Shown here: in pieces, positions 1-64,000 of the stretch | Layout: the number at the start of each line of letters is the position of its first letter | Position numbering within the stretch: the first letter of the stretch is position 1 | Assembly (NCBI GenBank): GCA_028583605.1 | Contig: CM053329.1 | Span: forward strand, 13,006,501 to 13,070,500 | DNA: 64,000 nucleotides | Direction: 5' to 3' | DNA from: Dastarcus helophoroides | Lineage: Eukaryota; Arthropoda; Insecta; Coleoptera; Bothrideridae | The notes under the pieces: model-generated | What the model was told of the DNA's origin: nothing | Seen by the model: only the letters and a program-made list of their open reading frames with translations | Databases searched by the model: none | Made by a program: the position numbers and the translations under genes

Positions 1-1594
1 TAAGTTAGGTGTTAAGTTTTAATGTGTCTTTTAAATGTTATTGTTATGTGCAATGTTATTTTAAAAACTATTTAATTATAAATAAATACCAATACCATAC
101 CCTCATTTGTGACTCAATAGCCACTGAAATAGTAAATTCTAAACCAAATTTCACATTTCTCAAGAGATTTCCTCGTTACGCATTATCAGTTTACTTTTAT
201 TTATAAAAGGAAAATGCTTCTAAAATTCTGATCCAATTAATTGCTGTTTAACATAAAAGAAACCTCTTTTAAATCCCACGATGGGGTGCTAATTGTTTCA
301 AAATGAAACTGCTATATGCAAGAGGTCGTCTTTTATTCTGGGGAAGGATGATTTATGTGGTGACATTAACCTTGCCTGGATGTCACATAAACCCTTTGCG
401 AAAGCACAAGATAAATTTTCTTTCCAAAGGATTACATGCTTTTTCTTTCGAGGGATGAAATAAAATAACACTTTGTAATATATTCGCTTGATGTGTAAAA
501 TATTTTCCTTTATGTACGCCACTAAAGCGATAGCAACGTTCATATTAATATTCCGTTAAAGCTTTGTCCGCCGCACTGTTTTTTGGGCGACATTTAAAAA
601 AAAATAACAAGTCCAAAGGATCAGCTTGTGGCCGAGTGGTATTACTTATCAAGCTAAACGTTTGGATGAAATTTACATGCAGCCGGAAGCGGTAATTTAT
701 TGTCATTTGCAGGAATGAAAATAAATGTCGTTTTAACCGTTTTCAAGAATGTACGGTTACGGAGCGAATGAATTATTGTTCGCATTAGCGTCGATAGTAA
801 TTTGCTTCGGTGGTAAATGCATATTTTATGGTTGTAAATGTGACATAATATCAATTTTTACAACCGAAAATATCTTTGCGTCGCGCCGCCGAACATAAAT
901 TACTAATACGACAATTTATTCACTAACAGCGTATGCATAGAGTTGTTATTTATAGAAAAATCTACATATATTATAGAAAAACCATAACGAATTTAGTTGT
1001 TCTTAAGTAAGCACATTTCAATCTAATTAGTTTGTAATAAAACGAGAAAATAGGTACGAGATTTTTCATGGTAATTTGCTCAGCAATAATAATTACTTCC
1101 TTTTTACAGCTTTCAGGGCGAAATACTATTTTGGAATCTAATTTATTTCCTCGGTCTACTCGTTGTGCTCCAAAGACATAAAGGGTTTTTGCGAGCGGAT
1201 TAAATTTTTATAATACTGCTTATTTTCACTTCCAAGCTTTCAATTACAAAACCATCGCATTTTACAGTAATAAACCAATAATCCGTTGGTAAATTTAAGA
1301 TCTCTGCCACATCTCGTACTTAATGCGAGAGTTAAACTGCAGAATTGTAATTTCCTGCTGTTCGTTTCAGGATTTCAGGATTCCCTTTTTGTTAACTTAC
1401 GACATTGTCTGATAGATGGCTGACATGCAATAGAATTTCAAATCGTACTTACTCAAATAAAATAATTCCAAGCTGTCCAAATCATTTTTGAGTTCCTTGG
1501 TTTCAGTAAATTTCTTCCAAGCTGAAATAAAACAACCTTTTGATTAATCAAATTATCAGACAAGGTTACGTACAGCAGTAATGTGCAGTGTTTT
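1..1594. other. AT-rich noncoding DNA
   Basis: No gene could be supported. The six frames hold only short ORFs without recognisable motifs. The composition is less repetitive than most of the window, so this may be ordinary intronic or intergenic host DNA. A tRNA-like A-box string (TGGCCGAGTGGT, 629-640) has no matching B box and was not called. Confidence 0.6.
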
Positions 1595-1830
1595 AACTTG
1601 TGCTCTTTTTGATGTATGAAAATTTTATACAGAATATCCCTAATTTAACATATGACTCAATTGACAATTTTTTCAAATGGAACCCTATTTCTTTTTTGAC
1701 TATTCTTAAAGGATATACCAAGCTACACATGCGTGCCAAATTTCAATTTTTTATTTCTTGTCATTTAAAAGATATTTAACAAATATTAACTAATTTGAAA
1801 AATCAAGGTATCTGATTCAACTCAATAATC
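1595..1830 (+). repeat. Left TIR of the Tc1/mariner-type element
   Basis: Matches the reverse complement of about 8790-9034 at roughly three quarters of positions by eye. Shared blocks include TTTGACTATTCTTAAAG and ACCAAATTTCAATTTTTT. The divergence implies an old element. Confidence 0.75.
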
Positions 1831-2661
1831 TTTCCTTAATAAATGTTTAAAATGTTCTCGATTTACTAACTGACAATACCTTGAACCAGGGGTCGGCTAA
1901 CCGCGGCTTGCGAGCCGCATGCGGCTCTTTTAAAAGACATTTGCCGCTCTTTAAATTTTCCTAAAAAAGATAATTAAGTAAAAGCTAGAGAGGCAGACAC
2001 GCTTATTAAACAAGTGACCTACAAAGTCGAAATTTCCAAAAATACTTTTCTAGGAATTTTTACGTTTTGCTTAAATTTTGACATAAAAAGTTATGATTTC
2101 ATGAAGTATTTATCTAAAAGTTTTGTTTGATTTGTATCAACATTGCAAAAAAACGTATGAAATTTGGAATTTCTAGAAAAAGACCAATTTGGGGAGTTGA
2201 AATTTCTAAAAAATATATTTCTTATGATTTTTACTTTTTCATTTGTTAATTTTTTACAGCCTTGAACTTTCGTAAAAAAGGTAAAATTATTTTTATGAGA
2301 AAAAAAATCTAAATTCACAAAACCAGTAAATATAAAAGTTCGAAATAAAAGCTGAAATTTCCAAAAAGAGCCAAATTTTGAGAAAAAGGAAGAAATTTCG
2401 CAAATGTTGAGAAAAATAATGATACTTCGAAAAAGTTGAGAAAAATAAGAGATTTTGAAAAAAGTGGATTTATCAAAAGTTCTCAAAAAAGGTAAAATTT
2501 CAGAAAAAAAAAACATCAAATTTCGACAACAGATTAAAACCCAGAACAAATTAAAAACCTGAAATTTTTAGACAAATTTGAATTTTTTTAAAAATTGTAA
2601 AATATCAAAAAGAAAAATTGTAAAAATAAACTGGATACTTAAATTGTCGAACTTTAAAAAA

Positions 2662-2745
2662 CCCAAGCAACACTGTTTTTTAAAGTTAAAATAAACGCAA
2701 TTTTAATTTAATAAACGTTTATTATACTAATCAATGTTGCTTGGG
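2662..2745. mobile_element. 84-bp MITE with CCCAAGCAAC termini
   Basis: The ends CCCAAGCAACACTG and CAATGTTGCTTGGG form an inverted repeat and the whole sequence can fold into a hairpin. The equivalent position in units 2 and 3 of the tandem array (AACTTTAAAAAAGTCAAA) is uninterrupted, which shows a clean insertion. The family was not identified. Confidence 0.75.
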
Positions 2746-4945
2746 AAGTCAAAGTTTTTCAGAGAAGAAGAAAAAATCAAATTTTAGGAAAAATTTCAAG
2801 CAAAAAGTCAAAATTATAAAAATGCTCGAACAAAAAAATTTTGAGAAGCAATTTGAAATTTCGAAAACAAGACTATTTTAAAAAAATCCAAATTTTGTGA
2901 TAAATTCGACCTTTGAGAAAATTGGTAAAATTATTTCGAAAGAAAAGAGAATGTCGATAAAACTTTCAGTTTCAGGTCTCAGGTCTCTGGTCACAAATTT
3001 CCAGAAAAAGTCAAATTTTAAGAAAAAAATCAAATTTTTAGATTTAAAAATAGATGAAGTTCGTTCGAAATAAAAGTTGAAATTTTTAGAAATAGCTTAA
3101 TTTTAAAAATAAGGCATTTCGAAAAAAATAAATTCATCAAAAGTTCTGAAAAAAGCAATTCTGGAAAAAAAACATTTCGAAAAAACGCATGAAATTTGGA
3201 ATTTCTAGAAAAACACCAATTTGGGGAGTTGAAATTTTTTAAAAATATATTTCTTATGATTTTTACTTTTTCATTTGTTAATTTTCTACAGCCTTGAACT
3301 TTCGTGAAAAAAGGTTAAATTACTTTTGTGAGAAGAAAAAATCTAAATTCACAAAAGCAGCAAATATCAAAGTTCAAAATAAAAGCTGAAATTTCCAAAT
3401 GAGCCGAATTTTAAGAAAAAAGAAGAGATTTCGAAAATATTGAGAAAAATAATGATACTTCGAAAAAATTGAAAAAAAGGAAGAGATTTCGAAAAAATTG
3501 AAAAAAAGACGAGATTTTGAAGAAAGTGAATTCATCAAAAGTTCTCAACAAAGGTAAAATTTCAGAAAAAAAACGTCGAATTTCGACAACAGATTAAAAC
3601 CCAGAACAAATTAAAAACCTGAAATTTTTAGACAAATTTGAATTTTTTTTAAAATTGTAAAATATCAAAAAGAAAAATTGTAAAAATAAACTGAATACTT
3701 AAAATAAATTGTCGAACTTTAAAAAAGTCAAAATGTTTCAGAGAAGAAGAAAAAAATCAAATTTTAAGAAAAATTTTAACCAAAAAGTCAAAATTTTAGA
3801 AAAGCTCGATATTTTACCAAAAAAATTTTGAGAAGCAATTTGAAATTTCGAGAACACGACGATTTCAAAAAAATCCAAATTTTGTGCTAAATTCGAAGTT
3901 TGAGAAAATTGGTAAAATTATTTCGAAAGAAAAGAGAATGTTGATAAAACTTTCAGTTTCATGTCTCAGGTCTCAGGTCACAATTTTCCAGAAAAAGTCG
4001 AATTTTAGGAAAAAAATTAAATTTTCAGATTAAAAAATAGATGAAGATCGTTCGAAATAAAAGTTGAAATTTTTAGAAAAAGCCTAATTTTAAAAATAAG
4101 TCATTTCGAAAAAAATAAATTCATCAAAGGTTCTGAAAAAAGCTAAATTCTGGAAAAAAAACATTTCAAAAAAACGCATGAAATTTGGAATTTCTAGAAA
4201 AACACCAATTTGGGGAGTTGAAATTTTTAAAAAATATATTTCTTATGATTTTTACTTTTTCATTTGTTAATTTTCTACAGCCTTGAACTTTCGTGAAAAA
4301 AGGTTAAATTTCTTTTGTGAGAAGAAAAAATCTATATTCACAAAAACAGCAAATATCGAAGTTCGAAATATAAGCTGAAATTTCCAAAAAGAGCCGAATT
4401 TTGAGAAAAAAGGAAGAAATTTCGAAAATATTGAGAAAAATAATGATACTTCAAAAAAATTGAAAAAAAAGGAAGAGATTTCGAAAAAATTGAGAAAAAT
4501 GAAAAGATTTGAAGAAAGTGAATTTATCAAAAGTTCTCAAAAAAGGTAAAATTTTAGAAAAAAAAAACGTCGAATTTCGACAACAGATTAAAACCCAGAA
4601 CGAACTAAAAACCTGAAACTTTTAGACCAATTTGAATTTTTTTAAAAATTGTAAAATATCAAAAAGAAAAATTGTAAAAATAAACTGAATACTTAAAATA
4701 AATTGTCGAACTTTAAAAAAGTCAAAATGTTTCAGAGAAAAAGAAAAAAATCAAATTTTAAGAAAAATTTCAAGCAAAAAGTCAAAATTTTAGAAAAGCT
4801 CGAAATTATACCAAAAAAATTTTGAGAAGCAATTTGAAATTTGGAGAACACGACGATTTGAAAAAAATCCAATTTTGTGCTAAATTCAAAGTTTGAGAAA
4901 ATTGGTAAAATTATTTCGAAAGAAAAGAGAATGTCGATAAAACTT

Positions 4946-4974
4946 TTAGTTAGTTAGTTAGTTAGTTAGTTAGT
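4946..4974 (+). repeat. (TTAG)n microsatellite
   Basis: About seven copies of TTAG inside the third 1-kb unit. The other units have CAGTTTCAGGTCTCAGG here, so the microsatellite grew after the unit duplicated. Too short to be a telomere remnant. Confidence 0.8.
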
Positions 4975-5211
4975 CTCAGGTCTCAGGTCACAATTTTCCA
5001 GAAAAAGTCAAATTTTACGAAAAAAAACAAATTTTCGGATTAAAAAATAGATGAAAATCGTTCGAAATAAAAGTTGAAATTTTTAGAAAAAGCTTAATTT
5101 TAAAAATAAGGGATTTCTAAAAAAATAATTTATCAAAAGTTCTGAAAAAACCAAAATTCTGGAAAAAAAACTTCGAATTTTGACAATAGATTGAAAATAG
5201 AACAAATTTAA

Positions 5212-5360
5212 AAACCTATTTTTTTTTTTTGGTGGAACGGCTGGTCTTTGGTTATCTTTAAAGATGATAGCTTGGCTGTCGAAACGCGTTAGAGGAACCT
5301 TTGTTGTGTTTTTAAACCTTTTCTGTTTCAGGGGGCAAGATTTGTACTTCAATTTCTAAA
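5212..5360. mobile_element. Penelope-type terminal fragments, head-to-head, with decayed ribozyme
   Basis: The left part (GGTGGAACGGCTGGTCTTTG through GGTTATCTTT) is the reversed 3' end of the Penelope unit seen at 63980-64000. It abuts a plus-strand piece beginning at the ribozyme region (GATGATAGCTTGGCTGTCG, GAAACGCGTTAGAG) and continuing through CCTTTGTTGTG and TTTCAGGGGGCAAG. The hammerhead core here is TTAAAGA instead of CTGAAGA, so it should not cleave. It is inserted in the A-rich interior of the hAT-type element. Confidence 0.7.
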
Positions 5361-6874
5361 ATGTTTAGACAAATTATAATTTTGTGAAAAATAGTAATAT
5401 TTTGAAAACAGAAATTGTAAAAAATTAAAAGCTTAAAAAGGAAACAGTCGAACTTTTTCAGAAGCTGAAGTTTTTCAGAGAAGAAGAAAATAAAAAAATG
5501 CATTTTTTCGGAGAAAATTAAATTTTGAGAATAAATTGAAATTTCAAGCACAAGACAAATTAAAAAAACTCCAAACCTTCACATAAATCTAATTTTAAGA
5601 AAATTGGTAAAATAATTTCGAAAAAAAAGAAAATGTCGATAAAACTTCCAGTTTCGTAAAAATTATTGAATTTTGAAAGAAGGTACCAAAATTTTTCAGA
5701 GAAAGTCAATTTTTAAGAAAAAATTAAATTTTGAGATTTGAAAATGGATTAATTTAGTTCGAAATAATAGTTGAAATTTTTGGAAAAAACCGAATTTTGA
5801 AAGAAAAAATATTTCGAAAAAATGAATTTAGCAACATTCTTAAAAAAGATGAAATTTAAAAGAAAACGTCGAATTTCGACAATAGATTGAAAGCCAGAAC
5901 AAATTTAAAACCTAACATTTTTAGACAAATATTAATTTTGTGGAAAAAATTGTACAATTTCGAAAAACCCCAAGTTTTTCATCGAAGGAGAAAATAAAAA
6001 TTTGCATTTTTTTCAGAGAAAGTTTAATTTTAAAAACAGGTTTGAAATTTAGAGAAGAAAACGAGTTAAATAAATCCAAATGTTCAGATAAATTCGAATT
6101 TTGATAGAATTATTAAAACAATTTCAAAAGTAAAGACAACATTGATACAACTTCTAGTTTCGAGAAAAATGTTGAACTTTGTAGAAAGGTCAAATGTTAA
6201 GAAAAAATCAAATTTTGAGATTCAGTTAAACATTATGAAATTTTACGAATTTCTTCAAAAAAAATCGCAGTTTGCGGAAATAAACAAATGCCGAATTTTT
6301 AAAGTCAAAATTAAAAAAAAAAACGAATTTTGCGAACCAAGTACCAATTTGTAGAAAATAGATCAAAGTTTAAATGTTTTGTAAAAGTCAATATTTGGGC
6401 AAAATGGCTTAATTTGAAAAAAGGACAAACTTTGAAAAGAATATACAAATTTCGAAAAAAGTGTTGAAGTGTTTCCCAGAGAAAGTCGAATTTTGAGATT
6501 AAGTCAAACATTTTCAATATATGTAGATAAATTTCGTTAAAAAAATTGCAGTTTCCATTAACAACAGAATGTTGAATTTTAAAAGTCGAAATTTCGAAAA
6601 AACTCCGAATTTTGCGAAACAAGTTTAAATTTCTAGAAAATAAATAAAAGTTTAAATGTTTGGTAAGTCAATTCTGGGGAACATGCCGAAATTTGGTAAA
6701 AGAGCGATTTTAAAAAGAATGTAGAAAGCTCTAGAAACTAAGCGCAATTTAGAACACAGTCGAATAAATATATTTTTGGAAAAAAGTGTTATTTGAGAAT
6801 ATATCTAAATTTCGAAAAAGGGAAACTTTGAAAAAAGATTGAAATCTTCAAAAACTATTTTACTTAACTTCTCC

Positions 6875-7124
6875 GAGTTGGATATACCAAACTAACGAGA
6901 TCTAACAAGATCGAAACCAATTTTTGGTTTCCAAACTTCGAATCTAATAAATGTTCAAACCTATTGGTCTGTGCATTAGAATCCTTGTCTTCTGGGAACT
7001 TTCCTAGAGAGCAACCGCTTCGCTAGGTAGCAGTGTTCCAACTGTTGGTAGTTCAGCCACATGATTCACTATAAACGCCTGGAGGGCTGCATGAATATGC
7101 AGTCTAGGTTGTATTCTACTTGCA
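6875..7124 (+). mobile_element. Ribozyme-bearing repeat (family 2), single copy A
   Basis: Shares with 22132-22700 and 52827-53198 the ordered blocks GAGTTGGATATACCAAAC, a hammerhead region, TCTGTGCATTAGAATCC, CAACCGCTTCGCTAGG, GTTGGTAGTTCAGC, GATTCACTATA and GGGCTGCATGAAT. The 6-mer TTCTCC directly flanks both ends (6869-6874 and 7125-7130) and may be a target duplication. No ORF. This copy is not in an inverted pair. Confidence 0.75.
6886..6928 (+). ncRNA. Hammerhead ribozyme, family 2, mutated
   Basis: Stem I is ACCAAA/TTTGGT, stem II GATC with loop TAACAA, then GAAA. The core reads CTAACGA instead of CTGACGA (the conserved G is lost) and stem III CCGG has become CCAA. It should therefore be inactive. 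Confidence 0.7.
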
Positions 7125-7589
7125 TTCTCCAATCACTTCAAATTTTTATTTTTTTATTAAAAAATCTTTTAGTAACTCGCATTAGAAAAGAGTAAATATT
7201 TTCCCAAATGGGCGAATTTTAAGAAGAAAGGAAGATTTGGGGTAAAAGTCTAATTTTAGGAACAAAATAGATATTAAAAAGAAGACTAATATAAAAAAGA
7301 GTTAAAAAAGTCGAAATTGCGAAAAAAAAGTCAAACTTTAAAGTAAAGGTCTAAATTTTGAGAAATAAAAGGTCTTTTGGGCTGAATATATTTTTGTTTA
7401 ACTACATGAGTCAAGGCGGATCTCTCTTTGTCCCATATATTGTCCTGTATCCGATTTAATTTTGAATTCTGTGGTACAGAAATAAAAATTTGTGGCTCTT
7501 TGAAATTCACGAAATCAATTTTTTTATTGCAGCTGGCCCTTTTGGTTTAAAAGTTTGCTGACCCCTGCCCTAAACAAAACTAAAACTCG

Positions 7590-8602
7590 TTTTCAACATT
7601 TATAATTACTTCGGAGGAAATTAGTCTACACTCCTATCTTTTTCGTCCCTTAAACTCCTTAATATTTGCAGGTTTGGTCTTAAAAATTTTGCTCTTTAAA
7701 TACCCCCATAAGAAAGCGTCCACAGGTGTTAAGTCCGGAGACCTAGATGGCCATTGAAAAGGTCCTCTTGTACCAACCCATCTGCCTGGAAATACATCAT
7801 CCAGATACTCGCGGGCAGGTCTTGCAAAGAAGGAGGAACACCATCTTGTTGAAACCAGATGATTCTATTCGAGACATCAGCTTCGACTGGATCAGGAAAC
7901 AAAATAGCTAAATCAGGAATTAGCTCTTCCTGCAGGAATTCTAAATAGCCTGCCCTATTGAGATTTCCTTGGAAGAAATTTGGTCCTATAACTCGACCAC
8001 CGACAATCCCTGTTCAAACATCGACTTTCTCTGGATGTTGAGTGTGGCCTTTCCTCATCCAGTGTGGGTTGTTGTCTGCATAATAACGACAATTTTGACG
8101 ATTTAGCATTTAACATAAACGTTGATTCATCTGAAAACAGTATATTTTCTATGCTTAGAACATTTCTGTCTAGTAGATCAATCATTTGTTCGTAAAACTG
8201 GAGTCTTCTATCAGGATCAGCTTCTAAGAGTTCATGGAGGATTATCATTTTATAAAGATGGGATTTTTGCATTTTCACAATTCTTGCAACTGAAGACTGG
8301 CTAATTTCGAGTTCCTTAGCTATCTGACTGGTGAGGACATGAGGATTTTCTTGGACAGAGGGAAGTACATTAATTTTAACATCTTCATTGAGCGCATTCT
8401 GACGGAGATTACTTGTTTTTCTCAAACGCCCATTTTCCCAAAACTGTTTTTCAATCTTGCTTACGACACTTTACGATATGGGTGGTAAATCAGGATACTT
8501 CTCACTGAATAAATGAATAACTTCATTTTGAGTTTTTGTTCTATCTCCGCAACCAATCATTATTAAAATTTCAATCTTGTGGGGTTCAGTTAAGTACGGC
8601 AT
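7590..8602 (-). pseudogene. Tc3/mariner-like transposase, decayed
   Basis: The minus-strand reading starts MPYLTEPHKIEILIMIG, followed by a helix-turn-helix region (residues about 5-110, containing LTSQIAKELEISQSSVARI). The catalytic core follows, with SDESTF (first acidic position), IWFQQDG (second D) and SPDLTPVDAFLWG (third D), and FPGRWVGTRGP before the last motif, as in insect Tc3-like transposases. There is a stop near 8475 (PPIS*SVVSK) and a frameshift just after WFQQDGVPP near 7830. The three acidic motifs survive but the frame does not, so it is inactive. The 3' end runs toward the hAT-type insertion. Confidence 0.8.
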
Positions 8603-8789
8603 TTTGGTCGATTTTTTAATAAATGGTGCTTCTCACTAAACGACAAACTAATTGCCTTTTTAATCAATAAGATAATACTCTTTTTATTTGTTTTTATTAA
8701 CTTTTTTATAAGATTGTGATAAGACGTCAACCCAGTTTGACAAAAAATGTCAAATAAATACCTTCTGATACGCGATTTTTAAACGTTAT

Positions 8790-9034
8790 GAAAACTGTAT
8801 TGAATTGATCAGATTTCCTGATTTTTCGAATTAGTTACTAAACTTGTAAATATCTTTTAAATGATAAGGATCAAAAAATTGAAATTTGGTACGCATGTGT
8901 AACTTGACATACTCTTTAAGAATAGTCAAAAAAATAGAGGGTTGCAATTTAAAAAAATTATTGATGACTTTAGATCTTAAATTTGAGACATGCTGTATAA
9001 AATTTTTCTACATTTGAAAGAGCACAAATTAAAA
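8790..9034 (-). repeat. Right TIR of the Tc1/mariner-type element
   Basis: Inverted partner of 1595-1830. It lies upstream of the transposase start (ATG complement at 8600-8602), as expected for a minus-strand transposase gene. Confidence 0.75.
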
Positions 9035-9700
9035 TAATAATCCACGTGTCTAAACATATTTCCAAAAAAAAAGATGTCTTTGATTTACTAAATTTATTCC
9101 AAGTTACAGACTAGCGCTGTTTTCTAGGATTCTAGAGATAACTCTTTCAAATAATACTTTACACACAAGTTGATTTTTCGGAGACCAAATTAACCCCCCA
9201 TTTTATTATAAAATATTTTATTTTTCTAATCATCGGGTAGCGGTATTTGTGTGTATCATCAGGAACTAACAAAATGCAAATATTCAAATTTGTACATTAC
9301 ATAGTTTTCGAGCAAAACCTCTTTGTGACAAGCAGGGGAATGATATTATAAGGCTTACTTTCTTTTAAGCAACGGAACCCTAAAAACTGAAAATTGCAAA
9401 TTTAGACTTGTCTTGATTTCTTTTCAAAATTTATACTTTTTCTGCAAATCCATTTTTTAAATATTTCAGCAAACTGACATTCTTCCAAAATTTTGCTTTT
9501 AAAATTCGAAATTTTGGGAAATAAGTTGGACATTTTTAATTTCAAATTGGAATTTTTCATTTATTTTTGTTATGAAACTGTAAACCAGAAATTCTCTGTA
9601 TCCCAAAATTTTGAGTTTCATTTGAAAATTTTGAATTTAACAATTTTTGCGAAATTTTTAGTTTAAATTAGAGAAAAAGTTAAACATTTTGGGTCTTATA
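9035..9700. other. AT-rich noncoding DNA
   Basis: No coding or RNA feature seen. From about 9360 the text becomes T-rich simple sequence of the TTTTCAAAATTT kind. Confidence 0.55.
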
Positions 9701-10712
9701 TTGGGTTTAACAGGATCACGGTACACTCTCTATTTTTTCTTTATTTATAGAGATAAAATTTTCAAACTTACTACATTTGAGGCACTTATGAAATGTCAAA
9801 TTTTGTTGTAAAAATGATATTCCTACTGCTGTCACTTTCGCTAAAACTGATAAGAACTTTTGATATTTAAATGAAACACCCTGTATATTATTACATTTTT
9901 GAAGTGTGCACAATTTTCTGAATACAATGCACCTAAAAAAAGTGATTTTTAATAGATCGAAAAAATTTTTTTTGCCATTTTATTTTTCAACATAGAAGGT
10001 GTGACTTATTCTAATTAAATCTAATGGACCACATTAAAGATTGAAAAATCAAATCACGTGAAAAAAGGAGTATTTCATTCTTCTATCACGTTATAAAGTT
10101 AACAAAAATGGTTTTTACGTCATAACTTCATTTTCTTAAATGGCACCATATTGGTATTGTGGTACTATGGTATAATTAATGGACAAATCTAACCAATTTT
10201 TATTTTTGCTGTGAAATCAATAGAACTGAAGCTACAGGCAAAAGAATTCGAAATATTCGGTTTCAATTTATTTGAAGATTTATTTAATAAGAACATAAGA
10301 TAGCTGTGGAAAACAAATTTAGAAAAAATACACTTCCTAAGCTTTCGTTATTTAATTTTTTTGCAGCGCTAATGTGGTCAGTTAGCGTTAATTGGGATAG
10401 ATCATCTTGGTTTCTCATTCTAGGCTGAAAAATAAAATGGAACCAAAAAAAATAGTTGATCGTTCCAAAATTACTCATGTTATGTGTAATGTATCAATTG
10501 TGCCGATTCCAAAAATGTATTAATATATAGGGTGTTCTATTTAAACATCAAAAGTTAGTATTAGTTTTAGCAAAAGTGTCAGCAGTAGGAATGTCAATTT
10601 TATGTCAAAATTTGACATTTCATAAATACATCAAGTGCAGCAATTTTGAAAATTTTAACCTTATAAATAAAGAAAAAATAGGTGGTGTACCATGATCCTT
10701 TTACACCCTATA
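9701..10712. mobile_element. Element with ~200-bp inverted repeats, no transposase left
   Basis: 9701-9902 and 10509-10712 are inverted copies. Shared landmarks are TATTTTTTCTTTATTTATA, ATGAAATGTCAAATTTTG, CCTACTGCTG and ACACCCT next to TATA. Each arm itself begins near GGGT and ends near ACACCCT beside TA, so it could be one Tc1/mariner-like element with long TIRs or two inverted MITEs. The ~600 bp between them hold no ORF. Confidence 0.6.
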
Positions 10713-11035
10713 TATGAATTTTCGACTTTTTCTCGAATGTGTCCTAGAATTTAGACTTTAAAACCTAATTTTCCGATATCTCAAAATTTTTAATTTAATT
10801 TCAAGGTTTCGAATCTTGGAATGTCTACTTTAGCCCTAACATTTCGATTTTTTCAACAATTTGACAATAATGTCGAAATTAAAGTTGTTTAATCCTACTT
10901 CAAATCTGAAATTGTGAAAAAATGCACAAATTTAAAAAAAATTAGATTTTATTTTAAATCTAGAATATCAACAAAATTTAGAATTTTTGTTCTCGAACTT
11001 TGAACTTTAGTTTATAAAGTTTAAACTCAAAATTT
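10713..11035. other. AT-rich noncoding DNA
   Basis: Simple A/T-rich sequence; nothing recognisable. Confidence 0.55.
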
Positions 11036-11189
11036 TCACTTTTCTGTTTTATGGCAATTTGGAATGCACATGAGAAGGCTTGTCCAATGAGAACTGAACT
11101 TCGAGAAACCCAGGCAACCTCTTGATGAAACGGGCAACTCAAAAAACTCAGATCTTAGGCAAACAAGCTGTTCAACAAAGCGAAGAAGA

Positions 11190-11460
11190 TAAAACTGGTA
11201 TGTGACTGGGAAGCTTACCACAACCACCGAAAACAATACAAGAAACTTATTCGCAAGAGACAAAGGGAGAAATTTAGAGAATTTTGTAGTGACATAGAGT
11301 CTACTACATCAGTTTCTGGACTGAAAAAGATACTCTCGAAAGACCCAAACCACCAGGTAAGCATGATAAAGCGGGCCAACGGTACATATACCAGTACACC
11401 CGCGCAAACAGCTTCAGAGCTTCTAAACACGCACTTTCCAGGATGGTGTGTTATACCAAG
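11190..11460 (+). pseudogene. EN-RT linker of the non-LTR element
   Basis: Reads WEAYHNHRKQYKKLIRKRQ, then FCSDIESTTSVSGLKKILSK and ASELLNTHFPG. This basic, helical segment precedes the RT in R1/I-type elements. There is no endonuclease upstream. Confidence 0.65.
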
Positions 11461-12490
11461 CCATAAGTGGCATGGGCACTAAACCTCACCCTAGATATAG
11501 GGACTGGGAACTGGCTGTTCAGATGGTAAATGACACAAAGGTGAACTTTGCTCCCTTCAAATAGCACGGGTTGAATGGTATCTACCCTGCCCTACTTCAG
11601 TGGGAAATGATCTGGATACAAAAATACCTGGTGCAAATTCTCAGGGCGTGTATTGCCTTTCAATACATACCCCGAGAATGGAGGGAAGTCAAAGTAATTT
11701 TTATCCCAAAGTCGAGTAAACCTCAAGGCGAGGATAAATCATGTCGCCCAATCAACCTAACGTCCTTCCTACTGAAGACGTTGGACAGGTTGTGCGGGGG
11801 ATAGCCTCGATATACACTACCCCTTACATTCAAATCAACATACCTTGACTTCCGGCAGATCTACCTAAACTGCACTACATTCAATAGTCGGCATGATCGA
11901 GAGATCGCTAGAAATAAAAGAACACACACTGGGTGTATTTCTGGACATAGAAGGTGCCTTTGACAGACTTAACTTCGAAAGCATTTCTCTAGCACTTGAG
12001 CGTAGCGGTATTGAACCCGCCTTGCGGGAACCCATACGACATATACTTGAGTGGCGAGCAATACCAGTTACAGTAGGAGACAGTACGATCAGAGGAATTG
12101 TAAGTAAGGGATGTCTGCAAGGGGTGTATTATCCCCCCTTATATGATTAATCATAGCGGATGACCTTATCCTCAATGACCGGAGTCTCTATACATTTGGC
12201 TACGCAGATGATGTAACAATTCTGCTTTCAGGTAAACACGAGGGAGTACTCTTGGAGTTAATGCAAGACGCCCTACATATAGTCGAGAAATGGGTAAAGA
12301 ACATTCCCTAGCAGCAAACCCTGCAAAGATGCAAATAGTTCTTTTCACAAATAAAAGGAAATTAACACGACTAAAATTTCATAAACTCATGGGAACCCAA
12401 CTCGGTCTGTCAAATCGAGTGAAATACCTTGGGATTGAACTTGACAGCAAACTCAGCTGGAAATACCACATTGAAAATAAATAAAACAAA
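11460..12490 (+). pseudogene. Reverse transcriptase domain, frameshifted
   Basis: RT motifs appear in order: REVKVIFIPKSS and CRPINLTSFLLKTL (motifs 1-2), VFLDIEGAFDRLNFES (motif A with both acidic residues), KGCLQGVY (motif B, degraded), FGYADDVTILLS near 12198-12233 (motif C, YADD), NPAKMQIVLF and KYLGIELDSKLSW (motifs D/E). At least three frame changes or stops separate the pieces (about 11804, 12150 and 12300). The catalytic YADD is intact but the ORF is dead. Confidence 0.85.
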
Positions 12491-12599
12491 TCTTACAAGA
12501 ACTTCTGGCAATGCCGTGGGGCTATCGGGAGGTCTTGGGGGTTATCGCTTAAGAGGACCCTTTGGCTATAGACGGCGGTCATCAGACCAATTGTAAGCT

Positions 12600-13200
12600 A
12601 CGGAGTTAGAGTTTGGTGGCCAAAAACAAAGTGCACCGCTATAAAGCATCCACAGACTATCGTGTCTGGCAGTGATAGGAGCAATTAAATCCACTCCAAC
12701 AGCAGCAGTGGAGGCGACCTTGTGCCTGCCACCTCTCGATATATTTCTTGAGGGGGCGGCACAGGCTTCTGCTCTCCGTCTGCGAGCAGGAGGAATGGTA
12801 GGTAAAATGGTGGGTCATCGGCGCATGACAGAGGGAGCGCTCCAAAAGGCTCTTATTCTGAGTGCGCCGATGGACCATCTACCAGTGAAATATAACTTTA
12901 CAAAATCCTACCGGATTAAAATGAATCACCTACAAGCAAGGATACCAGACGTAAGTATATACACGGATGGATCGAAAACAAATACGGGCACTGGAGCAGG
13001 AATCTTCTCGAAAGACCTGAAACTAAATGTAAGTATTAAGTTAGATAAATACTTAACAATCTTCCAAGAGGAGATGTTGGGAATTTTATATAGCGCCGAA
13101 CAAATGACGCAACTGAACATGGCAGGAAAATATACCCAAATAAAGACGGACAACCAGGCAGCCCTTAAGGCCCTGAGAAATGTGAAAACAAACTGAGTGC
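12600..13200 (+). pseudogene. RNase H domain of the non-LTR element
   Basis: An open stretch holds SIYTDGSKTNTGTGAGIFSK (first D), a downstream EEMLGI (E) and IKTDNQAALKAL (second D), the acidic residues of RNase HI. It ends at a TGA near 13194. The presence of RNase H after the RT places the element with the I/R1/LOA-type groups. Confidence 0.8.
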
Positions 13201-13261
13201 TGGTATGGAACAGACACCTATCTTTAGAACGTCTATCACAGCAGAATGCAATTGATCTAAT

Positions 13262-13760
13262 ATGGATCAAAAGACATTCTGGGAAAAAGGGAAACGCCGC
13301 GCTGACAAACTGGCGAGGAAAGGTTTGGAGGAACAATTCGTTGGACCAGAATCAACCCTTTCCCTGAAGAGATCAACCGTAAGATCCCTACTTAACGAAA
13401 AAATTTATCGTAAACACAAAGCCATATGGGCATCAATAACACCATGCCGACAAACTTACGCATTCATTAGAATGCCGTGCAGGGAAAGGGCAAAACTATG
13501 CCTACATCTTTCAAGGAATAACCTCAGGAAACTTAATTTGGACAGGTCACTGTCGATTAAACAAACACCTCCACAGAATATGAATTATAAACGACCCGAG
13601 TTGTAGAGGGTGTTTAGAAGAAGATGAGAGTCTCGAGCACGTGATGTGTCACTCCCCGGCACTAGCATCAATCAGGGGGCTGGCCTAAACGTTAGGCAAC
13701 CCACAACGATTCCAGAATCTAGGTGGCAATTTGGTATTTCGAGACAAAGTGGGGCTTTAA
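13262..13760 (+). pseudogene. C-terminal region with zinc-knuckle remnant
   Basis: After ADKLARKGLEEQFVGPE the frame shifts near 13560 to reach CRGC then ESLEHVMCHSPALAS, a CCHC-like pattern found at the end of RNase H-bearing non-LTR ORF2 proteins. Several stops follow. Confidence 0.65.
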
Positions 13761-14222
13761 AAATTTAAACAGAAATATTTCAAAAAAATACCAATATAGT
13801 GTCCGTGAACCAATATTTGAATACTTAAAAAGTTTTTTACAAAGAGGCATATAATTTCCAAAGAAATAAATTTTCATTAAATCTAAAAATTCATGAAAAA
13901 AAACTAAGATTGGCTGTTTTGAAAATCATGTCTAATATTAACAAAAAGTACTAAGTTTTAGTAAAAGAAAATATATGTTTAAAACGAATCATAAATCATT
14001 AAAATTGACCACCAAGAACTAGTTCCTGGCCAGGTTTTTACCCAATATTTGACCACCTAATAAAATACGAGGGTAAATCAAATATAAACCGGAATTTCTA
14101 CCATGTCGCCATGAGGGCGTCAAGAGTGTGCACATACTCTTAGACATGTTAGGGATATCACGTGACTTCCTACGCTCAAGCGAACTCCGTTCTCGCCGTT
14201 CCGTTCGTCAGTTATAAATACA

Positions 14223-14271
14223 ATGAGTGAGCAAGAGATTCATCCGTACGTTGCACTGCGCATTATTATTA
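14223..14271 (+). pseudogene. Mariner transposase N-terminus, interrupted
   Basis: An ATG at 14223 opens MSEQEIHPYVALRII, the expected mariner start, then the frame is lost at the pogo insertion (TA then CAGTCGACTCCCGC at 14272). The middle of the transposase is missing. Confidence 0.6.
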
Positions 14272-14347
14272 CAGTCGACTCCCGCTAAAGTTGCGCCCAT
14301 TAAAGTTATCTGCTCGTTAAAGTTGTCAGGATACAATCGTTAAGGTT

Positions 14348-14561
14348 GCGTCGATATTCCCCCACTCTAATTTTCGAACAACAAATTGGACTTACGAGTT
14401 TTAGCGCCACCTTTGAATAATCCACTCAACTGTGCAAGGAGCAATAAAGCATATGCGCCGATATTCCCCCACTCTAATTTTCGAACAGCAAATTGGACTT
14501 ACGAGTTTTAGCGCCACTTTTGAATAATCCACTCAAGTGTGCAAGGAGCAATAAAGCATAT
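14348..14561 (+). repeat. Tandem duplication, 107-bp unit
   Basis: Two nearly identical copies (14348-14454 and 14455-14561) begin GCGTCGATATTCCCCCACTC / GCGCCGATATTCCCCCACTC and end AGCAATAAAGCATAT. They lie just inside the pogo left end, where transposase binding sites usually are. Confidence 0.9.
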
Positions 14562-15004
14562 AGGGTAAAGTAACACAAATTAAACTACCTCCTAAATTGA
14601 ATCCCCTTAATGTTTCTACCTTATTAAACTCTTAGCTGCGTTAAACAGCTGAATCTATGTGTGTAGATGAGGTCAGCTCAGCAATTTTATAATAATTTTC
14701 GTCAGAATTCAACGATTTCCCGCCTGTGTGTGTGTGTTGTGTGCAGTTTTCGCATAAAACTAGATCTAATTCTCTAAAAGAATTTTGATATTCTGTTAAA
14801 GGAAAGAAAATTTTTCTAATTGTCACTAAAATTGCCATAATTTTTGGCATATGTAAAACTACTTACGAGTGTTTAAAATCTACGTATTTAGAAACCTAAG
14901 GTTACAATATGTATTTTATTGACAATTTCCCAATTTGAATCATAAACGGTTGCCTAAACTGAACCTCAAATTATGAAACTTTTGGCTGCTTTACGAGCTT
15001 CCAA

Positions 15005-15310
15005 GTGGTCTGGTCTTTTTTGCAAATGTTAAAAGTGGAAAATTGGGGAAAATGGTCGGCGTCAGATGTGGAACTAGCGCTAGAAGCATACAAAGAGGCG
15101 AAAAAAGATCTAAATAAATGCAGTAATGATTATGGAATACCTAAATTGAGGTTACCTCGGTACATTCGAGAGTCTAACAAAGTGGCCAAAGGTTCTATTA
15201 AATTATTACACAGGAACCCTATTTTCAATACTACTTTAGAAAAATTGTTGTCGAACCATATTATTAAACTCTCAGAATCTCTCTTTTTCGAGTCACTGTA
15301 AAAGATGTTT
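15005..15310 (+). pseudogene. Pogo transposase N-terminus (psq-type HTH)
   Basis: The segment reads NWGKWSASDVELALEAYKE, LNKCSNDYGIPKLRLPRYI and NKVAKGSIKLLHRNPIF. This is the classic order of the psq helix-turn-helix and following linker in pogo/jerky-like transposases. It ends at a stop just where the DDE domain should begin. Confidence 0.8.
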
Positions 15311-15344
15311 GAAGTCTTACTTAGATGCTCTGTTACTGGCACGA

Positions 15345-15900
15345 GAAAATTAATTTGTTATGATGCAGTTGCCAGGTCATACAACACATCGCCTGCAACC
15401 ACGTGACCATTCTTTTTTCAAACCAATGGAGGTGTATTACACCCAAGCATTGGAAAAATGGTTAGGGAATAATCTTGGACAGAGAGTGTAACAGTAGAAA
15501 GTGGCTTCATTATTAAATGAAGCTTATGGAAAGACGGCAACGATAAAAAATGCCATTAATGGATCTTGGGCATCTGGAGTATTACCAATAGATACATATG
15601 TTTTTAAAGATTCGAATTTTGTTGGATCCGTAGTTCTTAAGCCTGAACCAAATAAGGTTTTAAATAATGGCTTTGGTCCTAACGATAATATTTCTTCAGC
15701 ACCTTGAAAAAAATTCAAAACAACAAATTGTTCCACACCTCTCTTTAGGGATGTTGCCAAAACCTCATTAGAAACCTGAGCATCAGTATCCTCCGCCAGC
15801 TCACTGAAAATTGCTCCATTATCTAAACGTGTCGAAGCTGCATCTTTAAAGAAAAGCAGCAAAGCCTTTGGTATTCAGAAAGCAGCAGAACTCACTAGTA
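15345..15900 (+). pseudogene. Pogo transposase C-terminus
   Basis: LQLPGHTTHRLQPRDHSFF (the end of the DDE domain), YYTQALEKWLGNN, then SLLNEAYGKTATIKNAINGS and NFVGSVVLKPEP, the conserved tail of pogo-type transposases. Roughly 150 residues of catalytic core between this and the psq domain are missing. A -1 shift occurs near 15490. Confidence 0.8.
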
Positions 15901-15984
15901 GTCCCTACAAAAGTTTGAGAAAAAAAATCGGACTAAAGTAGCAACGACGGGTGACGAGCAACTTTAATATTGTAAGTAAATCTA

Positions 15985-16440
15985 AACAAGCATCATGGAG
16001 TGGAGAAGAAAGGGGGAAGGTGCACCCGTCAAGGTAAAAACTCTCCTCTTAACTGGAAAGGTTCTTGCGACAATGTTTTGGGATTTTAAAAGAGTTGTGC
16101 ACGTCGATTTTCTGCATGACCGTTGTACAGTTAATGCTGCCAGCTATCGAATAAAGCAAAAAGTGCATATCAACGGAAGAGACGCGAATTTTTGGTCAGA
16201 AATATGACTTTGCTTCACGACAATGCCAGCCCACACTCACCCAATCTAACACATCCAAAATTAGAGGAAATGCTTTGGGCAACATAAGAACACTCTTCTT
16301 ATAGTCCCGACTTATCACCATACGATTGTCATATGTGTGGGCCACTCAAAGAAGCTTTAGGAGGTGAGCGATTCCATCATGATGCTGCTGTTGAGACATT
16401 TGTGCGCAACTGGCTGCATCTTTTGATGATGATGACAGTA
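15985..16440 (+). pseudogene. Mariner transposase C-terminal half
   Basis: Reads MEWRRKGEGAPVKVKTL, VLATMFWDFKRVVHVDFL, then after a stop-containing shift near 16205 LLHDNASPHSPN (second catalytic D) and SYSPDLSPYDCHM (third D). The TAA near 16287 breaks it again. It resembles irritans-type mariners. The N-terminal DNA-binding half and first catalytic D are absent. Confidence 0.8.
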
Positions 16441-16583
16441 AAGAACTCCCAATCTGTTAAGAAAAATACATAACAAAATCAGGAGATTATGTACAGAAAT
16501 TATTGGTAACTTTCATGTATGCATTTTGTACCAATAAATTTTTAAAAACAAATTCCGGTTCATATTTAATTTACCCTGGTATT

Positions 16584-17809
16584 TAGTATTAATGGAGTTT
16601 AATAGTGATGGATCACTGGGTAATAAACGTTTGAAAATAGTCCCAAATTTGTCTTCCAGCTTTCCTTTGGCGACCTTCAGATCCAGAAAGCTTTTTTTTT
16701 AATATAATTAGCCCGTTTGTTGCCTCTAAGTAAACGTTTCTATTATTTTGTAGTGACATCATCACTTAATGCGTTTGGAGGTTGAAATGAGAAATGAGAA
16801 AAATGCTGCATTATTTTTGGACTTCGGGCCACGTTTAAAATTTATATTAATACGTTTTGCGTAGGGAGATATTTTAAAGTGTAATAATTTTATCGACACT
16901 GCATATCCTACAACAGCTTACTTTTCCGCAGGAATCCCATACATCCCGTAGTTTCGGTTTTAGGAAGATCCTTAGGTTCATCTAAAATATTTAATTCTAC
17001 TGCTGTTTGGCTATTGGCGATATTCGAAAATCTTTCTTCGACTGAAGGTGGAGTCTGCAAAAAAAAGTGATTAGTTATCATAGGTTAGAAATTTTAAATT
17101 TCGAAATTAAAGCTAAAAATTCTATGGTAAATTTAAACTTTTTTATCCAGGTTTGTAATTTAAAATTTCTAGTTAAAAGATAAAATTTTAGAAAAAAGAA
17201 TTGAATTAAACAGTTTGAGTCGATATTCATAGAAAAAATAAATATACTTTAAAAACCAGGAATCTTCGAATTTAAAATCAATATTTTACGAGAAAACATA
17301 AACGTTTCAAGTTTAATTCAAATTAAATTCTTTTATCGAAAACATTTTATCGAGAGAAAATCGAGTTTTAAATCGAAATCTCCAAAAACAAATTAAAATC
17401 CCTAGAATTATTTGCAATTTGAAGACTAAAAGTTTAAAGGAGTAAAAACCTGAGAAAAAAAAACGAAATTTTGACCAAATAACATAGAGTTGAATATTTT
17501 GAAAAGAAATTTAATAGGCAACGTATTCCACGAGGTTCTTATTAGGCATTATCTTAAAACAATATTGAAGGTTATGTAAATGTTTAAAATTTTACCAAAA
17601 ATTGATGTTCAATTCAAAAGCAATGGGGCTCTAAAGTGTTCATCCCAAAAAGCGATTTATACTAATAAGATAGAGATATGAACTGAAGAAAATTTGGTAG
17701 TGAAATGTGGTTTTTTTTAGGGTGACAGCAACGACCAGCGTTTTGAGGACAAATTATAACAGATTTAATTGATGGCATTTAAACGTTTTTTTACTTCATG
17801 TCTCGACCA
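16584..17809. other. AT-rich noncoding DNA with a dispersed repeat
   Basis: No ORF. Positions 17565-17670 match 23745-23850 (both contain TGTTCAATTCAAAAG and AATGGGGCTCTAAA), so they belong to one dispersed repeat family of unknown type. Confidence 0.6.
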
Positions 17810-19075
17810 GATCATTTAATAAGTCCGCGGAATAAGTAAGAAAAAAACAAAATTTTGACAAAACTCGATTTTATTATTCAACATAGTTGCCTTCGAAGGC
17901 GATACAACTTTTCGAAACCAATTTTATAGAACGATTTCTCTATCTCATCAAAATAGGCCTCAGTTTCAGCGATTACTTCATCATTGGACTTAAATTTTTT
18001 TCCAACAAGCATTCTCTTGAAATCTGAAAACAGGAAAAAACCGCTGAGGGCCAAATCTGGAGAATACGGTGGGCGGGTAAACAATTCGAAGCCCAATTCA
18101 TTCAATTTTGCAATCGTTTTCATCGATTTGTGACACGGTGCATTATTTTGGTAAAACAACACTTTTTTATTTTGCAAATATGGCTGTTTCTTTGCGATTT
18201 TAGCCTTCAATCGATCCAAAAGTGCACAGTAATAGTCGCCGTTGATGGTGATTCCTTTTTGGAGGTAGTCGATGAATATTAGTCCGTTCGCATCCCAAAA
18301 TACAGAAGCCATCACCTTATCGGCCGACTGTTGCGTCTTTGCTCGCTTTGGATTCGGTTCGTTGACTGCTGTCCACTCAGCCGACTGTCTTTTGGATTCT
18401 GGTGTGTAATAGTGAAGCCATGTCTCATCCATTGTCACATATGGACGATAGAATTCCATTTTATTGCGGTTTAACAGCGTCAAACACTCCTCTGAAGCAT
18501 CGATCCGTTGGTTGTTTTGGCTGTGAGCTCACGCGGCACCCATTTTGCACAGAGCTTTCGCATACCCAAATTCGTGTAAAATGGTAAAAACATTACCATC
18601 TCATATCTTTACAATGTCAGCTAGCTCGTGCACCTTCAATTTGCGATCGTTCATAACTAATTTGTGGATTTTTTTGATGTTTTCTGGAATAACACCTTCA
18701 TTTGGGCGTCCACTGCGCTCTGCATCATTTATGCTGGTACGACCACGTTTAAATTCAGCAGTCCACTTCTATACCATTTATCTCGATGAAGCAGAGTTAT
18801 CAAGCCATCTTTTGGTTTCCGCTGTATTTTTTTTCATCAAAAAGCAATGCTTTATCAAAACTCGAAATTCACTTCTTTCCACTTTTTTTAAAAAAACAAA
18901 AATTGCTTCACACAAAATGCTGTAACTCACGAATCAATAGTCAGATTGCTGTCAAATTTATACACGTATCGTTTGAAGGTTAGTACTAAATAAAAATCAT
19001 ATGAAAAAGCCAATGAAACTGCACACGAAAAAATTCTAGTAACGCCATTTATGTGTCATCCTATGGACTTTTAAA
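17810..19075 (-). mobile_element. Mariner element (mellifera-like), dead
   Basis: About 1.26 kb, the usual mariner length, with the transposase on the minus strand. Tentative termini are TAATAAGTCCGCGGAAT on the left and, on the other strand, AAAAGTCCATAGGAT on the right, sharing AGTCC..GGA only loosely. The ends are approximate. Confidence 0.75.
17878..18890 (-). pseudogene. Mariner transposase with substituted catalytic residues
   Basis: The minus-strand frame runs from ERSEFRVLIKHCFLMKKN through the HTH linker GRTSINDAERSGRPNEG to the DDD domain, of nearly full length (~330 codons). Stops occur near 18768, 18762, 18612 and 18534. The first acidic motif TMDETW is intact. The second, normally HQDNAPCH, reads YQNNAPCH (D to N), and the third, normally APSDY, reads ALSGF (D to G), 34 residues on. 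It cannot catalyse transposition. The last 200 residues are open, so decay is moderate. Confidence 0.9.
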
Positions 19076-21220
19076 AATTTCGACTTTTTCCAAAGTTTTG
19101 ACCTTCTCTGAAAATTGCCACTTCTTTGAAATTCTGGCTTTTTACACATACATATTTTGATTTTTTTTTTGGAAATTTTTCTTGATTATTTCTTTTTTGG
19201 AAATTTCAAATTTTTTGAGAATTTTCTTTTCAATATTTAAATTTTTTTCCTAATTTGATTTTTTTGGAAAATTTCACCCCTTTTCACATTTTTGACCTTA
19301 TTTTTGAAAATTTTTGACTTTTTTTTTAAATCCCCCGCTTTTTATTGAAAATGTATACCTTTGTTTAAATGATGACTCGAAATTTAAAGTTTTTTACAAA
19401 TCTGACTTTTTTAGTTCAATTTTTTAAAACACTTCAATTCATTTTAAAAATTTGAATTTTTTCAAAGTTTCGACTTTTGAAAACATTCACTCACTTGAAA
19501 TATTTGTGTTTTTTTGATTTGATTTTGGAAATTCGAGATTTTTAAAATGTAAAGTCAAAATATTCCAAAAAGTTAAGAATTTTAATAGAAATGGAGAAGC
19601 CAGTTTCAGAAAGTCAGAATTTTGAGGAAGTGTTAAAATTCTGACTTTAAAAACGACGATTTTTTGTTCAAATTTTTATTAAAAATCTTTATGTTCTTGA
19701 ATATTTCGACTTTATATTTTGAAAATTTCAAATTTTAATTTTTTTATTATTTTCATTTTTTCCAAGTTTTAACTTATTCTGTAAATTTCAACCCTTTCAC
19801 AATTTCGCTTCCTGTTAAAGTTTTGATTTATTTTTGTATTTTTTTAAACTGTTGACACAGAATTCTAACCTTTCTTCAAAATTTCGACATTGTTTAGATT
19901 TTGATTTGTTTTTTAAATAAATCTGAATATGTTGACATAATTTTTATCTGAAAACCTTTAGTTTTTATTAAGATCAACATTTTTTTTTTAATTTCCATCA
20001 TGGTTAAAATGCTGACTATTTTTCGCAGTTTTGACTTTTTTTTTGAAAATTTCGGCGTTTCAAAATAAATTTGACTTCTTTTAGAAGTTTTAACCTATGT
20101 GTGGCAAATTGGACATTAATTTGAAAAATTCGATTTCTTTCGAAAACACTCATTATTTTAAAAATTTCAATCTTTTGCAACATTTTGATTTTTCAAATTT
20201 TTTAGACCTTTCACTGTTTTTTTAAAGCGCAATTTTTTTCCAGGTACCCACTTTTTTTGAAAACTTGCGTCTTTGTTCAAATTTTTTATTTTTATTTTAT
20301 TTCTCGAAGTATTCAACTTTTTTTAAAATTTCGACTTTTTTCCAAAAATGTTGACTTTTTCTAGAAATTTCCACCTTTAAGTAGTAATCTGGACTTTTAT
20401 TTGAAGGACTAGAAAAGTTGACTTTTTTTTAATTAATTTTGACTTTTTAAAAAATTTCATTTTTCGCAAATATCAACTTTTAAAACTTTTGAACTTTTTT
20501 AAGAATTTTCAGTGGTTTTTTTTTACCTCTATCTTTTCAAGAGATCCGGTTTTCTGTTTGAAAATTTGTATGTTTGTTAAAATTTTTGACCATTACTTAA
20601 AGTTTTGACTATGAAAATTTGGACTTTTTTTTCAAACATTTCGACTTTTTTTCAAAAATTTCGCCTTTTTCTTAAAGTTTGACCTTTATATAGTAAAGTA
20701 GACTTTTACTTAAAAATGGAAAAAAGCGATCTATTTCGAAAATTCTCATTTTTTCAAAAATTTAATTTTTGTAAAATTTCCACTTTTGAAATTTTCGAAC
20801 TTTTTTCAGAATTTTCACTGTTTTCTTTTGAAAACCTCTACCTTTTTCAAGATATCTACTTTTTTTCGAAAATTTGCATCTTTGTTCAAACTTTTAACTA
20901 CTTCTCGAAGTTTTTTAAATATTTTAAATTTTCTTTTTGACTTTTTCTCGAATTTTCGAACTTCATGTAGTTAAATGAACTTTTTTTTGAAAAGCTGAAA
21001 TATTCTTCATTTTTTTCGAAAATTTCCACTTTACAAAAGACTAATTTCTTTTGCAAAATTTTGACTTTTAAAATCTTGAAGCTTCAAAATTTTCACTTTT
21101 TTTGGACATTTTTTTAGTATTTTTACTGCCAAATTCATATTTTTTCTCAAAGTTGGGACTTTTTCAGAATTTAAACTTTTTTTTTCAAAAGTTTGTCCTT
21201 TTTTCAAAAATTTGAGTCAT
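19076..21220 (+). repeat. T-rich degenerate minisatellite array
   Basis: Over 2 kb of short variable units built from GACTTTTTTTGAAAATTTC. There is strong strand asymmetry (T on plus). The frames inside give only Phe/Ser/Lys-rich ORFs with no domains; none is a gene. Confidence 0.8.
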
Positions 21221-21690
21221 GTATGGGCGAAGCCATATGTAGGAAGGGTGTAGAAGGGTGTAGGAAGGATGTAGGAAGGCTAAAAAAATTCCCTAGATAA
21301 TATCGTTGGGGTCATTTATATGATCGTAGTATTTAGAGCAAACAAGTTTTGTCCACCAAAAAGAAAAAAAAAAGATCCTCACGTTATGTTTTCGTATTTC
21401 GACCGAGTAATTTTTGTCGACCAAAAAAAAGTCCTCAATTCATATTGTTATGTTTCGATTAATCAATGATTGTTGACGACTAAAAAAGAACCTTCCATTT
21501 CTAGTTTCCTAGTTCGGCCAATCAATTTTTGTTGACCAAAAATATAAAGAAAGATCCTTTTCTATTCCGCCAGAATATTTTGTATCCACCACCAAAAAAT
21601 GTATGACTTCATATCTCTTTTGGGGAGATTAACTCGAACTCTTGGGGGGCTAAGACCATCTAGTCGCTTCCTCACTTCGTCCGTGACTTG
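21221..21690. repeat. Less AT-rich island with four ~60-70-bp tandem units
   Basis: A break in the T-rich array. It begins GTATGGGCGAAGCCATATG plus repeated GTAGGAAGG words. Four diverged units marked by TTTGTCGACCAAAAA or TTTGTTGACCAAAAA follow (21335-21600). It ends CTTCCTCACTTCGTCCGTGAC. It probably is an inserted element of unknown class; no TIRs or target duplication were found. Confidence 0.5.
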
Positions 21691-22190
21691 TTTTGAAAAC
21701 TTCAAATTCTTATAACTTCGACTTTTCAAAAACTTCTCCTGTTCCTAAAAATTTTAATCATTTTTTTTAACAATCTGACATTTTCAATTGAGAATGTTAA
21801 AAATTTCAAACTAATTATATAAATAAAAATTCCAGACTTAACTAAAGTTCGACATTTAAGCTGGCCTTTTAAAAATTAGTATTTTTTAAGTCTAAGCTGA
21901 AAAGTTTCAAAAAAAAGTCGAAATTTCGAAAAATTTTCGAGTCTAAAACCTAAACAAAAATTTTGATAAAAAAGAACAAAAAGCAAAATTTTTGTTTTAA
22001 ATTTGAATTTTTACAAGTGTTTTTCGACATTTTGAATTCAACCGCAAAATGTCGAGTCATTTCGAGAAGAAACTTCAAAATATCTAATAAAAATTGTTTC
22101 TAAAGATTTTAGTTTAAAAATTTCAAACAAAGATTCTATTATAATGCACAGATCAATAGGTTTGAACATTTATTAGATTCGCAGTTGGAA

Positions 22191-22233
22191 ACCAAATACC
22201 GGTTTCGATCTTGTTAGATCTCGTCAGTTTGGT
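22191..22233 (-). ncRNA. Hammerhead ribozyme, family 2, canonical
   Basis: All core parts are present on the minus strand, in order: stem I 5' strand ACCAAA, core CTGACGA, stem II GATC/GATC with loop TAACAA, GAAA, stem III as the palindrome ACCGGT (with A15.1 and U16.1), cleavage triplet GTA, then stem I 3' strand TTTGGT. Stem I pairs over 6 bp. The stem III palindrome has no room for a loop, so cleavage probably needs a dimeric fold, as known for type I hammerheads of Penelope-like elements and animal retrozymes. Predicted cleavage falls between 22197 and 22196. Confidence 0.88.
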
Positions 22234-22567
22234 ATAGCCAACTCGAATGCTAATAAATGTTCCGACAAGTAAGCACTAAAACATTCACAGGCGTCAAGCC
22301 AGTGACTCTTTAGTACTACCACCTATTGGTCCATAGAGAAACTATGGCCATCGCCAACAATGTCGTATGCAAGAAGAATGCAACCTAGACTACAAATTCA
22401 TGCAGCCCTCCAGGCGTGTATAGTGAATCATAGGTAGCTGAACTACCAACAGTTGAAACACTGCCACCTAGCGAAGCGGTTGCTCTCTAGGAGAGTTCCC
22501 AGAAGACAAGGATTCTATAATGCACAGACCAATAGGTTTGAAAATTTATTAGATTCGCAGTTTGGAA

Positions 22568-22604
22568 ACCAAATACCGGTTTCGATCTTGTTAGATCTCG
22601 TCAG
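22568..22604 (-). ncRNA. Hammerhead ribozyme, family 2, missing the 5' half of stem I
   Basis: Core CTGACGA, GATC/GATC stem, GAAA, ACCGGT and the GTA site are intact, and TTTGGT follows, but the sequence 5' of CTGACGA is replaced by an inverted fragment, so stem I cannot form locally. Its cleavage site (22574|22573) lies 377 nt from that of 22191-22233. Confidence 0.8.
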
Positions 22605-23199
22605 TGTTTCAACTGTTGGTAGTTCAGCTACCTATGATTCACTATACACGCCTGGAGGAGGGCTGCATGAATTTGCAGTCTAGGTTGTATTCTTCTTGCA
22701 TTTCAAACAAAAGCAAAAACTTCGAATTTTCTAAGTTCGACTTTTCGAAAAATTCTTCTATTTCTAAAAATTTTAATCATTTTTTCAAGAATCTGACATT
22801 TAAAATTGAGAATGTTAAAAATTTTAAACTGATTGTATAAAAGGAAAGTTGTGACTTAACTAAAGTTCGACATTTAAGTTGGCCTTTTAAAAATCACTAT
22901 TTTTCAGTCAAAGCTGAAAAGTTTTCAAAAAACGTCAAAATTTAGAAGAATTTTCCAGTGTAAAACCTAAATAGAAATTTTGAAAAAAAAAGAACACAAA
23001 GCAAAATTTTGGTTTCAAATTTTAATTTTAACAAGTGTTTTTCGAAATTTTGAATTCAACGGCAAAATGTCGAGTCATTTCGAGAAAAACCTTCGAAATA
23101 TCTAAAAATGTTCCTGCAGATTTTGATTTAAACATTTTAAACTAAAGCAAAATCTTCGAGTTTAAAACCTGAATATTTAGAAGCTTATTTAAAAAAAAA

Positions 23200-24655
23200 A
23201 TTCTGGTTACCTGAAAAAATGTACATTATTTGTGTGGAGACATATTTCTCAGCTCTTGACGAGTGCAAGCAAAATTAAATACAATTGCGTGTATTAGTAT
23301 TTGCATACATTTTAAGTGGGTTTTTAAGATCCATTTTTTCCACGTTAGAGGCTAAATTTTAAAAAAATCTCTCTTAGTGCTCTCCTACGTATTACGGGGA
23401 ACACCTGTGCTAAATTTCACGCTCTTAGACACACCAGTTTAAGCTGTGCGTTGTCTTGGAGAGTCTGTTAGAGATTTATATAGTAGGTACAGCGGTGGAC
23501 TCAAATACTTTTTTATTTAGGATTTTTTTTAAATTTATATTTAGGAATTAAATTTTCAATTTTTGATTTAGCTTGATTAATGTTTGTTGGGTAAAATTAC
23601 TTCAATACATCCTTAGTTCTTAGACTTCTTTAACATTTTTACGAGAGAGATTTTTACGAGTTAAAAACAACTGAAACAGCTCTTCTGCTGACAACTTTTT
23701 TCCTGTTGATTTTATTGAAATGTTTCTATCCTTAAAAGAACATGGAAGGTTGCGTAAATGTTCACAATTTCACCAAAAACTAATGTTCAATTCAAAAGTA
23801 ATGGGGCTCTAAAATTTTTATGACAAAAAACGATTCATAGTAATTTTAAAATATCTTAACAATTTAGTTAACGGTTGATTTTTGATACTTAATTGTGGTA
23901 TGTAAAAAAGAAGAAAATTAAATGAATAATTAAATCATACCTAATCTTTTAAAAATTCGAAACAGGAGTTGCCCTTTTTACATTTTCGAAATAATATGCA
24001 CCAAGAAATTTCAGTGCAGACAAATTGTTGATAATATCATTATCATATGAAAATAAAATGTCAATACTTCTGATTTACAGCAATGAATTTACATTGGATG
24101 GTAATCTAGCTTTTTTAAACGGTTATTAAATACTTGTTTTACACCTAACCCAATTTTTTTGAATTCATTTTGCATATAGCGCCTATTAATATGCATATAA
24201 TTGTAATTACGATGTAGATTTTGTCCAAAATCTGCATATAATAGGCACATATTTTGTTTAAAAAGCTGTGCATATAATCCGCTCTCTACTTATAAACTAA
24301 CATCGCCTAATAAGGACATTCTGGAACATGCTGTCTAGCAGAGCATTATGGAGCCCTGTTTGAAAAATATTTGAATTATTATTTAAAATAAATAAAAATT
24401 TCTGACTTATTAAAAAAATCAAGAAACGAGTAAATATAAGTCAAAAATGAAAAGAAAAGTTTCAATTTCAAAAAATTTGGGATTTTTAAAAATCATTTTC
24501 GAGTTCAAAATTGCAATACACAAATTTCGAAACGATAATCGAAATGTCGACAAAGAATTCAAATCTTTACAAAAAAGTGAACTTTGAGTTCATGTTACGA
24601 AAATTAGTGCCAATATTTCAAAAATAAAGAGATAATTTCTCGTCAAGAAAAAAAG
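23200..24655. other. AT-rich noncoding DNA with decayed repeats
   Basis: No gene. It contains the second copy (23745-23850) of the dispersed repeat seen at 17565-17670, and at 23360-23480 a less AT-rich patch (GCTAAATTTCACGCTCTTAG, GTTTAAGCTGTGCGTTG) that looks like part of an old unidentified element. Confidence 0.55.
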
Positions 24656-24660
24656 CAAGT

Positions 24661-24730
24661 TAAATGTGTCAACGAGCGGATTGTATTTTTAAAATTAATT
24701 TTATTAAAAATCCGCTCGTTGACACATTTA
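24661..24730. repeat. 21-bp perfect inverted repeat at the gypsy 5' border
   Basis: ATCCGCTCGTTGACACATTT plus a final A (24710-24730) is the exact complement of 24661-24681, with a 28-bp AT-rich spacer. The right arm runs into the primer-binding-like sequence, so the left arm is a fold-back copy of the LTR end. Confidence 0.85.
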
Positions 24731-25009
24731 TCGGGCGCAGTCGCTGTAAGATTTGTTGGCTGGTCCCGCGAAAAGGTGCCGTTTCGTCTCAACGATTTAC
24801 CGACAATCAACCCGCTCCAAAGAAGCAAAGAAGAAAAGGAACCATCTAGAGACGTTCAAGACTTCAGAGCCCTCCAGATGCTAACAGCAGTGAAAGCCCT
24901 GTAAGTACATATGTCATATAGAGGTTCACTAAATTCGAATTTTTCACCCATATTAAAACCTGCGAAACTAGTTTTGAAAGAATATCAAGACGTAGTAACG
25001 GTTACAAAA

Positions 25010-25674
25010 ATGACTTCTCAATTAAATTTAAATATCTCGGAATTAGAAAAATATTTGGAAATCGTTCCAATATTCAAAGGGGAAGCGGAATTGCTTCCGT
25101 ATTTTATTCAAGAATGTGAAAAAGTATCAAGTATTTTTATGATGTTGAAGTGCATCATAACCCGAAAAATGATTTTTTGATGTCAAGAATCAGATCAAAA
25201 ATTCAAGGTGAAGCAAGCTTATTTGTTTCAAACCAACAAGCCAATAATTGGCAAGAATTAAAATCTTTAATTTTGTGCTCGTATGCTGATAAACGAGATG
25301 ATGCCACGCTAGCTGTCGAAATGAACAGACTAGAACAAGGTAGTTTAAACCCATTTGAATTCTACAAACGAATTCAAAGAATTTTAAATTCACAAATTAC
25401 TTATTCAAATATGCACTATGGTCTAAACCAAGGAATCAATAATCACTTTCGCAGAGTTGCTTTAAAAACCTTACTAAATGGTCTAAAGGAACCGTTGGGT
25501 TCTCTTATGAGAACGAAGGACCCAAAAGACTTGGAAACCACTTTAAATTTTTTAACCAATACTTACCAAAAAGAAATAAACAATCAGAAATTTAATAAAC
25601 AATCAAATAGCTCTCCAAATAAATTCCCCAATCTAAAACCAAATTTCTATCAAAAAAATTCAAGCAATTTTTAA
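25010..25674 (+). pseudogene. Gypsy Gag, frameshifted
   Basis: A plausible start is ATG at 25010 (MTSQLNLNISELEKYLEIVP). The frame shifts near 25150-25180 and continues SRIRSKIQGEASLFVSN, NWQELKSLILCSYADKRDD, NRLEQGSLNPFEFYKRIQ, the capsid-like pattern of 17.6/297-group Gag proteins, which lack a CCHC knuckle. A TAA at 25672 breaks the frame once more before the polar C-terminal tail. Confidence 0.8.
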
Positions 25675-25981
25675 CCCTTGTATAAGAACGAAACCCCAAA
25701 TAGTTTTTCTTATGTTCAACATTCCATGAGACCAAAGACCCAATATCAAACCCCACTACCTAACGGAATTAGCCCACAAGTTAAACACGAACCAAAACCT
25801 ACTCCAATGGGTATCTCTACGGCTAACACTTACAGACCATTACCAAAACGACCATATCCAAACTTCAATGCTAAAGAACTTCATTCTTTACTCGAAAATT
25901 TTAATAATTTAAATATAGATACGCAAAACGATGATCAGTTAAGTGAATCTGAAGCTGATTGTTTCGATAATTATTCCCCAT
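25675..25981 (+). pseudogene. Gypsy Gag C-terminal tail
   Basis: Same frame as the preceding Gag part. It is rich in Pro, Asn and Gln (KHEPKPTPMGISTANTYRPL) and ends acidic (SESEADCFDNYSP). The hAT-like insertion follows. Across the empty site the frame continues for 17 codons (from 29743) to a TAG near 29792. Confidence 0.75.
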
Positions 25982-26377
25982 TAGGGTGGTCCTTATTTGG
26001 GAAATGTTCGAATTTTTTTCCACGATAGTCCTAAATCGGTTCCAAATATATAAAAAAAAATTCATGCCAAGTTATAGCTCTTAATTTTAATATCAACCCG
26101 GCCCCCCCGATAGCCAAAGTTTTAAATGGAAATAACATAGGAAAAGTTCTGTTAATACTTTGGAATTTTTTATCCCATAAAACAATAAACATATCATGTC
26201 GACAAATAATTATTTTCATAGAAAATTGACCGCTCTACAAAAAAGGTCTCTTATGATTTTTGGCTAACTTGACTGGTTTAAAAGTTATTCGAGGTCAAAA
26301 TCAAAGTTCTAGTCAATCTAATGGTTTTTTTCGTTTTTACCATCATTTTATGATTCAAAAATGAAAAAAGGGTTATA
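25982..26377 (+). repeat. Left long TIR of the hAT-like element
   Basis: Complementary to 29338-29734. Contains ATATCATGTCGACAAATAAT and GTTCTAGTCAATCTAATGG. Confidence 0.85.
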
Positions 26378-26807
26378 ATTTTTAATCTTGATGATTTTTT
26401 TCCAGAAAAATTCCAAGGTGACCGTGACCCTAAAATAATAGTTACACTAATTTTTTTTTATTTTTGAACTGTCATAAGTTTCAACTATATTTCCAATTTC
26501 AAAATACACAAAATATTTTTGGCAAATTATTGAACGATTTTAATTTTGATTGATAAAAATATTGATACAATCTGGTTTCAAATTTAAATTTCAAGATAAA
26601 AACATTTCAGAAACTGATTATGCCGCCATCTATTAGATTTTACTTCAACTTTTCACATTACAATTTATTCTAAAGTACTCATAACCCATATTTATTATCT
26701 CAACTCTATTAAAATCGTTCACGAATATTTACTAATAGTTATGTTTTCTCGTTGTTTAATTAAATCCTTAAATTTCATCAATTCGATTTTAAAGTCATCA
26801 GACAAAT

Positions 26808-27351
26808 ATGGAACTATCACGTTTACGTCAAAACATCTTTTTAATTGGTGATGTTGACGTCCAAATAGTGGGTAATAAATTACCATCGAAATTGCAAGCT
26901 CTAAAAGTGTTCTTTTTTCATACACGTATTTTAAATACTTCTGTACCAGAAAGTATCGCTGCAGTAATTGATGAAATTATTGTGTTTTGGAAAAAAGCTC
27001 AAATTCCCGTTCAAGATATGCAAAGATGCCTAGATAAATTGAAAAAATTGTACGATGAGTGGCGCATACTTGTCAAACACAAAAATCGGAGTGACGTGGC
27101 TGTAAAAAAACAAAATGAATTTGTTTGTTCATTAAAAAAATTATTTGACATTGCACCATCAAATGTATTTGAAGTTATTGATGAAAATTCTAAAGAATTC
27201 TTAATTAATCAGAGATCAGAGGAACGAATTGGTTTTATTGCAAATATTAAAACAAAATATGATGACGATGATAATAATTCTAATAAATTAAACAAAAAAA
27301 CTCATTTTGAAAAACGAAAAAAAAAGAGTGATGAAGAAAAAGCATTATTGG
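26808..27351 (+). CDS. hAT-like transposase, exon 1 (N-terminal region)
   Basis: ATG at 26808 opens MELSRLRQNIFLIGDVDVQI. The region KLPSKLQALKVFFFHTRILN followed by a coiled, Lys-rich segment (about residues 60-120) matches the N-terminal part of a conserved family of uncharacterised arthropod/cnidarian transposase-like proteins, as I recall it; no named domain was seen. Unspliced reading stops at TGA 27359-27361, but a donor GGTAAAT at 27351/27352 would splice to the acceptor TTTAG at 27441-27443, a 92-bp intron. Confidence 0.7.
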
Positions 27352-27443
27352 GTAAATTATGAGAATCAAATAATCAATTGATTTTTTATTACTTATTCAC
27401 GTTCATATTTTATTCGTCATATTATTGTCCTTATTTGTTTTAG

Positions 27444-29195
27444 ACAAAAATGTTGAACTTTTATCTAGCCAGGGAAGTGCTCTATCTGCATCTAGTGGAG
27501 AAATATACTTTCCTACTACTGCCGGATCATCAGAATCAAAAAAAAACAAGAGGAAGTTATAATATTCTCAGTGATAGAGTTGTAGCTACTTTCGATCGAT
27601 GTAAAGTAAGTGACAGAGATGCTGTATTTATAATAACTGCTATCTGTCAATCACTTATTGATATAAACCTACTAGATGTGGATATTAACTCTTTGATTAT
27701 CAATCGATCATCTATTCGAAGACAACGACAAACTCTGCGAGAGTCAAAATCAATAGAAATAAAAAAACACTTCCAAGACTTGAATTTATCATCTATTGTT
27801 GTACACTGGGACGGAAAATTATTACCTAATTTGTTAAATACCGAAACCGTTCATCGATTACCAGTGATAATTACGTCAGAGGGCAAAGAAATTATGTTAG
27901 GTGTACCAACGAGTGAAGATGGGACTGGAAAGGCACAAGCTACTATTATTCACGAAACATTGCTGGATTGGGGATTCGACACTTCTGTCAAAGCGATATC
28001 CTGTGATACTACTGCTTCAAATTTAGGCATTCGAAATGGTGCTGTTGCATTACTGGAGAAATTATTAGAGAGAGATTTGTTATATCTTCCGTGTAGGCAT
28101 CACATTTTCGAAATTGTCCTAAGATATGTGTTCGAAGCTGTTTTTCCAAATACTGTTGGGCCAAATGTTCCACTTTTTATCAGATTTCAAAAGCAATGGG
28201 AAACTTTGAATAAACTGAATTACAAAACAGGATTAGATGATCCAAGAAATAAAAACGAGTTAACAGTAGAAAAAATTAGGTCTATAAAAACTTTTGCCAC
28301 TGAAGTTCTGACAACAAAGCTGCCTCGTGATGATTACAAAGAGTTTTTGGAGCTTACTCTAGTCTTCATTGGTGTTATCCCAGAAAAATTTAGTTTTCGT
28401 AAGCCAGGAGCTTGCCATCATGCACGGTGGATGGCAAAAGCTATTTACGTGCTGAAAATATACCTGTTTCGTGAACAGTTATCGTTGAAAAAAGGTGAAG
28501 ACAATAAACTTCGACAAATATGTGTTTTTGTGACAACTGTTTATGTTAAAGCTTGGTATTTATCATCTAATAGTGTAAAAGCTCCGTACCATGATCTACA
28601 ATTTATAAAAGAGCTACACAACTTTAAGGCGATCAACAGTAATCTTGCTACTGTAGCAATTAATAGATTTATGAATCATCTATGGTACTTATCGCCAGAG
28701 TTAGCGATCATCGCAATTTTCGATGAAGATGTTCCATTAGAAACGAAATTAAAAATTGTGGCTAAGCTGCATACAGAAGAAGACAAGATTTCAATTGATA
28801 TTATTCCGGAAGAAGAGCTGGATTATACTAGTGAAAAATGTAGCGTAAAACGCTTTCAAAGCAAGAATATAAACGATTTATTGTGCAACGATATCGATTT
28901 TTTTGTAACTGCAGAATCGATCAAATTTTTTGAAAGATTTGAGTTACAAACAGAATTTTTACAAATTCATCCTTCTGACTGGGCTGAAAATGAAAGCTAC
29001 AAAACTGCATTACGGTTTGTCGAAAAACTATGGGTTGTAAATGACTGTGCTGAGAGAGGAGTTAAACTAGTGCAAGATTTTTGTAAACATTATACCAAAG
29101 ATGAAAAACAAATGCAATTTGTATTACAATTAGTTAAAGATCATCGTCAAATGTTTCCTGATGCGCTAAAGAAAACTAATGTAACAACTTCATAA
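27444..29195 (+). CDS. hAT-like transposase, exon 2 (RNase H-fold catalytic region), one frameshift
   Basis: A 581-codon open frame (27450-29195). Candidate catalytic motifs are VVHWDGKLLP (first D), ISCDTTASNLG (second D, like the hAT DNAxNM region), LPCRHHIFEIVL (C(2)H motif) and, near the C-terminus, NDCAERGVKLVQDF (E, like the hAT ER motif). Spliced from exon 1, the frame would run DKNVELLSSQGSALS and stop early. One extra A in the nine-A run at 27538-27546 explains the mismatch with the main frame, so this copy is one indel from intact. No BED finger was seen. Function is inferred from motifs and TIR context. Confidence 0.7.
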   Translation, partial: TKMLNFYLAREVLYLHLVEKYTFLLLPDHQNQKKTRGSYNILSDRVVATFDRCKVSDRDAVFIITAICQSLIDINLLDVDINSLIINRSSIRRQRQTLRESKSIEIKKHFQDLNLSSIVVHWDGKLLPNLLNTETVHRLPVIITSEGKEIMLGVPTSEDGTGKAQATIIHETLLDWGFDTSVKAISCDTTASNLGIRNGAVALLEKLLERDLLYLPCRHHIFEIVLRYVFEAVFPNTVGPNVPLFIRFQKQWETLNKLNYKTGLDDPRNKNELTVEKIRSIKTFATEVLTTKLPRDDYKEFLELTLVFIGVIPEKFSFRKPGACHHARWMAKAIYVLKIYLFREQLSLKKGEDNKLRQICVFVTTVYVKAWYLSSNSVKAPYHDLQFIKELHNFKAINSNLATVAINRFMNHLWYLSPELAIIAIFDEDVPLETKLKIVAKLHTEEDKISIDIIPEEELDYTSEKCSVKRFQSKNINDLLCNDIDFFVTAESIKFFERFELQTEFLQIHPSDWAENESYKTALRFVEKLWVVNDCAERGVKLVQDFCKHYTKDEKQMQFVLQLVKDHRQMFPDALKKTNVTTS

Positions 29196-29337
29196 AAGTA
29201 TGTGATTAAAAAAAAAAAATGATAATATTGGTATTTTCTTTCAAGTCATTGAAATTTTAATAATAAATTTTTTCAATTCATTAATACTTTTCTTTCAGAG
29301 CATACGTCAAGGTAAGAAAATTCGTTTGAAATATAAA

Positions 29338-29734
29338 TTATAACTCTTTTTTCATTTTTGAATCATAAAATGACGATAAAAACGAAAAAAACCATTAGAT
29401 TGACTAGAACTTTCATTTTAACCTCGAATAACTTTTAAACCAGTCAAGTTAGCCAAAAATCATAAGAGACCTTTTTTGTAGAGCGGTAAATTTTCTATAA
29501 AAATAATTATTTGTCGACATGATATGTTTATTGGTTTATGGGATAAAAAATTCCAAAGTATTAACAGAACTTTTCCTATGTTATTTCCATTTAAAACTTT
29601 GGCTATCGGGGGGGCCGGGTTGATATTAAAATTAAGAGCTATAACTTGGCATGAATTTTTTTTTATATATTTGGAACCGATTTAGGACTATCGTGGAAAA
29701 AAATTCGAACATTTTCCAAATAAGGATCACCCTA
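29338..29734 (-). repeat. Right long TIR of the hAT-like element
   Basis: Inverted partner of 25982-26377, including a G-run GGGGGGGCCGGG matched by CCCGGCCCCCCC on the left. Confidence 0.85.
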
Positions 29735-29782
29735 TTCCCCATACAATGATTTTTTAGAGGAAATGGCCTCGGAACAAGAAAT

Positions 29783-30115
29783 ATGCCCAAATTAGAATTA
29801 ATGAATTTTGTTAACAATATTTCAGAACTTCCCTTTATTTTACATCCAATAACTAACGAAAAAATTTTAATAGATAACGCTAGTTCAAGATCATTTGTTA
29901 ATCCAAATTTAGCTAGAAAAAAATTTAGAAAATTTATTAAACCAGATAAATTTCAGATATCAACTGTTCATGGCTTAAGTATAGGAAATTCTTTTATGAT
30001 AACTTCTTTCCCGGATTTATTTAAAACAATTACCAAATTAAAATTTTATATGTTTAAATTTCATAACCATTTCGATTGGCTTTTAGGAATCGATACCTTT
30101 AAAACATCTTAATGC
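29783..30115 (+). pseudogene. Gypsy aspartic protease region, active site lost
   Basis: It overlaps the Gag stop in another frame, as in gypsy-group elements. KILIDNASSRSFVNP occupies the position of the catalytic LIDTGSSxSFI pattern: DTG has become DNA, removing the active-site Thr-Gly. The C-terminal FDWLLGIDTFK matches the end of gypsy proteases. A stop follows at 30110-30112. Confidence 0.75.
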
Positions 30116-30752
30116 TGTAATTAATTTAAAAGATAATACATTAGTTCTTCCGAATTGTAAATTCCAAATTTGTTATCGTAAAACAACTCCCGAATTTTGT
30201 AGCATGGAATCCAACGAAGTTGATTTGACCAAATTCAGAACAGATCATCTAAACTACGAAGAAACATTCTTCATGGTAGACCCTTATTGACCGGAAATAT
30301 TATGTTTTTTTCAATTTATTTAACATTTCTTCGGCCCAGTTTGGAAATATTTAAATTTTTATGGTTTGTTGACAATTTTCTAAACAATTTTTGAAAATTG
30401 TCAACAAACCATAAAAATTTAAATATTTCCAAACTGGGCCGAAGAAATGTTAAATAAATTAAAAAAAACATACGAAGAAATAGCCGTTTTATCAAATTTA
30501 CTTTATGAATATGCAGATATATTTCACAAAGATAATGATCCATTAACTTTTACTAATATTATTAAACATGATATCAAAACGAAAGATGAGTTACCAATTT
30601 ATGTCAAATCTTATCGATATCCCCAAGTACATCGTCAAGAAGTAAAAAACCAAATAGACGAAATGCTTTCTCAAAATATAATACGACCATCTCACTCCCC
30701 TTGGTCATCACCCATTTGAGTTGTTCCAAAAAAAATTGACACATTTAACTTG
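30116..30752 (+). pseudogene. Gypsy Pol: linker and start of RT, broken by a fold-back
   Basis: Residual reading INLKDNTLVLPNC and TDHLNYEETFF is followed by an inverted repeat (30301-30472). Then comes MLNKLKKTYEEIAVLSNLLY, DIFHKDNDPLTFTN, YVKSYRYPQVHRQEVKNQI and IIRPSHSPWSSPI: the N-terminal RT segment. The Trp codon after SPI is TGA, and VVPKKIDTFN is the last recognisable part. The catalytic YxDD region is not present. Confidence 0.8.
30301..30472. repeat. 80-bp inverted repeat (fold-back) inside gypsy pol
   Basis: 30301-30380 and 30393-30472 are complementary with a single mismatch, separated by 12 bp (TAAACAATTTTT). The right arm is in the coding direction (IFPNWAEEMLNKL), the left is the reversed copy. 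Pol sequence upstream of the junction is missing. Confidence 0.92.
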
Positions 30753-32794
30753 TAATGTTGAGATTTCGGAGTAAAGGGTAAAAATCGGAAGCTAGAGAAA
30801 AAAGATGTAATTTCTTGAACAAAAAATTAAATTTTAAATCTGCCACAAAAAATTCGAACGTAAACCCTAAATTTTTTCAATCAAAATTATCAGTTGAAGT
30901 AGAAAATTAAAAAATTAGTAATAAAAAATTGCAATGTCAACCGGAAAATTTCAAAAAATGTTCTCTACATTTTGAGATTAAAAGGCGAAACGTGAAAGTG
31001 AAAAAAAACCTCTAAAAAAGTTGAAATTTCTAGTTACAGCAAATTTTCGAGAAAAAAGTGAAAATGTTGGACTTAAACTGGAAAATTTGAGAGAAAAAAT
31101 TCATTGCTGCTATTTTCAATCAGCATTAGTTTAAGAATACATTTTTTTTATTTCGAAATCTTCCTGACATATAATCTATATCTAATCTAAGTTGCACTTT
31201 CAACATTAAAGTCGAAATTATAAAAAAAACCTCAAATTTGTGGAAAAAATTTTGGCATTTAAAATCAAAATGTCAAAAAAATGTTCTTGATTAGATGCCT
31301 CTTGAAGAGTATAATAATATCAAAAAAAATTAAGAAATGCGAAATTTTTGGAAAAAACTCAAAGTTTCGATTTGTAAAGTGTAATTTAGAAAAAAAAATT
31401 CTAAGATAACTTCGAATTTTAACAAAACTATTTGACAAAAATTAAATTTTTAGAAAAAGTTTGTTTCTAAATAAAAAGGTTACAGAAAAAATACAAAAAC
31501 TGTTTTAAAGAAACAGATGATAAAATAAAGATGGTCGCAAAAAAGTCACAACAAATGCTGTCGTTAAATAGGTCATCAATGTTTGGGTACAAGAAAAGTC
31601 GTTTTACGACTGGTTTTATTTAAAACGACTCAGATTTTCCAAGCAAGTAAATTCTTAAACAAAAGTGCAATAAAAATAACAAAGCTCAATCGTAACTTTC
31701 AACAATAGAACTCGCAACCGCAAATTATATCGTAACCAGGAGCGCACACTAATTTTATTTATGCCACGTTAGCCGCCAATACGATCCACCAAAATAGTTT
31801 TCGACAATTAATTCATTCCAAAAACTCACTTCGCAATTAGTGGCTACAGGATCCGCGAACTGCATTGCACATGTATTTGTTTATGTCTCTCCGATTGGTG
31901 GAAAAATTCGCACACGAACACACGCGACCTGCATTCACTTTCCTTCGATGACATCAACTAAACTTTAATGTAGTAAAGTATGCTTGGCGGGCGACCAAGT
32001 TATTTTAAAACTATTGAAATTGTCAAATTATCCCACATGTCACTAAGTGCTAGCGGATCGGATCGAACCAGAGCGTTTATATATGGAAACATGGATTATT
32101 AATTGCCGTTCAGGTGTCAAATGGGAATTTTTTGACACTTCGCTTTGGACATTACAGGCGAAATGAGGTCATAGGGGAACCTATTTTAGACTAGGAGGAA
32201 GCGTCTTTCTTTTTTTATTTGATTTATCCGCTTACCTTTTGGGTTTTACTTACTAAATTATTTAGAAATATCCTGATTTGTGTGTTCTTTTTACTGGATA
32301 TTGTGTCCAACAAATGGCATTTGAAGGAACACGAATATATTTATGTTCGCATAGATAGATTGTGCCTTCTTTTGGAAATGGATTAAGTAAAAGAACAATT
32401 TTAGCACTAGGTATATTTTTCCCGGAAAGTGCAAGTTGTTTGTAAACTTTTATTTTGAAACACCTAACAACTAAGCCAAAAGTTGGTCGGAGGAATTAAA
32501 AGGATCAAGAACCAAAGTTCGTCAATTGTTCAAATGTTCTGTACCTTTAAGTGTGGAGGATCTCCTTGGTTTATGCCTAATATTCGCCTAGATTTATAAA
32601 AATAATAAAAATAAATATATAAAAATATTATCACAAAATCCAAGTGTTTCTCAAAGTTTCGTGTTAAATCTCGAAAGATCGCTTGTATAAATTTCCAGTT
32701 TTTCTCAAAATTTCAGTTTCTTTTTCAAAATAGGGAGTTTAAGCTTAAAACACTTGCAAAATTCGACATTTTTTTACTAAAATTTAAAACCTAA
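30753..32794. other. A-rich array, then less repetitive unique DNA
   Basis: 30753-31560 is degenerate A-rich GAAATTTC-type sequence. 31560-32600 is more complex, with CGAACCAGAGCGTTTATATA and similar non-repetitive words, and may be host intronic or regulatory DNA. No ORF or RNA gene seen. Confidence 0.5.
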
Positions 32795-33172
32795 TGTAAC
32801 GCAATGTAAATAGATGAAATAGGATTTAGAATAGAATTGTAGAATTTAGTAAATAAAAAAGTTTCTAGAAGGTTCTGATAAGGGGAAAGCGGCCGCGATA
32901 ACGAAACAAACGACAGATAAGCGTTCCAGAAATTTCGGCATTCGATAAGCCTTATCTGCCGAATATTCTAGAAGCCGCGGGCCGAAACTATAAAAAGGCG
33001 GTCAGCTTTCCCTCGACTCAGTGAGTCAGTTAGAAGCAAGTGCAATAAGTTGGTTAGCAATTAGTAAATAATTAGTGAGTTACTGTTCAGTTGAAATGTG
33101 CCGAGTTAATTCAGTAATAAAGTGGGTATAATCTATCACGTGTATCAATTCGAACCGATAACGCACGTAACA
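32795..33172 (+). mobile_element. Solo LTR (gypsy-like)
   Basis: 378 bp from TGTAACGC to CACGTAACA (TG...CA ends). It has a TATA box in CGAAACTATAAAAAGGCGGT, followed by the start-like CTCGACTCAGTGAGTCAG, and AATAAAG near the 3' end. No internal retrotransposon sequence lies on either side. The flanks CTAA and ATAA match at 3 of 4 positions, a weak target duplication. A related LTR is at 54168-54485. Confidence 0.65.
32990..33035 (+). promoter_or_regulatory. Core promoter of the solo LTR
   Basis: TATAAAAAGGCGGTC then CTTTCCCTC and TCAGT, the last resembling an arthropod initiator. The TATAAA-GCGGTC-CTTTCCCTC order recurs in the other LTR (54290-54325, minus). Confidence 0.6.
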
Positions 33173-34496
33173 ATAAGATTGAAAAATTTTAAATAAAAAA
33201 GAAAAATTTATTAAAAGGGTTTAAATTTTTCTAGAAACGAAATCTCAGATTTAAAAGTCAAAATTTCGGAAAAATTTTGAATGAGTTTAAGGTAAAAATT
33301 TTAAGATTTAGGGTGAAAATTCGAGAATGAACTTGAAATTTTAAGAACTTCTTTGAAAATGTTATACTACTTCTGAATATCCTGAGTATAACCTATTTTT
33401 TTTTTAATCTCGACTGAGATTTTAAATTTTTTTCTTGTTAATTGTGAGTTTTGGCATATTAATGCTTTTTTTTTAAAGTATTTTACCTTTTTAGGGCCTT
33501 CTTTAGCTTTTCATTTTTGCCTAATTTAACATTTTGCTCACCTTATTACCTTGCTTGATTGTGCTTAAAATCCGGTCTTTAATAATAAATGGAGCCAAAT
33601 AAAAAAAAATGATCCATTAACAATGTTTCTTAAAAAGAGCGCACGTCTGGAAAGTTCAGTTATATCTAGTGTGAAGCCAAGAAATTTCAAGAAAGGGCTG
33701 CAGCTTCCCACCCCCCCCTTGTTACGGGCCTGGTCAGAAGTACGGAATAAAATTCATATCTTTTAAGTTATTTAAAAATATGAATTTTATTTCGTTATTC
33801 TGGCCCTCCCTGTATATTTTTATTCGATCTTTCAAATTTTGTAAAAAAACGTAGATTTTCAATTTTTTTTTTTAATTTTCATTTGATTACCTATTTCACA
33901 TTTGACATGCTCTTGATATTTCCAGAAAAATGGAAATTTTGAAAAAACCTATCTAAATAGACAATTTTTGTCAAAAGAGTCGAAATTTCGAATATTATTT
34001 TTACTATAATTTTCACTAGTGGAGTGTCTAGAGGTTTTCACCTAGGATTACAGGTACAGTGGATGAGATTAAATAAAAATATATGTTAGCATTAGGGAAC
34101 CCGCCACTGTCTTTTCCACCTAGAATGTGCCACATGTGATACAAACCCATGACCTCTAGGCACGGGAGGGAGCAAGGGGAAGAAGGCAGTCGAGAATGAG
34201 CCGAGCAGATATCGAGAGCATATGTAGAAGAGACCAATAAAGCGAGTGATGAGTAAATTGTGCGTTATTTCATCGACAATTAAATACGATCCATCATTAG
34301 AGTTTACATATATGAAATGTTTAGATAATAATATACACATCAGGAAAGTCAAACACTGTCCATAGGGAGAATGTTAATGAGAGATTTAGCATTGAGAACT
34401 AATAGTGGAATAGATGAGCGGTGCCTTGTATTCTCCTACACCGGTGTAAACAATTCAACGCAGAGCGCAGCGATCAGTGCTGAGATTTCAGTAGTA
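33173..34496. other. Noncoding DNA with a small hairpin MITE
   Basis: Mostly AT-rich. 34020-34490 is less AT-rich and unrepeated in the window, with no ORF or TIRs; its nature is unknown. Confidence 0.5.
33726..33813. mobile_element. Hairpin MITE of mariner type
   Basis: ACGGAATAAAATTCATAT and its near complement ATATGAATTTTATTTCGTTA face each other, with outer GGGCCTGGTCAGAA and, inverted, ACAGGGAGGGCCAGAA. The ACAGGG tip next to TATA resembles Tc1/mariner ends. About 88 bp with almost no spacer. Confidence 0.65.
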
Positions 34497-37133
34497 GAGG
34501 AAAGTCACCAAATATGGAAGAGTATCCTAATATGGAATACCTTAATTTCTCTAAAAATATAAGTATGAAACGCAACACACGACCATCTTTTGTTTCATTC
34601 GGTCTATTTACTACCGCATTCACACCATCGTGTCAGTGCGCGAACGCTACACGTGTGGCAGGCGTGTTTTGTTTTGTTGTCACGCAGAAAATTTTAAAGG
34701 TAAGTAATAAATGAGTATTACCAGTTATTAGGTATGTATACATAAGTGTTATACTATTTAGTATATCGATATTATGTTTATTTCAACATTTTATGACCTT
34801 CAGTCATTAAAATATTGTGACTTGAAAAAATATTTAGACGAGTTTGAACTAGTATAAAAATCCAAATATGGACAGTCGTCGGTGTCTAATTATGGAAATT
34901 CCATAATTAGGTCTTTATATTTCACATGATAGGTACTTGCTACTATTTCTTTAAAAAATTATATGTTATGTTTGTTTTTAGAATGTCGGCTTCACAATCA
35001 ACCAAGAAACGAAAAATCTGGGATGAAGAAAAAATGGCAGAAGCTATAAAATTCGTCCGGGGAAAGAAAACGGGATATTTGAAAGCGGCACAGCATTTTC
35101 AAGTGCCTAGGACAACTTTATTTCGTTTATGCCAACAAGATGAACAGTCTCCAGAAGTGGCAGCAGCTACGACATTAGGACGAAAAACTATATTGGGCCC
35201 CGAACTTGAACGTCAGCTAGTAGATGGAGAGCAAGTTTCACGGTTTAACAAGAACTGATCTTCGCCGTATGGCGTATATGCTAGCAAAGCGAAACAACTT
35301 GTAGAATCCCTTCGGTAAATCAGGTATGGCTGGAAAAAACTGGTTAAAGTTATTTTTAGATCGTCATAAAGATAAACTTGCGATAAGAAGACCAACTGGT
35401 ACATCTTTTGCCAGAGCATTTGGATTTGATAAAGAAAAAGTGGATGCTTTTTTCAACCTCCTTGAAGAGCTTTACACTAAAAATAATTATCTACCAAATC
35501 GAATTTAGAACGTGGATGAATCAGGCCTCACAATAGTACAAAGTAAGATACCACAAATCATCGGTTACAGAGGTAAACGCCAGATAGCTGCACTGACATC
35601 AGCAGAAAGAGGATCTCTTATGACAATAGTTGTTTGCATGAATGCTACTGGTCATTTTGTGCCACCGTTCATTATTTTTCCCAGAAAAAATATGAGTGCT
35701 CAGCTAATGAGAGGCTGCCCTCCAGGATCAATCGGAGTTGCACATCCATCAGGGTGGATTCAAATGAACATCTTTACAGACTGGTTGAGGCACTTTATTC
35801 AACACACCAACCCGACTCCTGAATCAAGGGTTTTACTGATACTAGATGGACACTATAGTTATACTCATAATATCGATATAATAGATATTGCTAGGGAAAA
35901 TAACGTGGACATAGTTTCGTTACCTCCACATACGACTCACAAATTGCAGCCGTTAGACAAGACTTTCATGGGGCCATTAAAAACACTACAGTGAGGAAAT
36001 ACGCATGTGGATTAGAAACAACAACAAACCTCTAAGTACATATGATATTGTGGAGCTGTTTGGCAAATCCTATTTGAAAGTACAAACAGGTGAAATTGCA
36101 GCCAACGGGTTCAAAGTCACTGGATTATGGCCTTTAAATAAAAATGTGTTCAGTGATGTGGACTTTATTGCTGCGCAACAAAATGCTGTAAGAGACGGTT
36201 GTACAACCAATATCACTCCACTGGAATCAAGATCTGAAACTGGTCAAGTTCTGATAGAAATACCTGTACCAGAAACAACTGCTAATGTACAACCTGAACC
36301 TGCACCCTCGACTTCCGGGCTTAATCGCAGCAGTTTGGGTCTGGTGTCTCCGCATGCCATAAGTCCAGCACCAGAGAAACGAAGAAAAGTATCTAACAGA
36401 GAAAGAAAAGCTGCTATAGCAGCAGTCATAACATCTTCACCCTACAAAAATGATTTAGTAAATAAAAATATGAAGAGACAAGAAAAAGAAAGTAAATTAG
36501 TCAAGACAAAGAATAAGAAGAAAACTGCGAAGAGAAAGAAACAAACGAAGAAAAATAAGGATGATTGGGAAGAAGAAGACTCTGAGGAACAGGACGATAT
36601 CCAGTTTGATGAAGGCAGTGAACATGATGAGTTGATGGACCAAGTATCTCCTGACTCTGCTGATGCAGAATGTATGTTCTGTTCAAGACTTTTTTCCATG
36701 GATAAAAGTGGAGAAAGCTGGATTAAATGCTTAATGTGTGGGCTCTGGGCACATTATGATTGTGCTGGTCCAGAGTTTGATACTTGGATCTGTGACATTT
36801 GCAAGTGAATTAAGTAACTTCTTTCATTTATCACAATATGTTATTTTTAATTATTTGATCTCATAGATATTTATGTCTATTTTTGTTATTGTTATGATGA
36901 TTTATGCTTATATTCCATATATGAGTACCTATTCCGTATTTAGTTACTTATTTGTAATTTTGGTTTTTGTGTTAGATTGTAATTTAATAACTAATATATT
37001 TGATTAAAGGCTGTTAATTACTACATATAAATGTATGACTTATTAGTAATAACATTAAACTGTTTTCATTTCTATGAAGTTTTTTTTTATATCCCTAAAA
37101 CAAAATGGTATTCCATATTTGGTGACTTCCCTC
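34497..37133 (+). mobile_element. Complete pogo element with mutated transposase
   Basis: 2637 bp between TA duplications (34495-34496 and 37134-37135). The ends are GAGGAAAGTCACCAAATATG on the left and, inverted, GAGGGAAGTCACCAAATATG on the right. Extra copies of the tip word ATATGGAAT/ATTCCATAT occur inside both ends (about 34533, 34865, 34894, 36913), probable transposase binding sites. It carries a transposase with leader intron and zinc-finger tail. Confidence 0.92.
34983..36808 (+). pseudogene. Pogo transposase with C-terminal PHD-like zinc finger, inactivated
   Basis: A possible leader intron (donor AAAGGTAAGT at 34700, acceptor TTTTTAG ending 34981) puts the ATG at 34983. Domains: psq HTH (KRKIWDEEKMAEAIKFVRG, LKAAQHFQVPRTTLFRLC), a CENP-B-type second HTH (about 35220-35480, WLKLFLDRHKDKLAIRRPT), and the DDE core with NVDESGL (first D), LLILDGHYSYTHN (second D) and SLPPHTTHKLQPLDKTFM. 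Then come a basic/acidic linker and CMFC..., CLMC...HYDC..., WICDIC, a Cys/His pattern of PHD type. A frameshift near 35255, TAG at 35507, TGA at 35992 and a small shift near 36000 kill it. The lesions are few, so inactivation is fairly recent. Confidence 0.88.
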
Positions 37134-37135
37134 TA

Positions 37136-37780
37136 CATCATAGCTTCTGACGTGTTTTCTTACGGGATTACTACTGGCAGGCAACAATTTTATTAAAATT
37201 TGCATACAACATGTTGTATGTTCTTTTCGTTCGTTGATTTAATCAACGTCTGAGGTAAAATAAGACTGATATTCTTTGATAACCAAAATAAGTAAATGAG
37301 GTTTCTTAAACAAAATTACTAATAATTCTTATGAAGAATATAACATAATAACTCTTTAAACATAACAATATAAGGAGTTGAAATAGGCCGCTAGACTGCG
37401 CTAAACAATATTTCAGTCTGTTGTGAAACTCTTGACGAGTTTTTTCTAACATCTAAACATCTAAACTGCGTCAAAGTAGGGGAATACGTTCAGCGGCCGT
37501 AGAAAACTATGAAAGGGACAATTCTTAACGTTTTATATGGACAATGAAAATTTTTTCTTATCTGTATGTAAAAAAGTTTACCTATTAAAAAATTGTATAA
37601 ATAAATAATAATAGTAATAATAAACTGGGTGTTTTAAAATAAGGTGCTCATACCTAAGAAAAAGCTAAACTTTTTCTTAATTTTCAAGACCCTCTAACTT
37701 ACCTGGAAATCTGCTAGAGTGCAGCCTGTCCCTGAAAAGGAAAAAAGGAATCTGACTAACAACTATTGCCCTATATCTTT
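37136..37780. other. Noncoding DNA
   Basis: AT-rich, not tandemly repetitive. No feature supported. Confidence 0.5.
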
Positions 37781-37789
37781 GTTTTCTCG

Positions 37790-38950
37790 CTGATAGATCG
37801 CTTCAGGTCATCGTCGGCGACATATCATCCGAGACATTCGCGATTTATGCAGGGATGCCTCAGGGGTCTGTCCTGTCTCGTACTCTGTTTCTGTTACACA
37901 TAAACAAACTCTTAGCTTCAAATTCCAATCCGATATACAGCTACGCAGATGATTGTAGCCTAGTGTCCGACAAATCAATGTCCGTCGCTGCTTCAGATCG
38001 ACTAAGGGGACAGCAGATACACATTTTTTTTGATGTAACGGACTGGTCCTTGGTTATCTTCAAAAATTGAAACACAGAACTTGTCCCCTGAAACCAAAAA
38101 AAATTAAAAAACACAACAAAGGTTGCTCTGAGAGCAACCTTTGTTGTGTTTTTTAATATTCTTGGTTTCAGGGGACAAGTTCTGTGTTTCAATTTTTTAG
38201 TAGATACACATGATTAATCGATATCTTGAAAACATTCTGGAATGGGGTAAAAAAATCTGGTCGAATTCAACAGTGGGGTTTTCTCTAAGAAAACATCAAG
38301 GGATAATGCAACAAACATACTAATGGACGGTAAAATCCTTCCGATGGGATCTAATCTATTTATCCTTGGAGTAAATGCGAGCACTAACTTCTCTTTGGAT
38401 GATCATGTGCGCGCCATTGCCAAATCTGCCCCTCAGAAGCTAGGCTTTCTTTTTAAAGCTAAAAAGTACTTTACATCTCATCAGCTATTAACACTAAACA
38501 AAGCTCAAGTTAGGCCAACACTAGAATACTGTTCTCATGTTTAAAGTTCAGCCTCAAAGTTCACTTTAGTTCTTTTGGATTCAGTTGAAAGAAGAACGAT
38601 TCGCCTAATTGATGATGAGAGTTTCACCGATTCTCTCAAAACACTAGAGCACAGGCGGATGGTTTGTAACTTATCTCTTTTCTACAAGTACTATCATGGG
38701 AGATGCTCGCAGGAACTAATATGATGGATCCCCCGAAGGGCAAGAGTTTTAAATCATACAACACAGTCGGCGACACCTGTGCGATCCAGCTTGACACAGT
38801 GAGGGCTCCTGTCTACGGAGACTCTTTTTTCTATAGAACTTCCAAGCTATGGAACTCGGAATTTATCCCAAAAATTACAACTTATCCTTGTTTAAGAAAG
38901 TGGTTCATCCTCATTTATCTTTGTTTCTGCATCCTCCTCACGGAGCTTTG
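37790..38950 (+). pseudogene. CR1-like reverse transcriptase C-terminal half
   Basis: DRSLQVIVGDISSETF, MPQGSVLSRTLFLLHIN (motif B) and IYSYADDCSLVSD (motif C, YADD) precede the insertion. After it come ILGVNASTNFSLDDHVRAIA, KLGFLFKAKKYFTSHQLLTL, VRPTLEYCSHV, SVERRTIRLIDDESFTDSL, LFYKYYHGRCSQE and FFYRTSKLWN. This order is typical of insect CR1/Jockey-like ORF2 C-termini. A TAA at 38542 and several frame changes show it is dead. Confidence 0.85.
38025..38201. mobile_element. Penelope-type head-to-head inverted pair with 10-bp target duplication
   Basis: Two copies of the Penelope terminal region (blocks CAACCTTTGTTGTGTTTTTT, TTGGTTTCAGGGGACAAGTT and CTGTGTTTCAATTTTT) face away from each other around a single G at 38130. 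The duplication AGATACACAT (38015-38024 and 38202-38211) brackets the pair. Both arms begin AGAGCAACC, the base directly after the predicted hammerhead cleavage point in intact copies. The left copy retains the far 3' end GATAACCAAGGACCAGTCC. The arms differ by a few bases and one indel. Confidence 0.88.
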
Positions 38951-38989
38951 AAGAGATAAGGGTTATCCTTTGCGAGTGCATTGAACATA

Positions 38990-39480
38990 AAAAAAGCTTT
39001 ACTCAATCCCACCTTCTAATAATAAAGAGATGAGTTTTAAAGAGACTTAACAATAGGGTGTCCATTATTTACCAAGTTGGTTTTTTTATCTTGGTTATTC
39101 TCTAAATTATTCATTTACAGTCTAAAAACAATTTTAGAAATGAACAAATATATGGATTTGCTGTGATAATGCGTGCATAAGCAGCTGCTAAATATATGCT
39201 CCATTAATAAACCCAAATTCTACGGGAATTAATGAGCGATTATTTCAGAAAATTGTGGTAAACCAAAGGTGTAAACAATAAGAACAGTGTAGTGATTAAA
39301 ACAACACTAGAGACAAACAGGTTAGTGCAATAATTGGCAATTTAAAGTAAGACTCTGCATTTGTATTAGCTCTGATAAGAGATAAGAAACCGTGACCTTC
39401 GAGGAGATAGTCCGGGGAACGGTTTCTTTCGTGGAAAATACGTGCATCACAACATATAGTAATCAGATTAGGAATCAGCG
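38990..39480. other. AT-rich DNA upstream of the RTE-like element
   Basis: No ORF. Part of it may be the 5' untranslated region of the RTE-like element, whose 5' boundary was not found. Confidence 0.5.
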
Positions 39481-39499
39481 CTGAAATAAAGAAATAAAC

Positions 39500-40147
39500 A
39501 TGGACAAGAATTATATGAGAGACGCCGACATGGAGGAGTCCTCCACAAACGAAGGAGGCAAGAGAAAAAGGGTACAAGAAGAAACCTTAGCGAGAACAAA
39601 AAAAATGTCGAGAACGCCAATAAAAACAAAAACAATTGATAACGAGGATAAGCTTGATCTTATACTAAGTATGATGCAGGATATAAGAGAAGAAATGCAA
39701 GAAATAAAAAATGAACAGAAAAAATACAATAACGACATTAGAACAATCCAAATCGAAAACACCAAACTAAGAGAAGAAAACGAGAGAATTATAAAAGAAA
39801 ACGAGAAAATGAAAAGGGATATAAAAATAATAAGCAATAATTTGAAGTGGATCGAAAGAGATAAAAGGAAAAATAACATAATTGTCAACGGTCTAACAGT
39901 AAATACAAACGACAATGCAATTTTAATTACAGAAATGGAAAATTTCTTTAAAGAAAAATTAGAAATACAAACCAAAGTTGAAGAAACTTACAACATTGGT
40001 AAAAATATATATCTTGTGAAACTGCAAAATAAACATGAAAAGAAGCAGATTATGAAAAACAAATCAAAGCTTAGAAAAATTAATGAAAAAATATTCATAA
40101 ATGAAGACGCACAAAGAAAGGGAGAAGCAGAGATAACTAAAAAATAA
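39500..40147 (+). CDS. ORF1 of the RTE-like element (coiled-coil protein)
   Basis: ATG at 39500. The N-terminus is charged, followed by a heptad-rich coiled coil (about residues 55-115: IENTKLREENERIIKENEK), then RDKRKNNIIVNGL, a pattern at the start of the RNA-binding domain in L1/RTE-type ORF1 proteins. The frame stops at TAA 40145, but the neighbouring frame continues EEKKRMGKNIKMGYNKIIVD and GETWKWNKIKEKL. This fits the expected C-terminus, so a 1-nt slip in the A-rich stretch near 40140 probably truncates the protein. Its usual role is binding the element RNA. Confidence 0.75.
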   Translation: MDKNYMRDADMEESSTNEGGKRKRVQEETLARTKKMSRTPIKTKTIDNEDKLDLILSMMQDIREEMQEIKNEQKKYNNDIRTIQIENTKLREENERIIKENEKMKRDIKIISNNLKWIERDKRKNNIIVNGLTVNTNDNAILITEMENFFKEKLEIQTKVEETYNIGKNIYLVKLQNKHEKKQIMKNKSKLRKINEKIFINEDAQRKGEAEITKK

Positions 40148-40309
40148 AGCAGAAGAGAAGAAACGCATGGGTAAGAATATCAAAATGGGATATAACAAGA
40201 TAATAGTTGATGGAGAAACTTGGAAATGGAACAAAATCAAGGAAAAATTAGAAAATACAAATTCAAAAAACTGAGCAATAAATCTAAAGAGGTAAATAGT
40301 ATGATGACG

Positions 40310-41078
40310 AACAAGGCAATGAAAATGGATACGAAAACACATAAAAACACAACAATAGAAAAAATAAATAAAAAGGAAAAAACAGGAAAAGAAATTTGGA
40401 AAGTGGGAACATGGAATGTTAGAGGACTAAGGGGAAAAGAGGAGGAACTAATAGAAGAATTTGAAATGACAGGGATCCAAATATTAACAATAACAGAAAC
40501 GAAGAAGAAGGGGCAAGGGGAACTAGTGCTAGAAAATGGACAGTAGAGTAGAACAAAATAAACATGCTGCGGCAGGGGTTGGGTGCATAATAGAGAAAGG
40601 ATTAGTAGATAATATACTAAATTGGGAAGGCATTTCTGAAAGAATACTAAAAATAGAATTTGATGATATATATGGGGAACGAATATGCATAATAATAATA
40701 TATGGACCAAATGAAGATGATTCAGCGAGTAATAAAGATCAATTCTCGGAGGAACTAACATTGGCCACAGAGACAGGTAAAGGTAAAATTATCGTAATGG
40801 GAGATTTTAACAGTAGGGTGGGTAAAAGAGAGAATAGAAATGTAAATGTGATTGGAAACTGTGGGGAAACAAAAATAAACAACAATGGGTTAAGAATGAT
40901 AGAATATTGCATATTGAACGATCTCATAATAACAAATACGTTTTATGAACACCAGGGTATACATAAATTTACAAGAATAGCAGAAAACAGAAAAGAAAGA
41001 CCCATAATTGACTACGTACTTGTGCAAAGAAATAATAGAAAATCGATCACGGATGTAAGAGTCAAAAGAAGTGCGTAA
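40310..41078 (+). pseudogene. AP endonuclease domain of ORF2, frameshifted
   Basis: KVGTWNVRGLRGKEEELIEE (motif with the N), ILTITETKKKGQG (E) and, after a frame change with short deletion near 40540, HAAAGVGCIIEKGL, IIIIYGPNEDD, IIVMGDFNSRVGK (D and N), and IDYVLVQRNNR. This is the Mg-dependent APE-type nuclease that nicks target DNA for target-primed reverse transcription. An in-frame TAA (41076-41078) precedes IFSDHYLVVAKI, which holds the final SDH motif. Confidence 0.85.
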
Positions 41079-43238
41079 ATATTTAGTGATCATTACCTGG
41101 TTGTAGCAAAAATTAGGAAAAAGAAGAAGTGTAGAAGTGACAACGAACGACACGAAACTGCACCAGTAAAAAAAGAAAATATTAAAACATACAGATTAAG
41201 AGAAAAAGATATAGCAAACAGTTATCACCAAATTCTTGAGGAAAAAATAAGTAATATAGAAAAGGAGATTGAACAAAAAGATATTGAAGACATATGGCAA
41301 ATATTTAAGGAGGTAGTAATAGAAGCAACTAAACAAGCATGTGGCACGATTACAACCAACGTCAATAAAAAGTTAACTGCCTGGTGGAACGATGAAATCA
41401 AAAAAAAAGTTAAATTAAAAAAACAAGCGTGGAAAGAGTACTTAAATAATAACACCGCACAAAAATACACTTTGTATAAGAAGAGAAGAACCAAAGTAAA
41501 AAAAATGGTTTTGGAAGCTAAACAGAAGGCATGGGAATGTTTTGGGAAAAAAATGGAGGAGACAAATAAAGGAGATCGCAAGCTATTTTCTATAGCAGTG
41601 AAGACAATAAGAAAAGGAAAAGAAAAGAAATTGACGACTATAACAAGCAAAGAAGGCGCGTTGCTAAAAGATGAGAATTTAATTATGAACAGATGGAAAG
41701 AATACTTTTACGAACTATTAAATCCACTGGAAACAGAGACACAAGAAGGCAAAGAAGTAACAACAAATGACACAATAGCAGATGAAGAAAATGAAGTACT
41801 TACGATAGAGGAAGTTGAAGAAGCAATCAAGGCCACAAAATGTGGAAAAGCACCCGGACATGATGGAATAACACCAGATATGATTAAACACATGGGAAAG
41901 AAAGGTGTAAAACTCTTGTACAACATTTGTAATAAGGCATGGATAAAAGAAAATATACCTAAAGATTGGGGAATAGGTGTTATTATGCCCACATATAAAA
42001 AGGGAGATAGAAAACAATGCCAAAATTATCGAGGTATAACTTTATTGAGCACGGTAGCAAAGATATATGAAAGGATGTTAGCAAATAGGCTCCGTTTAGT
42101 CATAGAAACGCAATTAAGTGTATCCCAAAGTGGATTTAGAAGAGGCCATAGTATACAGGACCATATATTCACGATGAAACAACTTACGGATAAAATATTA
42201 AGACAACGGAGAGAGGCATATCTAGCGTTCATTGATCTTGAAAAGGCTTTTGACAGAACACCCAGAAAACAAATATGGATAAGTTTGGAACAACGAGGAG
42301 TCAGCCGAAAATTAATTGCTGGAATAAAAAGCATATATGAGGAAAATGCAAATTACGTCAGAACGCGAAATATGCAGTCTTCTACTTTCTACACAAGAGA
42401 TGGTTTACGACAGGGAGGAGTACTTAGCCCATTACTATTCATTATCCTGATAGATGACATACTCAAACAAATATGTACTAAAACAACAGGCCTACAAGTA
42501 GGATACTACAATCTACAAAAAGTCTGTATAAAAGAATGTGCATTTGCAGATGATATAGTAATAATGGCCAATTCACCCGAAGACCTACAAACTAACTTAG
42601 AAATATGGAAAGATACTCTAGAATCTAAACAAATGAAAATAAATGTCAATAAAACAAAAGTAATGGCGATAACAGAAGATGAAAATAAAAAAATAAATAT
42701 ACGATTGGAAAATAAGGATATACAGCAGGTCAAGGAATTCAAATATTTAGGAGTAATAATAGATAATAAAGGAAATCAGGATAGGGACATCAATGAACGA
42801 ATAGAGAAAGCACTTAAAGCATATTACAGTATGTGTGCAACCATAGTCAAGAAGAAAGAAATATCCAAAAATATGAAAATGTTGGTATACAAGACTATCC
42901 TCCAGCCTATACTACTATTTGGAAGTGAAACCTGGGTTTTAACGGAGAGAATGAAAAGCCGGATACAAGCAGCCGAGATGAAGTTCTTAAGAGCGATAAA
43001 GGGAATAAGTAGAAGAGATCGAATAAGAAATCAAAAAGTGAGGGAAGAACTGGATGCTAAGCCTGTATTAGAAATTGTCGAAGAAAAACAATTAGGTTGG
43101 TGGGGACATATACAAAGGATGAAAGATAATATGCAAGTAAAGAAAATATGGGAAGCAAGAACATCGGACCGGAGACGTAGAGGCAGACCTAAAGAAAGAT
43201 GGGGTGACATCATTGATAAATTAATCAGAGACAATTAA
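41079..43238 (+). CDS. Reverse transcriptase domain of ORF2, open reading frame
   Basis: An uninterrupted frame of 719 codons, in frame with the endonuclease upstream of the TAA. RT motifs: IEEVEEAIKATKCGKAPGHD, VIMPTYKKGDRKQCQNYRGI, AYLAFIDLEKAFDRTPRKQI (motif A), GLRQGGVLSPLLFIILID (motif B), CAFADDIVIMA (motif C, FADD) and EFKYLGVIID (motif E). The C-terminal tail has ILLFGSETWVLTERMKSR and QLGWWGHIQRM followed by RRRRGRPKERW, as in RTE-like elements of insects. It synthesises cDNA at the nicked target. The stop is TAA at 43236. Confidence 0.88.
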   Translation: MFSDHYLVVAKIRKKKKCRSDNERHETAPVKKENIKTYRLREKDIANSYHQILEEKISNIEKEIEQKDIEDIWQIFKEVVIEATKQACGTITTNVNKKLTAWWNDEIKKKVKLKKQAWKEYLNNNTAQKYTLYKKRRTKVKKMVLEAKQKAWECFGKKMEETNKGDRKLFSIAVKTIRKGKEKKLTTITSKEGALLKDENLIMNRWKEYFYELLNPLETETQEGKEVTTNDTIADEENEVLTIEEVEEAIKATKCGKAPGHDGITPDMIKHMGKKGVKLLYNICNKAWIKENIPKDWGIGVIMPTYKKGDRKQCQNYRGITLLSTVAKIYERMLANRLRLVIETQLSVSQSGFRRGHSIQDHIFTMKQLTDKILRQRREAYLAFIDLEKAFDRTPRKQIWISLEQRGVSRKLIAGIKSIYEENANYVRTRNMQSSTFYTRDGLRQGGVLSPLLFIILIDDILKQICTKTTGLQVGYYNLQKVCIKECAFADDIVIMANSPEDLQTNLEIWKDTLESKQMKINVNKTKVMAITEDENKKINIRLENKDIQQVKEFKYLGVIIDNKGNQDRDINERIEKALKAYYSMCATIVKKKEISKNMKMLVYKTILQPILLFGSETWVLTERMKSRIQAAEMKFLRAIKGISRRDRIRNQKVREELDAKPVLEIVEEKQLGWWGHIQRMKDNMQVKKIWEARTSDRRRRGRPKERWGDIIDKLIRDN

Positions 43239-43365
43239 ACCTAAACGAAGCAAAAATTTTAGCGCTAAACAAAAGGAATGGAAAAAATTTTGTGAATGAA
43301 ATAGAGAATACCAATCCCGACACCTTACGGTATAAGGGAATTGATTATATATATATATATATAGT

Positions 43366-46003
43366 ATTTGTTTATGATCGTAGGGTATGTTAATTAATTT
43401 TGTTTTAGTGTAAGTCGATCAGTAGAAAAATATACAACAAAATGGGTTTTTTGAGATATATATATATATATATATTGACAAAATTTCTATTTTTCTTAAT
43501 GTCCATTTTTTCTTCAAATTGTCATATTTTTCTCCAAATTTTGAAATTTGTGCTTGGTAAGTTTTTTGTATTTTTTTTTTCGAAATGTTCACTCAAAATT
43601 TTGTACTTTTTTATAATTTTCATTTTTATCAAAAATTCTAACTTTTTTGCATTTTTTTATTTTTTCAAAATGTCGATTTTAAAAATATGTTTCTTTTTCA
43701 AAAGTTCACTTTTATCAAAAATTTTAACCATTTTTCACATTTTGGACTGAACTCAAAATTAGAACTTTTTTTTGAAAGTTAAGAAGCCACTTTTTTAAAC
43801 CTTCTTTTTTATCAAAATTTTGATTTTCTTGAAGTTTTTGAATTTTCAGTCTTTTCAACCTTTCAAAATTTCGTCCTATAAAACCCAAATTTAATTTTCA
43901 CGTTTCGCCTGAAATTTTGACGGTAAGCTTGAATTTTTGACTTTTTGAAATAAAACTGCTTTCTCGTTTATCTGATCCCGATTTGTCCATCTTCTATCTT
44001 AAAATTTTTAAAGACATTTTTCAAATTTCTATTCTTTTTCAAAATTTCTAGCTTAGTCTCAAAAATAATAGGAATTGTAAAATGTAAACTCAGAAATTTC
44101 AGAAAGAAACTCAACATTTCTGAAAAAACGATCAAGCTTTTTTTAAGGTTTTTTCTTTTTCATAAACATCAAATTTATTTCAAAATTTGGTTTTTTCTAA
44201 ACCTTTTTTTAGTTAGCATGCAAGTTTAATTTATATTTTTCTTCATTTTCCTCAAACGACGTCTTTATTTTTTTCTTTTGTTTGCGAATTTGGAACTTGA
44301 TTGATGAGACGTGATTGATGACTTTTTTTAAATATCAAGAAGTTTTTTTTAAGTATTTGTCAGTTTTATACCTACTAATTTCCATTCTATCTAAATTTTA
44401 AATTATTTCAGCAAAATCGCGAGTTTAAATTTGAAATTTCAACCGTAAAGAGTTCTGCATTTTGCTAGATGTCCTTTTGACGTGGTTCTAGAAGCTGAAT
44501 CAGGCCCTAGAGCGTTCCCTTTTAAAGCTTTATATAAATTATATTTCTCGGACCGACATTCCAGACTGCAAATTTATTCGGTCCTAAATTTTGCCCAGAC
44601 AACGTCTCAATGACTTTTATGTTTATAAAATCATAAATTTCCAACGTTTCACAGCAGGTAATGAACTGCAGAATAAACATCGCCTATTTTATAGTGTTTG
44701 CTTTACCCATTAATTAATTAACAGCGACTTCTTCCAGATTTTTATCAATGAAAGGAAAAAACAAACGATCACTAGTAAGAATACGCACCTTTCTCTTGAC
44801 TAGTTCCATATTTCCGTTGGCACGAAAGACGAAAACCGACCGTATTTCAATCTCAAATCAAGCAAACTGATAATTATTACAAGACACGAAGAGTTCGATT
44901 TCTCATTTTACGTTTACTTTCATGATAACCAAACACACATGTGACTTTATAATTAGAACATCGGAGGGTTTTCAAGTCAGTTTTCAGTAGATTATACGCG
45001 TTTGGTTTTAAAACGATTTATTTTCGTTGGAACAAACTGTGAATATCTCAGCTGCAATGAAATATAGTGACACATCCACTTAAGCTCCTGGAGGTCGAAT
45101 TTAGCTGCAGATGCATAAATTTGTTCCTAGAAAATGCTTTAAATTTCACAGTTTGTTGATGTATCGTCTGTATAATCACCTGTAATAAAGATTTTCACAT
45201 AATTTATTGTATGTTGAGCATTAAAAAAAATATGCAATAACTTATTTTAGACATTTGGTTTTGTTTACAATCAAAATTTAAACTTGAACACTAAAATTAA
45301 AATTTTGTGTTTAAAATCGAAATTTCAATAAAAAGGTGGAAATTTCGAGATATATTTAGAAATTTAGGATTAAAGTCGAACGAAAAAAAAATCGATCTGA
45401 AGAAATTGTAGTTTTCAAATTTTTTCTTAGTCATTTAATATAGGACACAGAAACAGTTTCAAATGAACACAAATGGAACTAATAGATTTACAAAACAACA
45501 CCAATTCGGGGATTAAATTTCACAATAAGGACATTCAAGAATTCTAGTAAAATAACCCCCATAATTAGTCAGGTATGCAATGCCAATCATAAAATATTTT
45601 AGACATGAGCGTAAGCAGGATTTTCTTCAAGGGAGAGACAACAATCATTCTGAAAAATTCATGGACAAAGAAAAAAGCTTGTGGCTGAGTAATGTGTATT
45701 TTTACTAAAAAGTACAGAACTGGGGAGATCGCATTTTTAGATTAAAGTCGAAATTTATAAAAAAGACCAATCTTGAGAAAAAACCTTTGAAGAACTTAAA
45801 GAAATGTCGAAATTTCGAAGAAGTGGAAATGCAAAAAATTCGAGATTTTCAAAAAGTCACTTTATGTAAAAAATGTGGTAATTTCCTTAACAAGTCGAAT
45901 TCACGTAAACTTTTAGCAATGTTCTCTTAGAATTTTTATTTTATTTCAATTTTGCCACATTCTTAAAAGTCAATAATAATAATAATAATGATCGAGACGG
46001 AAG
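43366..46003. other. Noncoding: T-rich array, then unique-looking DNA
   Basis: 43440-44250 is T-rich minisatellite of the GACTTTTTTTAAAATTTC kind, with an (AT)10 run at 43458-43478. 44460-45250 is more complex and not repeated in the window. 45250-45960 is A-rich simple sequence. No gene seen. Confidence 0.55.
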
Positions 46004-46659
46004 TGTGGGCGGTCGACTTTCTTTCTCATTAGTTAATGTGCCAGGTACCGCTTTTATGCGAGAGAGTACAGCCCTTGGTGTGCGGTAATACCTTCTCAAT
46101 AAAGGGGGTAGGCACTAGGGATGTCTATCTGAGATCGATTAATCGAAAAATTGATTTTTATAAGTCTCAAGGTCGATTTTTTAGATCGATCTCAAATATA
46201 AGATCGATCTAATTAACTATTTAAAATTGTAAGAATCGGATCGATTTACCTTAGATGCAGGTCACTGTAAATTTAATAACAACATTTTTTTATTTTTTAT
46301 GCAAGTGCATTTATATCTTTATGTTGTTATCCACTTCCATATACTAGTAATAGCTGCGTTAATAAGCCAACAGATGGCAGCATTAACGTTTCTTTTCATT
46401 CATTAAGTCGTTGACTGAATAGAAAAGATAACTGTGGTGCAGTGTTGCCATATAATTGAAGGTAAAATTCGGTACATATGCAGTTAAAATTACCGCATAT
46501 TCACAAAAATTACCCAACGTTATTTTATTACCTGTTACCGGTCTTAAAAACTGTTATTTAGTGGTTGAACATGTTACACACGTAATAAATACACTACAAA
46601 ACTTAAAAAAAAGTTAATTTACTTTTTTGGCGTAAAAATTACACAAGGATAGAAAGGAT

Positions 46660-49400
46660 ATCAATTTGAAAAAAAAATTATCACGAAATGTTGACTTTTC
46701 CTTCACTAAATCTCAAGATTAAAGTCAAAATTTCGACTTCAAAGTCGAAATTTGGAGTTTAAAGTCGAAAAAAGTAGAAATTTCAATTTTTAAATCAGAA
46801 TTTGAATTATTGATAACAATAAATAATGTTACAAAGGCGTAGAAAGAACATCGATTAAAAAAAAATGTTTCTCAAACTTCCGCTTTTATTTCAAGTTTTG
46901 ACTTTTTTCTCAAATTTCGACTTTTTTCTCAAAATTTCGAATTTTTTCTGGAAATTTCGACTTTTTTCTGAACATTTGAACTTTTTCGAAATGTTATAAA
47001 GGCGTAGAAAGGAAATCGATTTAAAAAAATGTTATCTTTAGAAATTTCGATTTTTTTTCTCAAATTTCGATTTTAAGCTCGAAATTTTGACTTTTTTCTC
47101 AAATTTCGACTTTTTTCTCAAAATTTCGAATTTTTTCTGGAAATTTCGACTTTTTTCTGAACATTTGAACTTTTTCGAAATGTTACAAAGGCGTAGAAAG
47201 GAAATCGATTTAAAAAAATGTTATCTTTAGAAATTTCGACTTTTTTTCTCAAATTTCGATTTTAAGCTCGAAATTTTGACTTTTATCTCAGAATTTTGAC
47301 TTTTTTTCTCAAAATTTCGACTTTTTTCTCAAAATTTTACCTTTTTTCTCAAATTTAGATTTTTTTAGAAATTTCGACCTTTTTCTTGAAACTTCGCTTC
47401 TTTTTCTCAAACTTTGACTTTTTTCTTGAAATTTTGACCTTAATATCGACTTTAAACACAAAATTTTGACTTTTTTTCTCAAAATTTCGACTTTTCTCGC
47501 AAATTTCGATTTTTGTTTCGAAATTTCAACTTTTTTCTCGAAATCTTAGCTATTTCCTCAAATTTCGATTTTTTCCTCATAATATTTTAAAATGTTGACC
47601 TTTTTCTCGAAATTTCGACCTTAAACTCAAAATTTCGACTCTAAACTCAAAATTTCGACTTTAAACTCAAAATTTCGGCTTTTCTTTCTCAAAATTTTGA
47701 TTTTTCTCGCAGATTGCGACTTTTTTTTTTAAATTTCAACTTTTTTTTGAAAATTTCGATTTTTTTTTCGCGAAATTTTGAAATTTTTCTCGAAATTTCG
47801 ATTTTTTTTCTCGAAATATCTCGAAATTTCGACTTTTTTCTCAAATTTCGATTTTTTTTCAAAATTTTGACCTTCCAATATTTTTCTCAAATTTTTGACT
47901 TTAAACTCAAAATTTCGACTTTTTTTCTCAAAATTTCGACCTTTCTCGCAAATTTCGATTTTGTTCTCAAAATCTCGACTTTTTTTTTAAGTTTAGACTT
48001 TGTTCTCGAAATATTTCGAAATTTCGACGCTCTTCTCAAATTTCGACTTTTTTCTCGAAATTTTTACTTTAATATCGAAATTTCGACATTTTTCTCGAAA
48101 TGTCGACTTTAAACTCACAATTTCGACTTTAAATTTAAAATTTCAACTTTTTTTTTCTCAAAATTTCGATTTTTTCTTAAATTTCGACTTTTTTCTCAAA
48201 ATTCAACTTTTTTTTCTGGAAATTTCGACTTTCTTCTGAAAATTTCGACTTTTTCGAAATGTTACAAAGGCGTAGGAAGAACATCAATTAAAAAAATTAA
48301 AGTCAAAATTTCGATTTTTTTTTCGAAATTTCAACTTTTTTTCTCGAAATTTAGACATTTTTCTGGAAGTTTTGAATTTAATATCAAAATTTTGACTGTT
48401 TTTCGAAATTTCGTCTTTTTTTTCTCAAAATTTCGACTTTGATTAAAATCTCGACTTTTTTCTTAAATTTCGACTTTTTTCTCGAAATATTTCAAAATTT
48501 CGACTATTTTTTCTCAAATCTTCGACTTTTTTCTCGAAATTGCGACTTTTTCCGCAAAGTTTCGTTTTTTTTTCCCAAATTTAAACTTTTTTCTCGAAAT
48601 TTTGACCTTAATATCGAAATTTCGACATTTTTCTGGAAATTTTGACTTTAGAGTCAAAATTTCCACTTTTTTTCTTGAAATTCGACTTTTTTCTCGAAAT
48701 TTCGATTTTTTTCGAAATCTCGACTTTTTTCTCAAATTTCGACTTTTTCTCCAAATATTTCAAAATTTCGACTTTTTCTCGAAATTTCGACATTTTTCTC
48801 ATATTTAGACTTTTTTCTAGAAATTTCTACCTTAATCTGAAAAGTTCGACTTTTTTCTCGAAAATTCGTTTTTTTTTTCTCTCAATTTACGACTTTTTTC
48901 TCAAATACCGTCTTTTTTCTCGAAATGTTGACCTTAATATCGAAATTTCGATATTTTTTTCGAAATTTCAACTTTAAACTCAAAATTTTGATCATGTTCT
49001 ACAAAAATTTTTTCTCGAAATTTCTACTTTAATCTGAAAAGTTCGACTTTTTTCTCGAAAATTCGTTTTTTTTTCTCTCAATTTAAGACTTTTTTCTCAA
49101 ATACCGACTTTTTTCTCGAAATGTTGACCTTAATATCTAAATTTCGACATTTTTTTCGAAATTTCGACTTTAAACTCAAAATTTTTTGATCATGTTCTAC
49201 AAAATTTTTTTCTCGAAATTTCGACTTTTTTCTCAAAATCCAACTTTTTTCTCGAAATTTTGATCTTAATCACGGTATTTCGATTTAAAACTCGAAATTG
49301 CGACTTTTCTCTCGAAATTTCAACTTTCTTCTCGAAATTTCAACTTTAATCTCGAAATTTCTAAAAAAAGACCAAAATTTGATGATTAAAAATAGCAATT
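46660..49400 (+). repeat. T-rich minisatellite inside the hAT-type element
   Basis: Hundreds of variable words of about 17-22 bp built from AAATTTCGACTTTTTTCTC. A longer marker containing ACAAAGGCGTAGAAAG recurs at about 46833, 46993, 47180 and 48260, showing a higher-order unit near 185 bp for 46993-47180. Phe/Lys/Ser-rich ORFs on both strands (47714-48977) are by-products. Confidence 0.88.
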
Positions 49401-49499
49401 ATTAAACGCACCCTACTACCAATTGTCAAGATTGTTGGGGAAGTAGAGTAGTGGGATGTAACTGTCATCTGCCTAATTTAACCATAGAGTGTGCGTATT

Positions 49500-50230
49500 A
49501 TAGAGCGACTTATTCCCGTAATTTCGGGAAAAAATTCAATATCAAAGTCGAAAATCCAAGATTAAAGTCGAAATTTCGACATTAATCTCGGAATTTTAGG
49601 AAAAGAGTAAAAATTTCAAGAAAAAAGCCGAATTTTCGAGAAAAAAGTTGAAATTTTGAGTGTAAAGACGAAATGTTGCCTTTAAAGCAGAAATTTCGAA
49701 TTTAAATTCGAAATTTCGAGACTAAAATCGAAATTTCAGGAAAAAAAGTCGAAATTTCGAAAAAAAAATCGAAATTTCGAGCAAAAATTCGAAGTCTCTA
49801 AAAATATATTTCAAATCAATGTCCTTTTTACGCTTTTGTAAAATGTCGACTTTGAACTGGAAATTTCGACTTTTTTCCCGAAAATTCTACTTTAACCTTA
49901 AAATTTCAAGAAAAAGGTCGAAATTTTGGGTAATAAGAAATTGAATTTACGGAACGTAGCATACTACTAAGTGTCAACATTAAATTGTAAAAGAGTTGGT
50001 GCTTAGAATATAGTCTTGTATTCTAAGGGTTAGTGGGGCTTAAATGTCATCTGCCTAACTTAACGATGGAATAAGAAATTTCGACTTATCCTGAAATTTC
50101 GTGAAAAAAAGTTGAAATTTCGAGATTAAAGCCGAAATTTCGACTTTATCTATGAAATTTCCTCAAAAAAGTCGAAATTTGGAAAATAAAGCAGAAATTT
50201 TCACTTTAATCTCTTAATTTCCAGTTTGAA
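49500..50230 (-). repeat. A-rich reverse-orientation minisatellite with a ~570-bp duplication
   Basis: Here the same words appear reversed (GTCGAAATTTCGAG). A non-repetitive block holding TGTCATCTGCCTAA occurs twice (about 49470 and 50048), so a ~570-bp segment is duplicated. The strand switch takes place near 49370-49500. Confidence 0.75.
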
Positions 50231-51091
50231 TCTCCCATTTCTAAATATATTTTTATAAATTAATGCCCAAAAATACATAAATAAAAAACAAAGCAGAAAA
50301 TGAATATGTATCGTATTTTTCTAATTAGGAATAAATAATTAAAATATAAATATTAGTCTTTAAAATTCAAGAAAAAACTTTCAAAATTAAACTTAGCCAA
50401 TTCATCATTATTATTCAATTTTTCTTTTATTAGAAATGTTTAGAAAATTCACCAATAAGGCGATTAATCGGAAATCGATCTTTCAGCACTCAATTTTATC
50501 GGGAATCGATACTTTTGCTCACGATTCGAATCGATCCAAAAATCGATTATTTTAAAAAGGAATCGACAACCCTAGTAGGCACATTTAAGGTTTTCTTTTG
50601 TGGAAGTTTGTCGCTTGATGGCTATAAAAGAACTGCTTACACCTCGTCTCTGTTGCTACCATCCCTTCACTCATCGATTGCCAATGCGCGAGTAAACAAT
50701 GATTGTATTGGTAAGTTTTCTATTTTTTTATTTGCGATATTTTTTTATCTTTTAATTTATTTAAAACTAAATTTTGATTTGCAGGTATTATTTTGTTGTA
50801 ATTATACATGCAGCTGTTTAATTCACCAATTTATCAATTTTCTAATCTCTTGTTAGTTATATTAAGAGATCATAGACTGTATTGTTGGTTTTTTTGTTTA
50901 AATTTTTCTTTGTTTGCAGATTGTACTCCAAGTTTTCACCAGTAGGGAATAATTTTGACATTTTGTATTCATGTTTTTTTTTATTGATGTTTTTTTGTGT
51001 ATTTTTTAATATTTCTAATTATTTACTATTAATTTTTAGATTGGTGTTATTTAGTGGCATGTCACAATTTCAAATAAATGTAATATAAACA

Positions 51092-51890
51092 GAATTTGTC
51101 ATTTTATTTCGTTTATTTCAAGATTCTAAAAATTATTTTGCAAATTTCGATTTTTTTTTAGAATTTTTTTCTTAATCAACTATAAAATTAAACCTTTGTC
51201 ACTAAGTTTGAAAACTTCAATTTTGTGAAATAAAATTTTCGGAGAAAAGTGAAAATTGAAAAATTCTAACAATTATCTCACAAATCTGGATTAAATCTCG
51301 GAATTCACTCTTCTTAAAATTGCAGTAAAATCAAAACTTTTTGATTAAATCAGAACAAAAAACAACAAAACAAAAATGTTCTTGATTTTTCAAGAGCGTA
51401 CAGTTGAAATTTTAACTTAAAAATAAACATCTCGAGATTAAGTTCAAACGTAGCGATTAAGTAAAAAAACTTGCTTTCTACAAAGCAATTCTCGAAAGTT
51501 TTAATTTAAAGTTGAGATCTAGAAAATATCTCGAAATTTCAAGACGCAATTTCAAAATGTCTAAACAAAATTTACCCCCAAATTTCTCTAAAAAGTCGTA
51601 GTTTATAATGGAGCCAACGTTTCGTGTTCAAAACAGAAATCTTTAAAATGAAAAATATTTAAAAATGTATATATTACTAATTTGACATCTAATTTGAGAA
51701 AAAAAACTGATTTACATTGAAATTTTGCAGAAACCACTCTATATTTCGAAAAGACTAATAAGTTTTGGTTTATTATCGAATCCGATTAGACAGCTGAAAT
51801 TTCAAGGTTAAACCTGAAATTTTGAGAAATATTTTTCTTTAATAAATTTTACTTTTTTCGAAATTTGGACTTTTTTCTCAAAATGTTGAA
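51092..51890. other. AT-rich simple sequence
   Basis: Degenerate A/T-rich words; no gene. Confidence 0.6.
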
Positions 51891-52110
51891 TTTTTTTGGT
51901 GGACCGGACTGGTCCTTGGTTATCTTCAGAAATTGAAATACAAATCTTGTCCCCTAAAACCAAAGGTTAAAAAACACAACAGAGGTTGCTCTAGCGCGTT
52001 TCGATAGCCAGTATATCTCTGAAGAAGATAGCTTGGCTATCGAAACGCGTTAGAGCAACCTTTGTTTTGTTTTTAATCTTCCTTGGTTTCAGGGGACACG
52101 ATTTATATAT
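51891..52110. mobile_element. Penelope-type head-to-head pair with ribozyme
   Basis: The minus copy (51891-52010) runs from the ribozyme stem II 3' half (TGGCTATCGAAACGCG on the minus strand) to the 3' end GGACCAGTCCGG. The plus copy (52014-52110) starts with a complete hammerhead and continues TTTGTTTTGT, TTGGTTTCAGGGGACA. They are joined near 52010. No target duplication could be seen in the low-complexity flanks. Confidence 0.8.
52014..52055 (+). ncRNA. Hammerhead ribozyme of the Penelope family
   Basis: CTGAAGA (52019-52025), one extra A, stem II GATAGC/GCTATC with loop TTG, GAAA, CGCG (within palindrome ACGCGT), TT, then AGAG. Stem I is only TCT/AGA here. The extra base between core and stem II is shared by every Penelope copy in the window. 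Confidence 0.7.
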
Positions 52111-52814
52111 CAATTTTTAACTTTCTTTTCAAAATTTTGACCTTTTTTTTCAAATTCGAACACCGCATTTGAAGAAAAAAGTTTAAGAAAATGTCACAAC
52201 TGGTAAAAGTAAATTGCAAATTAACGAGAAACAAATTCAAATATTCGAAAAAAGTCAACATTTTAAGAAAAAGAATAAATTTGTATTTCTTAATAAATTT
52301 TCGAGTTTAAATATCAAGTTTAAACGCGGAATTTTGATACATTTTCCAATATTCGACCTTTTGCCAAGGAATTCAAAATTTTAAAATTGAAGTCAGACTT
52401 TTAATTTTTTTAGTAAATAAAATTTTAACTTTTACAAAAATTGTCTAAGAATTTTAGATTAAAATGTTAGTTGTTTTCGAACTTTTAGGCTAAAACTCAG
52501 TTTTTTATAAATTTAGAATTTTACCTAGTGCATTCCCAACTTCAAATTTTTAAAATTCTATAATACCAGAAGATTCTTAATATATTTCGTTTTTGTTTCA
52601 ATTTTGATTTTTTCGTCAAAATATTTAGTTTAACATTTAAAGGTTTACTTTGTTTCTAAATTTTCAACTTTAGAATCAAAATGTCAGCTTCATCTCGACT
52701 TTTTCCGAAGTATTGAGTTCTAAGGTCAAAAAAAAAGAATACATTTTTTACACTTATCTGAAAATTCTTACTTTAATCAGAAAATTTCAAAATTGTTTGA
52801 CCAAAATTTTAATC
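52111..52814. other. AT-rich simple sequence
   Basis: No feature besides degenerate A/T-rich words. Confidence 0.6.
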
Positions 52815-52882
52815 ACGAAATTTAAAGGATTCTAATGCACAGACCAATGTGTTTGAACAATTATTAGATTCGAAGTTTGGAA

Positions 52883-52925
52883 ACCAAGTACCGGTTTCGA
52901 TCTTGTGAGATCTCGTCAGTTTGGT
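52883..52925 (-). ncRNA. Hammerhead ribozyme, family 2 (near canonical)
   Basis: CTGACGA, GATC/GATC with loop TCACAA, GAAA, ACCGGT, GTA, then CTTGGT. A single stem I mismatch lies next to the cleavage site. The core is intact, so activity is possible. Confidence 0.82.
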
Positions 52926-52954
52926 ATATCCAACTCGAATGCTAACAAATACAT

Positions 52955-52997
52955 ACCAAACTGACGAGATCAAACAAGATCAAAACCGGTATTTGGG
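52955..52997 (+). ncRNA. Hammerhead ribozyme, family 2 (one core mutation)
   Basis: ACCAAA, CTGACGA, GATC/GATC with loop AAACAA, then AAAA instead of GAAA (conserved G12 lost), CCGG, TA, TTTGG. Probably inactive. Confidence 0.8.
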
Positions 52998-53260
52998 TTC
53001 CAAACTTCGAATCTAATAAATGTTCAAACTTATTGGTCTGTGCATTAGAATCCTTGACTTCTGGGAAATTTTTCCTAGAGAACAACCGCTTCGCTAGGTG
53101 GCAGTGTTTCAACTGTTGGCAGTTCAGCTACCTATGATTCACTATACACGCCTAAAGGGCTGCATGAATTTGTAGTCTAGGTTGCATTCTACGTGCATAC
53201 GAAATTTTAAATTTAATTTCAACATTTTGAACTAGTACATATCAAGTTTTACCAGGAACA

Positions 53261-53405
53261 TTTCTCTCTGAAAATGATAGCTTGGCTATCAAAACGGATT
53301 AGAGCAATTTTTGTTGTGTTTTTTAATCTTTCTTGGTTTCAGGAGACAAGATTTGTAATTCAATTCTTGAAGATAACCAAGGACCAGACCGTTCCACCAA
53401 AAAAA
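53261..53405 (+). mobile_element. Single Penelope terminal fragment starting at the ribozyme
   Basis: Begins TTTCTCTCTGAAAATG, i.e. at stem I of the hammerhead, and runs through CTTGGTTTCAGGAGACAAG to GATAACCAAGGACCAG and CCGTTCCACC plus A-run. AGGAACA on both sides (53254-53260 and 53406-53412) is a probable target duplication. Confidence 0.8.
53264..53304 (+). ncRNA. Hammerhead ribozyme of the Penelope family, mutated
   Basis: Stem I CTCT/AGAG and stem II GATAGC/GCTATC are intact, but the core is CTGAAAA (G8 lost), GAAA is AAAA and CGCG is CGGA. Inactive by sequence. Confidence 0.75.
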
Positions 53406-53412
53406 AGGAACA

Positions 53413-54167
53413 CTTCGAGAGAAAAGTTTAATTTTGCTAAAAAAAACTTGAATTTTATTGAATCAATTATCGAGCTTAAAAGTATCAACTGATCTGATAA
53501 AATTTGGATCAATCAACTTTTGCTTAGAAATCCAATTGTTCTAGAAGAGTGGATATTTTATTATGATAGTTGCGGCTTTAAGAAACATTTGCTTAATAAT
53601 CATATTTTTTTTCGAACAGTTTTTACAGAACGTTGAAAATTTTGTCTTTTTGCTTTCAAAAATTGGATTTTTTCTCTTAAAAAACATAAGTTTTGAGTTT
53701 ATACCTAAATTTTTAAGATCTAATAAAATTTTGAAAGCTTACCTCAGAATTTCTCCTCCAAACTTCCTCAAAACTTCAAAATATCTCAAAATAATTTCGA
53801 AAAATTTAATAAAATTTTTTGACTTTATTTAGAAATTTTGACATCTTTTTTGAAATTCCTCATCTAAACTTTTAACTTTTATGGTTTTCTTACTTCTAAA
53901 ATTTTGAATTCAAACTTGTTTAGTCTTGTTACAAAAACTATGACCTTTTTCTGCTTTGGGCTTTAATCTTTAAATTAGGTTATTTAAAAGATCTTTTTCT
54001 CGGGAGTCTGAAATTTAGAATCATTAGAAATCTGTAGAGGTACTTGTTTATGATTTTTTTTTCGGATCTTTGATCTTTGACTAAATCAAATTTTAGACTT
54101 TTTCTAAAACTATTCAATTTTTCTCTCCAAATTTATTTTTTTTTCTAGCAAATATCGACCTAAAACC
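53413..54167. other. AT-rich simple sequence
   Basis: Variable T-rich words; no gene. Confidence 0.6.
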
Positions 54168-54485
54168 TGTTAAACACTTTATTTCGAAATTTATTTCGGA
54201 ACACTACAATTATGATTCACTCAGCTATCAGACGATCTAACTCTCACTATCTCACTATCTGACTAACTAACGTACTAGCTGAGGGAAAGACGACCGCGTA
54301 TTTATACCGTTCTAGTTTCTAGAACGGATCTCCGTACAGATAAGATTATCGCTTGCGGAAACGTCAAGAGCGCTTATCTGAAATATGATTCATTCTCGCA
54401 GCCGCTTCCCATTATCAAATATTTCCAGAGAGATCCTTACACTACGCAATCACTAATACAAGTTTTATAACTACATTTTGTTACA
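54168..54485 (-). mobile_element. Solo LTR (gypsy-like), minus orientation
   Basis: On the minus strand it starts TGTAACAAAATGTAG and ends AAATAAAGTGTTTAACA, with a poly-A signal AATAAA close to the end. The TATA region GGTATAAATACGCGGTCG, then CTTTCCCTC, matches the promoter of 32795-33172, so the two are relatives. No target duplication was evident. Confidence 0.6.
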
Positions 54486-55619
54486 ATATTATCTCTGTCT
54501 TCTGTTTTAATTTTCCAGTTGAAGATTAGATTAATTTGGAGAGCTTCAACAATTCTTATTTAAACTCCTTTCAAAATAAATACTGGTTAAAGGTGTCGTG
54601 AGGAAAAAATTTAAGATTAATATGTGTAGCTGCGCTTCCCCAGCTTCTATAGTAGACACACCACTCGTTTCAAATTAAAAGATGTTTGTCGCGGTTCATA
54701 CTTTTTTTTTAATTCTCATAGTGCTTTTTATTCTATTTATTCATTTCTCTATTTTTTTTTTCACTTTTGTGACTAACCTAAAATTTTCAGCACTTGATGT
54801 GGTTTTAATCAACTTGAAGATTGGGCACCACCGGTATAGAAGTACCTCACGAAGCAAGATCGTTAGCAAGTTACGTTTTATCCCTGTAAACTGTTCCAAA
54901 TACTCTCAAATTAATATTATATTTAAAAATAGTAAAAAACCTTTCTCTATTTTCCGTGTCAATGATAGGAAAATCTGACGGCGACAACAGCGTCATCCAA
55001 CGATAGATTTCAATCTTATATAGCTGGAAACTCGCTAGGCAGCTAAATATACACATGATCGCATCAACGAATTTGAACAAAACATCACTCTGCAACATGC
55101 ACGAACTCTTTAAAGCTTTGCTTATCCAAACTAATTTTATAAATCAAAAAATATGTTTGATAGACAACACTACTACTATCTCCATTTTACAAAAAAAAAT
55201 GGTTCCTACTTAACACCAGAGACAAAACAAAACAAATTTAAAAATTCTCTTTTATTTTAATTTTTTTATTTTAAATAGTCTTCTTGTTGCCATAAATGCA
55301 TTTAAATTCAGTCACGAGTAACAGCTAATTTAAAATAAAGGTTGAAATGTCGAGAAAATATTGAAAGTTGTGTTTGCAAGACGAAGTTTAAAAAAAAATT
55401 GATATTTCGAGAAAAACATTAAATTCAAGAAATTTTACATTTTTTTTTTAATTCAAACAACGTCTTTTAGCTCCGAATTTCTATAAAATATCGAACATTC
55501 CACTTTTTCCTGAAAGCTTCAACATTTCTACAAAAAAACATTGAATATTTCAAAATTGTTACATGCAATCGGTAGTGAATTTTGTTAACGTTAGTGTCTC
55601 ACTGAATTATCTCTTCTTC
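54486..55619. other. Noncoding DNA, partly unique-looking
   Basis: A short frame at 54799-54894 (ALDVVLINLKIGHHRYRSTS...) follows an acceptor-like TTTTCAG and could be an exon, but its end phase does not fit the next exon at 56141, so it was not called. The remainder has no supported feature. Confidence 0.45.
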
Positions 55620-55930
55620 TTTTTTTTTTTTTGTTAGGAAATAGTCTTGTGTTTTCTGTTATAAAGCCTCTTGTGATGCGAATGTCCAGCTTTCATAACA
55701 TCTCTTAGGTGGCCTGCCAGGAAGTGTTTGTGATGTAGGTTTCTTCTTTTGCCCACTTTGCCCGTCTGTCGTCCCCCATTCTGTCGACGTGGTCTCTCCA
55801 ATGTCTTCGTCCTGATCTTATAAATCTAACAACGTCTTGAATATCTAGTTCTTTTCATATTACAGCACTCCTAATTTTATCACGCAACGTCACTCCTTTA
55901 ATCGATCTCAATACTCATTGAATTATCCGT
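55620..55930 (-). pseudogene. C-terminal remnant of a non-LTR reverse transcriptase
   Basis: Minus-strand reading SIKGVTLRDKIRSAVI, KELDIQDVVRFIRSGRRHWR, DHVDRMGDDRRAKWAKEE and, after a frame change, GRPPKRCYESWTFASQE. This is the tail that follows the RT core in RTE-like insect elements, ending RPPKRW-like. Two stops and one frameshift are visible, and nothing else of the element remains. Confidence 0.75.
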
Positions 55931-56140
55931 ACACTTTATTTGTTCATTTGAACTATAACCTACTTATGTCATTTTTTTGAAGCTATTGTCATGTTAAAAG
56001 CATTTTTGTTAATTATTTTGTACTTTTTTGGATTTTATTTTAAATATCAAACTTCATGCTCAAGTAAGTGCCTGGAAATTCCATCAAACTGGTAGAATAA
56101 AGGAGTTCTTCATATGGTATTTATTAGACCTCAATTGCAG

Positions 56141-56260
56141 CAATATATCGATATTCGTATGATGCAATTAGAGATAGTGAAAATGAATTACCCGAAAATT
56201 TAATCGAAGGAATGTCAGAGAATCGAACTAATGGAAATCAGACTATTAAAGTTAGAAAAA
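56141..56260 (+). CDS. Unrecognised host gene, exon 1 of 4 visible
   Basis: Acceptor TCAATTGCAG ends at 56140 and donor AAAAA|GTAAGT begins at 56261. The only open frame reads IYRYSYDAIRDSENELPENL and EGMSENRTNGNQTIKVRK. It starts in phase needing one base from an earlier exon and leaves one base (A) for the next. Acidic, then basic; no Cys. The four exons 56141-60978 join in one frame with no stop, and this coherence is the main argument for a gene. The upstream exon was not found. The product is unknown. Confidence 0.6.
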
Positions 56261-56375
56261 GTAAGTGACATTTTCTGCTTTGCAATACTAAGAATAGTTG
56301 GAAGACTCCAACAGTTTACGAAGACTAGCATTTTTAAAATTTAAAAGAAATTAAGGACATAAATTGTGTTTGCAG

Positions 56376-56492
56376 TGAAACCTGAAAACCATTATGAAAT
56401 TAAAACAGGTGATGTCAACAGAATTAACAACAAATTCAGTCGAAAGTCATCCAAGACGAATAAAAGGAGACGAAGATCTAACCAGCTACTAA
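56376..56492 (+). CDS. Unrecognised host gene, exon 2
   Basis: Between GTGTTTGCAG and A|GTAATA. The joined frame gives MKPENHYEIKTGDVNRINNK then KTNKRRRRSNQLL. The very basic KRRRR cluster could be a nuclear localisation or proteolytic processing signal; this is inference only. One base carries over to the next exon. Confidence 0.6.
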
Positions 56493-56550
56493 GTAATAAC
56501 TTTCAACTGAAAATATCATTTTAGTTTGGAATACGTAACACATTTTCCAG

Positions 56551-56617
56551 GACTTCAATTGGCAAACGAGTTCGCAAATAAGAACGAATATCCCGATGGG
56601 CCCCCGGAGCAACGTAC
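56551..56617 (+). CDS. Unrecognised host gene, exon 3
   Basis: Between CATTTTCCAG and AAC|GTAC|GTAATA. The frame is RLQLANEFANKNEYPDGPPE. Only the downstream donor (after CGTAC, 56617) keeps exon 4 open; the earlier CAAC|GTACGT would bring a stop in exon 4. Confidence 0.58.
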
Positions 56618-57501
56618 GTAATACCAAAAAAAGTATCAGTCGATGGTTTGATTCTAAAAATGCAACCGAAAAGTCAATTCATATCGCGTTCATATTTTGG
56701 AATCCTTGTAGTGTTTTCTTCCTCTGTATTCTCTACTATTATTATTACAAGTGGTTGTACTAGAGACTAGGTTGTACACAAACGTTTGATTGTGATTTTG
56801 TAAGCATTGGCGTATATACGATTTTTTTTTAGGGGGCCTGGCCCCTGAAAAATGATGACGAATAAATGTAGAAAATAAAGATAATTTAAACTTGAAATGA
56901 TTTCGCTAATCCATTTGTGGAATGTTGATTTAAATAAAATTACCCAAAAAGATTTTCAGTGGGAAGTGTTCATTTTGGTTGCTGCATTAATTAACTAATT
57001 ATTAAATAAACTATTAATTTTCGATTTTTCTCTACAAAAACGTTTAACACTTTCGGGCGTAACGTTTCCTTCGACGTGTTTTGATTTTATCTTCCGAACT
57101 AAATTTAAATTATTTAAATTAGAAAATTATTTGTAAATTAGGAATTTTCTTCTATGTCCATTTTTTTTTCAAAATGTGAATCTCGAAATTTCGATTTCCT
57201 TATAAAAGTTCATAAATTTTACACTTTCAATTTCTTCTGACATTTTTCACGTAAGTAAAAGTTTCGACCTTTTCAAGAAATTTGGAGTATTTTTGACGCC
57301 TGTAGTTTTTTTCGAAGCTTCAATTTTTAACCTGAAAATTTGCTAAAGCCCCATTTTTTAATCAAAATTGTAATTTTTTTTAAAATGGCGATTTGAATTG
57401 CAGTTTTGACCTTTTCCCTCAAAATGTTGACTTTATGATCAATACGTTATTTCAGAACGATTTTCAGTTTTTTTTCTAAATGTTAACTTTAAATTTAATT
57501 T

Positions 57502-57529
57502 CCCGACACCTTACGGTATAAGGGAATTG

Positions 57530-57606
<77 letters not shown>
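57502..57606 (+). mobile_element. Extremely 5'-truncated RTE-like copy: 3' tail only
   Basis: CCCGACACCTTACGGTATAA then GGGAATTGATT is identical to the 3' end of the element at 39480-43365, followed by ~75 bp of (AT)n. A perfect 11-bp duplication AAATTTAATTT (57491-57501 and 57607-57617) flanks it. Only about 31 nt of element plus tail were inserted. Confidence 0.93.
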
Positions 57607-57610
<4 letters not shown>

Positions 57611-58339
57611 TTAATTTCAATTTTTTTTAATAGTATTCTATTTTACACTTTCATGTAAAATTATATTTTCAATGCAAACGCTAAATTTAGATTTCCTCTT
57701 CATATTTCTTTTTCGTCACATCAATTTTAATTTCCAACTTAATTAAATATTTTCTATAACATCAGATTTTTCCGCAAAGGATATTTTTCTCTTCCACTTC
57801 CACTTAAGAATCGAAATGTCGAGAAAATTATTAAATAAATTCTAAATTTTTTAAAAAATTGACTTTGTTCTAAATATTTCTAGATTCATTTTCTTTTATA
57901 TATTTTTGTTTTGAATTCAACCTCAAAATTTCAACTGATTCTCAATATTTTTAAAATATTTGGTATTCGATTTTTTTAATTTTGAATTTTTTACAGTTTC
58001 AGCTTTTACTTTTGTTAATTTTTTACTTTAAAGTGAAAATTACGTCTTTGCTTTTTTATTTTTTAAAATTTTGATTTCATAATATCCAAATTTGTTAAGA
58101 ACAGCCGACGAGTTATACGCGAATTGTACTTAACCGACGACGTACGATTAAACTAGCAATTTAAGTTTACAGATCGTCTTCAATCACCTTGAATCATTAA
58201 AAAAAATTAAACGATCTATTGCCCTATTTAACATAGATGTTACAAATTTTGTAGTTAAAATAATGCATATTCATAGGTATCTAGAATGGGGCAGGGTGGG
58301 GTACTTGCCCCCTGGCTCTTGAAGCCGCCGAAAATTTAT

Positions 58340-59860
58340 ATTCAATTGAAATTTCCATTTTTCAATTTCAATTTTTTTCACATTTCGTGATTTTTTTTTA
58401 AAATATCTTTAATTTATGGCACATGCTGGCTTTCTCTGGAAAATTTCGAATTTTCATAAAATTTAGAATTTTTTTTAGAAATTTTGATTTTTTTGGAAAT
58501 TTCGATCTTTTTCTCGAAATTTCAATTTTTTTTCAAAATCTGTTTTAGGCTTTTGTGATTCCATGTGTCCATAGTTTTCTCAAAATTGGTTTTTTTTTTA
58601 GTAATTTTAATTCTATTTCAAATATAATCGTTTATGTTCCTGAAAATCTCAATATTTTCGTCCAAGTTTCTTTTTATCTGAAAATTTTGACTTTTTTTCA
58701 GAATTTGTCTGTTTATAAACAAAAATTTTCAAAATTAAACCATTTTATCAAAATTTAACTGTCATCAAATCAACTTTCTGTGCAAAATTGCTAATTTTTT
58801 CGACGTTCTCTGAAAAATTTTTTCACTTGAATATTTGAAACCGATTTCTCAAAATTCCGCCTATTTCTACAAATTTCTTTATTTTTCTTAACATTTGGGT
58901 TTTTATGAAAATTTATAGAATCTAATTTTCCAGATATTTTAACTAGTTTCTTAGAGTTTGCTTTTTTCGAAATTTTGACTGTTTTCTCAAAATTTGATAC
59001 TGAATATTTCCTATAGTTTTGACTCTTTGCTTGAAATTTGTTTTCTTTTCGAAATCTTAGCTTTTCTTCTTTAAATCTGTCTTTTTCTTAAAAGTTTCCC
59101 TATCATCAGAAATTCAAAATTTCGGATTTATTCTCAAAATTCTTTTTTTTGGAATGTTCTTCCAAAAATCGTTTTTTTTTTCGATATTTCGCCACTTTTC
59201 TCAATACGTATTCAGGTTGTTTGGAAATTCTGCTATTTTCCTTAATATTTTCTTTTTTCTTCTAGATATTTCGACTTTTTCAAATTACACTTTCCGGAAA
59301 CCTCAAAATGCACCTATCTCAAAATATGCCTCATTTTTCACATTTTGACTTTTATCTCGAAATATTTTATGTTTTTAGAGATGTAGACGTTTTCCCCGAC
59401 ATTGGCTCTTTTTGAAATTTCTACTTTCTCTAAATTCATTTATGTTCTCTAAATTCGATCGGAATGTTAATAAAAAAGCAACCATATTGAGAAAATATTT
59501 TTGTATTTAGAGAAAAAAATTGAATTTCTTTACCAAACTTTAAATATAATGGTAACATTAAAAAAAAAAAGTAAATATTTCAAATAGAAAATTTTGGCCA
59601 AATTGCAATTTTTTTGTCTTTATTCGATTTTTCGACAGTTTTCAAATTTTTCCAGAAGGGGATTTGATTTTCTGAAAGTTTTGACCTTTTCTCGAAACTA
59701 TAACTTTTTCTGAATTCTACTTTTTCCGCTCTTTCTTTCCTTTTCTTGTAAATTTGATTTTTTTTTTTATAAATGTCTATCATTTTCTCGAGATTTTGTT
59801 ACTATTTTTCGAAATTCGTTTTTATTAATGTTCAGTTTTTTCTGATTTTTTTAATTTGAC
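58340..59860 (+). repeat. T-rich degenerate minisatellite
   Basis: Words related to TTTCGAAATTTTGACTTTTT in a long run. Same general type as 19076-21220 and 46660-49400. Confidence 0.7.
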
Positions 59861-59880
59861 TTTGTGGATTATCACTTGTT

Positions 59881-60105
59881 ATACCAATCTTGTCCTCTGA
59901 AACCAAGAAAGATAAAAATACAACAAAAGTTGCCATAACTCGTTTCAATAGCCAAGCCACCTTCTTTGGAGATATCAGTATGTTTCTGAAGATGATAGCT
60001 TGGCTATTAAAAAGCGTTAGAGCAATTTTTTAATCTTTCTTGATTTCAGGGGACAATTTTGGAAGATAACCAAGAACAAGTCATTCCACCAAAAAAACAG
60101 ATTTC
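59881..60105. mobile_element. Penelope-type head-to-head pair, decayed
   Basis: The minus copy 59881-59978 and plus copy 59980-60096 share TTTCTTGATTTCAGGGGACA-type blocks and ribozyme remnants. CACTTGTT occurs at 59873-59880 and 60106-60113, a tentative 8-bp duplication. The plus ribozyme (59983-60022) has CTGAAGA and GATAGC/GCTATT but AAAA and AGCG in place of GAAA and CGCG. Confidence 0.7.
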
Positions 60106-60113
60106 CACTTGTT

Positions 60114-60740
60114 TCTCCAAATTCGTTTTATTCTCGGAACAAGATACACCCCAAAATTTGACGTTTGGTTTCTGGAAATTTCTAGCTCCTCCAAATTTTG
60201 AATTTTTCTCAAAATTCGTTTAGTTGTTTTAAAATCGGAATAAAATACTAATAAAACGTCATAATTTTAGGAAAAATATTTTTGGAATATTTCAAAAAAA
60301 AAGCTTTTTGATTATGTTAAAATTTAAATAAATTAAAATTCTAAAAAAAATATTGTTGGTTATTTAAGTTTTTTTCTCCAAATTTGATTTATTCTGAAAA
60401 TTGCGACTTTTTATACATAATTTGTCTTTTGGAAATTTCGACTTTTTCTAGAAATTCCAACATTTTTCTATATTCTATATTATAATATTCTGAAAGATTC
60501 AGGTTTTATTTCATATTCAATTTTCTGACTCTTTCTAAAAGTTCCTTGTTTTTCGAAATTAGACTGTAATTTGGAAGTTTGATCCCCCAAGCTCGCGCAA
60601 TTCAAAAAAAAAAATATACAATATACTCAACTGAAGATCTTCTGAAATCCTGGCTACGCCCATGTCTATATTATTCTTATTCTAAAAATCTAGACTAAAT
60701 GAAAAAGGCAACCTAAATATTTTAAATATATTAAATATTT
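60114..60740. other. AT-rich simple sequence
   Basis: No supported feature; inside the probable intron. Confidence 0.5.
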
Positions 60741-60747
60741 AGGGCAG

Positions 60748-60978
60748 TTACAATACTCTGAATATTTTCGAAATCCTAGCGAAAAGGCAAGATGACCGAT
60801 GGTTTATTGAATCACATGGGATGGAAATATCAGCTTCAGATTCCGAGAATACTAGTGGCCGTACCATAAAACTAATTCCAGAAAAACAAACTTACATCTT
60901 ACAATCTAAAAACAAAATTTGCACTTTTTTAATATTTCAAGTTTACCCTAGAAATTCTCATCAACACATTTTTTTGTA
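60748..60978 (+). CDS. Unrecognised host gene, exon 4 (3' limit uncertain)
   Basis: Acceptor ATTTAGGGCAG ends at 60747. The frame joined to exon 3 reads RTYNTLNIFEILAKRQDDRW, FIESHGMEISASDSENTSGR and TIKLIPEKQTYILQ, and remains open to a TAA at 60976-60978, exactly where the Penelope palindrome begins. The last ~35 codons are AT-rich and may be intron; a donor such as GGCC|GTACC (60860) is possible. The complexity of the peptide contrasts with the surrounding simple sequence. Confidence 0.55.
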
Positions 60979-61041
60979 AAAATTGAAACACAGAACTTGT
61001 CCCCTGAAACCAAGAAAAATTAAAAAACACAACAAAGGTTG

Positions 61042-61082
61042 CTCTAACGCGTTTCGACAGCCAAGCTGTCATCTTCAGAGAG
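61042..61082 (-). ncRNA. Hammerhead ribozyme in the left Penelope arm
   Basis: Exact mirror of 63876-63916; see that entry for the parts. It lies 3' of the coding region, as ribozymes in Penelope pseudo-LTRs do. Confidence 0.78.
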
Positions 61083-61196
61083 AAACTAACATCTAATCTT
61101 AAAATTAACCCTTATATACTAAGAATATTCACTTCGTGCGTGATCGGCCGCACCCGAACGCGCATCCAATCATACACGTCGTTGTGTCACAATTTC

Positions 61197-62478
61197 TTAT
61201 CTATCAACCTTAACTATTTTTAACAGGGATGAATGGCCTAAAGGTCCAGCGCAACCATTCATAAGGTTGTTTCCGGCCTTATGGATGGCTAAGCTCTCAC
61301 ATGCATTTAACATATAATTCTTATTAACTACTCTTAATAATTTAATATCATTATCTATCCTATGATCTAATTCAAAAGCATGTCGAGCCACACTTGACTT
61401 CTCAGTTCTTCCGTACCTCAAATGAGCCAAATGTTCTTTGAGTCGGATTTTAAGAGATCGTCTAGTTTGTCCAACATACTTTTGAGGACAATCCCTACAT
61501 GAAATTTGGTAAATACCAGACTTATCTGTTTGCTCTACTTTATCCTTTAAACTACCTAAAAGCGAATTTAATTTTCCATTAGAAGTATAAATAACCCGAA
61601 AACCCTGATTTCGTAAAATTCCACCCAAACCCTGCGTGAGCGAGGGTTCAAATGGAAGTGAGACGAATTTAAAGTTTTTGTTTTCATCAGCTCGGAAAGT
61701 TGTAGTATTCACCAATTCACATTTAAATTTTTTCTTATTAATAATTTTATAAATAATATTTGGATCGAATCCATTAACTTCAGCTATATGTTTTATTGTC
61801 TTTAACTCCTTTCTGAATCTTTCCCTACTAAGAGGAAGACTCAGAAGGCGATGGGCAAGGAAGTTGAAGCTTGCCATTTTGTGCTGTATGCAATGGTTAG
61901 AATCGGAAGTTATATAGCGGAAGGTACTGGAATCTTTCCTATATACATCAAATTCTAATCTATTTTTATTCCTAATAACTAAAATGTCTAAAAATGGTAA
62001 AGCGGCTTCTTTCTCTAATTCTACAGTGAATTTAACTGTTGGAAAACGTGAATTTAAAACATCAATGAAATTATCTAAATTTTGATTTTTTGTGTCAAAA
62101 ATAGCAAAAATATCATCTACATATCTAATCCATACCCTAGGAAACAAACTACATTCATTTTTAAGACGACTTTCAAAAACACCCATGAAGAGCTCAGCCA
62201 TGAAAGGTGACAAAGGATTTCCCATGGCTGCTCCCTCAAGTTGTTCATAAAATTCGTTATTAATTTGGAAATAATTTTGATCCATACATATTTTCGTTAA
62301 TGAAATATATTCGTCAATAATTTTGCCTGAAAGGTTATTAGATTCCAACAGATCTCGAAGGTATAATAAAGTTTGAGGAATGGGTACACTGGGAAAGAGG
62401 GAAGAAACATCAAAAGAAACCAGCATTTCACCTTCCAACAACTCTTCATTCTGAATTTTCTGTACGAACTCTTGGGAA
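61197..62478 (-). CDS. Penelope-like reverse transcriptase / GIY-YIG endonuclease, 5'-truncated
   Basis: About 427 codons from SQEFVQKIQNEELLEGEMLV. RT motifs: VSFDVSSLFPSVPIPQT (motif A), GAAMGNPLSPFMAELFMG (B), RYVDDIFAIFD (C, catalytic YVDD), ALPFLDILVIRNKN (D/E), then the thumb (SNHCIQHKMASFNFLAHRLL). A linker leads to the C-terminal GIY-YIG nuclease: SGIYQISCRDCPQKYVGQT, RRSLKIRLKEHLAHLR and the distal NACESLAIHK with the expected Glu. This RT plus GIY-YIG architecture defines endonuclease-bearing Penelope-like elements. The N-terminal third is missing; the ORF reads through the palindrome centre into ~34 spurious residues. No internal stops, so the copy is young. Confidence 0.93.
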
Positions 62479-62479
62479 T

Positions 62480-63761
62480 TTCCCAAGAGTTCGTACAGAA
62501 AATTCAGAATGAAGAGTTGTTGGAAGGTGAAATGCTGGTTTCTTTTGATGTTTCTTCCCTCTTTCCCAGTGTACCCATTCCTCAAACTTTATTATACCTT
62601 CGAGATCTGTTGGAATCTAATAACCTTTCAGGCAAAATTATTGACGAATATATTTCATTAACGAAAATATGTATGGATCAAAATTATTTCCAAATTAATA
62701 ACGAATTTTATGAACAACTTGAGGGAGCAGCCATGGGAAATCCTTTGTCACCTTTCATGGCTGAGCTCTTCATGGGTGTTTTTGAAAGTCGTCTTAAAAA
62801 TGAATGTAGTTTGTTTCCTAGGGTATGGATTAGATATGTAGATGATATTTTTGCTATTTTTGACACAAAAAATCAAAATTTAGATAATTTCATTGATGTT
62901 TTAAATTCACGTTTTCCAACAGTTAAATTCACTGTAGAATTAGAGAAAGAAGCCGCTTTACCATTTTTAGACATTTTAGTTATTAGGAATAAAAATAGAT
63001 TAGAATTTGATGTATATAGGAAAGATTCCAGTACCTTCCGCTATATAACTTCCGATTCTAACCATTGCATACAGCACAAAATGGCAAGCTTCAACTTCCT
63101 TGCCCATCGCCTTCTGAGTCTTCCTCTTAGTAGGGAAAGATTCAGAAAGGAGTTAAAGACAATAAAACATATAGCTGAAGTTAATGGATTCGATCCAAAT
63201 ATTATTTATAAAATTATTAATAAGAAAAAATTTAAATGTGAATTGGTGAATACTACAACTTTCCGAGCTGATGAAAACAAAAACTTTAAATTCGTCTCAC
63301 TTCCATTTGAACCCTCGCTCACGCAGGGTTTGGGTGGAATTTTACGAAATCAGGGTTTTCGGGTTATTTATACTTCTAATGGAAAATTAAATTCGCTTTT
63401 AGGTAGTTTAAAGGATAAAGTAGAGCAAACAGATAAGTCTGGTATTTACCAAATTTCATGTAGGGATTGTCCTCAAAAGTATGTTGGACAAACTAGACGA
63501 TCTCTTAAAATCCGACTCAAAGAACATTTGGCTCATTTGAGGTACGGAAGAACTGAGAAGTCAAGTGTGGCTCGACATGCTTTTGAATTAGATCATAGGA
63601 TAGATAATGATATTAAATTATTAAGAGTAGTTAATAAGAATTATATGTTAAATGCATGTGAGAGCTTAGCCATCCATAAGGCCGGAAACAACCTTATGAA
63701 TGGTTGCGCTGGACCTTTAGGCCATTCATCCCTGTTAAAAATAGTTAAGGTTGATAGATAA
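62480..63761 (+). CDS. Penelope-like reverse transcriptase / GIY-YIG endonuclease, inverted twin
   Basis: Same protein as 61197-62478 with the same 5' truncation point. The only difference is in the fused residue at the junction (Ile here, Asn in the twin), which results from the odd-numbered centre. The TAG stop at 63759-63761 is followed by a ~115-nt stretch before the hammerhead (63876). Confidence 0.93.
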
Positions 63762-63875
63762 GAAATTGTGACACAACGACGTGTATGATTGGATGCGCGT
63801 TCGGGTGCGGCCGATCACGCACGAAGTGAATATTCTTAGTATATAAGGGTTAATTTTAAGATTAGATGTTAGTTT

Positions 63876-63916
63876 CTCTCTGAAGATGACAGCTTGGCTG
63901 TCGAAACGCGTTAGAG
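63876..63916 (+). ncRNA. Hammerhead ribozyme in the right Penelope arm
   Basis: Stem I CTCT/AGAG (63876-63879 with 63913-63916, extended by GTT/AAC after a mismatch), core CTGAAGA, one extra T, stem II GACAGC/GCTGTC with loop TTG, GAAA, stem III palindrome ACGCGT, cleavage triplet GTT. Hammerheads with tiny palindromic stem III are established in Penelope-like elements. The extra base after CTGAAGA departs from the consensus and needs testing. Confidence 0.78.
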
Positions 63917-64000
63917 CAACCTTTGTTGTGTTTTTTAATTTTTCTTGGTTTCAGGGGACAAGTTCTGTGTTTCAATTTTTGAAGATAACCAAGGACCAGT
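63917..64000 (+). mobile_element. Penelope 3' terminal region (runs off the window)
   Basis: CAACCTTTGTTGTGTTTTTT, TTGGTTTCAGGGGACAAGTT and GATAACCAAGGACCAGT. Other copies continue CCGTTCCACC plus A-run (e.g. 53405), so only ~20 bp of the element lie beyond the window. Confidence 0.85.

Follow-up and report, generated by a model that had tools for sequence, protein, structure and literature searches.

The window analysed here, a 64,000-nt stretch of Dastarcus helophoroides DNA (contig CM053329.1, positions 13,006,501 to 13,070,500), contains close to its 38 kb position two copies of a repeat arranged head to head (38025-38129 on the minus strand, 38131-38197 on the plus strand), parted by one G (Table 1). 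Both arms open with AGAGCAACC, and the 18-mer read outward from the G at 38130 is AGAGCAACCTTTGTTGTG, which occurs with at most three mismatches eight times in the window, including both of these arms, where shuffling leads to an expectation of 0.03. Element positions are numbered such that 0 is the first base after the predicted hammerhead cut; in this numbering both arms stop at exactly 0, their junction has zero overlap, and the base before AGAG is matched by neither arm. The inverted arrangement with identical openings around a single G is what the original prediction had described, and its two further points, that AGAG directly follows GTT in intact copies (seen at 63913 on the plus strand and 61045 on the minus strand) and that the pair lies between the copies of a perfect 10-bp duplication (AGATACACAT), are likewise borne out by the sequence. 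The account of the pair at 38025..38201 needs two corrections: the arms are unequal, since the left one is 37 nt longer, and the TAGT at the right edge lies outside of the right arm. The arms also differ from one another at several positions. A match of the pair to the Rfam family MIR9563, found on both strands below the cut-off, is accounted for by the inverted repeat and was rejected.

The pair interrupts a reverse-transcriptase reading frame, for which the original prediction had proposed a CR1-like identity; the analysis confirms a reverse transcriptase at the level of the domain. The interrupted frame (37756-38067) matches Pfam RVT_1 with an E value of 2.6e-8, and the second piece (38251-38541) has no Pfam match. 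With the flanks joined, the empty site translates free of stops as ...VAASDRLRGQQIHMINRYLENILEWG..., and excision of the insert with one copy of the duplication restores the reverse-transcriptase frame ...SVAASDRLRGQQIHMINRYLENILEWG...; the pair therefore entered as one unit. As a check on chance, places were drawn at random within the window, and 740 of 200,000 had a 10-mer in common with another place at a distance of 187 ± 4 bases.

Table 1. Features of the 38 kb pair, its target and the related copies in the window.
Feature	Position	Strand	Basis
5' part of interrupted reverse-transcriptase frame (target)	37756..38024	+	frame restored without insert
Target site duplication, copy 1, AGATACACAT	38015..38024	+	
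37-nt "tail" at 3' end of left arm, element +68..+104, on that arm only	38025..38061	-	
Left arm body, element +0..+67, 5' end AGAG at 38129	38062..38129	-	
Lone central G, templated by neither arm (T precedes AGAG in intact copies)	38130..38130	.	
Right arm, element +0..+67, tail absent, 5' end AGAG at 38131	38131..38197	+	
TAGT separating right arm from second duplication copy	38198..38201	+	
Target site duplication, copy 2, AGATACACAT	38202..38211	+	
Target reading frame resumes after insert	38212..38260	+	empty-site translation
Mirror copy of putative hammerhead; predicted cut between 61046 and 61045	61042..61082	-	sequence motif
Partial Penelope-like ORF (RT + GIY-YIG), upstream of intact pLTR copy	62373..63761	+	domain matches
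Intact putative hammerhead; predicted cut between 63912 and 63913	63876..63916	+	sequence motif

The Penelope-like family and its predicted hammerhead

Upstream of an intact copy of the repeat, the ORF at 62373-63761 contains both a reverse transcriptase (RVT_1, E = 7.3e-12) and a GIY-YIG domain (E = 2.2e-5) in a single reading frame, and the repeat therefore belongs to an endonuclease-bearing Penelope-like element. Homologues of this ORF, 120 of them listed from a total of 1,062, are 40-62% identical to it, and the named ones come mostly from insects, beetles first. In addition to the one-frame RT and GIY-YIG domains, the family has further hallmarks of Penelope-like elements: an optional, one-sided pLTR tail of 30-40 nt, short duplications, and copies placed head to head. 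The 38 kb insert is a 5'-end-only ("solo pLTR") insertion of this abundant element.

Further head-to-head pairs of the family, each with a tail on one side, are found at 51891-52118, 5223-5361 and 59880-60100. The window also holds a 3,003-bp palindrome (60978-63980) made of two 1,501-bp Penelope arms with RT and GIY-YIG frames, which are identical save for the centre base; only the right arm has a tail, inside which the window ends. A very recent insertion, gene conversion or an assembly effect could each have produced this palindrome.

In the intact copies at 63913 (+) and 61045 (-), AGAG is preceded by CTCT-CTGAAGA-T-GACAGC-TTG-GCTGTC-GAAACGCGTT. The parts of a hammerhead can be read from this stretch, with CTCT/AGAG as stem I, CTGAAGA and GAA as the core, GACAGC/GCTGTC as stem II, and GTT at the cut. 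We take the motif to be a minimal type I hammerhead, by the general rules for hammerheads: CUGANGA, GAA, a UH cut site and stems I and II are all present. The description given in the available part of PMC11167929 was also used for this assignment. The repeat is accordingly predicted, from sequence, to carry such a ribozyme, with the cut just before AGAG. According to the available portions of two accounts (PMC7761336, PMC6155905), which refer to Cervera and de la Pena 2014 and Lunse 2017, the minimal type I hammerheads of Penelope-like elements have a CUGANGA and GAA core, a short stem I and a nearly absent stem III, and the present motif shares all of these traits.

Pairing was compared in 75 distinct full-length copies, all chosen beforehand because they matched at 6 or more of 9 positions around the cut. 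Every pair of stems I and II can form in 58 to 74 copies, and the core positions are kept in 65 to 75. The stem II pair -23/-13 is C-G in 34 copies, T-A in 32 and T-G in 6. A search against Rfam left the site unmatched even at E values up to 5, possibly because stem III is nearly absent, and the minimum free energy fold of the single strand retains stem II and prefers other pairings elsewhere. An ATG at stem II lies 27 nt before the predicted cut; the 38-residue translation from it has no visible match to the N termini of four homologues.

The window also holds a second repeat family, with members at 6874-7125, 22127-22702 and 52825-53206, that matches Rfam Hammerhead_HH9 below threshold (best 36 bits, gathering 52) and is also partly arranged head to head.

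Tails, duplications and 5' ends in the sampled copies

The family is very abundant. The 14-mer TTTCAGGGGACAAG (element +36 to +49) has 13,134 forward and 12,770 reverse exact matches (25,904 altogether) in the 539-Mb genome, and the same 14-mer read backwards, used as a control, has 0 and 2. Since this 14-mer sits far from the element's ends, searching with it as an anchor does not select for the position of the 5' end. We used 100 listed TTTCAGGGGACAAG places on the plus strand of one contig (C1, 0.26-1.80 Mb), 30 with 3 kb of sequence and the remainder with about 0.6-1.5 kb. To these were added 40 "blind" stretches of about 2.5-3 kb (L119-L158) from dense parts of the same contig, their content unseen when chosen, which fall between the anchored places, so that the whole sample represents one end of one chromosome. 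It contains 263 distinct copies reaching +50 and 71 head-to-head pairs in which both outer ends reach +60; the pairs hold 142 of the copies, and 121 lie outside pairs. The counts of 5' ends exclude the window copies and also a first sample (L001-L028), because the query used for the latter contained AGAG and favoured complete copies. At about 538-558 kb of the same contig (L044-L053), the Penelope pLTR is part of a tandemly arrayed unit of about 650 bp, and such arrays could inflate simple copy counts.

The 3' ends fall into two classes, with 225 of the 263 copies ending either at +62 to +76 (111) or at +101 to +105 (114), the longer class being bounded by the end of the query at +105. Within pairs, these classes are combined in a regular way: exactly one arm has the tail in 59 of 71 pairs, both arms have it in 8, and neither in 4. 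When the labels are shuffled, the mean number of one-tail pairs is 35.7 and the maximum 51, and none of 20,000 trials reaches 59. The rule was already visible in the first 56 pairs (49 mixed), is weaker in the blind stretches (9 of 14 pairs) than in the whole sample, and is followed by the 38 kb pair. Duplications of at least 7 bp flank 27 of the 71 pairs (control mean 2.0, maximum 6). The most common length is 12 bp (8 pairs), and the 38 kb pair has 10. A search of the sampled pairs for duplications of at least 6 bp detected none in 42 of 71, which age or deletion of the target may explain. Together with the restored target frame, the one-tail and duplication counts uphold the earlier claim that the 38 kb pair was inserted as a unit.

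The 5' ends are most frequent well upstream of the predicted cut, with 84 of 263 copies starting at -44 to -36 and 97 at or upstream of -35. This main peak probably represents the 5' end of the uncleaved RNA, and most templates would therefore have been uncleaved. At the predicted cut itself there is an additional excess: 20 copies start at 0 to +3 where 6.3 are expected (3.2 times background, P = 1e-5), and 7 start at exactly 0 where 1.6 are expected (P = 0.001), based on the density of ends at -33 to -5 and +5 to +45. No other 4-nt bin outside of the main peak is as high. The histogram of 5' ends had been proposed along with the original prediction, which anticipated a sharp peak at AGAG; in the 263 sampled copies an excess is present there, but it is not a sharp main peak, which instead lies about 42 nt upstream.

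The excess at 0 to +3 persists when pairs with overlapping junctions are dropped (15 of 207 copies, 4.5 expected). Sorted by identity to the query, such ends are found in 8 of the 71 copies with at least 93%, in 9 of the 105 with 88-93% and in 2 of the 81 with less than 88%, these classes covering the 257 copies collected prior to adding the last four places. Removal of copies with look-alike flanks leaves 156 of 203, with 14 ends at 0 to +3 (3.8 expected) and 4 at exactly 0 (1.0 expected); this filter is too strict, because partner arms are dropped as well. Three of the 20 copies at 0 to +3 (L056, L061 and L159) can be read as internal deletions of full-length copies, and within the same group L110 and L117 look related, as do both copies of L043. 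The blind stretches have 2 of 51 copies ending at -3 to +3, versus 25 of 206 in the anchored places, and the first 20 of these stretches have none in 34. The bin at +27 to +30 nearly matches that at the cut, with 16 of 263 copies. When family members instead of the window copy serve as queries, part of this second excess shifts to +24 to +26, so that a T/C difference and the T-run may have created some of it through the alignment; it may also reflect a real stop.

The two arms of a pair can be compared directly. Where one arm ends at 0 to +3, the partner runs beyond -3 in 5 of 10 cases (81 of 142 for arms overall), and a single cleaved RNA cannot have been the template of both arms there. The tendency of both arms to end at or beyond a given threshold is strong for thresholds between -8 and +24, with an odds ratio of 8.6 (P = 7e-5) at 0. 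Between -32 and -12 it is weak or absent (odds ratios of 0.8 to 2.4, with P about 0.1 or higher), and for thresholds above +24 it is mostly non-significant. We do not use this association as proof of a shared cleaved RNA, because it is driven mostly by pairs in which both arms end beyond +3, was found post hoc over 18 thresholds, and is absent in the pairs with an arm at 0 to +3. Overall, an excess of 5' ends exists at the cleavage site but constitutes a minor mode, and cleaved RNA was probably a minority template.

Three pairs (L016, L024 and L003) have fillers at their junctions that were apparently copied from nearby element sequence. We take these fillers to resemble the products of polymerase-theta end joining.

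Proposed priming on both strands and the alternatives

The closest biochemical parallel is Poseidon of Anolis carolinensis (PAc). As described in the available part of PMC11167929, the PAc protein cuts and extends both strands in vitro, and copying of the RNA begins at two neighbouring internal sites, the tail being the stretch between them. PAc and the present element have in common a protein with RT and GIY-YIG domains and a minimal hammerhead; the cut of the PAc ribozyme lies 26 nt beyond a start codon located at stem II, and here the distance from an ATG is 27 nt. The sampled pairs look like genomic products of such a reaction, with each strand primed at a different start site, and their one-tail composition and duplications fit a single break at which both strands act as primers and the reverse transcriptase uses two start sites.

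Borrowing the enzymology from this in vitro study, we infer the following course for the 38 kb pair. The element enzyme would cut the two target strands at points some 10 bases from each other, and each free 3' end would prime reverse transcription inside the element RNA, near the RNA 5' end. A start at the distal site would yield the tailed arm and a start at the proximal site the tail-less arm, with each reverse transcriptase running towards the RNA 5' end. The RNA of this insertion would most likely have been cut by its own hammerhead, such that both cDNAs stop at the new 5' end AGAG, and the facing cDNA ends would then be joined, with one extra G, by host end joining. We consider two-strand priming combined with the copying of hammerhead-cleaved RNA to be the best explanation of the pair, and give it about an even chance of being right. 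If each cDNA ran off a cleaved 5' end, the stop of both arms at 0 would be explained directly, and we regard this component as similarly balanced between true and false.

The original prediction held that self-cleaved RNA had been copied to its very end on both sides of one target break. Two-sided copying at a single break is well supported by the tail and duplication counts (59/71 and 27/71). Cleaved RNA as the template is possible and gains statistical support from the ends at 0 to +3 (20 of 263, versus 6.3), but is not the main mode of insertion: the main peak lies upstream, the bin at +27 to +30 holds 16 copies, and 5 of 10 partner arms pass the site. A more specific version, in which one RNA is copied by two reverse transcriptases of one complex at adjacent sites, one primed by each strand of a single break, and the hammerhead cut sets the shared 5' end, is in our estimation rather doubtful. 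If it is true, the pair preserves in the genome a fossil of the ribozyme at work in vivo, and the single tail of each pair is the footprint of a one-RNA, two-primer complex.

Both arms might instead derive from uncleaved RNA with its 5' end near -42, the AGAG ends being coincidental and set by incomplete copying, by pausing of the reverse transcriptase at ribozyme stem I, or by trimming during end joining. The 5' ends are in fact spread over the whole arm at about 1.6 per nt in the 263 copies, with the additional bin of 16 at +27 to +30, and in so large a family a pair with both arms at 0 can arise by chance. Overlapping junctions, found in 29 of 76 listed pairs, are also in line with uncleaved templates, as are the mirror-symmetric pairs that in some cases meet at palindromic overlaps (GC at +3, AGCT at -22) and the partner arms of ends at 0 to +3, half of which (5 of 10) pass the cleavage site. 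What speaks against coincidence is that the bin at 0 to +3 stands at 3.2 times background, tops all others outside the main peak, and remains in excess without the overlapping junctions; the window pair itself has an overlap-free junction with both arms at exactly 0. We judge that uncleaved RNA has a considerable chance of being the correct source, although one somewhat short of even.

Two further explanations account for the inverted symmetry in other ways. A single cDNA could fold back and prime its own second copy, giving a palindrome, which is the published reading of the head-to-head Penelope palindromes of the rotifer Adineta vaga (PMC3846280, available part) and would suit the palindrome at 60978-63980, whose arms are identical save for the centre base. 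Self-priming predicts equal arms, however, and in a wider set of one-tail pairs only 7 of 68 have equal 5' ends, for which reason priming on both strands is preferred. The combination of one tailed and one tail-less arm in 59 of 71 sampled pairs also argues against self-priming, as do the several positions at which the 38 kb arms differ; the 5' ends of these arms do coincide, unlike their 3' ends. We regard self-priming as improbable for this pair. A DNA-transposon MITE of the fold-back type, with inverted repeats at its termini and a duplication of about 10 bp, would provide both the inverted symmetry and the 10-bp duplication. The outer ends are not inverted repeats, however, in that 37 extra bases occur on one side only, and 59 of 71 pairs are likewise one-tailed; in addition, the inner ends of the arms are variable, and the intact relative continues into the RT and GIY-YIG frame. 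A MITE origin is therefore very improbable.

Two-strand priming from partly cleaved templates can be set against what is described for related elements. In the available part of PMC3846280, the rotifer Penelope elements have head-to-head inverted pLTRs, one with an optional 31-bp tail, target duplications of 9-10 bp, and microhomology at a junction. This anatomy is shared with the present pairs, but is read there as self-priming, and the word "hammerhead" does not occur in the main text of that paper. Compared with the rotifer elements, the many short pairs found here allow the one-tail rule, the unequal arms and the sub-peak at the hammerhead site to be counted. For PAc, the available part of PMC11167929 reports that insertion in vitro needed no ribozyme cleavage and that no RNA-seq reads began or ended at the hammerhead site; unlike those data, the genomic copies examined here suggest that cleaved RNA was the template in a minority of insertions. 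A 2020 account (PMC7761336, in its available part) calls the in vivo activity and role of the Penelope hammerhead "still a mystery", and the 5' end data bear on both. A literature search that covered titles and the beginnings of abstracts, together with the papers or passages cited here by PMC identifier, yielded no description of genomic Penelope copies whose 5' ends lie at the hammerhead cut.

The mode of insertion of Penelope-like elements and the in vivo role of their hammerheads are treated as open questions in the cited papers, and both can be approached by counting in a genome that holds thousands of short copies. The rule that each break receives one tailed and one tail-less arm places constraints on the enzyme complex, and the distribution of 5' ends reveals which forms of the RNA served as templates. 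A sub-peak that held at single-base resolution would be evidence for reverse transcription of ribozyme-cut RNA in vivo, although the PAc study found cleavage unnecessary in vitro.

The window contains two other repeats of interest. A 403-bp inverted repeat, 97% identical between its copies at 25982-26384 and 29332-29734, flanks two reading frames, one of 184 aa and one of 581 aa, and the longer frame has no Pfam match; the whole unit (25982-29734) is possibly a DNA transposon. At 46690-50240 lies about 3.5 kb of a diverged satellite, with a unit of about 20 bp built on AAATTTCGACTTTTTTCTC and present on both strands.
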